Source of the DNA: Bacillota bacterium
Lineage (GTDB): Bacteria; Bacillota_I; Bacilli_A; RFN20; CAG-826
Assembly (NCBI GenBank): GCA_030834445.1
Contig: JAURFC010000001.1
Span: 86,544-150,543, forward strand
Length of the DNA: 64,000 nt
Direction: 5' to 3'
A program made the translations under genes and the position numbers. This document shows positions 1 to 64,000 of the stretch, piece after piece (the stretch's first letter is position 1; every line of letters begins with the position of its first letter). The notes under the pieces were generated by a model. It was not told where the DNA came from and did not search any database. It worked only from the letters and a program-made list of their open reading frames with translations.

Positions 1-27
1 ATCGTGCAAATTCGCCCACACGGGTAA
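1..27 (+). CDS. 3' end of a truncated upstream CDS (ends ...IVQIRPHG*), possibly biotin carboxyl carrier protein
   Basis: Open frame from the window edge to TAA at 25-27, immediately before accC; identity inferred only from operon context. Confidence 0.35.
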   Translation: MVQIRPHG

Positions 28-35
28 ATTCACGT

Positions 36-1397
36 ATGGCAGAAAAACTACTCGTAGCCAATCGAGGCGAAATCGCGGTTCGTGTTATCCGTGCATGTAA
101 GGAACTCAGTATCCCTACGGTTGCGGTGTATTCCACAGCCGATGAACATTCCATGCATGTCAAATTGGCCGATGAAGCCATTTGTATCGGCGAACCACGC
201 TCCAACAAAAGTTATTTAAATATTAATAATATTCTTTCAGCTGCCGTCGCTAGTGGGGCTACTATGATCCACCCCGGTTACGGTTTTTTATCGGAAAACG
301 AACAATTCGCTGAAATCGTTGCCTCCTGTGGGATTAAATTTGTCGGTCCCTCCGCCGATGCGATTAGCAAAATTGGCGACAAAGCATCTGCCAAAGCCAT
401 TGCCCGTAAAGCGGGTGTGCCTGTCGTGGAAGGATCAGAAGGCATTGTCGATGGACTGGAAGAAGGCTTAAAAATTGCCAAAAAGATTGGGTTTCCAGTC
501 ATGATCAAAGCGACCTCGGGTGGCGGTGGTCGTGGGATTTCCATCATTCGTAGTGAAAAAGAATTCCGCGACGTTTTTGATCGCACCTCAATGGAAGCAG
601 AAGCAAGTTTTGGGGATAAAAACCTCTACGTGGAAAAATATATTGAAAATCCCCGTCATATCGAAGTCCAGATTCTTTGTGATTCCCATGGCAGTTGTAT
701 TTATTTAGGGGAACGCGATTGCTCTTTACAACGTCGTAATCAAAAAATCATTGAAGAAGGACCTTCTCCGGTTGTTAATAAAGTGTTGCGTAAAAAAATG
801 GGCGAAGCGGCGGTTAAGTTAGCGAAAGCCGTCAATTATGTCAACGCCGGAACGATTGAATTTTTAGTGGATAAAAATTTAAACTTTTATTTCATTGAAA
901 TGAATACACGTATTCAAGTCGAACATCCTGTCACCGAAATGATTACAGGCGTCGATTTAGTCAAAGAACAATTACGGATTGCCCTTGGTAAACCGTTATC
1001 ACTTACTCAAAAACAAGTCATCTTAGAAGGTCATGCGATTGAATGTCGCATTAATGCCGAAGATGTCAAAGAAAATTTCCGGCCATCTCCGGGAAAAATC
1101 ACCCAATTAATCTTACCTGGTGGCAATGGCGTTCGCCTCGATACCCATATTTATCCGGGTTATGAAGTGCCTCCCTTTTATGATTCCATGCTCGCCAAAT
1201 TAATTGTCCATGCGCCCACCCGTAAGGAAGCCATTCGTAAAATGCTCGTTGCCCTTGAACAATTTATGGTCGATGGAATTACAACCAACATTGAATTTCA
1301 TTATTCCCTGTTACACACCCAAGAATTTATCTCCGGGGAAGTGGATACTGGATTTATCGGTCGCTTTTTAGAGCGGTTAAAGGAGATGCATGAGTAA
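36..1397 (+). CDS. accC: Acetyl-CoA carboxylase biotin carboxylase subunit
   Basis: KLLVANRGEIAVRVIRACKEL, ATP-grasp GGGGRGI, EMNTRIQVEHPVTE motifs. Confidence 0.97.
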   Translation: MAEKLLVANRGEIAVRVIRACKELSIPTVAVYSTADEHSMHVKLADEAICIGEPRSNKSYLNINNILSAAVASGATMIHPGYGFLSENEQFAEIVASCGIKFVGPSADAISKIGDKASAKAIARKAGVPVVEGSEGIVDGLEEGLKIAKKIGFPVMIKATSGGGGRGISIIRSEKEFRDVFDRTSMEAEASFGDKNLYVEKYIENPRHIEVQILCDSHGSCIYLGERDCSLQRRNQKIIEEGPSPVVNKVLRKKMGEAAVKLAKAVNYVNAGTIEFLVDKNLNFYFIEMNTRIQVEHPVTEMITGVDLVKEQLRIALGKPLSLTQKQVILEGHAIECRINAEDVKENFRPSPGKITQLILPGGNGVRLDTHIYPGYEVPPFYDSMLAKLIVHAPTRKEAIRKMLVALEQFMVDGITTNIEFHYSLLHTQEFISGEVDTGFIGRFLERLKEMHE

Positions 1398-2277
1398 TCA
1401 GGACATCTTTAGCAAACAAAAACCCAAATTAAGAACGTTTCTTAAGGTGGCAGAACAACCGATTCCGAAACAACAAATTGATATTCCGGATGGTTTGTTT
1501 GTTGAATGTGAACACTGTCATGCTCCGCTTTATCAAAAAACACTGAGTGAAAACCTCATGGTGTGTCCGCATTGTCAATTTCATTTTCGTTTGCATGTCG
1601 AAGAACGCCTCGCGCTCATAACCGATCCAAAATCATTTGTGGAAATCAATGCGTCCCTGACCCCAAATGACCCGCTTCAAATGCCCGGTTATGCTGGCAA
1701 AATTTCTGTTTCTCAACAATCAACGCATCATCAAGAAGCCTTTGTGTTTGGGACGGCAACCATCGAAAACATGCCTGTTGCCGTTGGAATTTTGGATTCC
1801 TTTTTCATGATGGGATCGATGGGATCGGTGGTCGGCGAAAAAATTACGCGTCTGATTGAAATGGCGATCAAACAAGCTTTACCCGTGCTTATTTTTTCTG
1901 CGTCAGGGGGTGCCCGTATGCAAGAAGGTATTTTTTCCCTCATGCAAATGGTGAAAACCTCTGCTGCGTTAAAAAAGCTCGATCAAGTAGGCGGTTTATT
2001 TCTTTCGGTATTGACCCATCCAACCACGGGGGGAGTCGCGGCTAGTTATGCATCCTTAGGTGATATTATTTTAGCGGAACACGGTGCCTTAATCGGATTT
2101 GCCGGCGCCCGCGTTATTAAACAAACCATTCAACAAGATTTACCAGAAGGTTTTCAAACCGCGCAATTTCAGTTACAACATGGTCAGGTCGATCGCGTCG
2201 TTCAACGGCACGAACTGAAAGCAACCTTGACCCAATTACTCCGTTTACATGGAGTGAAGGAACACGTCCATGGATAA
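1390..2277 (+). CDS. accD: Acetyl-CoA carboxylase carboxyltransferase beta subunit
   Basis: N-terminal zinc ribbon CEHCHAPL...CPHCQFHFR, SASGGARMQEG motif; overlaps accC. Confidence 0.96.
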   Translation: MSNQDIFSKQKPKLRTFLKVAEQPIPKQQIDIPDGLFVECEHCHAPLYQKTLSENLMVCPHCQFHFRLHVEERLALITDPKSFVEINASLTPNDPLQMPGYAGKISVSQQSTHHQEAFVFGTATIENMPVAVGILDSFFMMGSMGSVVGEKITRLIEMAIKQALPVLIFSASGGARMQEGIFSLMQMVKTSAALKKLDQVGGLFLSVLTHPTTGGVAASYASLGDIILAEHGALIGFAGARVIKQTIQQDLPEGFQTAQFQLQHGQVDRVVQRHELKATLTQLLRLHGVKEHVHG

Positions 2278-3091
2278 TCAACCCGAAGAACAAGTTTGGC
2301 AACGCGTCCGCCTTGCCCGTCACCCTAAACGTCCGACTGCGAAAAAAATTATCGCCGAACTTTTCCCTGATTTTATCGAACTCCATGGTGATCGCCAATT
2401 TGGGGATGATGCTTCGATTATTGCGGGTTTAGCAACCTTTCATGGGGTGCCAATCACCATCATCGCTCAAGAAAAAGGCACGAATACCGAAGAAAAAATT
2501 AAACGTAATTTTGGCATGCCCCATCCAGAAGGATATCGCAAAGCCTTACGGTTTATGAAACAGGCCGAAAAATTTCATCGTCCGATTTTTTGTATCATCG
2601 ATACCCCTGGGGCTTACCCTGGTATCGGGGCAGAAGAACGCGGACAAGCCCAAGCGATTGCCTATAATCTTTTTGAGATGATTGATCTAAAAACCCCAAT
2701 TGTGGGGGTTGTTTTATCCGAAGGTGGAAGCGGAGGTGCTTTAGCCATTGGAGTTGGTGATGCCCTTTTCATGTTAGAAAACGCGATTTATTCGATTATT
2801 TCACCCGAAGGATTTGCTTCCATTTTGTTTAAGGATTCTACTCAAGCAAAAAAAGCGGCGGCATTAATGAAACTGACGGCGCACGATCTTGCTTCCTTTC
2901 ATATCATTGATGGCATTATTCCAGAAGTGCCAGAAGGATTCCAAGACGATATCCCTTTTACCCTCAAAGCCCTTGATAAAATCGTCTGGAAATCACTGCA
3001 AAGCCTCCAAAAAAAATCACTCACAACCCTCGTCGAACAACGGTATACACGCTTCCGTAAGATGGGTTCATTTACGGAGAGTAACGAATGA
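2270..3091 (+). CDS. accA: Acetyl-CoA carboxylase carboxyltransferase alpha subunit
   Basis: ELHGDRQFGDDASIIAGLA, DTPGAYPGIGAEERGQ, SEGGSGGALAIG motifs. Confidence 0.96.
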   Translation: MDNQPEEQVWQRVRLARHPKRPTAKKIIAELFPDFIELHGDRQFGDDASIIAGLATFHGVPITIIAQEKGTNTEEKIKRNFGMPHPEGYRKALRFMKQAEKFHRPIFCIIDTPGAYPGIGAEERGQAQAIAYNLFEMIDLKTPIVGVVLSEGGSGGALAIGVGDALFMLENAIYSIISPEGFASILFKDSTQAKKAAALMKLTAHDLASFHIIDGIIPEVPEGFQDDIPFTLKALDKIVWKSLQSLQKKSLTTLVEQRYTRFRKMGSFTESNE

Positions 3092-4029
3092 AAAAAATTT
3101 CTTTATCTCTTGATATTGTTAGTACCGGAAAATATATTCCCTCCGCCGTCATTACCAATGATGACCTTGAAAAAATGGTCGACACGAATGATGAATGGAT
3201 TGTTTCTCATACCGGGATTAAAACCCGTCATAAAGCCGTAGGAGAAGATACCTCCGATTTAGCCTATAAAGCGGCCAAAGATGCTCTTGAAAAAGGTAAA
3301 GTTGATCCTGAAACCATTGATGCGATTATTGTTGCCACGATTACCGCTGATTTTGCCTCCCCGTCGATGGCGGCGATTGTACAAGCCCGTCTTGGTTTAA
3401 ATCACCGCGATATTACGTGTTTTGATGTGAATGCCGCGTGTACCGGTTTTGTCTACGCATTACAAATGGCTACGGCTCTCGTCAATACTGGACCCTACCG
3501 TCATATTCTTGTGATCGGTGCAGAAGTGCTGACGAAAATCCTCGATTATACCGATCGTAATACGTGCATTTTGTTTGGTGACGGAGCAGGTGCGATGATT
3601 ATTCGTCAAGGTCAACCGCATCAAAAAGCATTTTTCTATACGGCGTCAGAAGGGGATATTGAAGATGTCCTTTCCGTTAAAGAAATTTTAAGGATGCAAG
3701 GGCGTCGCGTCTTTAAATTCGCGATTAATGCCGTAGAAAAATCAATTAATCGTCTTTTAGAGCTCGATGAAGCGCGCCTTGATCAAGTCACCAAAATTAT
3801 TCCTCATCAAGCCAACTATCGCATTATTGATGGGGTGGCAGAACTGAAAAAAATTCCCTTAAATAAATTTTTCCTTAATTTAGAGCATTATGGCAATACG
3901 TCCGCGGCATCCATTCCGATTGCCTTTGATGAATATACTCAAGAACAACCTCTGCGTGAAGGCGATAAAATCATGATGGTCGGCTTTGGGGCCGGACTTA
4001 CATGGGGAGGGGTGGTGTTCACCCGATGA
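3088..4029 (+). CDS. fabH: Beta-ketoacyl-ACP synthase III
   Basis: VDTNDEWIVSHTGIKTRH, NAACTGFVYAL, HQANYRI, GNTSAASIP motifs. Confidence 0.96.
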   Translation: MKKISLSLDIVSTGKYIPSAVITNDDLEKMVDTNDEWIVSHTGIKTRHKAVGEDTSDLAYKAAKDALEKGKVDPETIDAIIVATITADFASPSMAAIVQARLGLNHRDITCFDVNAACTGFVYALQMATALVNTGPYRHILVIGAEVLTKILDYTDRNTCILFGDGAGAMIIRQGQPHQKAFFYTASEGDIEDVLSVKEILRMQGRRVFKFAINAVEKSINRLLELDEARLDQVTKIIPHQANYRIIDGVAELKKIPLNKFFLNLEHYGNTSAASIPIAFDEYTQEQPLREGDKIMMVGFGAGLTWGGVVFTR

Positions 4030-4955
4030 AACGCTACGCTCTCTTATTTGCCGGTCAAGGCGCACAATTTGCGGGAATGGGTCTCCCCTTACTCGAACAA
4101 ACCCCAGATTTAAAACCCTACGCAAAAACACTAGAAAACAGCTTAGGAATCGATATTCTCAACGTTCTTCAAGGCGAAGATGGTCGTTTACAACAAACGT
4201 TATTCACGCAACCGGCGATTGTTTTTACCTCCCTTTTACTTTACCGTCAATTACAAGCGTTTCTCCCCTATGATCCGAACGCGGTAGCAGGATTTTCGTT
4301 AGGTGAAATTACCGCCTTAACGGCGAGTGGTGCTTTGAGTGAATCTGCGATGTTTTCCTTACTCTCTGTTCGTGCCAAAGCCATGGAAGAAGCGACGAAA
4401 CTTCATCCCGGAAAAATGGTCGCCGTCCTCGGGGCGAGTGATGACCAATTGCAGCAAATGATTGAAAAAGTTGCGCATCTTGGTCCGGTTTATATTGTCA
4501 ATTACAATAGCCCGGGGCAACGCGTTTTATCCGGCGATGACGCCGCCATCGATGCCTTAATTCCGCTTGCACCCACTTTCGGAGCGCGTCGCGCAATTCC
4601 TTTAGCCGTTTCAGGCGCCTTTCATAGTCCGTTCATGAAGCATGCCTATGACGCCCTTCATGCTTTTTTACCTTCGTTATCCTTCCAAACACCGCGTCTA
4701 CCGCAATACATGAATAAAACCGCTCAGCCTGCAACCTTGGCTGAAATACCTCGTCTCGTTGCCGAACAAGTCATGTCGCCCGTCCAATTCGAAAGCACGT
4801 TACGCACGATGGCGGACGAAGGAATCGATACCTTTATTGAAATTGGCCCCGGCTCGGTGCTTGCAGGTTTAGTGAAAAAGACACTTCCCGAGGCACGGGT
4901 GGTGAGTTATAACGGTCTTGCCGATGAACCACTGATTAAGGAGTTATTATTATGA
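4026..4955 (+). CDS. fabD: Malonyl-CoA:ACP transacylase
   Basis: YALLFAGQGAQFAGMG, AGFSLGEITAL, SGAFHSPFM; start placed at ATG 4026 overlapping the fabH stop. Confidence 0.95.
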   Translation: MKRYALLFAGQGAQFAGMGLPLLEQTPDLKPYAKTLENSLGIDILNVLQGEDGRLQQTLFTQPAIVFTSLLLYRQLQAFLPYDPNAVAGFSLGEITALTASGALSESAMFSLLSVRAKAMEEATKLHPGKMVAVLGASDDQLQQMIEKVAHLGPVYIVNYNSPGQRVLSGDDAAIDALIPLAPTFGARRAIPLAVSGAFHSPFMKHAYDALHAFLPSLSFQTPRLPQYMNKTAQPATLAEIPRLVAEQVMSPVQFESTLRTMADEGIDTFIEIGPGSVLAGLVKKTLPEARVVSYNGLADEPLIKELLL

Positions 4956-5698
4956 TTTCAACACAAAAAGTCGCATTAGTCACCGGCGGAGCAACGGGCA
5001 TTGGTTTAGCCATCAGCCAACAACTTCTTTCCGAAGGCTTTACCGTTGTGGTGAATTATCAAGCCAGTCAAGTTGCTGCCGATGCGTTTGTGGCGTCTGC
5101 CCAGGCTAACGGACAGGTCGCACTTGCTGTTCAAGCCAACATTGGAGTTGCAAGCGATGTAGCGCGTTTGATTGAAACCATCCTTTCCTCCTTTGGGCGA
5201 TTGGATGTAGTCGTCAACAATGCTGGGATTACCGAAGATGGATTAATGCTACGTATGAGTGAAGAACAATTTGATCGTGTCATTCAAACGAATTTAAAAG
5301 GGGTTTGGCTCGTGTGCAAACATGCCTTAAAACCACTCATGCAATCTGGTCAAGGTCGCATTATTAATATTGCGTCCGTAGCAGGACTCATGGGTAATTT
5401 TGGTCAATCCAATTATGCCGCTGCAAAAGCTGGCGTCATCGGTATGAGTAAAACCATTGCCCGCGAAATGGCATCCCGTGCCATCACCGTGAACGTGGTC
5501 GCCCCGGGATTTATCGAAACACGCATGACCGATAAATTATCAGATAGCATCAAGGAATCGGCATTAACGATGATTCCTTTAAAACGCTTTGGTCAACCCT
5601 CAGATATCGCTCATATCGTTAGTTTTTTAGCCTCGGATAAGGCACAATATATTACAGGTCAAACCTTCGTCGTCGACGGTGGCATGACTATGTATTAA
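4952..5698 (+). CDS. fabG: 3-oxoacyl-ACP reductase
   Basis: SDR fold VTGGATGIG, NNAGITEDGLMLRM, YAAAKAGVIGMSKTIARE. Confidence 0.95.
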   Translation: MISTQKVALVTGGATGIGLAISQQLLSEGFTVVVNYQASQVAADAFVASAQANGQVALAVQANIGVASDVARLIETILSSFGRLDVVVNNAGITEDGLMLRMSEEQFDRVIQTNLKGVWLVCKHALKPLMQSGQGRIINIASVAGLMGNFGQSNYAAAKAGVIGMSKTIAREMASRAITVNVVAPGFIETRMTDKLSDSIKESALTMIPLKRFGQPSDIAHIVSFLASDKAQYITGQTFVVDGGMTMY

Positions 5699-5708
5699 AG
5701 GAGAAATT

Positions 5709-6947
5709 ATGAAAAAACGTGTTGTTGTAACCGGTTTAGGAGCCGTCACACCGATTGGAAATAATGTTTCTACCATGTGGGATGGGATGATGCAAGGCGT
5801 CAATGGCATCGGACACATTACGCGATATGATGCCTCCCAACAAAAAGTTCAAATTGCCGCAGAAGTCAAAAATTTAGACCCCACCCAATATTTAGATGAA
5901 CGGACCGCAAGTAAACTCGATCGTGTAATCGTGTTAGGAATCGTGGCCGCCTCGGAAGCTTATGCCGATGCACGTTTAACGCCAGAATCCGTTGACCCAT
6001 ATCGTTTTGGGACGTTTGTGACCTCTGGCATTGGCGGTCTTAACTCGATTTGGAGTGAGTCCCAAGTCGCCATGAATCGTGGGACTGATCGTATTTCGCC
6101 TCATTTTATTACGAATGCCATTATTAACTTAGTGGGTGGTAATATTTCCATGCGCTTTAAAGCCAAAGGACCCAATCTACCGATCGTCACTGCCTGCTCA
6201 GCCAGTACGAATTCGATCGGTGAAGCGTTTCGTTATATTCGCGATGGCTATTTAGATGTGGCCTTTGCCGGAGGATCAGAATCCTCCATTAATGAACTCG
6301 GTATTGGCGGTTTTGCGGTCATGCGTGCCTTAAATAGCGGCAATAATCCCGAACTTGCCTCGATGCCATTTGATAAGAAACGTTCTGGTTTTGTCATGGG
6401 CGAAGGTGCAGGTGTTCTCATTTTAGAAAGTTATGATCATGCCGTAGCGCGTGGTGCTCACATTTATGCCGAACTCGTCGGTTATGGTGTAACATCGGAT
6501 GCCTTCCATGTCACCGCTCCTGATGAAACCGCGGAAGGTATTACTCGTTGTATGCAACTTGCGTTAGAAGACGCTGGCATTGCTCCTGAAGCGATTGATT
6601 ATATTAATGCCCATGGAACATCCACACCGCTGAATGACAAAATTGAAACACTCGGCATTAAAAAGACATTTGGTCCTCATGCCTATGCCTTAAATGTTTC
6701 CTCAACCAAAGGGATGACAGGGCATATGCTTGGTGCGACCGGAGCTGTGGAGTCCATTGCCTGTGTTTTAGCGCTTGTTAACCAAATTGTTCCTCCTACC
6801 ATTACCACGACTGAACCCTCTGAAGAATGTGATCTTAACTACACCTTAGGCAAGCCATTCCCACGTTCGGTTCAGTACGCCTTAAACATTAATTTGGGCT
6901 TTGGTGGGCAAAATGCAGCCTTAATCTTTAAACGGTTTGAAGCATAA
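5709..6947 (+). CDS. fabF: Beta-ketoacyl-ACP synthase II
   Basis: RVVVTGLGAVTPIGN, TACSASTNSIGEA, NAHGTSTPLND, SSTKGMTGHMLGATGAVE. Confidence 0.96.
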   Translation: MKKRVVVTGLGAVTPIGNNVSTMWDGMMQGVNGIGHITRYDASQQKVQIAAEVKNLDPTQYLDERTASKLDRVIVLGIVAASEAYADARLTPESVDPYRFGTFVTSGIGGLNSIWSESQVAMNRGTDRISPHFITNAIINLVGGNISMRFKAKGPNLPIVTACSASTNSIGEAFRYIRDGYLDVAFAGGSESSINELGIGGFAVMRALNSGNNPELASMPFDKKRSGFVMGEGAGVLILESYDHAVARGAHIYAELVGYGVTSDAFHVTAPDETAEGITRCMQLALEDAGIAPEAIDYINAHGTSTPLNDKIETLGIKKTFGPHAYALNVSSTKGMTGHMLGATGAVESIACVLALVNQIVPPTITTTEPSEECDLNYTLGKPFPRSVQYALNINLGFGGQNAALIFKRFEA

Positions 6948-7375
6948 TGAAAATGGATTTAGAACAAATCAAAGCGATCATTCCCCATCGCGACCCATTT
7001 ATTCTTATTGACCGGATTACGGTCAATGAAAGTTTAAAGGAAACGATTGCGGAAAAAGACGTCAATGAAAACGAATTTTGGGTTCCTGGCCATTTTCCTG
7101 GTCATCCCGTTATGCCTGGAGTATTAATGGTTGAAGCCATGGCGCAAACGGGTGCTGTGAACATTTTAACCTTACCGCAATATCAAGGTAAAATCGGTTA
7201 TTTTTCTAGCATTCAAGATGTGAAATTTAAACGCAAAGTTGTTCCTGGGGATACGTTAATTATCAAAGCGAAATATCTGAGCCAACGGGCCGCATTCTTT
7301 TTCTTTGAAGGGGAAGCGTTTGTGAATCAGGATCTCGTTTGTGTCGCGCGCTTTTCGGTTGCGGTAGCATCCTAA
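6947..7375 (+). CDS. fabZ: 3-hydroxyacyl-ACP dehydratase
   Basis: IPHRDPFILIDRI, FWVPGHFPGHPVMPGVLMVEAMAQ. Confidence 0.95.
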   Translation: MKMDLEQIKAIIPHRDPFILIDRITVNESLKETIAEKDVNENEFWVPGHFPGHPVMPGVLMVEAMAQTGAVNILTLPQYQGKIGYFSSIQDVKFKRKVVPGDTLIIKAKYLSQRAAFFFFEGEAFVNQDLVCVARFSVAVAS

Positions 7376-7905
7376 TGAATTTACTCGTTTTTGAAACCAT
7401 TGATTCCACGAATACCTATGTCAAAACCCACGCGGATAATTTACCATCTGGGACGATTGTTAGGGCACGTTATCAAACCCAAGGTCGTGGACAATTTTCT
7501 CGTTCATGGGAATCCAGTCCCAATGACAATCTTTTATTCACGCTTTTACTGAAAGCACCGTTCCCTGAACTAGCTATTCAAACCTTAGAAAAAATAGCGA
7601 TTGAAAGCCTAATTTCCTTTTTAAAAACGTATGGGATTGAACCGCTTCATAAATTGCCCAACGATATTTATGTGCAAGGAAAGAAAATTGCAGGGATGCT
7701 TTTAGAAACTAAACATGAAGGGGCGACATTGACCACGTTAATCCTTGGCATTGGCCTCAATGTGAACCAACAAAGTTTTACCAATTTACCACACGCAAGT
7801 TCCCTCGCCTTACTTACCCAAAAAACCTACGATATCGATTCGTTTGCGCAAGCATTTTTTACAATTTTTATTGAAAGCGTCCAATCCGTCTTCGTGATAA
7901 AATAA
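7375..7905 (+). CDS. birA: Biotin--[acetyl-CoA-carboxylase] ligase (short form, no N-terminal HTH)
   Basis: IDSTNTYVK, YQTQGRGQFSRSWES, LPNDIYVQGKKIAGMLLE; start placed at ATG 7375. Confidence 0.9.
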   Translation: MNLLVFETIDSTNTYVKTHADNLPSGTIVRARYQTQGRGQFSRSWESSPNDNLLFTLLLKAPFPELAIQTLEKIAIESLISFLKTYGIEPLHKLPNDIYVQGKKIAGMLLETKHEGATLTTLILGIGLNVNQQSFTNLPHASSLALLTQKTYDIDSFAQAFFTIFIESVQSVFVIK

Positions 7906-7927
7906 ACTAGAAATAAGGAGCAAAAAT

Positions 7928-8953
7928 ATGCAAGTTGGAATTATTGGATTAGGTCGTATGGGAGAAAATATGTCACGTCGTTTGATAGCCAATGGCTTTA
8001 CAACGATTGGCTATCGTACTTCACTTGATAAAGCGAAAGAACAAGCCCAAAAAGGTTATATTACCTCGGCGGCAACAAGTTTAAAAGATCTCGTTCAGCA
8101 AACAAAAAAACAAGGTGAACGCGGTGTTTTCTTACTCGTTGTTCCTGCACAAACGGTTGAATCAACGCTGGATGAACTCATTCCGCTTTGTGCGCCAGGC
8201 GACATTATTATCGATCATGGTAATAGTAACTTTAAAGATACTGTCCGTCGTCATCAACGACTTCAAGGTCATCAACTTCATTATCTTGATTGCGGGACAT
8301 CCGGTGGTGTTTATGGTTTAACGCGCGGTTATTGTTTGATGGTGGGTGGTGATCAAGAACCTGTTGCCTACTGTGCATCCATTTTTGAAACGTTATCCCC
8401 GGCCACTGACGCAGCGCCTCGCTTACTAACTGATAAACCCGTTTCCCCTGCCGAACACGGATGGTTACACTGTGGTCCAACTGGTGCAGGGCATTTTGTG
8501 AAAATGGTCCACAACGGGATTGAATACGGCATTATGCAAGCGTATGCCGAAGGTCTCAATATTCTTTCACAAGCGAATTTAGGATCTTCCTATCTCAATA
8601 AAGGCGATGCCGAAGTGGCACCGATGGCTGATCCTGAACATTATCAATATCAACTCAATATTCCTGAAATTACCGAATTATGGCGCCGTGGTTCTGTCAT
8701 TGGCAGTTGGTTACTGGATTTAACCGCGGAAGTCTTAAAAGAAAATCCAACCCTTGAAGGCTTTCAAGGGGGTGTCTCCGATTCTGGAGAAGGGCGTTGG
8801 ACGGTGCATGCTGCGGTTGATTTAGGCGTCCCCGCTCCGGTTTTATCCACCGCATTATTTACGCGATTTGAAAGCCGAAACCAAGGCGAATATGCCCGAC
8901 GTGTTCTCAATGGCATGCGGTTCATGTTCGGGGGACATCATGTCCGAAAATAA
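7928..8953 (+). CDS. gnd: 6-phosphogluconate dehydrogenase, short decarboxylating (GntZ-like) type
   Basis: GIIGLGRMGENMSRRL, DCGTSGGVYGL, HNGIEYGIMQAYAEGL. Confidence 0.9.
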   Translation: MQVGIIGLGRMGENMSRRLIANGFTTIGYRTSLDKAKEQAQKGYITSAATSLKDLVQQTKKQGERGVFLLVVPAQTVESTLDELIPLCAPGDIIIDHGNSNFKDTVRRHQRLQGHQLHYLDCGTSGGVYGLTRGYCLMVGGDQEPVAYCASIFETLSPATDAAPRLLTDKPVSPAEHGWLHCGPTGAGHFVKMVHNGIEYGIMQAYAEGLNILSQANLGSSYLNKGDAEVAPMADPEHYQYQLNIPEITELWRRGSVIGSWLLDLTAEVLKENPTLEGFQGGVSDSGEGRWTVHAAVDLGVPAPVLSTALFTRFESRNQGEYARRVLNGMRFMFGGHHVRK

Positions 8954-10220
8954 CGCCCTCGTTATTTTTGGAGCAACCGGTGATCTTTGTTTTAATAAAT
9001 TACTTCCTGCGATTGCACAACTCAATCAAGATAATCCGGAATCCATTCACACCGTTTTCCTTGTCGGTCGACAAGTTCAAACGCGTGAGGCTTATTTTGC
9101 CTTAGCAGAAGAAAAAGGATTAAGCCTGGATAAGATTGCCACGTTAGTCCCTAAAATGACCTATGTATACATGCAAGCGGGAGACGGCGAAGATTACGGC
9201 GCTTTGAGTGATGTTTTGCAACCGTATCAAGGGCGTTATTTTTATGTTGCGACCCCGCCGACTATGTATTGGGTCATTTTAGAATCGCTCGTCGATCGAG
9301 GCTTACTGGTTCGCCAGCAAGCAAACCATCGCATTGCGTTTGAAAAACCTTTTGGAGAAGATGGGGCTGCCGCCGATGTTTTAGTCCGTCTTATGACCGG
9401 AAAAATTATAGAAAACCAATTATTTCGTGTCGACCATTATTTAGCAAAACCGATGATCCAAGGGCTTGTCCCTCTACGTCAACGTATGAAAACGTTAGCG
9501 ACGCTCTTTCAAGCACCTACTTTAAAGTATGTAACGCTCAAAGCATTTGAAACCTTGGGCATTTTGTCTCGGGGAAAATTTTATGAAGCAACCGGGGCCA
9601 TGAATGATATGATTCAAAGTCATTTATTATTGACGTTAGCCCAAGCCATCGCGCCCTTAAACGCGCAAGGATCTATAGAACCTGCTGAATTTTTAAAGGG
9701 GTTATCCGTCAATCCTTCTTCGATCAAGCTTGGTCAGTACGAGGGGTATCGTGATGAAGTTCATGTGAATCCTGCCTCCACCACCGAAACCTTTGCCGCG
9801 TTTTCTTTAACCCACCGTGATCCTGATTTGCGCGGCGTTGATTTTTGGATTATGACGGGGAAAAAATGTTCGGAAAAACGAACGGATATCGTCTTTTATT
9901 TTGCCGATGAAGCGTGGTTCCGTATTAAAATTGCCCCCGATATTGGCATGACCTACAACGCCGCATTTAAAGCGTTATGTTCCCCCGCACAACTTAAAGA
10001 ATTAACCCAACTCAATTCCTTACGTTGGACACAAAAAGAAGCGTATGAAACGATTTTTTCAGAATTTATTCTCGGGAATTCCCGGTTATTTCCTTCCTCG
10101 GATGCCATCTTGGCGTCCTGGAACATTATGGAGCAGGCACACCGCCATGCGCCTCTTCCCAAACCATATCATCATGAAAACGATGTTTTAGAAGGAGTGG
10201 TTATCCATGAAACGTTATGA
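8940..10220 (+). CDS. zwf: Glucose-6-phosphate 1-dehydrogenase, short divergent form
   Basis: VIFGATGDLCFNKLLPA, RIAFEKPFGED, QLFRVDHYLAKP, NDMIQSHLL; start placed at ATG 8940. Confidence 0.88.
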   Translation: MSENNALVIFGATGDLCFNKLLPAIAQLNQDNPESIHTVFLVGRQVQTREAYFALAEEKGLSLDKIATLVPKMTYVYMQAGDGEDYGALSDVLQPYQGRYFYVATPPTMYWVILESLVDRGLLVRQQANHRIAFEKPFGEDGAAADVLVRLMTGKIIENQLFRVDHYLAKPMIQGLVPLRQRMKTLATLFQAPTLKYVTLKAFETLGILSRGKFYEATGAMNDMIQSHLLLTLAQAIAPLNAQGSIEPAEFLKGLSVNPSSIKLGQYEGYRDEVHVNPASTTETFAAFSLTHRDPDLRGVDFWIMTGKKCSEKRTDIVFYFADEAWFRIKIAPDIGMTYNAAFKALCSPAQLKELTQLNSLRWTQKEAYETIFSEFILGNSRLFPSSDAILASWNIMEQAHRHAPLPKPYHHENDVLEGVVIHETL

Positions 10221-10824
10221 TGTCACCATGCCCATCACGCCGACGATGATGGTGTATAAAAACAAAGAGGAAAAGAAACCCATTTTTCACGTAGATGATC
10301 AGTTAGCTGCCGGAAAAAGCTATGAAACCACCTTGACGATGAACCTTCATACCGGGACACATATGGATTTTCCCTTACACATGCAAAAAAACGGATCCAC
10401 CTCCACCGGTTTTGACCCATCTACCTTATTACGGATGGTGCGTGTTATTGAACTTCGTCAGACAAACATCATTGAAAAAAAACATCTCGAAACACTGGGA
10501 TTACGTCGGGGTGATTTTATTTTATTCAAAACCGACAATTCCTTTATCGAAACATTTGCCTTTGATTTTACGTTTGTTTCTCAGGACGCTGCGTTTTATT
10601 TAGTGACGTGTGGCATTGCGGGTGTGGGTATTGATGCGTTAGGAATTGAGCGAGATCAACCCGAACATCAAACCCATCATACCTTCATGAATGCCGGTAT
10701 TTTGATTCTTGAAGGATTACGTTTAAAAGACGTTCCTGCAGGGGATTATTACATGATAGCCCTACCCTTATCGATTCCGAATCGGGATGCCTTACCACTT
10801 CGCGTGTTACTTGAGGCTCGTTAA
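10207..10824 (+). CDS. Cyclase family protein (kynurenine formamidase-like fold)
   Basis: HTGTHMDFPLHM metal-binding motif. Confidence 0.8.
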   Translation: MKRYDVTMPITPTMMVYKNKEEKKPIFHVDDQLAAGKSYETTLTMNLHTGTHMDFPLHMQKNGSTSTGFDPSTLLRMVRVIELRQTNIIEKKHLETLGLRRGDFILFKTDNSFIETFAFDFTFVSQDAAFYLVTCGIAGVGIDALGIERDQPEHQTHHTFMNAGILILEGLRLKDVPAGDYYMIALPLSIPNRDALPLRVLLEAR

Positions 10825-10825
10825 C

Positions 10826-11761
10826 ATGACGCGAAAACCTCGTTTCCTACTCATGGGTACTCCTATGCCTGCAAAAAAAGTGTTTGAAGTCATACTTCAA
10901 GCAGGGTATGAAGTCGTTGGCATCGTGTGTCAACCGGATAAAATAACCGGACGGAATCAAACCCTGGAAAAACCACCGACCAAACGTCTAGCAGAACACT
11001 ATGGTATTCCTGTCTTTCAACCGAAAAAAATTAAAGAAGATCCCGGAGAAATCCTTTCCTTAGATATCGATTACATTCTCACGCTTGCCTATGGCCAAAT
11101 TGTCCCACAAACCGTGTTAGATCTTCCAAAATATGGCGCGTATAATCTCCATGGGAGTTTATTGCCGCTTTTACGCGGCGCCTCTCCACTTCATTATGCG
11201 CTCATTGAAGGGTTTCAAGAAACGGGTGTGACGTTAATGAAAATGGTTCTTTCCATGGATGCTGGGGACATGCTAACCCATGAAATCATTCCGGTTCATG
11301 AAAATGACACCTATACTTCGCTCCTTCAACGGTTTACTAAGGTCACGCAAACATTTATTTTAAAACAGCTTCCCTTATTGATTTCCAATCAATTAAAGCC
11401 GATACCACAAGATACCTCAAAGGTGACCTTTGCGCCCCTGATCAAAAAAGACCAAGAACATTTGGATTTAACCTTGCCACCCCAACGCTTTCTTGGCTGG
11501 GTCAAAGCATTATCCGAAGAACCTGGAGGGTATGTTCTTCTTGATGGAAAAAAATTAAAACTCTTTGATGTGTCCGTGGAAGCATGGACGATGCTTCATC
11601 CATTAGGAACAATCCTTGAACTTCAACCAACCGGTTTACGTCTTCAAGGTCAAGGGGCGGTTTATTGTATTAAAACCGTGCAACTTGAAGGAAAAACACG
11701 TCAACCCGTTTCTGTGATCGCCCATGGGTATGCTCATTGGGTAGGTCGATGTGTCCAATAA
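10826..11761 (+). CDS. fmt: Methionyl-tRNA formyltransferase
   Basis: LLMGTP, CQPDKITGRNQ, NLHGSLLPLLRGASP, MDAGDML; start placed at ATG 10826. Confidence 0.9.
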   Translation: MTRKPRFLLMGTPMPAKKVFEVILQAGYEVVGIVCQPDKITGRNQTLEKPPTKRLAEHYGIPVFQPKKIKEDPGEILSLDIDYILTLAYGQIVPQTVLDLPKYGAYNLHGSLLPLLRGASPLHYALIEGFQETGVTLMKMVLSMDAGDMLTHEIIPVHENDTYTSLLQRFTKVTQTFILKQLPLLISNQLKPIPQDTSKVTFAPLIKKDQEHLDLTLPPQRFLGWVKALSEEPGGYVLLDGKKLKLFDVSVEAWTMLHPLGTILELQPTGLRLQGQGAVYCIKTVQLEGKTRQPVSVIAHGYAHWVGRCVQ

Positions 11762-14099
11762 AACGATGAAACGAACGTTGGACGTATCCGTCCACGACAT
11801 CGTGGATTTAATTTTACGAACTGGCGACTTAGACAGTCGCATTTTTAATCGTTCGACGATGCAAGAAGGCTCCAAGATGCATATCCAATACCAACGTGAA
11901 CATGCTCAGCCGGGGTATCAAGCCGAAGTTGACCTTCATACCTCCTGGACGAAAGGGGAATTAACCTTCGCGATTTCCGGACGAGCCGATGGTCTGTATG
12001 AAGCGGAAGATGGTCTTCACATTGAAGAAATTAAAACCACGGTTGCACCGTTAGAAACGTTTCATGCGCAACATGAACCTTGGCATTTGGGCCAAGCGCT
12101 TTTTTACGCTTGGATGTACTTACAGTCACACGTTTTTACCACGATTCATATTGACCTTTACTACGCCCATCAAACGAATAAAGATACGCTACGAAAAACC
12201 TACATGTTTACCCCAGAAGAAGTGGAACACGATGTATCTCGTGTGTTGGAAGAATTTTATGAATTTTATCAACCCCTCCTACAACATCAAGACGACTTAA
12301 AAGAGACCGTTAAGGACTTACAATTTCCCTTTAAAAACTTTCGTCATGGGCAACGCGAACTTGCTAAATATGTCTATGGCGTAGCCCAACAAGGGGGGCG
12401 GCTTTTTGTGGAAGCACCGACCGGCATTGGAAAAACCATTTCCACCTTATTTCCCTTTGTCAAACAACTGGGAAATCACTTAGAAAAAGTATTTTATTTC
12501 ACTGCGAAAAATTCAGGAAAACAGGCCGCGGTGGAAGCATGTGAACGGTTGCAAATCCAAATTCCGCATTTACGTTATTTAGTCATTACCGCGAAAGATC
12601 AAGCCAGTTTTTGCCCACGGGGTAAAATCAATCCCGATGATTGCTTGTATGCGCGTGGATATTATGATCGGATTAAAGATGCCTTACATGATGCCCTCAA
12701 TCATGCCTCCTCCTTTACGTTAGAAACCATTCAGTTTTATGCGGAAAAACATCAGGTGGAACCTTTTGAATTTTCTTTGGATTTAAGTTTATTTGTCGAT
12801 GTGATCATCGCTGATTACAACTATTTATTTGATCCTTCCGCCTATTTGCGTCGGTTTTTTGAAGCCCACCCGGAACGGTATGCGGTCCTCGTGGATGAAG
12901 CGCATAACCTTGTAGAACGCAGTCGCGAAATGTATTCTAGTGTGTTTACCGATGCGATGATGCACGAATTAAAGAAGATGCACAAAGGCACGTTTTCTAA
13001 ACCCCTGAAACAGGCGATTCAAAAACTTGAAAAACAATGGACGATATTGTTAAAAGAGGCGACCTTACCGTGTGTGATTCCTTCCCCTAAAACCTGGTTG
13101 AATCGTCTTAATGATTTTCTTTTACTTGCCCAAGCCGAAATGAAAGCCATGCAAGCCTCGTTCCCCGAAACGATGATGGATGCGTATTTTAAATGCTTAC
13201 GCTTTTCCCGCATGGTGGAGTTATATGATGATCAATATGTGTACACGATGACGCAGGATGGTGAGCACCCGACACTAACTTTACTTTGTTTAGATTCTTC
13301 CCATCATCTTCGTCGCATCAGTCAACAACTTAAAGGCGCAGTATTCTTTTCGGCGACCTTATCCCCATTATCGTATTATTTGCCCATGCTCGGAGCAGAA
13401 TCAACCGATCCGGTCTTGCAATTACCCTCCCCCTTTCGACCAGAAAACTTCCTCATTATGATTGCCAGTCGTGTGCAAACAACGTTAAAAAAACGCCAAG
13501 ACACCATCCATGAAGTAACGCTTTATTTAGAACAGTTCATTACGGGAAAACTCGGTAATTACTTATTTTTCTTTCCTTCATATCAATACTTAGAAGCGGT
13601 GAAGGCGGCCTTTCATGCGCCAGAACATACCGAAGTACTTGGTCAACATCAAGGCATGAACTTCGAAGAACGAGACGCTTTTTTACAAAAATTTACCCAT
13701 CAACCGCAAAAAACGACGATTGGTTTTGCCGTCTTAGGCGGCGTTTTTTCCGAAGGGATTGATCTAGTCGCTGATCGTTTGATTGGCGTAGCGATTGTCT
13801 CGGTTGGCCTACCCGGATTATCGTTTCATCGTGATTTGTTGGTGAAATATTTTGATGATCAAGCGCGACAAGGTTTTCAATTTGCCTATGGTTATCCCGC
13901 GATGAATAAAGTTTTACAAGCACTGGGACGGGTCATTCGTTCCGAAGATGACCGTGGCGTAGCCTTATTGCTCGATGCCCGGTATTTGCATCCGGATTAT
14001 CAACCGATTTTTCAACGGTATCCAACCTATGATGTAATTTTGTCACCGGATGAGTGTTTGGATGCGGTACATGCGTTCTTTGCCCAAGACAAACAGTAG
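11751..14099 (+). CDS. DinG/XPD-like superfamily 2 helicase with N-terminal PD-(D/E)XK (RecB/Cas4-like) nuclease domain
   Basis: GRADGLYEAEDGLHIEEIKTT...GQALFYAWMY nuclease signature; Walker A EAPTGIGKTIS; DEAH box; Cys pair in SFCPRGKINPDDCLYARGYYD; LGRVIRSEDDRG motif VI. Confidence 0.85.
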   Translation: MSNKTMKRTLDVSVHDIVDLILRTGDLDSRIFNRSTMQEGSKMHIQYQREHAQPGYQAEVDLHTSWTKGELTFAISGRADGLYEAEDGLHIEEIKTTVAPLETFHAQHEPWHLGQALFYAWMYLQSHVFTTIHIDLYYAHQTNKDTLRKTYMFTPEEVEHDVSRVLEEFYEFYQPLLQHQDDLKETVKDLQFPFKNFRHGQRELAKYVYGVAQQGGRLFVEAPTGIGKTISTLFPFVKQLGNHLEKVFYFTAKNSGKQAAVEACERLQIQIPHLRYLVITAKDQASFCPRGKINPDDCLYARGYYDRIKDALHDALNHASSFTLETIQFYAEKHQVEPFEFSLDLSLFVDVIIADYNYLFDPSAYLRRFFEAHPERYAVLVDEAHNLVERSREMYSSVFTDAMMHELKKMHKGTFSKPLKQAIQKLEKQWTILLKEATLPCVIPSPKTWLNRLNDFLLLAQAEMKAMQASFPETMMDAYFKCLRFSRMVELYDDQYVYTMTQDGEHPTLTLLCLDSSHHLRRISQQLKGAVFFSATLSPLSYYLPMLGAESTDPVLQLPSPFRPENFLIMIASRVQTTLKKRQDTIHEVTLYLEQFITGKLGNYLFFFPSYQYLEAVKAAFHAPEHTEVLGQHQGMNFEERDAFLQKFTHQPQKTTIGFAVLGGVFSEGIDLVADRLIGVAIVSVGLPGLSFHRDLLVKYFDDQARQGFQFAYGYPAMNKVLQALGRVIRSEDDRGVALLLDARYLHPDYQPIFQRYPTYDVILSPDECLDAVHAFFAQDKQ

Positions 14100-14137
14100 C
14101 AATTTCCCTTAAAAATCGTTATGATAACTAAGTAATT

Positions 14138-15943
14138 ATGGGCTATAACGCACGAAATATACGTAACTTCTCCATCATCGCGCACATCGATCATGGTAAA
14201 TCCACCTTAGCCGATCGTCTCATTGAAATGACCGGAACGCTGAGCAAACGGGAAATGAAAGCCCAGCTTTTAGATTCGATGGATTTAGAACGTGAACGGG
14301 GGATTACGATTAAACTCACCACCGTCACACTTGATTATGTGGCCAAAGACGGTCAACTTTATACCTTTAACTTAATTGATACGCCTGGACACGTCGATTT
14401 CACTTATGAAGTTTCACGTTCCTTAGCAGCCTGTGAAGGGGCATTACTCGTTGTCGATGCTTCCCAAGGTGTTGAAGCCCAAACGCTCGCCAATGTGTAT
14501 TTAGCCGTCGATAACGACTTAGCGATCGTTCCCATTATTAATAAAATCGACTTACCATCGGCAGATCCTGAACGTGTCAAAGCCGAAATAAAACGTCGCA
14601 TTGGGATTGATGCAGACGATGCACTTCCTATTTCCGCAAAAACCGGACTCGGGGTGGATCATGTTCTTGAACGGATTATCACTGCCATTCCTTCTCCCAG
14701 CGGTCAATTCGATTCACCATTAAAAGCACTCATTTTTGATTCTTTTTATGATGCGTATCGTGGCGTTGTCATTTTAATTCGCATCATGGAAGGTCAGGTC
14801 CAATTAGGGGATAAAATTTTACTCATGTCGAGTCAGAAAACCTATGACGTCACTGAACTCGGCATCTTCCGACCAAATCAAGAAAAAAAAGACATTCTGC
14901 GTGCGGGGGAAGTTGGTTATCTTGCTGCCCAAATCCGCGATATTAAAGATGTGCGATCGGGGGAAACCGTCACCCTCATAGACAACCCGACCCCGCAACC
15001 TTTACCGGGGTATCGCCATATGAACCCGATGGTTTTCTGTGGTCTATACCCTGTGGATGGAAAAAAATATACCGACTTAAAAGATGCATTAGCCAAGTTA
15101 GCCTTATCAGACGCGAGTTTACAGTATGAACCAGAAACCTCACAAGCGCTTGGTTTTGGTTTTCGTTGTGGCTTTTTAGGGTTACTGCATATGGACGTCA
15201 TTCAAGAACGGTTAGAACGTGAATACCAGTTAAATTTAATTCTGACGGCACCTTCGGTTGTGTATCACGTTCATCTCAATGACGGTTCGATGCTTACGCT
15301 CGATAATCCGAGTAAATTACCACATCCCACGCTCATTAAAGAAATTGCCGAACCCTATGTCAAAGCGATGATTACAACCCCTCAAGATTATGTAGGCAAT
15401 CTCATGGAATTATGCCAAGCACGACGCGGCATTTACACCGATCTAGAATATGTGGATGAAACGCGAATGATCCTTCATTACGAAATTCCTTTAGCTGAAG
15501 TCGTTTATAACTTTTTTGATAAACTAAAAAGCTTATCCAAAGGCTATGCTTCCTTTGATTATCAACTCTCAGATTATAAAGTGGGCAATTTAGCGAAAAT
15601 GGATATTCTCCTCAATGCGGAAGCGATTGATGCTTTATCTACGATTGTTCATAAACCTTCCGCCTATGCCCGTGGATCGGTGATCGTCGAAAAACTCAAA
15701 GAAATTATTCCCCGACAACAATTTGAAATTCCTGTCCAAGCGGCGATTAATGGCAAAGTCATTGCCCGCACGGACATTAAAGCCATGCGTAAAGATGTGT
15801 TAGCGAAATGTTATGGGGGCGATATTTCCCGTAAACGGAAACTTTTAGACAAGCAAAAAGAAGGAAAAAAACGCATGAAAAACATTGGTTCCGTCGAAGT
15901 TCCTCAAGAAGCGTTTATGACAGTTCTTTCCATTGACGACTAA
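14138..15943 (+). CDS. lepA: Elongation factor 4
   Basis: [37 protein letters not shown]-terminal [19 protein letters not shown]. Confidence 0.97.
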
Positions 15944-16000
15944 AAGACATAATCTACTAATTTTCTACTATTTATTTCTCCATTATGGTATAGTACGAGT

Positions 16001-17287
16001 ATGCCTGTCGCAGATTTAGCCATTCGTTTTACCGAAGAAACCTATGCAACCAAAGCTGATGTTGCTCGTGCTTTAGGCACGTCGGTGGTCGAACCCATAT
16101 GGCAAACGATTGAAACGTATCGCCAATCCTTTGAACGTGTCCTACGCTTAACAAGCATTGATAAACAACCTTTACGGCTCATATTGTCCCCATCCTTATT
16201 GGAACGCATTCACCGCTTAGAACGGTTGATGCTCAAAGCGATGGGTCGCACCCAAAACGCCAACGCATTCACGAACTTTACTTCCGAACAAAAAGCATTT
16301 CTTATACCTGTCTTACAACCACTTGCAAAACGTTATGGAGCCTCAACTTCAGAACGTAAACTCGGTTATATCATTGATCAAAAACCGATTGAAGAACCTG
16401 GTTTTGATGTCGTTCACCATTATTTTCACGCGCTTTCGCATAGTGTAGAAAAAAGGATGTCACCGTTGAATGAAGAATGGATTTTGGCGATGTTAACGCA
16501 TTTCCATGGAACCGATAACTTACCGAGTTTTTACCGCGAAAAAGAATTAACTGATCGCCCAAAAAGTTTAGTGGCACGTATTTATGAAGCCGCACCATAT
16601 CCCCAAATTGAATCCTTAATGACCACCCTCATGCAGTATGTAGAAAATACGTCCTATTCGTCGCTTTTAGTAGCGATGATTGCTTGTTTTTATGTTGATT
16701 ATGTCAAACCTTTTGAAAGCTTTAACGATGAAATGAGTGTGCTGACGTGTAAAAACATTTTGATGCAATCGGGATGGGAAAGTCTTGCGGCCTATCTTCC
16801 TTTAGAAGGGGTGATGGATGCTCCCGCCTTTTCTTCCATCTGTCAAGAAGTTCAAAAAACGAAAGATGTGACCTATTTTGTCATGTTTTTACTTCCAGTT
16901 TTTGAAGACGCCATCCACGCGATGCTGAATCAATGGACGCAAACCCAAATCGAGGTTATTCAACAAGAACAACGACAACCGGATCCTACTCCGCTTGTCA
17001 CCAATCTTCCTTCCGAACCTGTCAGTCCAAGTGTTCATCAAGAAATTGATGCCAATCGTTATCAAACCTCGTTATTAGAAACCCACCCAAGTATGCGCAA
17101 AGCAGAAGCGTATTTTTACGCTCGCCATCGCGAAAAAGGGAAGTTTTATACGATTGCCCAATTCAAAACACTGATGGGATGTGCGTATGAAACGGCGCGA
17201 ACGTCGATGGAACATTTAGTGGAATTAGGGTATTATCGTAAAGAACAATACAAAAATAAGTATGTGTACACCCCCCAAGGAGATTAA
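16001..17287 (+). CDS. Fic-fold (Fic/DOC-like) protein with degenerate active-site motif and C-terminal winged-helix-like region
   Basis: Overall Fic layout (...YREKELTDRP...YEAAPYPQIESLMTTLMQYV...LLVAMIACFYVDYVKPFESFNDEMSV...GW); C-terminal FYTIAQFKTLMGCAYETARTSMEHLVELGYYRKE. Confidence 0.7.
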   Translation: MPVADLAIRFTEETYATKADVARALGTSVVEPIWQTIETYRQSFERVLRLTSIDKQPLRLILSPSLLERIHRLERLMLKAMGRTQNANAFTNFTSEQKAFLIPVLQPLAKRYGASTSERKLGYIIDQKPIEEPGFDVVHHYFHALSHSVEKRMSPLNEEWILAMLTHFHGTDNLPSFYREKELTDRPKSLVARIYEAAPYPQIESLMTTLMQYVENTSYSSLLVAMIACFYVDYVKPFESFNDEMSVLTCKNILMQSGWESLAAYLPLEGVMDAPAFSSICQEVQKTKDVTYFVMFLLPVFEDAIHAMLNQWTQTQIEVIQQEQRQPDPTPLVTNLPSEPVSPSVHQEIDANRYQTSLLETHPSMRKAEAYFYARHREKGKFYTIAQFKTLMGCAYETARTSMEHLVELGYYRKEQYKNKYVYTPQGD

Positions 17288-17290
17288 TGT

Positions 17291-17602
17291 ATGTTACGTT
17301 TCATGTCGTCGTTAAATGGTGCCTTTGATATCTTGCTGTTACTCGCGATTTTTGGTGCTGTCGGTTTTGTCGCCTACTACATTCGCAAAACCTTTTATCC
17401 TGCACCTTGGGATAACAAAAAAGTCGATCCCAAAACAGCAGCGAAAGAAGAACTTGAACGTGTTTTAATACCCCTTGATCAACCTTTAAAATCTTCGGAA
17501 GCAAAAGAACCAGTGACCCAAAAACCGGTCGTCAAAAAGACGACGGCCAAAAAAACCACGACCAAACGTCGTTCCTCCTCTTCAAAAAACGTTGAACGCT
17601 AA
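17291..17602 (+). CDS. Small single-TM protein with Lys/Thr/Ser-rich basic tail
   Basis: Hydrophobic GAFDILLLLAIFGAVGFVAYYI then KKTTAKKTTTKRRSSSSK; coupled to neighbouring ORFs. Confidence 0.6.
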   Translation: MLRFMSSLNGAFDILLLLAIFGAVGFVAYYIRKTFYPAPWDNKKVDPKTAAKEELERVLIPLDQPLKSSEAKEPVTQKPVVKKTTAKKTTTKRRSSSSKNVER

Positions 17603-18692
17603 AGCTCTTTACCTTCACGTTCCCTTTTGTGATCACATTTGTCATTATTGTGATTTCACCAAAATGCTGACCAATCCAAAAATCACCTTGGATTATGTTC
17701 ATATGGTCCTTCGTGAACTTGAATCGTATCCTTTCACCGTTTTTGACTCGATTTTTATTGGCGGAGGTACACCCACTGCCCTTACCGTCTCCGAATGGAT
17801 GCCATTATTAGAGGCGCTTTCCTCTCGTCGTCATGCCCAAACGGAATGGACCATTGAATGTAATTTTGAAAGCACCACCGAAGAAAAATTACGCTTATTT
17901 CAACGTTTTGGCGTCAATCGCCTTTCCTTTGGGGTGCAAACTTTTGATGAATCAGCACTCATCGGTTTAAACCGTCATCATTCCGCACACGATATTGTCG
18001 AAGGAATTACTATGGCAAAACGGGTTGGGTTTAAGCATATCAATATTGATTTAATTTATGATTTACCCAACGTGAGTGATGACCAACTTCAACGCGATTT
18101 AGATGCTTTTTTAAAACTGGATGTCGATCATATTTCTACCTACGCCCTGACCGTTCATCCGGGAACCGTGTTTGGCATACGAGGTGTTCGTCAAGCCACG
18201 GATGAAGTTTCACGCGCCCATTATGAAACGATTTATCAGACGTTAACCAAGCACGGTTATGAGCGTTATGAAGTGAGTAACTTTGCGCGTCATGGTGCGT
18301 ATTCTCGTCATAATCAAACGTACTGGCGCGATGAAAATTATCTCGGGATTGGTTTAGGGGCATCGGGATATCTACATCCCCGTCGCTATACCAACACCAA
18401 AAGTATGAAACGCTACCTCGCGGGTGAGTGGATGGGTCAAGAAGAACAACTCACCCCCAACATGGAAATGTTTGAATATCTCATGTTGAATTTACGGATG
18501 AAAGAAGGCTTTTTATTAACGTCTTTCGCCCAGCGTTTTCACCAGTCATTCCAAGAAACGTTTGCAGAATCGCTTAAAAAACTCGTTGAAAAGAAGTTAC
18601 TCTTCGTGGATTCCTTTCGATGCTTTGCTACCTTCGAGGGCATGATGCTTCTTGATTACGTAGTCATCGAACTTACAAAAACAAAAATTTAG
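17592..18692 (+). CDS. hemW: Radical SAM coproporphyrinogen III oxidase-like protein
   Basis: LYLHVPFCDHICHYCDF CxxxCxxC motif, SFGVQTFDESAL; upstream of hrcA as in Bacilli. Confidence 0.92.
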   Translation: MNAKALYLHVPFCDHICHYCDFTKMLTNPKITLDYVHMVLRELESYPFTVFDSIFIGGGTPTALTVSEWMPLLEALSSRRHAQTEWTIECNFESTTEEKLRLFQRFGVNRLSFGVQTFDESALIGLNRHHSAHDIVEGITMAKRVGFKHINIDLIYDLPNVSDDQLQRDLDAFLKLDVDHISTYALTVHPGTVFGIRGVRQATDEVSRAHYETIYQTLTKHGYERYEVSNFARHGAYSRHNQTYWRDENYLGIGLGASGYLHPRRYTNTKSMKRYLAGEWMGQEEQLTPNMEMFEYLMLNLRMKEGFLLTSFAQRFHQSFQETFAESLKKLVEKKLLFVDSFRCFATFEGMMLLDYVVIELTKTKI

Positions 18693-18715
18693 CACTTCAT
18701 TATTGACAGTGCTAA
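18689..18715 (+). promoter_or_regulatory. CIRCE element 1 (HrcA operator)
   Basis: TTAGCACTT-N9-CAGTGCTAA; near-perfect 9-9-9 inverted repeat overlapping the -35. Confidence 0.93.
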
Positions 18716-18730
18716 TATCCTTGTTATAAT
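18703..18730 (+). promoter_or_regulatory. SigA-type promoter of hrcA-grpE-dnaK-dnaJ
   Basis: TTGACA (18703-18708), 16 bp, TATAAT (18725-18730). Confidence 0.9.
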
Positions 18731-18734
18731 ACTT

Positions 18735-18761
18735 TTAGCACTCAAGGTGCTTTAATGCTAA
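18735..18761 (+). promoter_or_regulatory. CIRCE element 2 (imperfect)
   Basis: TTAGCACTC-N9-TAATGCTAA, right arm 7/9 to consensus, downstream of the -10. Confidence 0.8.
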
Positions 18762-18775
18762 CAACAAGGAGGCTT

Positions 18776-19795
18776 ATGGAACATTCTCGACGTGATCAAA
18801 TCTTAAAACATATCGTAGAGCACTTCATTAAAACCGCCTCTCCGGTCGGTTCAGTGACCTTAATTGATACGTATCAATTACCGTACTCCTCTGCCACCAT
18901 TCGTAACGAAATGCTCGCGCTTGAAAACGATGGATTGCTTGAAAAAACGCATACGTCGTCGGGACGAATTCCTTCCTCGAAAGGGTATCGTTATTATGTC
19001 GATCATTTACGCAATCGGAATGTCGATGAAACCATTAAGTTTCAATTACAAACCATCTTGTCGCAAAAGATGCAATCTGTGAATGAAGTCATTCAAAAGA
19101 GTACCGAAATTCTTGCCAACATGACACATTTAGCCTCGGTTGTATTAGGACCGAATGCCTCACAAGAAAAACTCATTAGCATTCAAATTACCCCGTTAGA
19201 CAATAATTCTGCAACCGCGGTCTTTATCACCGATTCTGGGTTTGTTGAAAATAAAACATTCGTCCTTCCTGAATCGATTGACAAACAATCACTCGCCGAA
19301 TGCGTGACGATGGTCAATAACCGGCTAAAAGGGACCCCAGTGAGTCAGTTGGTTGAAAAAATGGATGCGATTAAACCGATTTTACAAGACTACATTCAAG
19401 AACATGACATCATCTATCAAGCGTTCTTCCAAGCATTTATCAACTTTGCCAGTGAACGCTTAAAACTTTATGGCCAATCGGATTTATTTAATCAGCCCGA
19501 ATTTGCCAACGATGCAGAAAAATTACGTCATTTACTTCACTTACTTGAATCCCCACGCCTCATGAAAGAAGTGCGACAAATCGATGGATCACTTTCCGTG
19601 CAAATCGGACAGGGTGAAGGACAAAAATCCGATGTATCGATTATCTCAAGTCGGGTCAAAATGCCGGGAGAAAAAGAAGGTCAAATTGCCATTCTTGGTC
19701 CAACACGCATGGATTATGATCGCGTCTTATCGGCCTTAGAATATGTCACCACTATGCTTGAAAAATACTTTCAAAACCTCGAAAAGAAGGAGTAA
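18776..19795 (+). CDS. hrcA: Heat-inducible transcription repressor
   Basis: RRDQILKHIVEHFIKTASPVGSVTL, SSATIRNEM, HTSSGRIPSSKGYRYYVD; start at 18776 after AAGGAGG. Confidence 0.96.
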   Translation: MEHSRRDQILKHIVEHFIKTASPVGSVTLIDTYQLPYSSATIRNEMLALENDGLLEKTHTSSGRIPSSKGYRYYVDHLRNRNVDETIKFQLQTILSQKMQSVNEVIQKSTEILANMTHLASVVLGPNASQEKLISIQITPLDNNSATAVFITDSGFVENKTFVLPESIDKQSLAECVTMVNNRLKGTPVSQLVEKMDAIKPILQDYIQEHDIIYQAFFQAFINFASERLKLYGQSDLFNQPEFANDAEKLRHLLHLLESPRLMKEVRQIDGSLSVQIGQGEGQKSDVSIISSRVKMPGEKEGQIAILGPTRMDYDRVLSALEYVTTMLEKYFQNLEKKE

Positions 19796-19797
19796 CT

Positions 19798-22214
<2,417 letters not shown>

Positions 22215-22223
22215 GACAATTTC

Positions 22224-23357
22224 ATGGCCAATAAACGCGATTATTATGACGTTTTAGGAGTGAGTAAATCGGCAAGTAAAGACGAGATAAAATCCGCTTA
22301 CCGTAAACTTGCTAAGCAATTTCATCCTGACGTCAATAAGGCCGCGGATGCTGAAACCAAGTTTAAAGAAGTTCAAGAAGCCTATGATGTGCTGTATGAT
22401 GACCAAAAACGCGCAACGTATGACCAATTTGGTCATGCCGCCTTTGATCAACAAGCGGGTGGAAATCCGTTCCAAGGCGGTGGCTTTGGTGGTTTTTCTG
22501 GCTTCCAAGATGTCGATTTAGGCGATATTTTTGGGTCCTTCTTTGGGGGAGGAACACGTCGCGGACGCGCACGCTCTGGACCGCAACGCGGTGCGGATGC
22601 CCAAGTTCGTTACCGCATTCAATTTATGGATGCCATTTTAGGGAAGAAAGCAACACTCCCTATTGAATACGATGAAAGCTGCACCACGTGTGCGGGGTCG
22701 GGTGCGCGCTCAAGTAGTGATGTCGAAACGTGTTCCACCTGTCGTGGTTCAGGACGCCAACGCGTTCGTCAGCGTACGATTTTAGGGATGATGGAAACCG
22801 AAGTTGTCTGTGAAACGTGTAAAGGCAAAGGGAAAACGATTAAAACACCTTGCCAAACGTGCAAAGGCAAAGGCTATAATCACGTGAAAACCACGATCGA
22901 TGTCACCATTCCTGCGGGAATTAATGCCGGACAACAAATTCGTATTCCCAATAAAGGAGAACGCGGCCATGAAGGTGGACAAAATGGAGATTTATATATT
23001 GAAATCGTCATTGAAAAACATCCGCATTTCAAACGCGAAGGCAATGATATTCACATGGAAGTCCCCCTCTCATTCATCGATGCGGCATTAGGAACCTCCC
23101 TTGATGTCCCGACCGTATATGGGGATATTAGTGTGGACGTTCCTGCAGGAACCCAACCCGATAAAATTTTAAAAATCAAAGGCAAAGGGGTGAAAGACCT
23201 CCGCGGCAATGCTCCTGGCGATCATTACATTCATCTTCGACTCGAAACTCCGTCTTCCCTCACGCGTAAGCAAAAAGACTTGCTTGAATCGTTCCGAAAG
23301 GAAGCCGAAGACAAAGATAATCCTTTCAAAAAGTTCAAACGCTTCTTTGGAAATTAA
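22224..23357 (+). CDS. dnaJ: Hsp40 chaperone
   Basis: DYYDVLGVSKSASKDEIKSAYRKLAKQFHPDVN; Gly-rich region; four zinc-finger CxxCxGxG-type repeats. Confidence 0.98.
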   Translation: MANKRDYYDVLGVSKSASKDEIKSAYRKLAKQFHPDVNKAADAETKFKEVQEAYDVLYDDQKRATYDQFGHAAFDQQAGGNPFQGGGFGGFSGFQDVDLGDIFGSFFGGGTRRGRARSGPQRGADAQVRYRIQFMDAILGKKATLPIEYDESCTTCAGSGARSSSDVETCSTCRGSGRQRVRQRTILGMMETEVVCETCKGKGKTIKTPCQTCKGKGYNHVKTTIDVTIPAGINAGQQIRIPNKGERGHEGGQNGDLYIEIVIEKHPHFKREGNDIHMEVPLSFIDAALGTSLDVPTVYGDISVDVPAGTQPDKILKIKGKGVKDLRGNAPGDHYIHLRLETPSSLTRKQKDLLESFRKEAEDKDNPFKKFKRFFGN

Positions 23358-23371
23358 TCTATAATAGAGGC

Positions 23372-23779
23372 ATGCAAAAAACGTGCCAAAAATGTGGAAC
23401 CTTACTGGCAGTCTCTGCGACTGTTTGTCCGGTTTGTCATACGTCCACCTTAGAAAAATTACCTGCTTCCAACGACCATACCGCGACCTATTTCACCGTC
23501 CAAGATAAAATTGAACTCGTTCGCTTAAAGCATCGTCGCCTTGTGGTAATGCTTCACCTCCTTTTTGGCATATTGGGAGTTGGTTTTTTTTATTTAGGTT
23601 ATGTCAAACGAGGTTTGTTGTTAATCGGTTTAAGCGTGATTTTAGCGACACTTGGTTTTTTCTTGCCTTCCTTTCAACTTAGTTTGATGATCGTTGCCGG
23701 GGCCATCCACCTCATCCTGGCTGCTTATTATGGTTTGAATCCGGATGCCCGAGACGAACGTGGAGAACTGTTAGGTTAA
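23372..23779 (+). CDS. Zinc-ribbon plus TM2-like membrane protein
   Basis: CQKCGTLL...CPVCHTS; hydrophobic LLFGILGVGFFYLGYVKRGLLLIGLSVIL. Confidence 0.65.
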   Translation: MQKTCQKCGTLLAVSATVCPVCHTSTLEKLPASNDHTATYFTVQDKIELVRLKHRRLVVMLHLLFGILGVGFFYLGYVKRGLLLIGLSVILATLGFFLPSFQLSLMIVAGAIHLILAAYYGLNPDARDERGELLG

Positions 23780-24489
23780 TGCACCGTTTTTTTGCCGATA
23801 CCAACGGTCAAACGCTCACGCTCTCCGAAGCGGACATACATCACGCCTTGCGCGTATTACGTCTTAAAGTCGGAGAAACGATTGAGCTTGTTCATGATGA
23901 AGTAGTGACCATCATGAAGATTGCTTCACTTCAACCTTTTGTCATCGAACCGCTGGAAACCAAAGAAGAATCACGTGAACTCCCCTTTCACCTCACGTTA
24001 CTTTATGTCGTCCCTAAAGGAGATAAATGGAGTTTTGTCCTGCAAAAAGCCGTAGAAATGGGTGTTCACGAAGTGATTGCCTTACAATCCCATTATTCGG
24101 TGGTGCGGTGGCGCGAGGCGGACATGAAACAAAAGCAAGCCCGACATGATGCGATTATCAAAGAGGCTTCCATGCAAAGTAAACGCTTACGATTAATGAC
24201 GTGTGAACGTCTTTATTCCTTTGACAACGCCATTGCCCTTCCGTTTGATGTTAAATTCATCGCCTCCGAGCATGATCTTGATACCCCGATGAAGGCATCC
24301 GCCTTCCAATTTCAACCCGGTACACGGGTTGCGTTAATGATCGGTTCTGAAGGGGGATTTCACCCCGAAGAAGTGGTAGCTGCCAAGGCAAAAGGGTATC
24401 AACCCCTGACGTTAGGGCCGCGAATTTTAAGGACGGAAACCGCGGTGATAGTCGGTTTATCGTATCTTACCCTCGGAGCGCACGTATGA
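23779..24489 (+). CDS. rsmE: 16S rRNA (uracil(1498)-N(3))-methyltransferase
   Basis: HHALRVLRLKVGE, KGDKWSFVLQKAVEMGV, MIGSEGGFHPEEV, LGPRILRTETA. Confidence 0.94.
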   Translation: MHRFFADTNGQTLTLSEADIHHALRVLRLKVGETIELVHDEVVTIMKIASLQPFVIEPLETKEESRELPFHLTLLYVVPKGDKWSFVLQKAVEMGVHEVIALQSHYSVVRWREADMKQKQARHDAIIKEASMQSKRLRLMTCERLYSFDNAIALPFDVKFIASEHDLDTPMKASAFQFQPGTRVALMIGSEGGFHPEEVVAAKAKGYQPLTLGPRILRTETAVIVGLSYLTLGAHV

Positions 24490-25283
24490 AATTATTTACC
24501 TTACTCAATAAACGAGCCAAGCGCCGTCGACTGGCAAAATCGCCCGAATATACGTTCTTTTTAAAACATCGTGCTATGTTACTATCGATGGATGCTTTTC
24601 GACCTTTTTTCAATTTAGAAGACCCGTTTACCTTAACCCGAGCCAATATTTTATTACGCGGATTACTCAACAAACGAACCATTGATCGTTATTTGGATGA
24701 AATGGGGCAACAATCGCTGCAACAACATGGCCGCATTAAACATCATTGGATTCGCGATGCTTATTTAGATTGGAAAAAACTTCCTTTTGCTTTTCAATGG
24801 GATGAAAAAACGTTTTATTTGCCTTTTTTCAACCAAACGATGAATTACATTTATGCCTATGAACCCGATAAAACCTATGATTATCCTTACAATACGTTGC
24901 GTGATGATCCTTCAACGTCGCTCATCGATGCCTTTGATGCGTATGGGTATGCGTTGTATCAAAGTTCTTTTTCTTGCCTTGTTGATTTAGAAATGGAAGA
25001 TGCAACCTCACGCGCTTTTTATCATCCGGACTATCGCATGATTTTTATTATTAACCGGCAAGGGCGGTTGGATGTGAAGGTAAGTTTGTTTGATCGGAAA
25101 ATGAAACGTCCAAGCTATGCCCATTTAACCGATCGCATTAAACGTTGTTTACCGCATTATTTCTCCTTTTCTCGCGATGCGTTTATTCAAAGCCTTCAAC
25201 AGGAAGGACTCATCTCCGCCTCGCTTTATCAAACGATGAAGGCACAAAAGAATGTTCCCTTCATCCAACACGAAGGCGAATAG
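24486..25283 (+). CDS. Hypothetical protein, 265 aa, no family recognised
   Basis: Long ORF with start coupled to rsmE stop. Confidence 0.7.
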   Translation: MKLFTLLNKRAKRRRLAKSPEYTFFLKHRAMLLSMDAFRPFFNLEDPFTLTRANILLRGLLNKRTIDRYLDEMGQQSLQQHGRIKHHWIRDAYLDWKKLPFAFQWDEKTFYLPFFNQTMNYIYAYEPDKTYDYPYNTLRDDPSTSLIDAFDAYGYALYQSSFSCLVDLEMEDATSRAFYHPDYRMIFIINRQGRLDVKVSLFDRKMKRPSYAHLTDRIKRCLPHYFSFSRDAFIQSLQQEGLISASLYQTMKAQKNVPFIQHEGE

Positions 25284-25292
25284 TGTTTTTGA

Positions 25293-25321
25293 TTGACTAA
25301 CCGCAATTTTCTATCTATAAT
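25293..25321 (+). promoter_or_regulatory. SigA-type promoter of rpmF
   Basis: TTGACT (25293-25298), 17 bp, TATAAT (25316-25321). Confidence 0.8.
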
Positions 25322-25348
25322 TACCAAGGTATTCAAGGAGGTGATTGT

Positions 25349-25588
25349 ATGGCCGTTCCATTTCATCGCACGTCAAAAACTAAAAAAAGAATGCGTCGCT
25401 CGCATTTCAAACTCACGGTGTCAGGCTTAATCACCTGTGCTAACTGTGGACAAACAATTCGTTCGCACCGTGTCTGCCCAAAATGTGGTTTCTATGGCAA
25501 GAAGCAAGTGCTCGTGGTAAATCAACCCGAAGCTGCGCCTGTTGAAGAAGCTCCCAAAAAAGCGAAAAAAGCAAAAGCTGCTCAATAA
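25349..25588 (+). CDS. rpmF: 50S ribosomal protein L32 with Ala/Lys-rich C-terminal tail
   Basis: [28 protein letters not shown]...CPKCG zinc motif; strong SD AAGGAGGTGA. Confidence 0.93.
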
Positions 25589-25594
25589 GTATTG

Positions 25595-25620
25595 AAACGC
25601 CCTTCACGGGCGTTTTTCTT
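25595..25620 (+). terminator. Rho-independent terminator after rpmF
   Basis: AAACGCCC-TTCAC-GGGCGTTT followed by T-run. Confidence 0.88.
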
Positions 25621-25630
25621 CGGAGGAATC

Positions 25631-26296
25631 ATGAAAAACTTAGCAACTTATATTGATCATACCTTACTGAAACAAGATGCGTCTGCGAGTGCCATTATCA
25701 CGTTATGTGAGGAAGCAAAAACCCATGGATTTGCGTCCGTGTGTATTCAACCGCATTATGTTCCCCTTGCTGCCAAAGAACTGGAAGGAAGTTCCGTCCT
25801 TGTGTGTACGGTCATTGGTTTTCCCTTAGGACAAAACACCACGGAAATCAAAGTCCAAGAAACGAAGCTTGCGATTGCCCAAGGTGCCCACGAAATTGAC
25901 ATGGTGATTAACTTATCCTGGGTTAAAGCACGAAAGGATGAAGTACTCATCCAAGAAATTGCCGCAATTAAAGCCGCATGTGGATCACGTATTCTCAAAG
26001 TCATTTTAGAAACATCGATGTTATCGCCAGAGGACATCGTCTATGCGTGCAAGATCAGTCAAAAAGCGGGGGCAAACTTTGTCAAAACTTCCACCGGTTT
26101 TGCCAATGGCGGTGCCACCGTGGACGCCGTTCGTCTTATGAAACAAACCGTGGGCGATGCGCTTGAAGTCAAAGCCTCTGGAGGGATTCGCGATTTAGCC
26201 ACGATGAAAGCGATGATTGCCGCGGGGGCGACACGCATTGGAACCTCCAGCGGGATTGCGATTTTAGCGGGACAAAAAGCAAGCGGATCCTACTAA
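25631..26296 (+). CDS. deoC: Deoxyribose-phosphate aldolase
   Basis: YIDHTLLKQDAS, VCTVIGFPLG, VKTSTGFANGGATV, VKASGGIRD; start placed at ATG 25631. Confidence 0.95.
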   Translation: MKNLATYIDHTLLKQDASASAIITLCEEAKTHGFASVCIQPHYVPLAAKELEGSSVLVCTVIGFPLGQNTTEIKVQETKLAIAQGAHEIDMVINLSWVKARKDEVLIQEIAAIKAACGSRILKVILETSMLSPEDIVYACKISQKAGANFVKTSTGFANGGATVDAVRLMKQTVGDALEVKASGGIRDLATMKAMIAAGATRIGTSSGIAILAGQKASGSY

Positions 26297-26305
26297 CGTT
26301 TTTGA

Positions 26306-26334
26306 TTGCAACTCAAGGAAAGGTTGTCTATAAT
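26306..26334 (+). promoter_or_regulatory. SigA-type promoter of rpsU
   Basis: TTGCAA (26306-26311), 17 bp, TATAAT (26329-26334). Confidence 0.78.
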
Positions 26335-26365
26335 AGTTGAGGTTATTGGAAGGAGGTGGAACAAT

Positions 26366-26542
26366 ATGGCAAAAACACCGGTACGTGAAAATGAATCACT
26401 CGATGAAGCAATGCGTCGCTTCAAACGACAAGTGAATAAATCAGGCGTCTTACAAGAAGCCCGTAAACGTGAGTTCTATCTCAAACCAGGACTTAAACGT
26501 AAATTAAAATCCAAAGAAGCAGCGCGTAAAAAATTCAAATAA
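26366..26542 (+). CDS. rpsU: 30S ribosomal protein S21
   Basis: [36 protein letters not shown]; start after AGGAGG at 26366. Confidence 0.95.
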
Positions 26543-26544
26543 AC

Positions 26545-26572
26545 AAAGGACCTTCGGGTCCTTTTTGTTTTT
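26545..26572 (+). terminator. Rho-independent terminator after rpsU (UUCG tetraloop)
   Basis: AAAGGACC-TTCG-GGTCCTTT then TTGTTTTT. Confidence 0.9.
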
Positions 26573-26591
26573 GGTGTCCTATTGATAAGTA

Positions 26592-27734
26592 ATGTTGAAA
26601 TATACGTTACACCAAACCGAAACGGATACGTGTGGTCGTCTTGTTTTAAATGTGGCATTAGCCTTTGTACATCACCATCCAGGTTATTTATTTCTTAACG
26701 TCACTTTACCGAAGCAGAGCTCGTTTTGGGATTTAGTGGTAGCGGCCAAAACCCATGGGCTAATTTTAAAACCGCAACGATATTATCATTTTCCGACGTT
26801 TCAAAAACTACGCAAACCATTTATTGCCCTCATTCAACCGGATTCCCCACATTATGTCCTCGTTCGTCCTAAACGGCATTCTTTAACAATTTATGATCCG
26901 TACACTGGTGAATCAACAATGTCCCATCGCGCCTTTTGGGAGATTTTCACCCGATATAGTCTTGTCATGGATGCTATGATGCCTGCTGCTCCACCTCCGA
27001 AAATGCCACAAACCCCGTTCTTATCGTGGCCGCTATTTGCACTTTGGGCGAGTGTTTCTTGGCTGTTTGCCATTTTCTTTTGGTGGATCGATCCTTGGAA
27101 AGGTCAATCGCTTTGGATCATCTTATTTTTTAGTGTCCAGTTGCTTTTTTTACTTTACCACGGATATGCTTACCTTCACTTTCAACGGCGAGGGTGGCAG
27201 GTGTATCACACGCTTCTTAACAATGAAAACCAATTCAAACGGTGGCTGTGGTTACTTCAATATCAAGCTTCGCTTCCTTTAAAAAAATATAGCCATGGGG
27301 TGATTCAAGGCGTAATTGTGATTTATCTCGCCTCCCTTTCTTGGTTCTTATTACTTATTTATATCGGTGTCGCTGTTTTATATATCTTACTAGAGTTTTT
27401 TGTGCATCCTCACTTCCTAAAGGCCAATAGGCGCTTAAGTGAACTCGAAAAAAAGATCTCGTATCCGTTGACTCAAGCAACATTTATTCACCTACAACGG
27501 CATGCCTTACGCATCGTGCTTGCCCACGGAATGTATTGGGTCGTCCTTATCGGTTTGATTCTTGGGGCCCTCAACGAGTATCATGCTCTCGCTCCGTTTT
27601 CTCATTTTAGTTCGTGGATCACAGGTCTTTCTGTCTTTTTCACGTTCTTTCACGTTCGCCGTGATTTTCACGCGTATCGCGAAAATCAAACGCGTTATTT
27701 TACCACCCTTGACCAATTCCTTAATTCGAAGTAA
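26592..27734 (+). CDS. Membrane protein with N-terminal C39-peptidase-like domain, no ABC ATPase domain
   Basis: LHQTETDTCGRLVL (Q-x5-C spacing of C39 peptidases), SPHYVLVRPKRHSLTIYDPYTG (His and Asp region), then several hydrophobic helices; ORF ends with no Walker/signature motifs. Confidence 0.75.
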   Translation: MLKYTLHQTETDTCGRLVLNVALAFVHHHPGYLFLNVTLPKQSSFWDLVVAAKTHGLILKPQRYYHFPTFQKLRKPFIALIQPDSPHYVLVRPKRHSLTIYDPYTGESTMSHRAFWEIFTRYSLVMDAMMPAAPPPKMPQTPFLSWPLFALWASVSWLFAIFFWWIDPWKGQSLWIILFFSVQLLFLLYHGYAYLHFQRRGWQVYHTLLNNENQFKRWLWLLQYQASLPLKKYSHGVIQGVIVIYLASLSWFLLLIYIGVAVLYILLEFFVHPHFLKANRRLSELEKKISYPLTQATFIHLQRHALRIVLAHGMYWVVLIGLILGALNEYHALAPFSHFSSWITGLSVFFTFFHVRRDFHAYRENQTRYFTTLDQFLNSK

Positions 27735-27752
27735 CTATGATAGAATAAAGGC

Positions 27753-28202
27753 GTGACCTTAACGCTACAACAACCTAAAAAATTAACGTCGCTTGGTTTA
27801 TCTTCGCTATATGAAACGTTGTTTCAACGCATCATTGATACGTTAAACTTACCATCTCAACTCCATCTTGATGTTTGGATCACCTCAAATGCAACGATGA
27901 AACGGTATAACCAACAATACCGCCATATCGATAAAGCCACGGATGTATTAAGTTTTCCTCAATTTGAAGTGCTTCCTTCGGTGAAAGGAAATGCCCCCCT
28001 TCCCTTAGGACAATTAATTATCAGTTATGAAAAGGCAGCCTATCAAGCAAAAGCATATGGCCACACTCCCATTCGGGAATTTTCCTTTTTATTCGTTCAT
28101 GGTGTGTTACATTGTTTAGGGTATCATCATGATGATCCTACTGCCGAAGCCATCATGTTAAAACTTCAAGATCATATCTTAGGAAAGCGAGTGAACGCAT
28201 GA
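27753..28202 (+). CDS. ybeY: Endoribonuclease / rRNA maturation factor (GTG start)
   Basis: HIDKATDVLSFPQFE, FLFVHGVLHCLGYHHDD (HxxxHxxxxxH). Confidence 0.94.
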   Translation: MTLTLQQPKKLTSLGLSSLYETLFQRIIDTLNLPSQLHLDVWITSNATMKRYNQQYRHIDKATDVLSFPQFEVLPSVKGNAPLPLGQLIISYEKAAYQAKAYGHTPIREFSFLFVHGVLHCLGYHHDDPTAEAIMLKLQDHILGKRVNA

Positions 28203-28609
28203 ATAAAGACGCATTAATTGCCGTCGCGATGAAAGCGGCGACATTAGGCTATACGCCTTACTCCCATTTTCCCGTGGGGGCCGCCATTATCATGAAAGAT
28301 GGTAACGTCATCCAAGGGGCAAACATTGAAAACTCCTCGTATGGTTTAACGGTTTGTGCTGAACGTAACGCATTATTTCGTGCTTACCTTGAAGGCTACC
28401 GTCAGGATGATATCGTTGCCCTGGCCGTGTTTGGCCATACCGATGATCCGATTTCTCCGTGTGGTGCATGCCGACAAGTCATGGCCGAATTAGTCCCCCC
28501 TTCAACCCCCGTGTATTTAGCAAATCGCCATGGTGATTCGCTCACGATGACGGTGAAGGAACTTCTCCCATATGCTTTTGATGGTGCGGTTTTACCGGGA
28601 AAAAAATGA
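28199..28609 (+). CDS. cdd: Cytidine deaminase
   Basis: YTPYSHFPVGAA, ENSSYGLTVCAERNAL, SPCGACRQVMAE. Confidence 0.96.
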   Translation: MNKDALIAVAMKAATLGYTPYSHFPVGAAIIMKDGNVIQGANIENSSYGLTVCAERNALFRAYLEGYRQDDIVALAVFGHTDDPISPCGACRQVMAELVPPSTPVYLANRHGDSLTMTVKELLPYAFDGAVLPGKK

Positions 28610-29478
28610 AAACCGGTTTTGTGACCATTATTGGTCGTCCTAATGCAGGTAAATCTACGTTATTAAATGCCTTAGTGGGTGAAAAAATTTCCATTGTTTC
28701 CGATAAATCACAAACCACGCGCCATCCGATTCAAGGGGTGTATGACGCGGAGGATTGCCAAATTGTTTTTGTCGATACGCCAGGGATTCATAAACCTCAA
28801 GCCCGTTTAGGTGAACGCATGAATGCGCATGCCTTTGGATCGATCGAAGGCGTAGATTTAGTGGTGTTACTCATTGATAGTTCCGTCCCTTTTGGCAAAG
28901 GAGACCACTATATTCTTGAACGAATTAAAACTGAAAAAAATCTTATTTTCGCTTTTAATAAAATCGATTTAGTGACGATTGAAACGATGTCCGCACTGAA
29001 AACGACCTATCAAGCAAGTGTGCCTCATGCGCAGATTCTTGAATTATCCGCTTTAAAAAAGGCACTCCTTCCTGAACTCATTGATGCGATGAAACCGTAT
29101 TTAAACGAAGGGCATCGCTATTTCCCCGTGCAAACGAAAACCAATGTCTCTGAAGCCTTTCGTCTGACCGAATTCATTCGTGAAAAAGTGCTTTATTACA
29201 CCTATGAAGAAATCCCGCATAGTGTCGCTGTAACGATTGATGATATTGAGACAATCGAAGGTGTGAAGACGTTGTATGCATCAATTATTGTGGAAAAAGA
29301 ATCCCAAAAAGGCATATTAATTGGCCAAAAAGGTCAACGTATTCGTTCGATTCGCCTGGCGACCATTAAAGATGTCCAGCGCCATCTCCACCTAACGATT
29401 GCCCTAGAATTGTTTGTCAAAGTCGAAAAGAATTGGCGTAATTCCATTGACCGCTTAAAGGAATTTGGTTTACTTTGA
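28606..29478 (+). CDS. era: Ribosome-biogenesis GTPase Era
   Basis: IIGRPNAGKSTLLNALVGEKISIVSDK, DTPGIHKP, NKIDL, C-terminal KH domain. Confidence 0.97.
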   Translation: MKTGFVTIIGRPNAGKSTLLNALVGEKISIVSDKSQTTRHPIQGVYDAEDCQIVFVDTPGIHKPQARLGERMNAHAFGSIEGVDLVVLLIDSSVPFGKGDHYILERIKTEKNLIFAFNKIDLVTIETMSALKTTYQASVPHAQILELSALKKALLPELIDAMKPYLNEGHRYFPVQTKTNVSEAFRLTEFIREKVLYYTYEEIPHSVAVTIDDIETIEGVKTLYASIIVEKESQKGILIGQKGQRIRSIRLATIKDVQRHLHLTIALELFVKVEKNWRNSIDRLKEFGLL

Positions 29479-30197
29479 ACGAAGCATTTGATGGTTTTAT
29501 TCTCAATGTTTCCCCCTTTAAAGAACGCCAAGCTGCCTTGCTTGTTTTAACCCCACAAGGAAAAACGACCGTCTTTGTCGCCAATAGTCAACCCAAACAG
29601 TCCGCGATGGTTGCGGCAGTAAGTCGGGGGGCCTTTTCGACGTTTTATTTTGGTGACCGAAAAGGAAAACGCGTCTTTCAAGAAGCCCGTTTGAAATTTC
29701 ATCCCTTACAAAAATTAACATCGATTCAAGCTTTAATGGCTTATGAAGTTCTCATCGAGCTGGCGATCAAATATATTGAGGAAGAGGATGCGCCTCGTTA
29801 TTTCAAACCCTATGTTAATGCGGTAGAAACCTTATCGCATCAACCACTTGTCGCCTTAAATGAGTTTTATCGTTTTCTTGTGGAACAAAATGGTATTCCG
29901 TTAACCTTGGATCAATGTGTCCGTTGTCATACGAAAAAAGCGATTTATTCGTTAAGTTTAAAAGAAGGCGGGTTTTTATGTAAGCCGTGTGCAGAAACAT
30001 TACAAGAACCGCATGTCCCGGTGGATCAGTTAACCTTTATCCGTGATTTTTATCGGCATGGACCACGCTTAGGTATTCACGAAACGGCATTATTTCGCTT
30101 ATTAAAAATGCATCATGATCATGCCTTATTTTCCTTTAATATCCCCTTAATAAGCTTTCAAAACTTTCTCACATTATTTCACGATATACACTTATAG
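29475..30197 (+). CDS. recO: DNA repair protein (TTG start)
   Basis: N-terminal OB-like region; CVRCHTKKAIYSLSLKEGGFLCKPC zinc site; position between era and glyQS. Confidence 0.88.
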   Translation: MNEAFDGFILNVSPFKERQAALLVLTPQGKTTVFVANSQPKQSAMVAAVSRGAFSTFYFGDRKGKRVFQEARLKFHPLQKLTSIQALMAYEVLIELAIKYIEEEDAPRYFKPYVNAVETLSHQPLVALNEFYRFLVEQNGIPLTLDQCVRCHTKKAIYSLSLKEGGFLCKPCAETLQEPHVPVDQLTFIRDFYRHGPRLGIHETALFRLLKMHHDHALFSFNIPLISFQNFLTLFHDIHL

Positions 30198-30258
30198 TGG
30201 GTTGACACGATAGTCGGTAAGCCCCATAATAACCCTTGCTGTATCAGCGAGGTATTCT

Positions 30259-31629
30259 ATGAAAAAACATTCGTTTGACACGTTAGTAACGCATCTTATC
30301 AGCACGGGTTTTGTCTATCAAGGTTCAGAAATTTATGGCGGGTTATCCAATACCTGGGATTATGGTCCATTGGGTGTCGAACTCATTAACAATTTAAAAC
30401 GGACATGGTGGAAACGCTTTGTCCAAGAATCGCCTACGAATGTAGGAATTGATTCCGCAATCTTAATGAATCCCAAAGTATGGGAAGCAACCGGACACGT
30501 CGCTACGTTTAACGATCCTTTAATTGACTGCAAAGTGTGTAAGGCGCGTCATCGTGCTGATCAACTCATTCAACAAGCCTTTCCTGATCGTGATCTTGCC
30601 GGCATCGATCCTACCACCTTTGGAAACATCATTCGAGAAGAACGCGTGGCGTGTTCGAAATGTGGATCGCATGATTTTACCGACATTCGCCAATTCAATA
30701 TGATGTTTAAAACCCATATTGGGGTCGTTGAAGATTCGAAATCCGCGGTTTATTTACGACCCGAAACTGCTCAAGGGGTCTTTGTTAATTTTAAAAATAT
30801 TGCGAGAACAACACGCAAAAAAGTCCCTTTTGGCGTCGCCAGTGTTGGGAAAGCCTTCCGCAACGAAATCACACCCGGAAACTTTACGTTCCGTACGCGT
30901 GAATTTAGTCAGTTAGAGCTTGAATTCTTTTGCAAACCCGGAACCGAAGCAACGTGGTATTCGTATTGGCAAGAACAATGTCTTGCTTACTTAAGTTCCT
31001 TAAACATTCAAAAAGATCATTTACGTCTTCGTGAACATGATGCAAAAGAACTTGCCTTTTATTCAAAGGGAACCTCGGACATTGAATACGCATTCCCCTT
31101 TGGTTGGGGTGAGCTATGGGGTATTGCCTCTCGTACCGATTACGATTTAACGCAACATATGACAATGAGTAAAGAGGATTTATCGTATTTAGATCCAGAA
31201 ACCAATGAAAAATACATTCCTTATGTGATTGAACCATCGTTAGGTTTAGATCGTCTTGCGTTAACCGTGCTTAATGATGCGTTTGAGGAAGAAGTACTTG
31301 AAAAAGATACTCGTCTCGTCTTAAAATTGCATCCCGCGATTGCCCCTTATAAAATTGCCATCCTTCCTTTATCCAAACAATTAGGTGAAAAAGCCCAGGA
31401 AGTAATGACCATCTTAAACAAACACTTTATGGTCACCTACGATGAATCGGGAAGTATTGGTAAACGGTATCGCCGTCAAGATATGATTGGAACACCGTAT
31501 TGTGTAACCATAGATTTTGAGACATCCACCGATCAAACAGTGACAATTCGTGACCGTGATTCGATGAAACAGCTACGAATGCCAATCGACGACTTAATTC
31601 GTTATTTTCAAGTTAAAGTATTTTATTAG
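30259..31629 (+). CDS. glyS: Glycyl-tRNA synthetase (dimeric type)
   Basis: [57 protein letters not shown]. Confidence 0.96.
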
Positions 31630-31694
31630 CATTTAGTTAGTTGTTATTTAGTAGTTTATTATAATCTATCCATTTGTTTCAGAAAGGAGGCTCT

Positions 31695-33536
31695 ATGCAA
31701 TTTACTCAAGATTTTCTTCAACGTCTCATCGATAAAGCGGACATCATTGATATCGTCGGTCGCTACATCCCGATTCAGCGAAAAGGGAAAAGTTATGTTG
31801 CAATTTGTCCCTTTCATCAAGACACGAATCCTTCCTTATCCATCTCTACGGATAAACAAATCTTTAAATGCTTTGTCTGTGGTACCGGGGGTTCCGCCAT
31901 TCATTTCATTCAACAATACGAGAAAGTTCCTTTTCCTCAAGCCGTTAAGAAATTAGCAGACTATGTCGGGATGGAAGATCCCCAATTACAAGAAGAAGTC
32001 CTTACGGAAACCCAAAAAAACCAACAACCCTATTTTGCATGTTTAAAAGATGTTGTTTCTTATTATCAATTCATTCTCGCGAGTGATGAAGGGTTATCAG
32101 CTCGCCAATATTTAATTCAACGCGGTTTAACCGAAGAAACCATTCAAACCTTTCAAATCGGCTACGCTGGTGATCAAGGCAAAACCCTGATACCTTACTT
32201 GCTCAAAAAGGGGCACACCCGAACAACCATTGAAGCGCTTGGTTTTCATGCAGGACAAGACGGTTTATTCGATCGCTTTACCGGTCGCATTATGTTTCCC
32301 ATTACGAATCCTAATGGACAAATGATTGGTTTTTCGGGTCGTTTACTCGCAGAAAAAGAAGGACAAGCAAAATATTCTAATTCTTCAGACTCACCGATTT
32401 TTAATAAAAGTTCGTTGCTCTATAATTATGCGAATATCAAACTTGCCGCCAAGCGTTCACAACACGTTTATGTCCTGGAAGGCTTTATGGACGTAATTGC
32501 GCTTCACCAAGCAGGCATACCGCAAGCGGTTGCCTTAATGGGCACATCTTTTACGGGATTTCATGCCACAATGCTCAAACGTTTAGGGGTGGAATGTCGC
32601 ATCGCCTTAGATCCGGATGAAGCAGGGATGAAAGCAATGCTAAAAATAATTCCACTGCTTCAAGAAAACGCCATCCCCTTCCGCTTTATTTATGACCCCC
32701 AACAAGATAAAGATACGGATGAAATTGTGCTTGAGCAAGGTCGTGAAGGATTAGAAAATTACCTTAATAAACTCGTCAACAAGATGGATTTCACGTTTGC
32801 CTATTATGAACGATATCTTTCGCTTGATTCCACCGAATCCAAAGTTATCTTTATTCAAAATGTTCTCCCCTACTTAGTCCATGCACCAGAACTCGAACGC
32901 TTCGATTATTTAAAACGGCTTGCGGATAAAACCGGTTATCCTGTCAAAACATTAGAAACACAACTCCAAAAACTCCAACCTAAACACAATCAAGAAGATG
33001 TGTTTCAAAAGTTACGTCCGGAAAAAGAAGTCATTACCCGACTCAAACGGGCGGAAAAAGCGATGTTATTCAATATGCTCATCAATCCAGAGGCAGTGGA
33101 ATTCTATCAAACGAACATCAAAGCGTTCACCGATCAACTATATCGCCACATTGCCGAATTTATGCTGGCCCTCGGACCGAAAAAACCACAAGAATTACAA
33201 CATCTTATTCTCGCAATTAGTAATTCCAGTCATGAACAAGCCCCGCTCCTCATTCAAACATTGACGGATCTTAGTGAAGATAGCACTCAACCTAAAGGGA
33301 CCGAAGCATCATTTCGCGAGTGGCTAGAAACCATGACCCAGGAAAAGAAGCGCATGCGAACACAGAAGCAAATCGAAGCCGGCATGATTGGAAAATCACC
33401 CGTCGAACAAGCCAAGCTCATCCAACAATTACGCACGATTCAAAAGGAGGAATCACCCCATGGCCAAACGCAAACAAAATCTCAATCAACCGGAGGAAGA
33501 AGTAATGAAGAAATCAGCGAAAAAGACCCCGAATAA
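31695..33536 (+). CDS. dnaG: DNA primase
   Basis: [22 protein letters not shown] zinc motif, [26 protein letters not shown]; start placed at 31695. Confidence 0.96.
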
Positions 33537-34761
33537 TGACGGCGAAATGCTGTTATTATCCAAAATCAAAAAAAGTAAAAAAGACGATGAAGAAGACAAT
33601 GTTTTTGAAACATTGGATCAAGTCAAAAAACGCTTTGAAAAGAAAGCAAAATCCGAAGGTTTCATTATCCAAGATGAACTTTTCGACGCCATTGAACATT
33701 TAGAATTATCCGAAGATGATACTGACCAATTGGTAATGTACTTCAAAAACAAAAACATTAATGTTCAAATCGAAGAGGAAGAAGACCTCGAGGAAGAAGT
33801 CGACGAAGAAGAATTAAAAAATGTCGATTTGAGTGTAGAAGAAGAACCGTTTGAAACTGAATATGAACCCGATGTGTCCGAAGAAGAAGTCGATCGACCC
33901 GATATTTTTGCCAATAGTGAAGTCAAGGTCAATGATTCGGTGAAAATGTACTTAAAAGAAATCGGAAAAGTGGATTTATTGAAACCCGAAGAAGAAGTCG
34001 AAATTGCCAAAGCCATTATTGCCGGGGATATGGAAGCAAAAGACCGCCTCATTAATGCCAACTTACGTCTTGTCGTCAATTTGGCCAAACATTATGTCGG
34101 TCGTGGGATGCTTTTCTTAGATCTCATTCAAGAAGGAAACATGGGGCTTATTAAAGCCGTGGAAAAGTTTGATTACACCAAAGGTTTTAAATTCTCAACG
34201 TATGCAACATGGTGGATTCGTCAAGCGATCACCCGCGCGATTGCCGACCAAGCCCGAACGATTCGTATTCCGGTTCATATGGTGGAAACGATCAATAAAA
34301 TGACGCGCGTTCAACGCCAACTTGTTCAAGAACTCGGTCGCGAACCGACTGCCGAAGAAATCAGTATTAAACTCGAAGGATTCTTATCCCCCGAACGCAT
34401 TCGCGAAATCCAACGCATTGCCCTCGAACCTGTTTCTTTAGAAACGCCTATTGGGGAGGAAGATGACTCGCATTTAGGTGATTTTATCGAAGATAAAGAA
34501 GCAACCTCGCCTTCTGATCATACGACCCAAGTTCTTTTAAAAGAAGAACTTTATAAAATCATGCAAGATTTGACCGATCGCGAAGAACGCGTCTTACGTT
34601 TACGCTATGGTTTAGATGACAATCGTCCCCGTACTTTAGAAGAAGTGGGGCATGAATTTGGTGTCACCCGCGAACGGATTCGTCAAATCGAAGCCAAAGC
34701 CATTCGTAAACTTCGCCATCCTACACGTGCGAAACGTTTAGGGGATTACCGAGACCATTAA
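33460..34761 (+). CDS. rpoD: Primary RNA polymerase sigma factor
   Basis: [49 protein letters not shown]-type region 4.2 ([29 protein letters not shown]); start at 33460 or 33505. Confidence 0.96.
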
Positions 34762-34763
34762 AC

Positions 34764-35405
34764 ATGGGTTTGCTTCCCCCGCGATTAAAACCCTTATTAG
34801 CGTGGATAGATGCCGCGATGATTCCCGTCGATATTGGCTCGAATCACGGTTATCTCGCACGAGCCATCGCGACAAAACTTTCGCATAAGGTCTACGCCAC
34901 CGAACTTTCTGATGCCAGTTTTCAGCATCTTAAGCAGCAACTCGAAGGCTGTGGAGTTATCGCCTATCAAGCCGATGGGCTTGCCCAATTACCCGCGGAG
35001 GTCAATACCGCCATCATTACAGGGATGGGGGGATTGACCATTCAAACGATCCTTCACACGCATCCCAAAGCCACACAACAATTATCTTATCTTCTACTGG
35101 GTCCGCAATCCGATGTGGACTCATTACGGGCGTATGTCACCCAAACAGGGTGGCGAATTCGCGAGGAAAACATGGTTCACGTCCATGGGAAATTTTACCC
35201 ATTTCTTTTCTTAGTTAAAGGTAAAGAAACACTCACTGCCGCCCAACTCTATTTAGGTCCACGGTTATTAGAACAGCAATCACCCACATTCTTGGCGTGG
35301 AAAAAAAGTGAATTCAATCGCTTAGAAACCTTAATGAGGACGGTTTCATTAACGGAAAAAGATCAAAAACGCTTACAATGGTTAAAGAACCATGTTAAAC
35401 ACTAA
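34764..35405 (+). CDS. trmK: tRNA (adenine(22)-N(1))-methyltransferase
   Basis: PVDIGSNHGYLARAIA, ITGMGGLTIQTIL; position after rpoD as in Bacilli. Confidence 0.9.
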   Translation: MGLLPPRLKPLLAWIDAAMIPVDIGSNHGYLARAIATKLSHKVYATELSDASFQHLKQQLEGCGVIAYQADGLAQLPAEVNTAIITGMGGLTIQTILHTHPKATQQLSYLLLGPQSDVDSLRAYVTQTGWRIREENMVHVHGKFYPFLFLVKGKETLTAAQLYLGPRLLEQQSPTFLAWKKSEFNRLETLMRTVSLTEKDQKRLQWLKNHVKH

Positions 35406-36168
35406 AACCTTACTCACACACTTTGGTAAAGATTTTCCCAAACGTCTTGCGGAAAAATATCATGATTATATCGGCTTGATGGTCGGTCCTTTACCGACTT
35501 CAATCCAAAAAGTGGTGGTCACCTTGGATTTAGAATATATGCATCAAGCGACCTTAGAGACCTTAAAACCCGACCTTGTCATTACCCATCATCCCTTTAT
35601 TTATGGACCCAAGGGCGCGGTGTTACGTCGCGATGAGCGCAAACGTCACTATGTCGCTTGGTTACAAGCCCACGGCATTGCCGTCTACTCCTTACACACC
35701 AATTTTGATGAAGGGCGTGGTGGGATGAATGATGCTTTGGCCTCGGCGCTCAATCTCCACAACATTCAACCACTCCTCGGCGATCCGATGGCGCGGGGCG
35801 GTCACCTTCACCAACCGATGCCCATGGAAGCTTTCGTTGACTATGTCCGTCAACAATTACATTTACCGTATAGCTGGTATCTTGCGGAAGGAGCCTCCTT
35901 GATTCACAAAGTTGCCCTTGTCGGAGGGGGTGGTTCACGAAGTTATGCCATCGCCCAACAAGAAGGATATGATTGTTTTCTTTCCGGGGATGCGCCCCAT
36001 CACGTACGACGAAGCATCGTCAACGACCAATTTAACTATGTCGAACTCGCTCATGAAATTGAAGAAATCTTTTTGCCTGTGATGAAAAACTACCTCTTAC
36101 GTCTTGATCCTCAATTGACGGTCTTAACTCCTTTTCAACAAGCATTACCGAGGTTATCCCATGAATAA
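35392..36168 (+). CDS. Nif3-like dinuclear metal centre protein (short form)
   Basis: DLVITHHPFIYGPK, VYSLHTNFDEGRGGMNDALA, DCFLSGDAPHH. Confidence 0.9.
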   Translation: MLNTKTLLTHFGKDFPKRLAEKYHDYIGLMVGPLPTSIQKVVVTLDLEYMHQATLETLKPDLVITHHPFIYGPKGAVLRRDERKRHYVAWLQAHGIAVYSLHTNFDEGRGGMNDALASALNLHNIQPLLGDPMARGGHLHQPMPMEAFVDYVRQQLHLPYSWYLAEGASLIHKVALVGGGGSRSYAIAQQEGYDCFLSGDAPHHVRRSIVNDQFNYVELAHEIEEIFLPVMKNYLLRLDPQLTVLTPFQQALPRLSHE

Positions 36169-37510
36169 GGCAGCCTTTCCGTTTTCTTCCTTTGCCTTAG
36201 AACCGGGCTTTGTACAAGCATTAGCCGCCTTAGGGTATCATCAGGCAACCCCGGTTCAACAAGTCGTGATTCCTTCCGCCCTTCGCGGGGAATCGCTCAT
36301 CGCTCGTTTTGAAACCGGTAGTGGTAAAACTCATGCTTTTTTAATACCTAGTTTTGCGAGATTAGATGCGCAGGCAGGCTTGCAACTCATGATTGTCTCT
36401 CCTACCCGTGAACTCGTCACCCAAACGTATCACTTTGCGAAGGCAATCGCCGATGCAGCATTTCCTTGGGTTAAAATCATGCGTCTTACTGGCGGAACCG
36501 CCTTGGAAGACGATGTTCACGCCTTAAAACAAGAACCGCATGTTTTATGCCTAACACCAGGACGCCTGACCAGTGTGCTTCAGGCCATGTCCCATACGCC
36601 CTTTCAACGGATTAAAACGCTTGTTTTAGATGAAGCGGACATGTTACTGGATGCCTCCTTTGTGCACGATGTCGATGCGATGTTAAAAACGATGGATGCG
36701 CCACAGTTGCTTGTTTTTTCTGCCTCCTTATCCAAGCCGCTTTTAGGCGTGTTACGTGCCTATATTCGTCCTGATCACATTTTTGAACCTACCGAAAAAA
36801 CCGTCAACAATACTCAAGTCAACCATTTTCTTGTTGATACACGGCATCAAGAACCAGTCGATGCGTTTTTACGCCTCGTTGACCATGTTCAACCGTATCG
36901 TATGCTTGTTTTTGCCTCCACTGTCGACCGTATTCAACAATTTCACACCTCTTTAACCGCAAAAGGACTAACGTTAGGTTTACTCCATGGAGACATGGGT
37001 CATCGCGAAAGAAAAATGATGCTACGTCGAATTGCACAAGGCGAGTTTACCCTCATTTGTGCTTCCGATATTGCCGCACGCGGCATGGATTTACCGGACA
37101 TTTCCGATGTCGTCAGTTTGGATCTTCCACGTGATCTTGCCTATTACTTTCATCGTGCCGGAAGAACGGGACGCTATCGTGCTACCGGAACAAGTTATGT
37201 GTTTTACACCAAAGACCAACAACGGGCGATTGATACGCTAACCCAAAAAGGCATTACGTTTACGCGGATGACTTTAAAAGAATCCGGATTAAAGCAAGTG
37301 GCCCCCGAACGGACTTGGAAACACGTGGAACAACCTGAACTTAAACGGGATATTAAAAAAGCGATTCAACGTTACGCAAGTAAAGATGTTAAACCGGGGT
37401 ATAAAAAGAAGGTGAAACGAGCCGTTGAACGCGTGAAGCAAAAATACAAACGGAAAGCGATAGATGCCGTCATTCGAAAACGGTTATACGGAGGGAAAAA
37501 AGATGAGTAA
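36161..37510 (+). CDS. DEAD-box ATP-dependent RNA helicase
   Basis: FETGSGKTHAFLIP, VLDEADMLL, SAS, HRAGRTGR; basic C-terminus. Confidence 0.93.
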   Translation: MNKAAFPFSSFALEPGFVQALAALGYHQATPVQQVVIPSALRGESLIARFETGSGKTHAFLIPSFARLDAQAGLQLMIVSPTRELVTQTYHFAKAIADAAFPWVKIMRLTGGTALEDDVHALKQEPHVLCLTPGRLTSVLQAMSHTPFQRIKTLVLDEADMLLDASFVHDVDAMLKTMDAPQLLVFSASLSKPLLGVLRAYIRPDHIFEPTEKTVNNTQVNHFLVDTRHQEPVDAFLRLVDHVQPYRMLVFASTVDRIQQFHTSLTAKGLTLGLLHGDMGHRERKMMLRRIAQGEFTLICASDIAARGMDLPDISDVVSLDLPRDLAYYFHRAGRTGRYRATGTSYVFYTKDQQRAIDTLTQKGITFTRMTLKESGLKQVAPERTWKHVEQPELKRDIKKAIQRYASKDVKPGYKKKVKRAVERVKQKYKRKAIDAVIRKRLYGGKKDE

Positions 37511-38396
37511 ATTATGGATTGGGAGTCATATTGATATGACAGCACCCGATTATTTAGAAGGCGCGGTCAAAACGGCACTTTCTTATGGGGCCAGCACGTT
37601 TATGATTTATACGGGAGCCCCGCAAAATTCTATCCGCAAACCCATTGAAAGCATGCGCATTCAAGAAGGACGAGCGTTGCTTGAAGCATCCGGCATGGAT
37701 GCAAGTAAAGTCGTCGTCCATGCCCCTTATATCATTAATTTAGGCAACACCGTCAAACCGGAAACGTACGCGATTGGCGTGGAATTTCTTATCCGCGAAT
37801 TACGTCGCGTCCACCAAATGGGTTTTTCCATGCTCGTGTTACATCCCGGCGCCCATGTGGGCATGGGGACGCAAGCCGCGCTTGATTCCATCGTTAAGGG
37901 GTTGGATGAAGTCTTATCCCAAGATGGTACCCATGTTACGATTGCGCTAGAAACTATGGCCGGAAAAGGAACCGAAGTGGGCATCACCTTTGAAGAAATT
38001 CGTTATCTCATCGATCATTGCGCGTATCCTGATCGCCTCGGAGTATGCCTGGATACATGTCATATCGCCGATGCAGGCTATGCGGTGGAAAATGTGGATG
38101 AAATCATTGAAACATTTGATCACATCATCGGTTTATCGCGATTAAAAGTCGTTCATATTAACGATTCTAAAAATCCACGAGGGGCGCGAAAAGACCGTCA
38201 CGAAAATATTGGTTACGGGACGATTGGTTTTAAAACGATTGCTTCCTACGTCCATCATCCGCGCTTAGAAGGCATCCCAAAAATCTTGGAAACCCCTTAT
38301 GTGAATGAACGTCCGCCATACGCCCTTGAGATTGCCTTATTAAAGGCCAACCAGGAAGAAGAAAACTGGCGCGATAAACTTGAAAGTGCTACATAG
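37503..38396 (+). CDS. nfo: Endonuclease IV
   Basis: LWIGSHIDMTAPDYLEGAV, LHPGAHVG, LCLDTCHIADAGY-like GVCLDTCHIADAGY, HINDSKNPRGARKDRHENIGYG. Confidence 0.95.
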   Translation: MSKLWIGSHIDMTAPDYLEGAVKTALSYGASTFMIYTGAPQNSIRKPIESMRIQEGRALLEASGMDASKVVVHAPYIINLGNTVKPETYAIGVEFLIRELRRVHQMGFSMLVLHPGAHVGMGTQAALDSIVKGLDEVLSQDGTHVTIALETMAGKGTEVGITFEEIRYLIDHCAYPDRLGVCLDTCHIADAGYAVENVDEIIETFDHIIGLSRLKVVHINDSKNPRGARKDRHENIGYGTIGFKTIASYVHHPRLEGIPKILETPYVNERPPYALEIALLKANQEEENWRDKLESAT

Positions 38397-38446
38397 TTTG
38401 CCGTAAGATATGCTATGATTGATAAGCGTTAAAGGAGAAGATTTAT

Positions 38447-38596
38447 ATGCGCGATACATTTATGTTAAAATGCACAATTTGTGGTGAAGAAAATTACTTA
38501 GCGAGCAAAAACCGCCGTACGCATCCTGAAAAGATGGAAATTAGAAAATATTGTGCACGATGCAACCAATCCACCGTCCACAAAGAAAAGAAATAA
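38447..38596 (+). CDS. rpmG: 50S ribosomal protein L33 (49 aa; below ORF-track cutoff)
   Basis: MRDTFMLKCTICGEENYLASKNRRTHPEKMEIRKYCARCNQSTVHKEKK; SD AAAGGAG. Confidence 0.93.
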   Translation: MRDTFMLKCTICGEENYLASKNRRTHPEKMEIRKYCARCNQSTVHKEKK

Positions 38597-38609
38597 GGAG
38601 ATTCGCTAA

Positions 38610-39164
38610 GTGAACGCAACGGAATTACGCCCAGGCAATCACTTCGTCTACGATCAAAATCTTTACACGGTGATTGATGTCGCCTTAAATAAAACTGCCA
38701 TGCGCAAAATGGTGGTTAAAGTCAAAGTGCGAAACCTTCGCTCGGGTTCGACGACAGAAATGTCGTTTTTAAGCGGAACGGATGTCGAAAAAGTGACACT
38801 CGATAAACGTAAAATGACGTATCTTTATGAATCAGCAGGCAATCTTGTATTTATGGACCAAGAAACGTTTGATCAACTCGAAATTAGTCGAGAACGATTG
38901 GAATGGGAACTTAATTTTTTAAAAACCGAACAAGAAATTGAAATCCTTCAATACGAAGATGAACTATTAGGCATTTCCTTACCGGCAAAAGTGAATTTAC
39001 AAGTCACGGAAACCGAACCTGCAGTCAAAGGAGATACCGTGAATAAAGCGATGAAAGATGCCCTCTTGGAAACAGGTTATAAAATTCGTGTTCCTTTATT
39101 TATTTCCGCCGGTGAAGTCATTATTGTCCGCACCGATGATGGAAGTTATGATGGACGCGCTTAA
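38610..39164 (+). CDS. efp: Elongation factor P (GTG start)
   Basis: LRPGNHFVYDQNLYTVID, GSTTEMSFLSGTDVEK, VNLQVTETEPAVKGDT. Confidence 0.94.
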   Translation: MNATELRPGNHFVYDQNLYTVIDVALNKTAMRKMVVKVKVRNLRSGSTTEMSFLSGTDVEKVTLDKRKMTYLYESAGNLVFMDQETFDQLEISRERLEWELNFLKTEQEIEILQYEDELLGISLPAKVNLQVTETEPAVKGDTVNKAMKDALLETGYKIRVPLFISAGEVIIVRTDDGSYDGRA

Positions 39165-39179
39165 TTAAAGGAGAAAAAA

Positions 39180-39395
39180 ATGGATATTTGGCAAACAATT
39201 TTATACTTAGCCATCGGTCTTGTGGGTGGTGCCGTTGCAGGTTTCTTTGGAGCCCGTTGGTATTTCCAACGCGAACTCAAAAAGAATCCTCCTATCAACG
39301 AAAAAATGATTCGTGCGATGTTCTTATCGATGGGTCGCAAACCTTCGGAAGCCCAAGTTCGCGCGGTTATTAATCAAATGAATTCCAACCGTTAA
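39180..39395 (+). CDS. YneF/UPF0154 family small membrane protein
   Basis: AGFFGARWYFQRELKKNPPINEKMIRAMFLSMGRKPSEAQVRAVI. Confidence 0.9.
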   Translation: MDIWQTILYLAIGLVGGAVAGFFGARWYFQRELKKNPPINEKMIRAMFLSMGRKPSEAQVRAVINQMNSNR

Positions 39396-40090
39396 GGTTG
39401 TTTGGTTTGTTTTTTCGCTTTAAAATCCAACTCTTTCCCAGCGAGAAGGCGTTGGATATTTTCTTTATGTCGCCATAAAAGAATCGCATAAATGACCAAC
39501 AAGGAAAGCGGATAAAAATATCCAGCATCGTTCATGCCATTCCAATAACCCAGCGCATTAAGACCTGGAACAAGCCAGAAAACCACGGCCAGTGTGACGC
39601 CTAATCCATATCCTAAAATGGAAGAAAGGGAGACGATTTTTTTCACGCGAATCATGATGACAAAAAAAGTAATACTGATGATCGCGATGAGCCAATTGGT
39701 CATCAGCATGTAAGAACCACCCGAAGAAACGGCTTTGCCTCCACGAAATTGAGCAAAGATGGGATAACAGTGCCCCAAGGTCGTTCCTAAACCCGATAAA
39801 AAGATTGCAAATTGGCCGAGAAGTAAAACCTCGACTCCTACGGAAGTCCAAACAAATGCCGCTTGATACGTGAGTAAGACGGGTAAAATGCCTTTGGATA
39901 AATCAAGAACAAATACGGCAAGCGCCGCTTGGATACCAAGGGTTCGATAGACGTTGGTCATCCCCGTTCCGCCGGAGCCAAATTGACGCACATCTTTACC
40001 ATAAAACACCTTCCCAATCACAACCCCACTCGGAAACGAGGCAAAAAGATAACTAACCAAGAATGCTAAAACAGGAATTAAGTAGTTCAT
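39392..40090 (-). CDS. plsY: Acyl-phosphate glycerol-3-phosphate acyltransferase
   Basis: SFPSGVVIGKVFYGKDVRQFGSGGTGMTNVYRTLG, GHCYPIFAQFRGGKAV. Confidence 0.93.
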   Translation of the reverse strand: MNYLIPVLAFLVSYLFASFPSGVVIGKVFYGKDVRQFGSGGTGMTNVYRTLGIQAALAVFVLDLSKGILPVLLTYQAAFVWTSVGVEVLLLGQFAIFLSGLGTTLGHCYPIFAQFRGGKAVSSGGSYMLMTNWLIAIISITFFVIMIRVKKIVSLSSILGYGLGVTLAVVFWLVPGLNALGYWNGMNDAGYFYPLSLLVIYAILLWRHKENIQRLLAGKELDFKAKKQTKQP

Positions 40091-40156
40091 ATCACGTTTA
40101 TTTTAAAATACCTTTCTAAATTTGTTATAATGCATTAGGTTAATCATAAACGAAAA

Positions 40157-42097
40157 ATGGAAGAAGTTAATAAGAAAATAACGAGTTATAACGAGGATAG
40201 TATTTCTGTCCTTGAAGGACTCGAGGGGGTACGCAAACGTCCTGCGATGTATATTGGGTCAACCAATAGCACCGGTTTGCATCATTTAGTATGGGAAATT
40301 GTCGATAACGCCATCGATGAAGCACTTTCCGGCTTTGGTGACCTTATTACAATTACCCTTCATAAAGATGGATCGTTAAGTGTCGCTGACAAGGGTCGTG
40401 GCATTCCCGTTGGGATTCAAAAACAAACCAATCGCCCTGCGATTGAAATTATTTTTTCAACGCTCCATAGCGGCGGTAAATTTAACGATAAAAACTATGT
40501 TTCCAGTGCGGGTTTACACGGAGTTGGTGCCAGCGTTACCAACGCATTATCCGAATATGTAGATGTGACCGTGTACCGTGATGGTGCCATTCATCACATT
40601 CGTTTTGAACAAGGTGGTAAAGTCATCAAGCCCTTAGAAGTAGTTGGTAAAACAACAAAATCAGGCAGTTTGATTCGTTTCAAACCCGATCCATCGATTT
40701 TTTCAACCGTGGAATTTAAATGGGAAACCATCACAACGCATTTACAAGAATCAGCTTTCTTAATGAAACGCGTACGCTTTTTAATTGTCGATGAACGAAC
40801 CAATCAAACCGCAGAATATTATTATGAAGAAGGTCTTAAAGAATACATTGAATCGTTGAATGAAAATAAAGATCGCCTTCACGATGTCATCACCTTTGAA
40901 GAGGTCGTTCAAGGCATGAATATTGAAATCGCGCTTCAATATTGCCAACAAGACTATAACGAAAACATTTATTCTTATGTCAATAACGTCCGCACCAAAG
41001 ACGGAGGAACCCATGAAAATGGTTTCCGAACCGCATTAACCCGCGCCATCAATGATTATGCGGAGAAAAATGAACTTTTAAGAAACAAACAAAAACTTGA
41101 AGGAAGCGATATTCGCGAAGGTTTAACGGCGATCATTAGTTTACGCATTCCTGAAGGGAAACTTGAATTTGAAGGGCAAACCAAAGGAAAATTAGGAACC
41201 CCGGATGCCTTATCAGCGGTGCAAAATATGTTTTATACCGCCTTAAGTTATTACTTAGCCGAACATAAAGAATTTGCAGTTTCTCTCGTCAAAAAATGCT
41301 TGGATGCGGCCTCGGCACGCGTTGCGGCCCGCAAAGCTAAAGAAGAAGCACGCGGCAATAAAAAATTGCGTCAAGAGATGATCTTATCGGATAAACTTAC
41401 CCCGGCCCAAAGCAAAGATTATCCTGCCAATGAACTGTTTATTGTCGAAGGTGATTCGGCGGGTGGTACCGCTAAAAACGGTCGTGATCGCGTTCATCAA
41501 GCCATTTTACCGTTGCGCGGTAAACCGCTCAATACCGATAGTATCACAATGGATCAAATGTTAAAAAATACCGAATTTGCCACCCTCATCCATGCGATTG
41601 GTGCGGGTGTCGGTCCCAGTTTTGATTTAGCCGATGCCAAATATGGAAAAATCATTATTATGACAGACGCGGATACCGATGGTGCCCATATTCAAACCCT
41701 CTTACTCACGTTTTTCTATCACCACATGCGACCGCTCATTCATGCAGGGAAAATCTTTATTGCGATCCCTCCTCTTTACCGCGTTCTTAATGAAAAAACC
41801 ATGAAGTTTGCCTATGCCTGGAATGATGAACAACTCGAAAGTGCAAAAAAGAAAATTGGATCACCTTACCGTATTTCTCGTTATAAAGGACTTGGGGAAA
41901 TGAATGCTTCCCAGCTGAAAGAAACCACGATGGATCCCAGTACACGTACGCTCATTCAAGTGAATATCGAAGATCCTTTAACCGTGGAACGTCGTGTCAC
42001 CGTGTTAATGGGAAAAGATACAACGATTCGCCGCAAATGGGTGGAAGAAAATGTGAAATTTTCTGCGGATGATACGTTAGGAAAGGTCGCAGTGTAA
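40157..42097 (+). CDS. parE: DNA topoisomerase IV subunit B
   Basis: VLEGLEGVRKRPAMYIGSTN, GLHGVGASVTNALS, IVEGDSAGGTAKNGRDR. Confidence 0.93.
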   Translation: MEEVNKKITSYNEDSISVLEGLEGVRKRPAMYIGSTNSTGLHHLVWEIVDNAIDEALSGFGDLITITLHKDGSLSVADKGRGIPVGIQKQTNRPAIEIIFSTLHSGGKFNDKNYVSSAGLHGVGASVTNALSEYVDVTVYRDGAIHHIRFEQGGKVIKPLEVVGKTTKSGSLIRFKPDPSIFSTVEFKWETITTHLQESAFLMKRVRFLIVDERTNQTAEYYYEEGLKEYIESLNENKDRLHDVITFEEVVQGMNIEIALQYCQQDYNENIYSYVNNVRTKDGGTHENGFRTALTRAINDYAEKNELLRNKQKLEGSDIREGLTAIISLRIPEGKLEFEGQTKGKLGTPDALSAVQNMFYTALSYYLAEHKEFAVSLVKKCLDAASARVAARKAKEEARGNKKLRQEMILSDKLTPAQSKDYPANELFIVEGDSAGGTAKNGRDRVHQAILPLRGKPLNTDSITMDQMLKNTEFATLIHAIGAGVGPSFDLADAKYGKIIIMTDADTDGAHIQTLLLTFFYHHMRPLIHAGKIFIAIPPLYRVLNEKTMKFAYAWNDEQLESAKKKIGSPYRISRYKGLGEMNASQLKETTMDPSTRTLIQVNIEDPLTVERRVTVLMGKDTTIRRKWVEENVKFSADDTLGKVAV

Positions 42098-42099
42098 CG

Positions 42100-44661
42100 A
42101 TGGCAAAAAAAGAGAAAGAAACACCCGTTATTGAAGAACATATTCAACAAGCAACCCTTGAAGACATCATGGGAGATCGCTACGCGACCTATGCCAAATA
42201 TGTCATTCAAGATCGTGCCATCCCTGACATACGTGATGGATTAAAACCAGTTCAACGTCGCATTATTTATGCCATGCATCACGCAGGGAATACTTTTTTT
42301 AAACCGTATCGCAAATGTGCCACCTCAGTTGGGGATGTCATGGGGAAATATCATCCTCATGGTGACGCTTCCATTTATGATGCCTTAGTGCACATGTCGC
42401 AACCATGGAAATTTCGTGTTCCCTTGATTGATTTTCAAGGGAATAACGGTTCGATTGATGGCGATAATGCCGCTGCCCATCGTTATACCGAATCACGCTT
42501 AGCCCATATTAGTGAGTTACTCATCCAAGACATTGAAAAAAATACGGTCGATATGCAGTTGACCTTTGATGACAGCCAAAAAGAACCGGTCGTCTTACCG
42601 GCGCGTTTCCCCAACTTATTACTCAACGGAACCCAAGGGATTGCGGTGGCGATGGCCACCAATATTCCTCCACACAATTTAGGAGAACTCATTGAAGCGA
42701 CGATTTATCGCTTGACGCATAAACGTAGTACGCTTGAAGATCTTTTATCCATTGTTAAAGGACCGGATTTCCCTACGGGGGGACTAATTTATGAAACCGA
42801 TCAACTCAAAAGTATGTATGCTTCGGGTCACGGTCGGGTTGAAATATTATCCCGCGTGGAAACGTTAACCTCCAAAGAAGGTCAACAACTCATCATCACT
42901 GAAATCCCGTATGGCGTTGTGAAATCCTCGCTTGTCAAAGCGATGGATGAAATTCGTTTTAAAAAAATTATCGATGGTATCATTGAAGTTCGCGATGAGT
43001 CCGATCACCAAGGTTTACGCATTGCCATTGATCTCAAAAAAGATGCGCAGGCCGATAAAATTCTTGCGTATCTTTATGCAAAAACCGAATTAAAATCGTC
43101 CTTTTCTGCGAATATGGTCGCGATTCATCACGACCATCCGATTACGTTTGGTTTAATCGATTATCTTGATGCGTACATTGAACATCAAGTCGATGTGATC
43201 ACCCGTGTTTCTCAATTCAATTTAGAAAAAGCGCAAGCACGCTTTGTGCTTGTGGAAGGGCTCATCAAAGCCATCTCCATTTTGGATGACGTTGTTAAAA
43301 CCATCCGTGCGAGTAAAGATAAAGCCGATGCAATGGCGAATTTAGAAAAAGCGTATGGTTTTTTAAAAGTCCAAGCGGAAGCCATTGTCAATTTACAACT
43401 TTATAAGTTAACGAATACCGATATTCATCAACTGGAAGAAGAGAAAAAAGAACTCGCCGAAATGATTGCCGCCTTAGAAGGCATTCTTGCAGACCGGGAA
43501 AAACTTGACCGTCGCCTTATCAAAGAACTCAAAGAAATCCAAAAACAATTCGCTTCGCCTCGTAAAACAGAAATCATTCCTCCACCCGAAACAACCGTTC
43601 AACTTGATAAACGCGATTTAATCGCCAAAGAAGATGTGATGATTGCCGTTACCCGGGATGGGTATATGAAGCGCGCCTCGGTGAAAAGTTTCCGTAGTTC
43701 CGATGCATTATTCCCTGGCATTAAGCCGGGTGATACGTTAGTGGCGATGGGACAAGCAACCACCCTGGATACCTTGTTAGCGTTTACGGACAAAGGCCAA
43801 TATTTATTGATTCCGGTCTATGATTTACCCGATACCAAATGGAAAGAAGAAGGTAAACACATTAACGCCCTCATTACGCTTCCTTCCGAAGATCATTTGA
43901 TTGGGGCCGTGCTTGTTAGTTCCTTTGCCGTGGATGCCCGCCTTATCTTATTAACCAAAAATGGACAAATTAAAAAGACGCGCTTGTCAGATTTCCTGGT
44001 CGCACGTAATTCAAAACCGATTACTTGTATTCGTTTAGCCAATGAGGATGCCTTAGTCAGCGTGGCGGTAAGCAATGGTCGAAGTGACCTCCTCTTATTT
44101 ACGGCAAAAGGCCGTGCCTCCCGTTATGCAGAACACGAACTCTCCACGATTGGCTTAAAAGCTAGTGGCGTAAAAGCGGTGGCAAACCTCGGGGAAGACG
44201 ATGGGCTTGTATCGCTTGTCTGCCTCGATGCAGAAGAACGGCAAAAAATTATGCTACTAACGCAAGAAGGCCATGTTCGCCTTATGGATTCTGACTATGT
44301 CAGTCCGACCCGACGCTTAGCGAAAATGGCGTACGTATTCCAAAGCTTTAAGTCCGAACCGCACTCCTTATTGGCGGTTTCCATCATTGGTAAACAACGG
44401 GAAGCATGGAGCCTTGATGCATTAACTTCGGATGGGGACATCTTCCATTATGAAAGTGCTGACTTTGCTCCGACGCCTGTAGATAAATACGCAAAGAAAA
44501 ACCTTGCCCTCAAAAAGCAGCAAACGCTCCTCTCCCTCTACAAACCTTTCTTGATGGCGATCACGAGTGATTATCCGACCTATCAACCCGTTGAAACCGA
44601 ACCCGAACCTTACGAAGAAGTAACACAACTTTCCATTTTTGAGGATATGCCCAACGAATGA
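42100..44661 (+). CDS. parC: DNA topoisomerase IV subunit A
   Basis: [57 protein letters not shown]. Confidence 0.93.
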
Positions 44662-45194
44662 GGCGATGCTTAAAACGGTTTTTACCCACTTTTTATGCCA
44701 AACGTGTTTTTTCCATACCCTTAACGACGCTTTATCAAAAAGGCTATCGTTACCTTTTTATCGATTTAGATAATACCTTGGCCGCGTTTGATGAACCCTT
44801 GCCGTCCCAATTAACATTGGCATTTTTACAAGCTTGTGATCATGCCGGTTTCACCGTCACCTTAACCTCCAACAATAAACCTGCTCGCGTCACACCCTTT
44901 GCCCACGCGTGTCAAATTCCTTATTTAGCAAGTGTTGGGAAACCTTTTTCTCGGGACATTCTTAAATATTGCGAAGAAAAAGGGTATGCTAAAGATAAGG
45001 TAATCGTCATTGGTGATCAACTCCTGACCGATGTCTGGTTTGCCAATCGCTTAGGCTTTGCGTCCCTATTTGTCGAAAAGCTTGTGCCTCGGGACCATTG
45101 GCCCACGCGATTGAATCGGCTCATCGAAACGCCAATTAAACGGTATTGGAAGCGCCACCACCAACTCATTCCCTTGGAGGAAAACCATGAGTAA
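44658..45194 (+). CDS. YqeG family HAD-type phosphatase
   Basis: YLFIDLDNTLAAFDEP, SVGKPFSRDIL, VIGDQLLTDVWFANRLG; upstream of yqeH. Confidence 0.92.
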   Translation: MRRCLKRFLPTFYAKRVFSIPLTTLYQKGYRYLFIDLDNTLAAFDEPLPSQLTLAFLQACDHAGFTVTLTSNNKPARVTPFAHACQIPYLASVGKPFSRDILKYCEEKGYAKDKVIVIGDQLLTDVWFANRLGFASLFVEKLVPRDHWPTRLNRLIETPIKRYWKRHHQLIPLEENHE

Positions 45195-46323
45195 TGTCAA
45201 AATGATTCGTCGTTGTCCTGGTTGTGGATTGATTTTACAATCCATTGATGAACAACTTCCCGGTTATGTCCCCCCCAAACACGTGGAACGTCATGAAGTG
45301 GTCTTATGCCAACGCTGTTTTAAACTCCAACATTATGGCGAAGATATCGCCCCCAAAGAACAATTCAATGTCGATGAATTCGTCACGATTTTACGACAAG
45401 CCAAAAAAGACAACGCCATCATTATTTGGGTCCTCGATTTACTTCATTTTGAAACGACGTTATCGCCCCAATTAATTCAAGAACTTTCTGGGACAGAAAC
45501 GTATGTTTTTGCCACCAAACGCGATTTATTACCGAAGTCAATCAATCAAGAAAAACTCAAACATTATTTAGCGAAATATTTAGAAAAAAACGTGTTTGTA
45601 TATAAGGACATTTTAATTGTTTCAACCAAAGCAAAAGAAAGCTTACTCCCATTACAAACCATCATTTCCCAATCGGGTGGGACGCGACCCATTTATTTAT
45701 TTGGGGCGACTAGTTCCGGAAAATCATCCCTTGTGAATGCGTATTTAAAGCAATACACGAATGGAACGTACCGCATGATCACCACCTCCGCCTTTCCAGG
45801 GACGACCTTACGCGTCATTGAGATTCCGTTAACCGAAACCCAATCGATCTATGATACGCCGGGGTATATTGCCGATCATTCCTTATTAGCGCTTGTGGAA
45901 AAAGAAACGATTAAAGCCATGACGGCCAAAGTGGAAATCAAACCGAAACATTATCGATTAGGGGCAAAAGACTCCCTCAGTCTTGGCGGCTTAGTGCGTC
46001 TTGATATTCTTTCCGGCCCTAAAAGCATGATGAGTTTTTATTTTGCCAACCAAGTGATGTTCCATAAACAAACGTTAGCCAATGCGGATAAGAGTTTCTT
46101 TCATATGCTTGAAAAGAAAGCACTCACACCGGCTTCCAAACGTTTTCAACAACCTGAAGACTTTGTTCCTTTTGAAATCACCTTACCTGAAAAAGGCCGC
46201 CAAGATATTGCCTTAGCAGGCTATGGATGGCTTTCCGTGCCGTGCTTTGGTCAAACCCTCCGCCTCCTTGTTCCACAAGGAATGCTCGTCTTACCCATTC
46301 CGAGTAAACTATCCCATGAATAA
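45187..46323 (+). CDS. yqeH: Ribosome biogenesis GTPase YqeH
   Basis: CPGCGLILQ zinc site, circularly permuted GTPase ATKRDLLPKS, GATSSGKSSLVNAYL, DTPGY. Confidence 0.94.
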   Translation: MSNVKMIRRCPGCGLILQSIDEQLPGYVPPKHVERHEVVLCQRCFKLQHYGEDIAPKEQFNVDEFVTILRQAKKDNAIIIWVLDLLHFETTLSPQLIQELSGTETYVFATKRDLLPKSINQEKLKHYLAKYLEKNVFVYKDILIVSTKAKESLLPLQTIISQSGGTRPIYLFGATSSGKSSLVNAYLKQYTNGTYRMITTSAFPGTTLRVIEIPLTETQSIYDTPGYIADHSLLALVEKETIKAMTAKVEIKPKHYRLGAKDSLSLGGLVRLDILSGPKSMMSFYFANQVMFHKQTLANADKSFFHMLEKKALTPASKRFQQPEDFVPFEITLPEKGRQDIALAGYGWLSVPCFGQTLRLLVPQGMLVLPIPSKLSHE

Positions 46324-46603
46324 AGCTCTGCTTCGTGATTTAAAACGGATCGCCCAAACCTTACCTGCCCGTTATCAAATTGGCAAAGGTGAACTTTCAC
46401 CCACCGTTTTTGCCTTACTCGATGCGGCTTTAACCGCAAATGAACTCATTAAAATAACCGTCCATGAAACGGTTTGGGAAACCATGCAAACGCAACTTGA
46501 TGCCTTAACTCAATCATTGCAGGCGATGCTCGTCCAAAAAATTGGTCATAAGCTTATTCTTTATCGAGAAAATCCTGCGATTCGGAAGTACGCTTCACGA
46601 TGA
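46316..46603 (+). CDS. yhbY: YhbY-family RNA-binding protein (CRM domain)
   Basis: Small CRM-like protein in conserved yqeH-yhbY-nadD order; start placed at ATG 46316. Confidence 0.88.
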   Translation: MNKALLRDLKRIAQTLPARYQIGKGELSPTVFALLDAALTANELIKITVHETVWETMQTQLDALTQSLQAMLVQKIGHKLILYRENPAIRKYASR

Positions 46604-47694
46604 AACGCCTCCTTTACGGTTCGGCTTTTGATCCGATTCATGACGGTCATCTTGGGATGTTAGCGCATGCGCAAGAACAATGTGGTATTGATGAAGTGGT
46701 ATTAATACCGACCAAAAATCCGCGTTGGAAATCGACCTCGACGCCGATTGAACATCGCTTAGCGATGGTGGCAAAAGCCATTGAAAATAAATTGCATTGG
46801 CGCATTTCTCGTCAGGAAATTGATACCCCAACGGTGGTGCAATTTACCATTGACACAGTTCGGTCTTTTAAAGAACAAGCCCCTGAAGATGATCTTTATT
46901 ATTTAATCGGAGCCGATCAAGTCGAACAATTTCATAAATGGAAAGAGGCAGAAGAACTTGCCTCCCTCGTGCACCTGGTCGCTTACCCACGTCCTGGGAT
47001 GGAAATGCATCATCCAAATTACCATTTATTTCATATTCAGTTGTTAGAAGGACCATCCTTCTCGGCAGCATCTCGCGAAATTCGTACATTAAAACAACTG
47101 CAAACCCCCTTACCGGTCGTGGAGTATATCCTTGATCATGATTTATATTTTACGAAAACCCTTAAAGCCTATTATTCAGAAAAACGGTTTGCCCATGTGT
47201 ATTCAACCGCCAAAGTCGCTTACCGAATTGCCCAAGCCAATCACCTACGCGCGGATCATGCGTTTCAAGCCGCGATTCTTCATGATATGGCCAAAGATCT
47301 ATCCGATGACGTTGCCCTTGATTTAATCCAACAATACGAAACCCATAAAGGACCATTTGAACCGTACGTTCTCCATCAATTCGCTGGTGCGATTTTAGCC
47401 CGCAATGAATTTCATATTGAAGAACCAAGTATTCTTGAAGCCATTCGTTATCATACCACGGGCAATGCCGACCTCCACCCCCTTGCCAAAGTGATTTATG
47501 CTTCGGATAAAATTGAACCGTTACGTGGTTATGATTCCTCGCGTTTAATCAATGCGTGTGAAAAAAATGTCGATGACGGTTTTATTGCCGTCTTAAAAGA
47601 CAATATGCGTTATCTAAAAAATAAAACCTTTAAATGGGATCACCCGTTAGTGCAAGCATGCCTTCATCATTATTTAGGAGAAACCTATGAATAA
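46600..47694 (+). CDS. nadD: Nicotinate-nucleotide adenylyltransferase fused to YqeK-type HD phosphohydrolase
   Basis: LLYGSAFDPIHDGHLGML, SFSAASREIR; then HVYSTAKVAYRIAQANHL...AILHDMAKDL HD motif. Confidence 0.92.
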   Translation: MKRLLYGSAFDPIHDGHLGMLAHAQEQCGIDEVVLIPTKNPRWKSTSTPIEHRLAMVAKAIENKLHWRISRQEIDTPTVVQFTIDTVRSFKEQAPEDDLYYLIGADQVEQFHKWKEAEELASLVHLVAYPRPGMEMHHPNYHLFHIQLLEGPSFSAASREIRTLKQLQTPLPVVEYILDHDLYFTKTLKAYYSEKRFAHVYSTAKVAYRIAQANHLRADHAFQAAILHDMAKDLSDDVALDLIQQYETHKGPFEPYVLHQFAGAILARNEFHIEEPSILEAIRYHTTGNADLHPLAKVIYASDKIEPLRGYDSSRLINACEKNVDDGFIAVLKDNMRYLKNKTFKWDHPLVQACLHHYLGETYE

Positions 47695-48022
47695 ATTACC
47701 AGCGAATGTTCAGACCATGCTCGCTTTACTAGAAGATAAACAAGTGGAAACGATTAAATCCTTTGATGTTCGTTTGAAACATCCTTTAACCGATTTCATC
47801 CTTGTCGGGACGGTCAACAACACTCGTAAGATGCAAGCGATCGTAGATGAGGTACGACGTCTTGCTAAAGGTGAGTCCGTAACTTTACACCATATCGAAG
47901 GGCAACCCGAATCCGGATGGGTACTGTTGGATTGTCATGACATGCTCATTCACTTATTCTCGCCGGAAGTTCGCTTCAAGGTAGAAGTAGAACGAATCTT
48001 AGAAGCCACCCCCTCTCGTTAA
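47687..48022 (+). CDS. rsfS: Ribosomal silencing factor
   Basis: SFDVRLKHPLTDFILVGTVNNTRKMQAI, ESGWVLLDCHDMLIHLFSPEVR. Confidence 0.92.
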   Translation: MNKLPANVQTMLALLEDKQVETIKSFDVRLKHPLTDFILVGTVNNTRKMQAIVDEVRRLAKGESVTLHHIEGQPESGWVLLDCHDMLIHLFSPEVRFKVEVERILEATPSR

Positions 48023-48033
48023 AAAAGATTATT

Positions 48034-48061
48034 ACTTCGCATAATGTATATTATGTAAAGT
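48034..48061. other. Putative dif chromosome dimer-resolution site (XerC/XerD-type)
   Basis: ACTTCGCATAA-TGTATA-TTATGTAAAGT; 11-6-11 layout; CGCATAATGTATATTATGT core as in E. coli dif; arms 9/11 complementary; at strand-switch point. Confidence 0.88.
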
Positions 48062-48090
48062 AAGATAGAAAAAAGACGTCTATAAAAAGA

Positions 48091-48126
48091 AAAAACCATA
48101 TATCAATTGGGTATGTAGTTTTTATT
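48091..48126. terminator. Probable bidirectional terminator between rsfS and deoB
   Basis: AAAAACCATA ... TATGtaGTTTTT imperfect A/T-flanked hairpin between convergent genes. Confidence 0.5.
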
Positions 48127-48145
48127 TATTGATCGTGGAAGCTGA

Positions 48146-48163
48146 GTTTTCCACATGGAAAAC
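48146..48163. repeat. 18-bp palindrome GTTTTCCACATGGAAAAC with DnaA-box-like TTTTCCACA
   Basis: 8-bp perfect arms, 2-bp centre; TTTTCCACA fits TTWTNCACA. Confidence 0.6.
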
Positions 48164-48176
48164 GACTAAATATCAA

Positions 48177-49364
48177 CTAACCGAAGAGGTCTAACATAGG
48201 TTTCCCGATGTGATGAGGAGGTATTTTTAATCCGAAATTGGTAAGGATGGTCGCACCTAAATCAGCAAACGTGGAACGTTGATCGATTAATTTTCCCTTT
48301 ATAAAGGAAGGACTATAAAAGATACCAGGAACCTTTTCTCGGGTATGATCGGTCCCTGTATGGGTTGGATCATTACCATGGTCAGCTGTGATGATGAGGA
48401 AATCGTCCTTGGTAAGTAAAGGGAGAAGTTGGCCAAGTTCGCGATCAAAGGTTTCAATTGCTCGACCATAGCCTATAGGATCGCGACGATGACCATACTC
48501 CGAATCAAATTCCACCAAGTTAATAAAGCATAACCCGCAGAAATCGATGGCAGTTTCTTCCATGGTTTTTTTCATCCCATCGGAATTCGATACCGTCTTT
48601 TGAGATTTTTGAACGCCTTGTTGATTAAAGATGTCGGAAATCTTCCCCACACAACTTGTCATCAAACCATGGTTTTTTAAGACATCTAACGTCGTATCGA
48701 CTTCTGGCGATAACGCGTAATCATGACGGTTTGGTGTACGTTTAAACGAACCTTTTCCTTCCCCAATAAAGGGACGGGCAATAATTCGTCCGAGTAAATA
48801 TTCTGGCCGCATACAAATATCACGGGCAATTTCACACACACGATAAAGTTCTTGAAGCGGTACAACGCGTTCATGAGCGGCAAGTTGTAGGACACTGTCG
48901 GCAGAGGTATAAAGAATAATTTCTCCTGTTTTTAGATGATGTTCACCTAAATCATCAATAATTTGTGTACCACTGGCAGCGATGTTACCCACAAAGCGGT
49001 GCCCTGATTTTTCCGTTAATTCATCAATTAAAGCTTGTGGAAATCCGTGATCCGTGAACGTTTTAAAGGGTTTTTTAATCTCTAAACCCATAATTTCCCA
49101 ATGACCCGTCATCGTATCCTTACCTGCACTTTTTTCCAGCAAGGTAGTCACATATGATTGGGGATGGGAGACAGGCGAGGTTCCCGGAATCGCTTCTAAA
49201 TCATGAAGACCTAACGCATTTAAATGTGGAATTGTTAAACTGCCACAGCGTTGCGCAGTATGTAAAAAGGTATTGGTACCTTCGTCTCCAAACGCCTTGG
49301 CATCGTGTTGTGCACCGATTCCCACCGAATCCATGACAATCAAAAATATTCGTTTAAAAGGCAT
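48177..49364 (-). CDS. deoB: Phosphopentomutase
   Basis: RIFLIVMDSVGIGAQHDAKAFGDEGTNT, GKDTMTGHWEIMG, ITADHGNDPTHTGTDHTREKVP. Confidence 0.96.
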   Translation of the reverse strand: MPFKRIFLIVMDSVGIGAQHDAKAFGDEGTNTFLHTAQRCGSLTIPHLNALGLHDLEAIPGTSPVSHPQSYVTTLLEKSAGKDTMTGHWEIMGLEIKKPFKTFTDHGFPQALIDELTEKSGHRFVGNIAASGTQIIDDLGEHHLKTGEIILYTSADSVLQLAAHERVVPLQELYRVCEIARDICMRPEYLLGRIIARPFIGEGKGSFKRTPNRHDYALSPEVDTTLDVLKNHGLMTSCVGKISDIFNQQGVQKSQKTVSNSDGMKKTMEETAIDFCGLCFINLVEFDSEYGHRRDPIGYGRAIETFDRELGQLLPLLTKDDFLIITADHGNDPTHTGTDHTREKVPGIFYSPSFIKGKLIDQRSTFADLGATILTNFGLKIPPHHIGKPMLDLFG

Positions 49365-49384
49365 ATTTTTTCCTCAAATTCATT

Positions 49385-50266
49385 TTACTTCTTTTTCGTA
49401 TATAAATCAAAAGCGCTCAGGATACGTTGAGAGGATACGTGCGTATAAAGTTGCGTAGTGACTACACTTGCGTGGCCGAGCATGGATTGGACAGCGCGTA
49501 AGGAGGCACCGGCTTCAAGAAGATGGGTTGCAAAAGAATGGCGCAAGGTATGCGGACTGATCGGGACCATAATCCCGACTTTTTGACCGTAAGAGCGAAT
49601 CCGTTGAAAGAAAAATTGGCGACTCAATGGCAAACCTCGTTTTGAAAGAAATAAAAAAGGGGAGCGAAAACGCGTCATCGCCTCCCGATAACGAAGATAA
49701 TCATCGACCGCTTCTAATGCATACTCACTCACAGGAACAAGCCGTGTTTTATTGCCTTTTCCAACGATGCGAAACACACCTTTGAGCCGATCTAATTGAC
49801 TTATTTTTAAGGAAAGTAACTCCGAAACACGCAATCCCGAACCATACATAACTTCTAACATCGCCTTATCCCTAATACCATCTGGGGTAGCGAGTTCGGG
49901 GGCATTTAATAACGCTTCAATTTCATCCACACTTAAGGTAAGGGGCATATGTTGGGGAAGTTTAGGGGGTTTTACATCCAACCATTCTTGCGTGTAATGT
50001 CCTTCGCGTTGAAGGAAAAGAAAAAAGCTTTTCACTGTCGATAAGCGGCGATGAATGGTTTTACTCGATAAACCTAATCGACTTTGTTGTTTGACAAAAT
50101 CCGATAAATCATACGGTGTCAGATCTTCAATACGTTCTTTAAAAGGATGGAAACTTTGAAAAAAGATCGTTAAATCTAAGCGATAATTTTCCAGTGAAAC
50201 AGGACTCAATCCTTTTTCAACGATCAACATATTTTCAAATTGTTTTGCCAGATTTTGTAATAACAT
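49385..50266 (-). CDS. Tyrosine recombinase XerC/XerD type
   Basis: GSGLRVSELLSL, HTLRHSFATHLLEAGASLRAVQSMLGHASVVTTQLYTHV (R, HxxR, H, Y). Confidence 0.93.
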   Translation of the reverse strand: MLLQNLAKQFENMLIVEKGLSPVSLENYRLDLTIFFQSFHPFKERIEDLTPYDLSDFVKQQSRLGLSSKTIHRRLSTVKSFFLFLQREGHYTQEWLDVKPPKLPQHMPLTLSVDEIEALLNAPELATPDGIRDKAMLEVMYGSGLRVSELLSLKISQLDRLKGVFRIVGKGNKTRLVPVSEYALEAVDDYLRYREAMTRFRSPFLFLSKRGLPLSRQFFFQRIRSYGQKVGIMVPISPHTLRHSFATHLLEAGASLRAVQSMLGHASVVTTQLYTHVSSQRILSAFDLYTKKK

Positions 50267-50320
50267 AAACTACTAAATATATACTTATAAATAACTATAA
50301 ACAAACTTTAAAAATAATAT

Positions 50321-50515
50321 TTATTTATTTTCAAGGATTTGTTCAATTTTTAACTCAGCCTCTTTGATGGCCTTTTCGATCGTTTTAATGAGTTGATTGG
50401 CCTCTTCAAAAGCTTTCAAATTGGCTTCCAAATTAAGGGAACCTTCTTCGAGTTGTCCCACTAAGGTTTCAATTCGTTTCATCATGGCATTTAAGTCTAA
50501 TGGTTCACTCATCAT
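50321..50515 (-). CDS. xseB: Exodeoxyribonuclease VII small subunit
   Basis: RIETLVGQLEEGSLNLEANLKAFEEANQLIK; next to xseA. Confidence 0.9.
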   Translation of the reverse strand: MMSEPLDLNAMMKRIETLVGQLEEGSLNLEANLKAFEEANQLIKTIEKAIKEAELKIEQILENK

Positions 50516-51726
50516 TACTTCTCCTTGGGTTTTGTTTCAATCACTTCTGCTGTCATCATACCATCTTTCAATTGGGTCGTAACTTTCATTCCGGGTTGAA
50601 TATCATGAATGGATTTCATCACACGACCATCCTCCGTCATCGTTAACGAAAATCCTCGATCAAGAATACGCGATGGTGATAAAACTTGTAGTTTTTCTTT
50701 CAAGGATTTTGTTTCCAATTTCCATGATTGGATTTGCCATTGCATGGCTTGTTGAACTCGCAAGGAGAATGATTTTGTTTTTTCTTTTTGAATTTGGAAA
50801 CTTGCAAACGGACTTTTCATAACAGGATGGAGCGCAAAACGTTGTAACGGCAAGCGAATACGTTCGAGGGTTCGCTCCAACCCGACTATGGCTTGTTGAC
50901 GGGCTCCATGTATTTCTTGGAGGATATCGCGAACATCGGGGGTGATGAGTTCGACCGCCGCCGTAGGTGTTGAGGCACGGACATCAGCAACCAAATCACA
51001 TAAAGACGTATTAATCTCATGACCAATCGCCGCGACCACAGGAAACGGGGACGTGGCAAGGAGGCGTACTAAATTTTCATCATTAAACGCGGATAAATCT
51101 TCTTCTGATCCACCACCCCGGGCAAGAATCAGACCATCCGCAGGAAGAGTATACGCTTTTTGTAACGCATTCGTTAGTGAACCCACCGCAAGTGCCCCTT
51201 GGACTTTTGCCGGAAGAATGGTTAGTTTCACAAGCGGAAAACGACGGGCCATATTGGCAGTAATATCTTTTAAAGCTGCCGAGTCTTGCCCGGCAATGAC
51301 CACAAGATGACGTGGATAGGGGATAAAGGTTCGTTTTCGGGTGGCATCAAAAAGTCCTTCTTTGGCTAATTTTTCCTTGAGTTGTTGTAAGGCGAGTAAT
51401 TGATCCCCTTCGCCAAACCGTTGAATTTGACGGGCATTGAGTTGAAAACTTCCATCTTTGACATACAACGTCACTTGACCGGTAATTAACACATCATCGC
51501 CATCTTTAGGCAAATAGGCAGGAAATTGTTTATATAAAAACATCACGACATTGAGACGGGCTTCTTGATCTTTAATTGAAAAATAAAGTGCGGTTGGATA
51601 TTTTTTAAAATTACTGACTTCACCACGGATTGTGACGTGTTGAAGAAAGGCTTGTTCATCAAGCACATTTTTAGCGTAGGCATTAATCTCACGAACACGA
51701 AGATAAGGTGGGTTCGTGTTAAGCAT
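50515..51726 (-). CDS. xseA: Exodeoxyribonuclease VII large subunit
   Basis: N-terminal OB fold, LARGGGSEEDLSAFNDENLVR, IGHEINTSLCDLVADVRASTPTAAVEL. Confidence 0.95.
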   Translation of the reverse strand: MLNTNPPYLRVREINAYAKNVLDEQAFLQHVTIRGEVSNFKKYPTALYFSIKDQEARLNVVMFLYKQFPAYLPKDGDDVLITGQVTLYVKDGSFQLNARQIQRFGEGDQLLALQQLKEKLAKEGLFDATRKRTFIPYPRHLVVIAGQDSAALKDITANMARRFPLVKLTILPAKVQGALAVGSLTNALQKAYTLPADGLILARGGGSEEDLSAFNDENLVRLLATSPFPVVAAIGHEINTSLCDLVADVRASTPTAAVELITPDVRDILQEIHGARQQAIVGLERTLERIRLPLQRFALHPVMKSPFASFQIQKEKTKSFSLRVQQAMQWQIQSWKLETKSLKEKLQVLSPSRILDRGFSLTMTEDGRVMKSIHDIQPGMKVTTQLKDGMMTAEVIETKPKEK

Positions 51727-52148
51727 TACAGGACCTTATCAAGAATGGCGTTGACAAACTTATAGTCGCCTTCATCGGCAAATTTTTTCGTTAATTTGAC
51801 GGCCGTATTGATTACCACTTTTTTATCGACATCCCCAATATAGTGAAATTGGGTATACGCGAGTAAAAAAATGGCTTGCGTTAGTGTATTCAATCGGTCA
51901 AAACTCCAGTTTTTTAAGTGCTTCGAAATATGGTCAACCATCACATCATAATGCTTAACCGCTTTAATGAGCACTTCTTTGACAAATAAATCTACATCAT
52001 CGTAGTCACATTCAAAGAAATCCGACATTAACCGTGGCAAATCAAGTTCCTCTTCAATTTTTTGACGAAGTAACACGTTATAAAGGAGCGTCATCGACGC
52101 TTCTTGAGCTTTATTGCGTGTTAAAAGAACGGTTTCCACGGGTTGCAT
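51726..52148 (-). CDS. nusB: Transcription antitermination factor NusB
   Basis: Helical protein with VVINTAVKLTKKFADEGDYKFVNAILDKVL C-terminus; order with xseA. Confidence 0.88.
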   Translation of the reverse strand: MQPVETVLLTRNKAQEASMTLLYNVLLRQKIEEELDLPRLMSDFFECDYDDVDLFVKEVLIKAVKHYDVMVDHISKHLKNWSFDRLNTLTQAIFLLAYTQFHYIGDVDKKVVINTAVKLTKKFADEGDYKFVNAILDKVL

Positions 52149-52160
52149 CCTTGTTCCCTT

Positions 52161-52493
52161 TTATGCGGTGACCTGCACCACTTTGACATGAACTTGAAAC
52201 GGTACCATGTCGGTAAACGCGGTTAAGCTTGAAGCAATTTCTTCTTGAATCGCGAGGCAAATGGCATTAATTTGGCTCGCTTTAGAGATGGTCACTGCCA
52301 CAGAAACAGAGACCATGCCTTTTAAAATTTTGATACTGATCGGTTTAAAAATTTGAAATTTTGACGTAGCAGCAGACACTTTCGCACCCCGAACTTTATT
52401 CGTTGCTTGTTCAGCAATTTGATAAAACACGTAATTAGAAATTGCGAGCGATCCGGTTTTTGCGTAATGATTTAAATAAACGTACTGTGCCAT
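52161..52493 (-). CDS. Asp23/Gls24 family envelope stress protein
   Basis: SLAISNYVFYQIAEQATNKVRGAKV...ISIKILKGMVSVSVAVTI...IQEEIASSL...VQVHVKVVQV. Confidence 0.85.
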   Translation of the reverse strand: MAQYVYLNHYAKTGSLAISNYVFYQIAEQATNKVRGAKVSAATSKFQIFKPISIKILKGMVSVSVAVTISKASQINAICLAIQEEIASSLTAFTDMVPFQVHVKVVQVTA

Positions 52494-52511
52494 ACTTTAA
52501 GTATATCAAAC

Positions 52512-54494
52512 CTACGCGGATTCGCGCGCACGGATAATGGAAAGAATGCGTTCAGAAAGTGCGACTTTTTCAAAGCCAAAATGTGCCAAGGCCACAGAGC
52601 CTGGGGCAGAGACACCAAAGGTATCAATGCCAATACAATGCGTGGCAACACTTGCCCAACCAAATGTGGCAAGCGCTTCTAGGGAAATAACGTTCTCACG
52701 TGTATTTTTTAAAATATGTTGTTGGGTTGCCTGAGGAAGTTGTAAAAAGGCTTCTAAGGAAGGCATCGATACAACATGAACACCGACGTTTTGTGATGCG
52801 AGTTGCGTTTGAACTTCGACAGCAAGTGCAACTTCCGATCCGGTTGCTACGATGGTCCAAGCGTTTGGTAATGGACTTTCAGAAAGCATATAACCTCCTG
52901 AAGTAACTTTATCCACTGCACTATTCGCAAGCAACGGTAATTTTTGTCGGCTTAACACAAGAACGCTCGGTCGGGACGTTTCTTGAAGGGCAGCTAACCA
53001 GGCACCCAACGTTTCATTGGCATCCGCAGGGCGATAAACACGAAGATTAGGAATGGAACGTAACATCACAAGTTGATCAATCGGTTGATGCGTTGGACCA
53101 TCTTCACCGAGGGCCACCGAATCATGCGAAAAGACAAAGATTGAAGGTAGATGGGATAACGCTGCAAGACGAATCGCAGGTTTCATATAATCTGCGAAGG
53201 CTAAAAAGGTTCCGGTAAATGGGCGAAGTCCTCCATGAAGGACAATACCATTTTGAATGGCGGCCATCGCAAATTCTCGAATCCCAAAATGAATATTACG
53301 TCCTTCTGGGTGCGTATACGACATATCCGGCGTATCCGGTAAGGTCGTCATCACCGATTTGGCAACGTCGGCACTTCCGCCGAGAAAGGTCGGAATGGCT
53401 TTGGCTAAGGCTTGAATGACGGTTAAGGAACTATTCCGTGTAGCATCCGCGTACGTTTCTGGGAACGTCACGAGAGGTTGAGGAAGAAATGAACGCCATT
53501 GTTGTTGGATGGATTGGGTAAATGCGTGGGCGATTTTCGGTTGACTGGCTTGCCAGGATGCGAATGATTTTTCCCATTTACGATACGCTTTTTTTCCACG
53601 TTTCATAACCGTATTTTGGAAAATGTCATACACATTTTGTGGGATTTCAAAAGGAGGATGATGCCACCCATAACTAGCTTTGGCGGTTTGACCATCTTGA
53701 TCCCCGAGTGGGTTTCCATGAACTTTATACGTCCCTTGATGAACGGAACCGCGACCAATCGTGGTTTTAATCATAATCATCGTTGGTTTTTCGGTTTGAC
53801 GTTTGGCTTTTTTAATTGCTTTTGAAATGGCTTCGGTATCTTCACCATCGTCGACTGTCAACACATTCCAGCCTGTCGCTAAAAAACGTTTGCGAACGTC
53901 TTCGGAAAACGATTGATGTAAAGGACCATCTAAGGTCACGTCATTGGCATCATAAAATAAAATGAGTTTATGGAGCCGTTGATGGGCTGCGAAAGAAATC
54001 GCTTCTTGTGCAATACCTTCTTGTAAGCAGCCATCTCCGGACAAAACATACGTATAGTGACCAAAGAGGTCGTCGTTACCATAAAGACTGCGCGTCGTTC
54101 GTTCTGCAAGGGCCATCCCTACGGCCTGGGCAATCCCTTGGCCAAGCGGGCCTGTCGTCGCATCGACACCTGGTGTCATGTGTACTTCGGGATGACCGGG
54201 TGTGATGGAACCAAGTTGACGAAAGGCTTTTAAATCATCGATTGAGACATGATAACCTGCTAAATGAAGGGTGGCATAAAGCAACATACTGGCATGACCC
54301 GCGGATAAAACAAAACGGTCACGATTGATCCATTGCGGTTGTTTGGGATACGTCACCATGTGTTCAGCAAAAAGGGTTGCCATGAGGGGCGCACTGCCAA
54401 TCGGCATCCCAGGGTGACCTGATTTCGCGCGATTGGTTGCATCAATCGATAACGCACGAATCGCGGCAATCACGGGCTTTAAATCATTCTTCAT
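52512..54494 (-). CDS. tkt: Transketolase
   Basis: IRALSIDATNRAKSGHPGMPIGSAPL, LSGDGCLQEGIAQEA, THDSVALGEDGPTHQP-type motif; start placed at 54494. Confidence 0.95.
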   Translation of the reverse strand: MKNDLKPVIAAIRALSIDATNRAKSGHPGMPIGSAPLMATLFAEHMVTYPKQPQWINRDRFVLSAGHASMLLYATLHLAGYHVSIDDLKAFRQLGSITPGHPEVHMTPGVDATTGPLGQGIAQAVGMALAERTTRSLYGNDDLFGHYTYVLSGDGCLQEGIAQEAISFAAHQRLHKLILFYDANDVTLDGPLHQSFSEDVRKRFLATGWNVLTVDDGEDTEAISKAIKKAKRQTEKPTMIMIKTTIGRGSVHQGTYKVHGNPLGDQDGQTAKASYGWHHPPFEIPQNVYDIFQNTVMKRGKKAYRKWEKSFASWQASQPKIAHAFTQSIQQQWRSFLPQPLVTFPETYADATRNSSLTVIQALAKAIPTFLGGSADVAKSVMTTLPDTPDMSYTHPEGRNIHFGIREFAMAAIQNGIVLHGGLRPFTGTFLAFADYMKPAIRLAALSHLPSIFVFSHDSVALGEDGPTHQPIDQLVMLRSIPNLRVYRPADANETLGAWLAALQETSRPSVLVLSRQKLPLLANSAVDKVTSGGYMLSESPLPNAWTIVATGSEVALAVEVQTQLASQNVGVHVVSMPSLEAFLQLPQATQQHILKNTRENVISLEALATFGWASVATHCIGIDTFGVSAPGSVALAHFGFEKVALSERILSIIRARESA

Positions 54495-56229
54495 TGTTTT
54501 TGACCTCCATGTGGACATCGTCAAGTTGTTGGGCATCGACGGTATTGGGTGTTCCTTCTAAAAGTCCAACCATCTTTAAGTTTTTCGGGAAAGCGATCAC
54601 ATCTTTTATGTTATCCGTCCCCGTTAAAATCATCGTTAAACGATCAAGGCCAAAGGCAATCCCACCATGGGGAGGTGTTCCATATTGGAATGCTTGAATA
54701 AACCACCCAAATTTACGTTCAATCGCGGCATCATCCATGCCTAAAAGTTCAAAAATACGTCGTTGTAAAGCCCGGTCATAAATTCGCATCGATCCACCCC
54801 CTGCTTCATACCCGTTAATGACTAAGTCATACGCTTGGGCGATAACGGCTTCAGGTTGGGTATCTAAAAAAGAAACATGGTCATCTTTGGGACGAGTAAA
54901 CGGATGATGCGCACTGACGAGTTGACCTTTTTCATTGTGATCAAACAAAGGGAAATCGGTCATCCAGGCGACAGCAAAAGTCTTTTCCGGAATCACCCGA
55001 AGTAAGGTGGCCGCTTTTAAGCGGAGTAAGCCTAAAATCGAAAGCAAGGTAAGACGGTCATCATGGGTCGCAGCAAGCGCAACATCGCCTTCTTGCATTC
55101 CTAAAGATGAGAATAATTGAGTACTATTTTGTTCAAAATATTTCGCAAACGAACCGGTCAATTGACCTCCTTCTTGTTTTAAAAGAACGAGTCCTTTTAA
55201 CCCGAGAGGTTTGACAAAAACAGTCCATTCATCCAATATTTTTCGCGTCACAGTTGCCAATGCATTGGGTAAGACAAGAACGCGCGTAAAGGTTTGCTTA
55301 AAGCCTGCTTTTTCATACGCTTCTTCTAAAACCGAGGGGGCTTTTTGAATCGCTAAATCAAAACGTAAATCCGGTTTGTCACTGCCATAACGTTCCATCG
55401 CATTCGCATAATTCAAGCGCGGAAACGGACGGGGTAAGGTAATTCCTTTAACTTCAAAAAAGACGGTGGCAATCGCTTCTTCCATTAACGATAAAAATTC
55501 ATCTTGTGTTAAAAAAGAGGCTTCAACGTCGATTTGGGTAAAGTCAGGCTGACGATCGGCTCGTAAATCTTCATCGCGGAAACAACGCGCAATTTGATAA
55601 TAGCGATCGAGGCCACCAATCATGAGAAGTTGCTTATAAATTTGCGGCGATTGAGGGAGTGCATAAAAAGTTCCTGTATGGAGACGAGAAGGCACTAAAA
55701 AGTCACGGGCTCCTCCAGGCGTAGATAAGGTAAGTAACGGTGTTTCTACATTCACAAACTGATGGTTCTCAAAAAACTGATGAAAGACGTTCATAATTTT
55801 TGAACGGGTTCGTAAGGTTTCTTGCATCGGGGTACGACGTAAATCAAGGTAGCGATATTTCAATCGAATATCTTCACCGGCATCGGTAACGTCATCAACA
55901 ATCATCGGTAGAGGATCGGAAGCATTAATGACTTCTAAACGTGAAACTTTCACTTCCACTTCACCGGTCGCCAAGGCTTTGTTAGGAACTGCTTTGGCTT
56001 GAACACGACCTTCCACGGAAATTAAGTATTCACTCTTAACGTCAGGAACGATTGTTTCTTCATCGATTAATAATTGAATAATGCCCGAATAATCACGTAA
56101 ATCAAGAAACAATAATGAGCCTAAATTTCGTTTGCGTTGCACCCAACCGACAAGACGAACGTGCTCGCCGACATGGTCAAGACGTAAGGCCCCGTTAGGA
56201 TGACTACGAAAATGGGAGGGATTATTCAT
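54484..56229 (-). CDS. aspS: Aspartyl-tRNA synthetase
   Basis: GWVQRKRNLGSLLFLDLRDYSGIIQLL, QSPQIYKQLLMIGGLDRYYQIARCFRDEDLRADRQPDFTQID, GIAFGLDRL. Confidence 0.96.
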   Translation of the reverse strand: MNNPSHFRSHPNGALRLDHVGEHVRLVGWVQRKRNLGSLLFLDLRDYSGIIQLLIDEETIVPDVKSEYLISVEGRVQAKAVPNKALATGEVEVKVSRLEVINASDPLPMIVDDVTDAGEDIRLKYRYLDLRRTPMQETLRTRSKIMNVFHQFFENHQFVNVETPLLTLSTPGGARDFLVPSRLHTGTFYALPQSPQIYKQLLMIGGLDRYYQIARCFRDEDLRADRQPDFTQIDVEASFLTQDEFLSLMEEAIATVFFEVKGITLPRPFPRLNYANAMERYGSDKPDLRFDLAIQKAPSVLEEAYEKAGFKQTFTRVLVLPNALATVTRKILDEWTVFVKPLGLKGLVLLKQEGGQLTGSFAKYFEQNSTQLFSSLGMQEGDVALAATHDDRLTLLSILGLLRLKAATLLRVIPEKTFAVAWMTDFPLFDHNEKGQLVSAHHPFTRPKDDHVSFLDTQPEAVIAQAYDLVINGYEAGGGSMRIYDRALQRRIFELLGMDDAAIERKFGWFIQAFQYGTPPHGGIAFGLDRLTMILTGTDNIKDVIAFPKNLKMVGLLEGTPNTVDAQQLDDVHMEVKNNEE

Positions 56230-57538
56230 GGTGACCTTCTTCCTCATCATGATGATGGTGGCCAGGTTGATTCGTTAAGTGTTGCATTAAATGCACGACT
56301 TCTTGAACCGGGACTTGTTGTTGTTCTTGAGTTTGTAAGTTTTTAATCGTCACAACATTGTTTGTCATTTCTTCGACCCCGATAATCACCGCGTAAACTG
56401 CGTCGCGTTTTACCGCCGATTTAATCGACGATTTCATCGAACGATGTTCGAGATTCAGTTCGGTTTTAAAATTGGTATAACGGAAATTATGCGCAAGCTT
56501 AAAGGCATACGTATCCGTGGCTTCTTCCATTGAGATAATGTAGACATCTACATAACTTCGGACGCCTTCGAGTCGACCGGCATCCGCGAGCAAGGCAATA
56601 ATACGTTCAATCCCAAACGCAAAACCTACGGCAATTAATGAAGGACCGCCGAGTTCTTCCACCAATCGCGGATATTGACCTCCGGCCCCAATGGCGCCAT
56701 AATCTTTTCCTGTTTTGGAAACATAATGATATTCAAAGACACAATCCGCATAATAATCAAGTCCACGAACGAGTTGTTCATCATGATGCCATTGAACATT
56801 AATTGCACTTAATGCCGATTGAACGGATTGAAAATAAGCTTGTGATGTCGGCGTTAAATAATCACTAATTTTGGGGGCGTTTTTGGCTCGATCATGATCG
56901 GCAGGCACTTTGCAATCTAACATACGTAAAGGGTTTGTTTCATAACGTTGACGGCAATCCTCGCAAACGTCATTTAACTGCGGTTCATAATACGCTTTTA
57001 ATGCCGTTTTATACGCATTACGTGATGCTTCATCCCCTAACGAATTGAGGGAGACACTAACCCCTTCAAATCCGAGCATTTCTAACACGGTGACGCCTGT
57101 GGCAATCGTTTCTGCCACCGAAAGGGGGGATGTAATGCCAATATGTTCCACGCCAAATTGATGAAATTGACGTAAGCGACCGAGTTGGGGGCGTTCATAA
57201 CGAAAGGCCGGCCCTAAATAATAAAGTTTGAGGGGTAGATCATAGGAATGTACGACTTTTTGTTCTACGACACTACGAATGACACCCGCGGTGAGTTCTG
57301 GACGCAAGGTTAAAGAACGATCGCCTTTATCCATAAAGGTGTACATTTCTTTGCGAACAATATCGGAACTATCACCAACCGAACGTGTAAATAATTCGGT
57401 ATGTTCAAAAATGGGCGTACGAATACCTGCATAGCCATAAAGCTTGGCAATGTTTAAGAGTGCTTGTTCAACTTGTTCAAGCGCTTCTACCTCGCCAAAT
57501 AAGGCGTCTTTTGTCCCTTTAGGTTGTTTAATGTCCAT
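56222..57538 (-). CDS. hisS: Histidyl-tRNA synthetase (His/Glu-rich C-terminus HHHHDEEEGHHE)
   Basis: QPKGTKDALF, LRPELTAGVIRS, FRYERPQLGRLRQFHQFGVE, VRGLDYYADCVFEY. Confidence 0.96.
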   Translation of the reverse strand: MDIKQPKGTKDALFGEVEALEQVEQALLNIAKLYGYAGIRTPIFEHTELFTRSVGDSSDIVRKEMYTFMDKGDRSLTLRPELTAGVIRSVVEQKVVHSYDLPLKLYYLGPAFRYERPQLGRLRQFHQFGVEHIGITSPLSVAETIATGVTVLEMLGFEGVSVSLNSLGDEASRNAYKTALKAYYEPQLNDVCEDCRQRYETNPLRMLDCKVPADHDRAKNAPKISDYLTPTSQAYFQSVQSALSAINVQWHHDEQLVRGLDYYADCVFEYHYVSKTGKDYGAIGAGGQYPRLVEELGGPSLIAVGFAFGIERIIALLADAGRLEGVRSYVDVYIISMEEATDTYAFKLAHNFRYTNFKTELNLEHRSMKSSIKSAVKRDAVYAVIIGVEEMTNNVVTIKNLQTQEQQQVPVQEVVHLMQHLTNQPGHHHHDEEEGHHE

Positions 57539-57546
57539 AACTTCCT

Positions 57547-59730
57547 CTAATGAATAACCCGGTGAATTTCATAAACCCCGGCCACATTTAATAATACATT
57601 AAAAACATCACTTAATCGCTTGGAATCACTCACCGAAATCGTAGCTTTTATCGTAGTGGTTTGTGTTTGGGGATGTAGAAGCGCATTCAGACTACTAACG
57701 GTAATTTTCATTTGCGAAAACACGCCCATGACATCAATGATTAAGTTATTACGATCACTACATTCGATGTGAATATCCACAGGGTGAGGCGTATTTTCAA
57801 ATTGTTCATTCCAAAACACCTCGGTGAGGCGTGCTTCATCACTACCCAAGTTTGGACACCCCAAACGATGGACGGTAATGCCGCGACCTTTGGTAATATA
57901 ACCGATCACATTGTCACCAGGAATGGGCGTACAGCAGCTCCCTAACGTCACCGCCACTTTACCCGCAGAAGGCACAATAATGGAAGACTTACTCGGTTTA
58001 ATATCCTTCTTGCCGAGCGTTAATACAAATTTCTTTTTAATATTGAGAAAATCAATAATCGCAGCCGGCGCCGGATTACGATTATTAATGGCAACTAGCA
58101 AGTCTTCGACATTGGCCATTTCAAAATGTTTGAGCACCTTTTCTTGACTGACGAGTTCCATCATTTCTTTTTCATTCATCCCGTGCTCACGGAATGCATC
58201 GAGTAAGTTTGCTTTACCTTGAAGGATTTTATCATCTCGCATCATTTCGTTGTTTTTCTTGAGTAAAAACTTACGAATATGATTTTTAGCCGTCGCCGTA
58301 TGCGCGATTTTTAACCAACCTTCATTCGGACCCGGTGACGTATTGGAGGTGCGAATTTCAATGACATCCCCTGTCTTTAATATCGTGTGTAATGGGACTA
58401 AGGATCCATTCACAATCGCTCCGACCGCACTATGTCCGACTCCGGTATGAACGCGATATGCAAAATCTAAGGGGGTTGAACCGTTGGGCAATTCCACAAG
58501 CTTTCCTTTAGGCGTAAACACATACACTTGCGCTTCGAAAATATCTTTTTGCAAGTTTTCCATGACTTCTTTGGCATCGCCTTCTTTATCAGCAAGCGTA
58601 ATCAAATCACGGAACCAGTATAGTTTTTCTTCAATTTCTTTTTGTTCTTTTTGCGGACTATAATTCGTCCCTTCTTTATAACGCCAATGGGCAGCAACAC
58701 CGGTTTCTGCGAGTTCATTCATGTCTTTGGTACGAATTTGCACTTCATATACTTGTCCGTCTTTGGCAATAATCGTGGTATGTAACGATTGATATAAGTT
58801 GGGTTTGGGTGCGGCAATATAATCTTTAAAGCGATTGGAAATAGGGGTAAACATCGCATGAATATACCCTAATATTTCATAACAATGGGCGACGGTATCG
58901 GTAATAACACGAATCGCAAGAATATCATACACTTCATCAAAATTATGTTCTTGTAAGAACACCTTACGAAAAATGGAATAAATACCTTTCACGCGACTTT
59001 CAATCGAAAACTGAATCGAATATTGTAGCAACATATCAGCAATTTTCTTTTTGACATCGCTTAACGATTTTTCACGATTTTTGGTTCGTTTATTTAACTC
59101 TTCAAGCACACGTTGGTACTTTTCAGGCTCTAAGTAACGAATCGATAAATCTTCAAGTTCGGTTTTTATTTCAAACATCCCAAGCCGATGGGCGATGGGA
59201 GCAAATACTTCAAGCGATTCTTTCGATAACACTTTTTGTCGCACGGGAGAAAGTGAATCCAATGTTCGCATGTTATGGAGACGATCCGCTAATTTTATAA
59301 TGATGACGCGAATATCTCGCGCCATACCGAGGAAAATTTTGCGATGGTCTTCTGCAGCAAAATCTTCCGGTTTACGATGGGATAGTTTTAAACGTTGAAT
59401 ATTCGTTAAGGATTCTACCAAGGAGGCAATATCAGGATTAAAGATTGTTTCCAGTTGTTCAACGGTCACATCGGTATCTTCGACAACATCATGAAGAAAT
59501 CCTGCAGCAATCGTGGAAGGACCTCCTTGAAGTTTGGCTAAAATATAGGCAACTTCAATGAGATGATGAATATAAGGTTCACCCGATTTTCGAAATATTC
59601 CTGCATGCTTTTCTTCGGCAAAACGATAGGCTTTTTCAATAATGGCGCGATCATCGGGATTGGAAATATACGCAAAGTATACTTCTTGAATATCTTGAAA
59701 GGTATGAAAAACTTTGTTAGATTCGCTCAT
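57547..59730 (-). CDS. rel: RelA/SpoT homologue (ppGpp synthetase/hydrolase)
   Basis: HLIEVAYILAKLQGGPSTIAAGFLHDVVEDTDVT (HD), KPNLYQSLHTTI, TGS and ACT domains; start at 59730. Confidence 0.95.
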   Translation of the reverse strand: MSESNKVFHTFQDIQEVYFAYISNPDDRAIIEKAYRFAEEKHAGIFRKSGEPYIHHLIEVAYILAKLQGGPSTIAAGFLHDVVEDTDVTVEQLETIFNPDIASLVESLTNIQRLKLSHRKPEDFAAEDHRKIFLGMARDIRVIIIKLADRLHNMRTLDSLSPVRQKVLSKESLEVFAPIAHRLGMFEIKTELEDLSIRYLEPEKYQRVLEELNKRTKNREKSLSDVKKKIADMLLQYSIQFSIESRVKGIYSIFRKVFLQEHNFDEVYDILAIRVITDTVAHCYEILGYIHAMFTPISNRFKDYIAAPKPNLYQSLHTTIIAKDGQVYEVQIRTKDMNELAETGVAAHWRYKEGTNYSPQKEQKEIEEKLYWFRDLITLADKEGDAKEVMENLQKDIFEAQVYVFTPKGKLVELPNGSTPLDFAYRVHTGVGHSAVGAIVNGSLVPLHTILKTGDVIEIRTSNTSPGPNEGWLKIAHTATAKNHIRKFLLKKNNEMMRDDKILQGKANLLDAFREHGMNEKEMMELVSQEKVLKHFEMANVEDLLVAINNRNPAPAAIIDFLNIKKKFVLTLGKKDIKPSKSSIIVPSAGKVAVTLGSCCTPIPGDNVIGYITKGRGITVHRLGCPNLGSDEARLTEVFWNEQFENTPHPVDIHIECSDRNNLIIDVMGVFSQMKITVSSLNALLHPQTQTTTIKATISVSDSKRLSDVFNVLLNVAGVYEIHRVIH

Positions 59731-59764
59731 ATTGCTTAAAATTATACTCTTTTTTGGAAAATAA

Positions 59765-59792
59765 AAAACCCCTCGGTTACCCAAGGGGTTTT
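59765..59792. terminator. Rho-independent terminator downstream of the lipoprotein gene
   Basis: AAAACCCCT...AAGGGGTTTT stem with T-run on minus strand. Confidence 0.85.
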
Positions 59793-59814
59793 GTGACTTT
59801 ATGAAAGTCGCTTA

Positions 59815-61731
59815 TTAGCTAACGTACGTAAACGGTTGAACGGTAATCGAACCTGAAGCATCTAAGGTTTTCACAAAGAGAACGATGAGTTTTAAATTCG
59901 CACGTTCTGCTTCTGTTTTTGCACTTAAATCTAAGGTTAAGGTTTGCGCATTGCCGTCGCCAACAATGGCTAATTCAACAGGAGCACCTGCACCAGCCCC
60001 TTCAATTTTGAAGAGATATTCATGACCGGCAACCCCAGTAAAGGCGAAGGTAATACCGGTTTTTGTACCATCAAAGGAGGCAAGGTTTAATTGGGCATTC
60101 TTTTCCCACCAGCTGCCAGTAATACCCGCATAGGTCATGGTCATATCTGCAGCAGGTTCGGAAATTCCCATTCCGTAACCAATCCAACCACTGGCGGTGA
60201 TACTAATCGAACCCGCAGAAGGAGCAAAGGTAAAGGTAATCGTGTATTTACCATCGGCTAAGACTTTGATGTTACCGAAATCATCACCAAAAGCACCACC
60301 TGGAGCGGCAGTGACAGCACCAAAACCTAAATCACGACCTGTTTCCCAGGTTGTACCAGTTTTGACTTTAAAAAGTTGATTTGCATCTAATTCTAAGGTA
60401 ATCGCATAGACACCGGTTTGTCCTTCAACCGCAGTTAACGGTAGAGATTTGTCGGATGGTGTCCAGGCTGGATCGGTAACCGATCCGACTAAAAACCAAT
60501 CGGCAGGATCCACTTCGGTGGTTCCTGGGACGGTGGCATCCCCTAATCGATAAATATCAATGACATCGGTATCCCCTGCGACTAAAGCAACTTTATAGTT
60601 TCCTTCCGCAAGGACCGAAATGTTATCATTACCACCAATTTGTGTGTCATCAAAGGTTCTTAAGAAGGTAGCACCCATCCAGGTTAAACCATTTTTAACA
60701 ACTTTGAATTCGTTACCAACATAGAGGTCTAATATGATTTCAAAACTTCCCACGTTGGCATCTTCAACAAGTTCCCAAGCGGTTAAGTCTGCACCCCATT
60801 CCGTTACTTTTCCATCGCCATCACCAATACTTCCACGTAAGAAGTAAGTTGATTCGGTTGGAGGAGCAACGATAGGATCTCCTAAACGTTCAACGTTTAA
60901 CACGTCGGTTGCACCATCGATTAAGGTGAGTTTATAGTTACCGTTGGTCGCAACGATAAAGTTATCAGAACCACCCACTGCATCCGCATATTCAACAGGA
61001 GTGACATCACCAAGAATCGAAGCGCCGATCCAGGTCGGTGTTGTTCCCACCATCTTAACAACTTTGAATTCATACCCTTCAAGTAAGTCTAAGGTACGTT
61101 CATAGGTTCCGGGTGTCGAGGTTTCAACGAATTCGTTGGCTTCGACAAAACCATCACCCCATTGTGGTTCCGTGAAGTTACCCACTAAATACCACGTAAT
61201 ATCGGTTGGTGGCGGTACAATTGGATCGCCATTACGGACGATATTAAGGACGCGGTTAAGCGCAGGAAGCGACGTAAAATTAATCGTGTAGTTACCATGG
61301 ACTAAGGTGTTGAAGTTGTACCCATCAAAACCGTCACCCACTGCTTCCATATTCGTTCCGCCAACGTTGACGAAATCGGCAATGGTTGTGCCATCTTCTT
61401 GGACACTAACGCCCGGTGAGGATGGAGAGACTTGACCCGCATCCCAGCTTTGGTTGATGACGAGTTTCCATTGAGTGTCTTGATATAAATCAAGGGTCAA
61501 TGAGTAGTTGTTAGTGCCGCTAGCACGGTCCATCACGGTGTTTTCGTCCGCTGGATTCCAACCTTGGAAGGCGCCGACCACACTATAGATGTTTGTGTCG
61601 AGAGCAAGTGATGTGGCACTAGACGTAGTTGTACTAGATGCTGGTGTACTCGACGCAACGGAGCTCGAAGCACCACCACATGCTGCAAGCATTAACATCG
61701 CTGCAGGTAATAGAATAAATTTCTTATTCAT
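59815..61731 (-). CDS. Putative surface lipoprotein with tandem SusE/SusF-like (starch-binding-like) repeats
   Basis: Lipobox signal MNKKFILLPAAMLMLAACGG; Ser/Thr linker; repeated W/Y-[YF]LVG...L-[DE]L..(Y/F)KVV..(T)W.GA...DN..V...GNYK..L....L...RLGDP.VPPPT units. Confidence 0.8.
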   Translation of the reverse strand: MNKKFILLPAAMLMLAACGGASSSVASSTPASSTTTSSATSLALDTNIYSVVGAFQGWNPADENTVMDRASGTNNYSLTLDLYQDTQWKLVINQSWDAGQVSPSSPGVSVQEDGTTIADFVNVGGTNMEAVGDGFDGYNFNTLVHGNYTINFTSLPALNRVLNIVRNGDPIVPPPTDITWYLVGNFTEPQWGDGFVEANEFVETSTPGTYERTLDLLEGYEFKVVKMVGTTPTWIGASILGDVTPVEYADAVGGSDNFIVATNGNYKLTLIDGATDVLNVERLGDPIVAPPTESTYFLRGSIGDGDGKVTEWGADLTAWELVEDANVGSFEIILDLYVGNEFKVVKNGLTWMGATFLRTFDDTQIGGNDNISVLAEGNYKVALVAGDTDVIDIYRLGDATVPGTTEVDPADWFLVGSVTDPAWTPSDKSLPLTAVEGQTGVYAITLELDANQLFKVKTGTTWETGRDLGFGAVTAAPGGAFGDDFGNIKVLADGKYTITFTFAPSAGSISITASGWIGYGMGISEPAADMTMTYAGITGSWWEKNAQLNLASFDGTKTGITFAFTGVAGHEYLFKIEGAGAGAPVELAIVGDGNAQTLTLDLSAKTEAERANLKLIVLFVKTLDASGSITVQPFTYVS

Positions 61732-61766
61732 GAAATATGTTTTCCTCCTTATCTATTACGCTTTCA

Positions 61767-61796
61767 ATTATAAAAGCGCTTACATATTTTTGTAAA
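61767..61796 (-). promoter_or_regulatory. Promoter of the lipoprotein gene
   Basis: Minus strand TTTACA, 18 bp, TATAAT; SD AAGGAGG at 61744-61750. Confidence 0.8.
61771..61784 (-). promoter_or_regulatory. cre-like catabolite-responsive element within the promoter spacer
   Basis: TGTAAGCGCTTTTA on minus strand, 13/14 to TGWAANCGNTNWCA. Confidence 0.7.
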
Positions 61797-61820
61797 GATA
61801 TTTTCGAATTTCTTTACAAA
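61789..61820. repeat. Inverted repeat TTTGTAAAGA-N12-TCTTTACAAA spanning the recJ stop
   Basis: Perfect 10-bp arms; overlaps the -35 of the lipoprotein promoter. Confidence 0.7.
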
Positions 61821-63364
61821 GCAAGAAAGCGGTCGGCTACGAACTGAACGATGCGACGTTGTAGGTAGTTATTTAAACGCATTCGGCCTTCTAAAATAAC
61901 CTCCGTTTCATCAATAAAATCAGCACGAGTTAATTTGAATGAAAAAACGGAAGAATAAGGCGTTAATGACGTGGATAAATAAAAAGGTGGTTTTTTAGAA
62001 AACGTTAATTTATTCACGGGAACATGATGAATTTGTAAAAGCGGTTCTTCCGAACCCGGTCCGAAAGGTTTTAAGGCTTGAAACATTTGTAAATTTTCAA
62101 AGGTAAGATCACGCGTGGAAATCACCAATGTCTTTTTAGGGGGAGGATTTTGATTTATCGGACACATTTTCAAATACGATTTGAGCGCTTGAAAATCATC
62201 TTGATGCACGGTAACACCACACGCTTGGGCGTGTCCACCAAAGGCGATAAGCGGTCCTTGATACGCTTGCAGCCATTGACGAATATCAATACCATCGATG
62301 GAGCGAAGGGAGCCGACGAGATGATCCGGATGTTTTTCATCTTGGGCAAAAATTCCAACAATCGGACGTGAAGGCATTACAAGTTTGGAGGCAATCAATC
62401 CGGTAAGACCTGAGACTTCTTCAATTTTTTCTATGAGATAGTGTTGGGTATCTTTTTCCCAAGCTTTAACCGCATCATCCGATCGACGTTTTCGTAATTG
62501 ATTAATTTCGTTAAAGCGTATCGCAGTTTCTTGAACCCATGAACGATCTTTTGAAACAAGGTAAGGAACGACTGTTTGAATCGTGTCATCTTTCATGATG
62601 CGGCCAATCGCATTAAAAATGGGGCCAATCATCATCGAAAGCGAATTTTCATCCAATGGGAATTGTTGGATAAAAGGCTGAAGTGAGAGAGGAATGTATG
62701 AATTGATCGCCTCAATGCCTAACTGAACGAGGGCGCGGTTATCCTTGATTAACGGCATCGAATCCGTCATCGTCGCAATCGCCGCATAAATAAGATGAGT
62801 CGGTAAGAGTGATTGATGCATATGCATTGAAAAACTGAGCGCTAGCGAACCCGAACATCGGGCTAACGGATGCGGATGATCTTTTTCAGGATGAATAAGC
62901 GCCTTCATCGGTGGTAACGTTTCCGGGCAGCCATGATGGTCCATGACGAGCACATCGATGCCGACGTTTTTAGCATAGGTCAATGCTTCATGCTGGGATA
63001 CCCCATTATCGATACAAATGACGAGGGCATACCCTTCATGGTGAGCGCGTTGCATTTGTGTCAAGGTTATACCATAGCCATCCTGATAACGTTGGGGTAA
63101 ATAAACATCGACCTTCGCGTTCAGTGTCGTCAAGGTTTCGTATAAGATCGCGCTAGAAAACATCCCATCGGCGTCATAATCGCCATAAATTAACATGCGA
63201 TGACCTGCGGCAAGATGGGTCGATATCGTTGTTAAAAACGTGGCATGTTCAGGATAGGAAGTAAAAGCAACAAGCTGGTGGCTTGTTGCAGGTTGAATAA
63301 AGGATTGATACGTGTCTTTTGACCATTCATAATAGGCAAGCAAACGTTCTAAAAACGACGACAT
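61814..63364 (-). CDS. recJ: Single-stranded-DNA-specific exonuclease
   Basis: YGDYDADGMFSSAILYETL, DNGVSQHEAL, DHHGCPETLP, GGHAQACGVTV; start placed at 63364. Confidence 0.93.
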   Translation of the reverse strand: MSSFLERLLAYYEWSKDTYQSFIQPATSHQLVAFTSYPEHATFLTTISTHLAAGHRMLIYGDYDADGMFSSAILYETLTTLNAKVDVYLPQRYQDGYGITLTQMQRAHHEGYALVICIDNGVSQHEALTYAKNVGIDVLVMDHHGCPETLPPMKALIHPEKDHPHPLARCSGSLALSFSMHMHQSLLPTHLIYAAIATMTDSMPLIKDNRALVQLGIEAINSYIPLSLQPFIQQFPLDENSLSMMIGPIFNAIGRIMKDDTIQTVVPYLVSKDRSWVQETAIRFNEINQLRKRRSDDAVKAWEKDTQHYLIEKIEEVSGLTGLIASKLVMPSRPIVGIFAQDEKHPDHLVGSLRSIDGIDIRQWLQAYQGPLIAFGGHAQACGVTVHQDDFQALKSYLKMCPINQNPPPKKTLVISTRDLTFENLQMFQALKPFGPGSEEPLLQIHHVPVNKLTFSKKPPFYLSTSLTPYSSVFSFKLTRADFIDETEVILEGRMRLNNYLQRRIVQFVADRFLAL

Positions 63365-63371
63365 AGTCTCA

Positions 63372-64000
63372 TTAATCGTTAATACCGATATAAGTTGCTT
63401 CTTGAGGTTCTGCTGAACGGGTATTATCGACCATGCGTTTGGCTTCTTTTTTACGCGGACGTAATAACCATACATTAAAACCTTTGAAAAGTCTGTAGAA
63501 AGGTTTGAACGTATTCGGTAATAACGAGGTGACGAGTAAAGCAGCCAGTAAACTTCCTAATAATAATGTGGCTGCTAACCCTTGCAAACTCGCCGGTCCA
63601 ACACCAAAGAAGGAAAGACTCACGTAAAGTAACGACCCTAACGTGATAAAAATAGGTGTTGCCGATAACGAGGTCGCTTTACGAAGCGATAAAATGGCTT
63701 CATCCATCGTTGGGCGACGTCCTTCAAGGACTGCTAAGGCACGTTGCGATTGCGCAAAGATGACTAGTAACGTTAACACGCTCATTAAGGTGATGGGGAG
63801 TAACGCGAGTGTCATCGTCGAGAAAACAGGAATACGTGTTGCCATAAAGAAACCTAAGGTTAACACACTGATCGTTCCACTTAAGGTGACGATAGCAAAC
63901 GCTTTCGCAAACGATTGACGTAAGAGTAAATACACACCCACAAACGCTAAGGCGATGAGCGTACCCAAGGCAATTTCAATGACGGTGGGTTGATTCGTAA
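63372..64000 (-). CDS. secDF: C-terminal part of SecD/SecF-type export protein, truncated by window edge
   Basis: RND-type TM region (FITLGSLLYVSLSFFGVGPASLQGLAATLLLGSLLAALLVTSLLP); frame open to the edge; order secDF-recJ as in Bacilli. Confidence 0.8.
   Translation of the reverse strand, partial: TNQPTVIEIALGTLIALAFVGVYLLLRQSFAKAFAIVTLSGTISVLTLGFFMATRIPVFSTMTLALLPITLMSVLTLLVIFAQSQRALAVLEGRRPTMDEAILSLRKATSLSATPIFITLGSLLYVSLSFFGVGPASLQGLAATLLLGSLLAALLVTSLLPNTFKPFYRLFKGFNVWLLRPRKKEAKRMVDNTRSAEPQEATYIGIND

Follow-up and report, generated by a model that had tools for sequence, protein, structure and literature searches.

A probable chromosomal dif site with a neighbouring xerD gene in a genome of the Bacilli

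A dif site lies close to where chromosome replication finishes, and there sister chromosomes that have become joined by accident are separated. The XerCD/dif systems of Escherichia coli and Bacillus subtilis pair two recombinases and an FtsK carrying a gamma domain with a 28-bp site of 11-6-11 layout, which has unequal arms and occurs in one copy at the terminus; canonically, xer genes do not adjoin dif (PMC2958812). Linkage of a recombinase gene to its own site at the terminus is instead found in XerS/difSL of streptococci and XerH/difH of epsilon-proteobacteria, both of which use one recombinase and atypical sites, difSL being 31 bp long with an 11-bp centre (PMC5357621).

The locus described here lies in a stretch of 64,000 nucleotides (hereafter the window) from a genome of the Bacilli and shares with E. 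coli and B. subtilis the site layout, the unequal arms, the single terminal copy, the two recombinases and the FtsK gamma domain. It departs from the canonical arrangement in that xerD is 1.3 kb from the site; in this respect it resembles XerS/difSL and XerH/difH, although two recombinases and a classical 28-bp site are present here. Given the separate XerC and the classical site, a single-recombinase module of either type was rejected. We consider the 28-mer to be the chromosomal dif site with a probability of about 0.97. The site itself is canonical and represents ordinary biology; the conserved xerD linkage, which shows that such linkage is not confined to single-recombinase systems, is a modest addition to what the first-pass annotation of this DNA had claimed.

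Sequence, copy number and conservation of the site

The 28-mer ACTTCGCATAATGTATATTATGTAAAGT has exactly the letters and position (48034–48061) that were first assigned to it, and a recount upheld both the 11-6-11 layout, with arms complementary at 9 of 11 positions, and the extension by flanking TT/AA to a 32-bp imperfect palindrome, which matches itself at 26 of 32 positions. It is intergenic, located as described between the convergent genes rsfS and deoB, whose stops at 48022 and 48177 leave a gap of 155 bp, and the tyrosine recombinase gene noted nearby is indeed present (Table 1). The reported identity of 23/28 with B. subtilis dif is arithmetically right for the sequence that the first-pass annotation had quoted as that of the B. 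subtilis site. The value of 23/28 given for E. coli dif agrees with the published sequence (PMC2731167). The dif sites of Bordetella pertussis and Methylobacillus flagellatus (sequences from PMC2731167) are each identical at 27 of 28 positions; their hosts are Betaproteobacteria, the present one a member of the Bacilli.

Table 1. Features of the dif locus (window coordinates) and the basis of their assignment
Feature	Position	Strand	Basis
dif site, 28 bp, XerC arm - spacer - XerD arm	48034..48061	+	single genome copy, order-wide conservation, conservation profile
predicted XerC-binding arm, ACTTCGCATAA	48034..48044	+	arm order from alignment with E. coli dif
central hexamer TGTATA, predicted strand-exchange region	48045..48050	+	site bases 13-16 variable among 68 relatives
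predicted XerD-binding arm, TTATGTAAAGT	48051..48061	+	TTATGT 99-100% conserved
parC, topoisomerase IV subunit A, in conserved terminus block	42100..44661	+	synteny with relatives; named from ParC/GyrA-type sequence, not by profile
rsfS, ribosome silencing factor, last left-arm gene, points at dif	47687..48022	+	TIGR00090, 75.3 bits
deoB, phosphopentomutase, first right-arm gene, points at dif	48177..49364	-	TIGR01696, 515 bits
xerD, tyrosine recombinase, 293 aa	49385..50266	-	NCBIfam XerD 303.9 bits vs XerC 268.6

The site is unique in the draft assembly, as had been anticipated: one copy was found at up to 3 mismatches in the 1,012,368-bp genome (36 contigs; 93% complete, so that a second copy in the missing part, though improbable, is conceivable), and 100 shuffles of the window gave no match to the 28-mer at that threshold. 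With the arms fixed, the spacer free and up to 2 mismatches allowed, a recognisable dif was identified in 237 of the 282 genomes of the order, 234 of them carrying exactly one; the same pattern reversed, which served as the control, matched in about 10 genomes. When up to 3 mismatches were allowed, the site was present in 53/58 sampled relatives, including 41 of the 42 good-quality genomes. A classical XerCD/dif system, with one site per genome, thus appears to serve this order of the Bacilli, which is poorly characterised. One genome of the order contains a pair of nearly identical dif-like sites, inverted relative to each other at a distance of 146 bp (G069:C136, 8708–8735 on the + strand and 8854–8881 on the - strand).

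Alignment of 68 distinct sites from relatives, together with their flanks, reveals approximately 0.4 bits of information at base 0 and an abrupt rise at base 1, the left edge of dif, to 1.8 bits. The left arm stays near 2 bits throughout, except at base 7, which is C or T; the other XerC-arm positions are 96–100% conserved. Spacer bases 13–16 dip to 0.1–0.8 bits, and TTATGT returns to 2 bits. Left-arm C5 and G6 scarcely vary, whereas the base that faces C5 (base 24) is T in some sites and A in others, so that the arms stay unequal. The sites were collected with an arm-based pattern, and the search therefore accounts for part of the arm conservation; it does not fully explain the sharp left edge, the spacer dip or the count of one per genome, since the reversed control was nearly empty.

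Two different DNA-binding recombinases would be expected to leave such a trace of conserved letters, unequal arms and free spacer; an RNA hairpin would not. This bears on the proposal that the palindrome is a bidirectional terminator of rsfS and deoB whose likeness to dif is incidental, which we regard as very improbable. The palindrome does lie between convergent stops, and a hairpin is predicted in the RNA of both strands (-9.5 and -9.0 kcal/mol; z -3.2 and -5.0), but in a terminator it is the pairing that would be kept, and what is kept here is the letters and the unequal arms; nor would a terminator be expected once per genome or at a switch in gene strand. Moreover, no terminator-like site was found in the rsfS–deoB gap, and many relatives have extra DNA between dif and deoB. 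The palindrome could nonetheless end transcripts as a by-product.

Recombinases, FtsK and the proposed reaction

Alignment of the window XerD shows that all catalytic residues are present (R146, K170, H239, R242, H265 and Y274), and its top PDB match is 1a0p, the structure of E. coli XerD. A profile search revealed a second recombinase on contig C20, which scores 289.6 bits as XerC and 268.2 as XerD; it likewise carries the catalytic residues, and its gene is found at a topA-xerC-rpsB locus (topA and rpsB being named from sequence). Both proteins fall below the NCBIfam equivalog cut-offs (303.9 against 329.6 for XerD; 289.6 against 335.15 for XerC), but each has its higher score for the assigned type. 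The genome also encodes an FtsK with motor, alpha and gamma domains, the last scoring 38.3 bits against a cut-off of 30.6. In a wider sample, dif and XerD co-occurred: dif was present in 20 of 22 genomes with a XerD match, and 7 of 59 genomes without one had dif matches, all of them weak with 2 mismatches. A third tyrosine recombinase (G000:C6:22949-23446) reaches no Xer equivalog cut-off and is taken to be the integrase of an element; it lies near a stretch of low-GC DNA (G000:C6:10001-20000, 27% GC compared with about 41% for the contig), which is possibly a mobile island.

The steps proposed for the reaction follow the XerCD/FtsK paradigm. By analogy, XerC would bind the left arm and XerD the right, and FtsK, at the closing septum, would bring together the two dif copies of a chromosome dimer. 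Its gamma domain would then activate XerD, and strand exchange across the hexamer, probably by XerD first and XerC second, would resolve the dimer. The uniqueness of the site, its conservation and the presence of XerC, XerD and FtsK gamma support the earlier proposal of a dimer-resolution site that marks the terminus.

Position at the terminus

The assignment to the terminus is also supported by a switch in gene strand at the site and by its position opposite dnaA in relatives. Of the ORFs on the 352-kb contig, those to the left of the site number 105 on the + strand and 18 on the -, and those to the right 43 and 137, respectively (Fisher p = 2e-27); a single breakpoint placed among 303 ORFs fits best exactly in the rsfS|deoB gap (logL -150.2, versus -209.9 without a break). 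The organism's own dnaA is on a contig other than that of dif; in two relatives with near-complete contigs (G023 and G063), the dnaA–dif distance is 0.49 of the contig.

The first-pass annotation had proposed that cumulative GC skew should have its extremum at the site. No extremum is seen there on the organism's own contig (G000:C6; 351671 bases), which is almost skewless (0.008 towards dif), and this result neither supports nor refutes the terminus assignment. In G023 (one 1.48-Mb contig; skew 0.08 towards dif), the one relative with measurable skew that was profiled, the sampled values keep a positive sign as far as dif, are negative in almost all samples between dif and dnaA, and turn positive again past dnaA, so that the sign switches at dif. 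The present organism thus combines strong gene-strand polarity with almost no GC skew, and dif pinpoints the replication terminus in a draft genome whose own skew is too weak to reveal it.

The KOPS motifs of E. coli and B. subtilis are rare and unpolarised. The word GAAGAAG points towards dif 149 times versus 35; this bias is gone in genes of opposite orientation (15 versus 18; in G023, 4 versus 11), indicating that its polarity follows the coding strand, and it was therefore rejected as an FtsK-orienting motif. After control for coding strand, the best 6-mers left were AAGAAG and AGAAGT, two weak candidates out of the many words tested, and no convincing polar FtsK-guiding sequence converging on dif was found once coding-strand bias had been removed.

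Gene neighbourhood and the xerD linkage

The gene order at 40157–54536 of the window, parE-parC-yqeG-yqeH-nadD/yqeK-rsfS > dif < deoB-xerD(-xseA-nusB-asp23-tkt), is common to most of 40 dif loci of relatives and forms a conserved terminus block across the order (parE, parC, yqeG, yqeH, nadD, nusB, asp23 and tkt being names assigned from sequence), and the block from parE-parC to deoB-xerD provides a simple rule for locating dif in related genomes. A xerD match lies 0.1–11.7 kb from dif, on the side of the XerD arm, at 35 of the 40 loci; in two genomes of family f8 it is 6–8 kb away on the other side, as is deoB, and at the other three loci the contig ends or no xerD is within reach. In most sampled families of the class, dif is 0.1–12 kb from xerD. 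Among sampled genomes of the class with both on one contig, a xer gene is within 12 kb of dif in about 30 of about 40 (hand count), the exceptions including distances of 50–65 kb in family f19 and 170–240 kb in f18. In many of the sampled families, parC is within about 30 kb of dif. One genome of the class (G293; 2.3 Mb, 99% complete) gave no candidate with a XerD or ParC query.

The orientation of xerD is uninformative, since genes around the terminus face it in any case; its proximity to dif is informative. The likeliest explanation is an old, slowly changing terminus neighbourhood. We think it unlikely that dif, deoB and xerD are held together by selection across the Bacilli, as opposed to being a mere relic of old gene order at the terminus; if the linkage were selected, local or late-replicating expression of XerD by its own binding arm might, for example, aid dimer resolution. 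A limited literature search found no report of xerD–dif linkage in the Bacilli, which is no proof of absence.

It is scarcely credible that the site serves an integrated element for attachment, or is a cer/dif of plasmid type, and is not the dif of the chromosome itself. Integration of XerCD-using elements at dif is known (reviewed in PMC5357621), and contigs of some relatives (G046 and G048) break there. But the genome has only one copy, conserved housekeeping genes flank it in an arrangement shared by most families of the order, and no element is present in the 155 bp between the rsfS and deoB stops; this reading would also need the site to be absent from element-free close relatives, and the opposite is observed. 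The contig breaks are located at the end of G046:C3, at the start of G046:C55 and at G048:C8:1-28; at dif, the pair from G046 shares an overlap of 127 bp, and this branch in the assembly could reflect strain-variable DNA inserted at the site.
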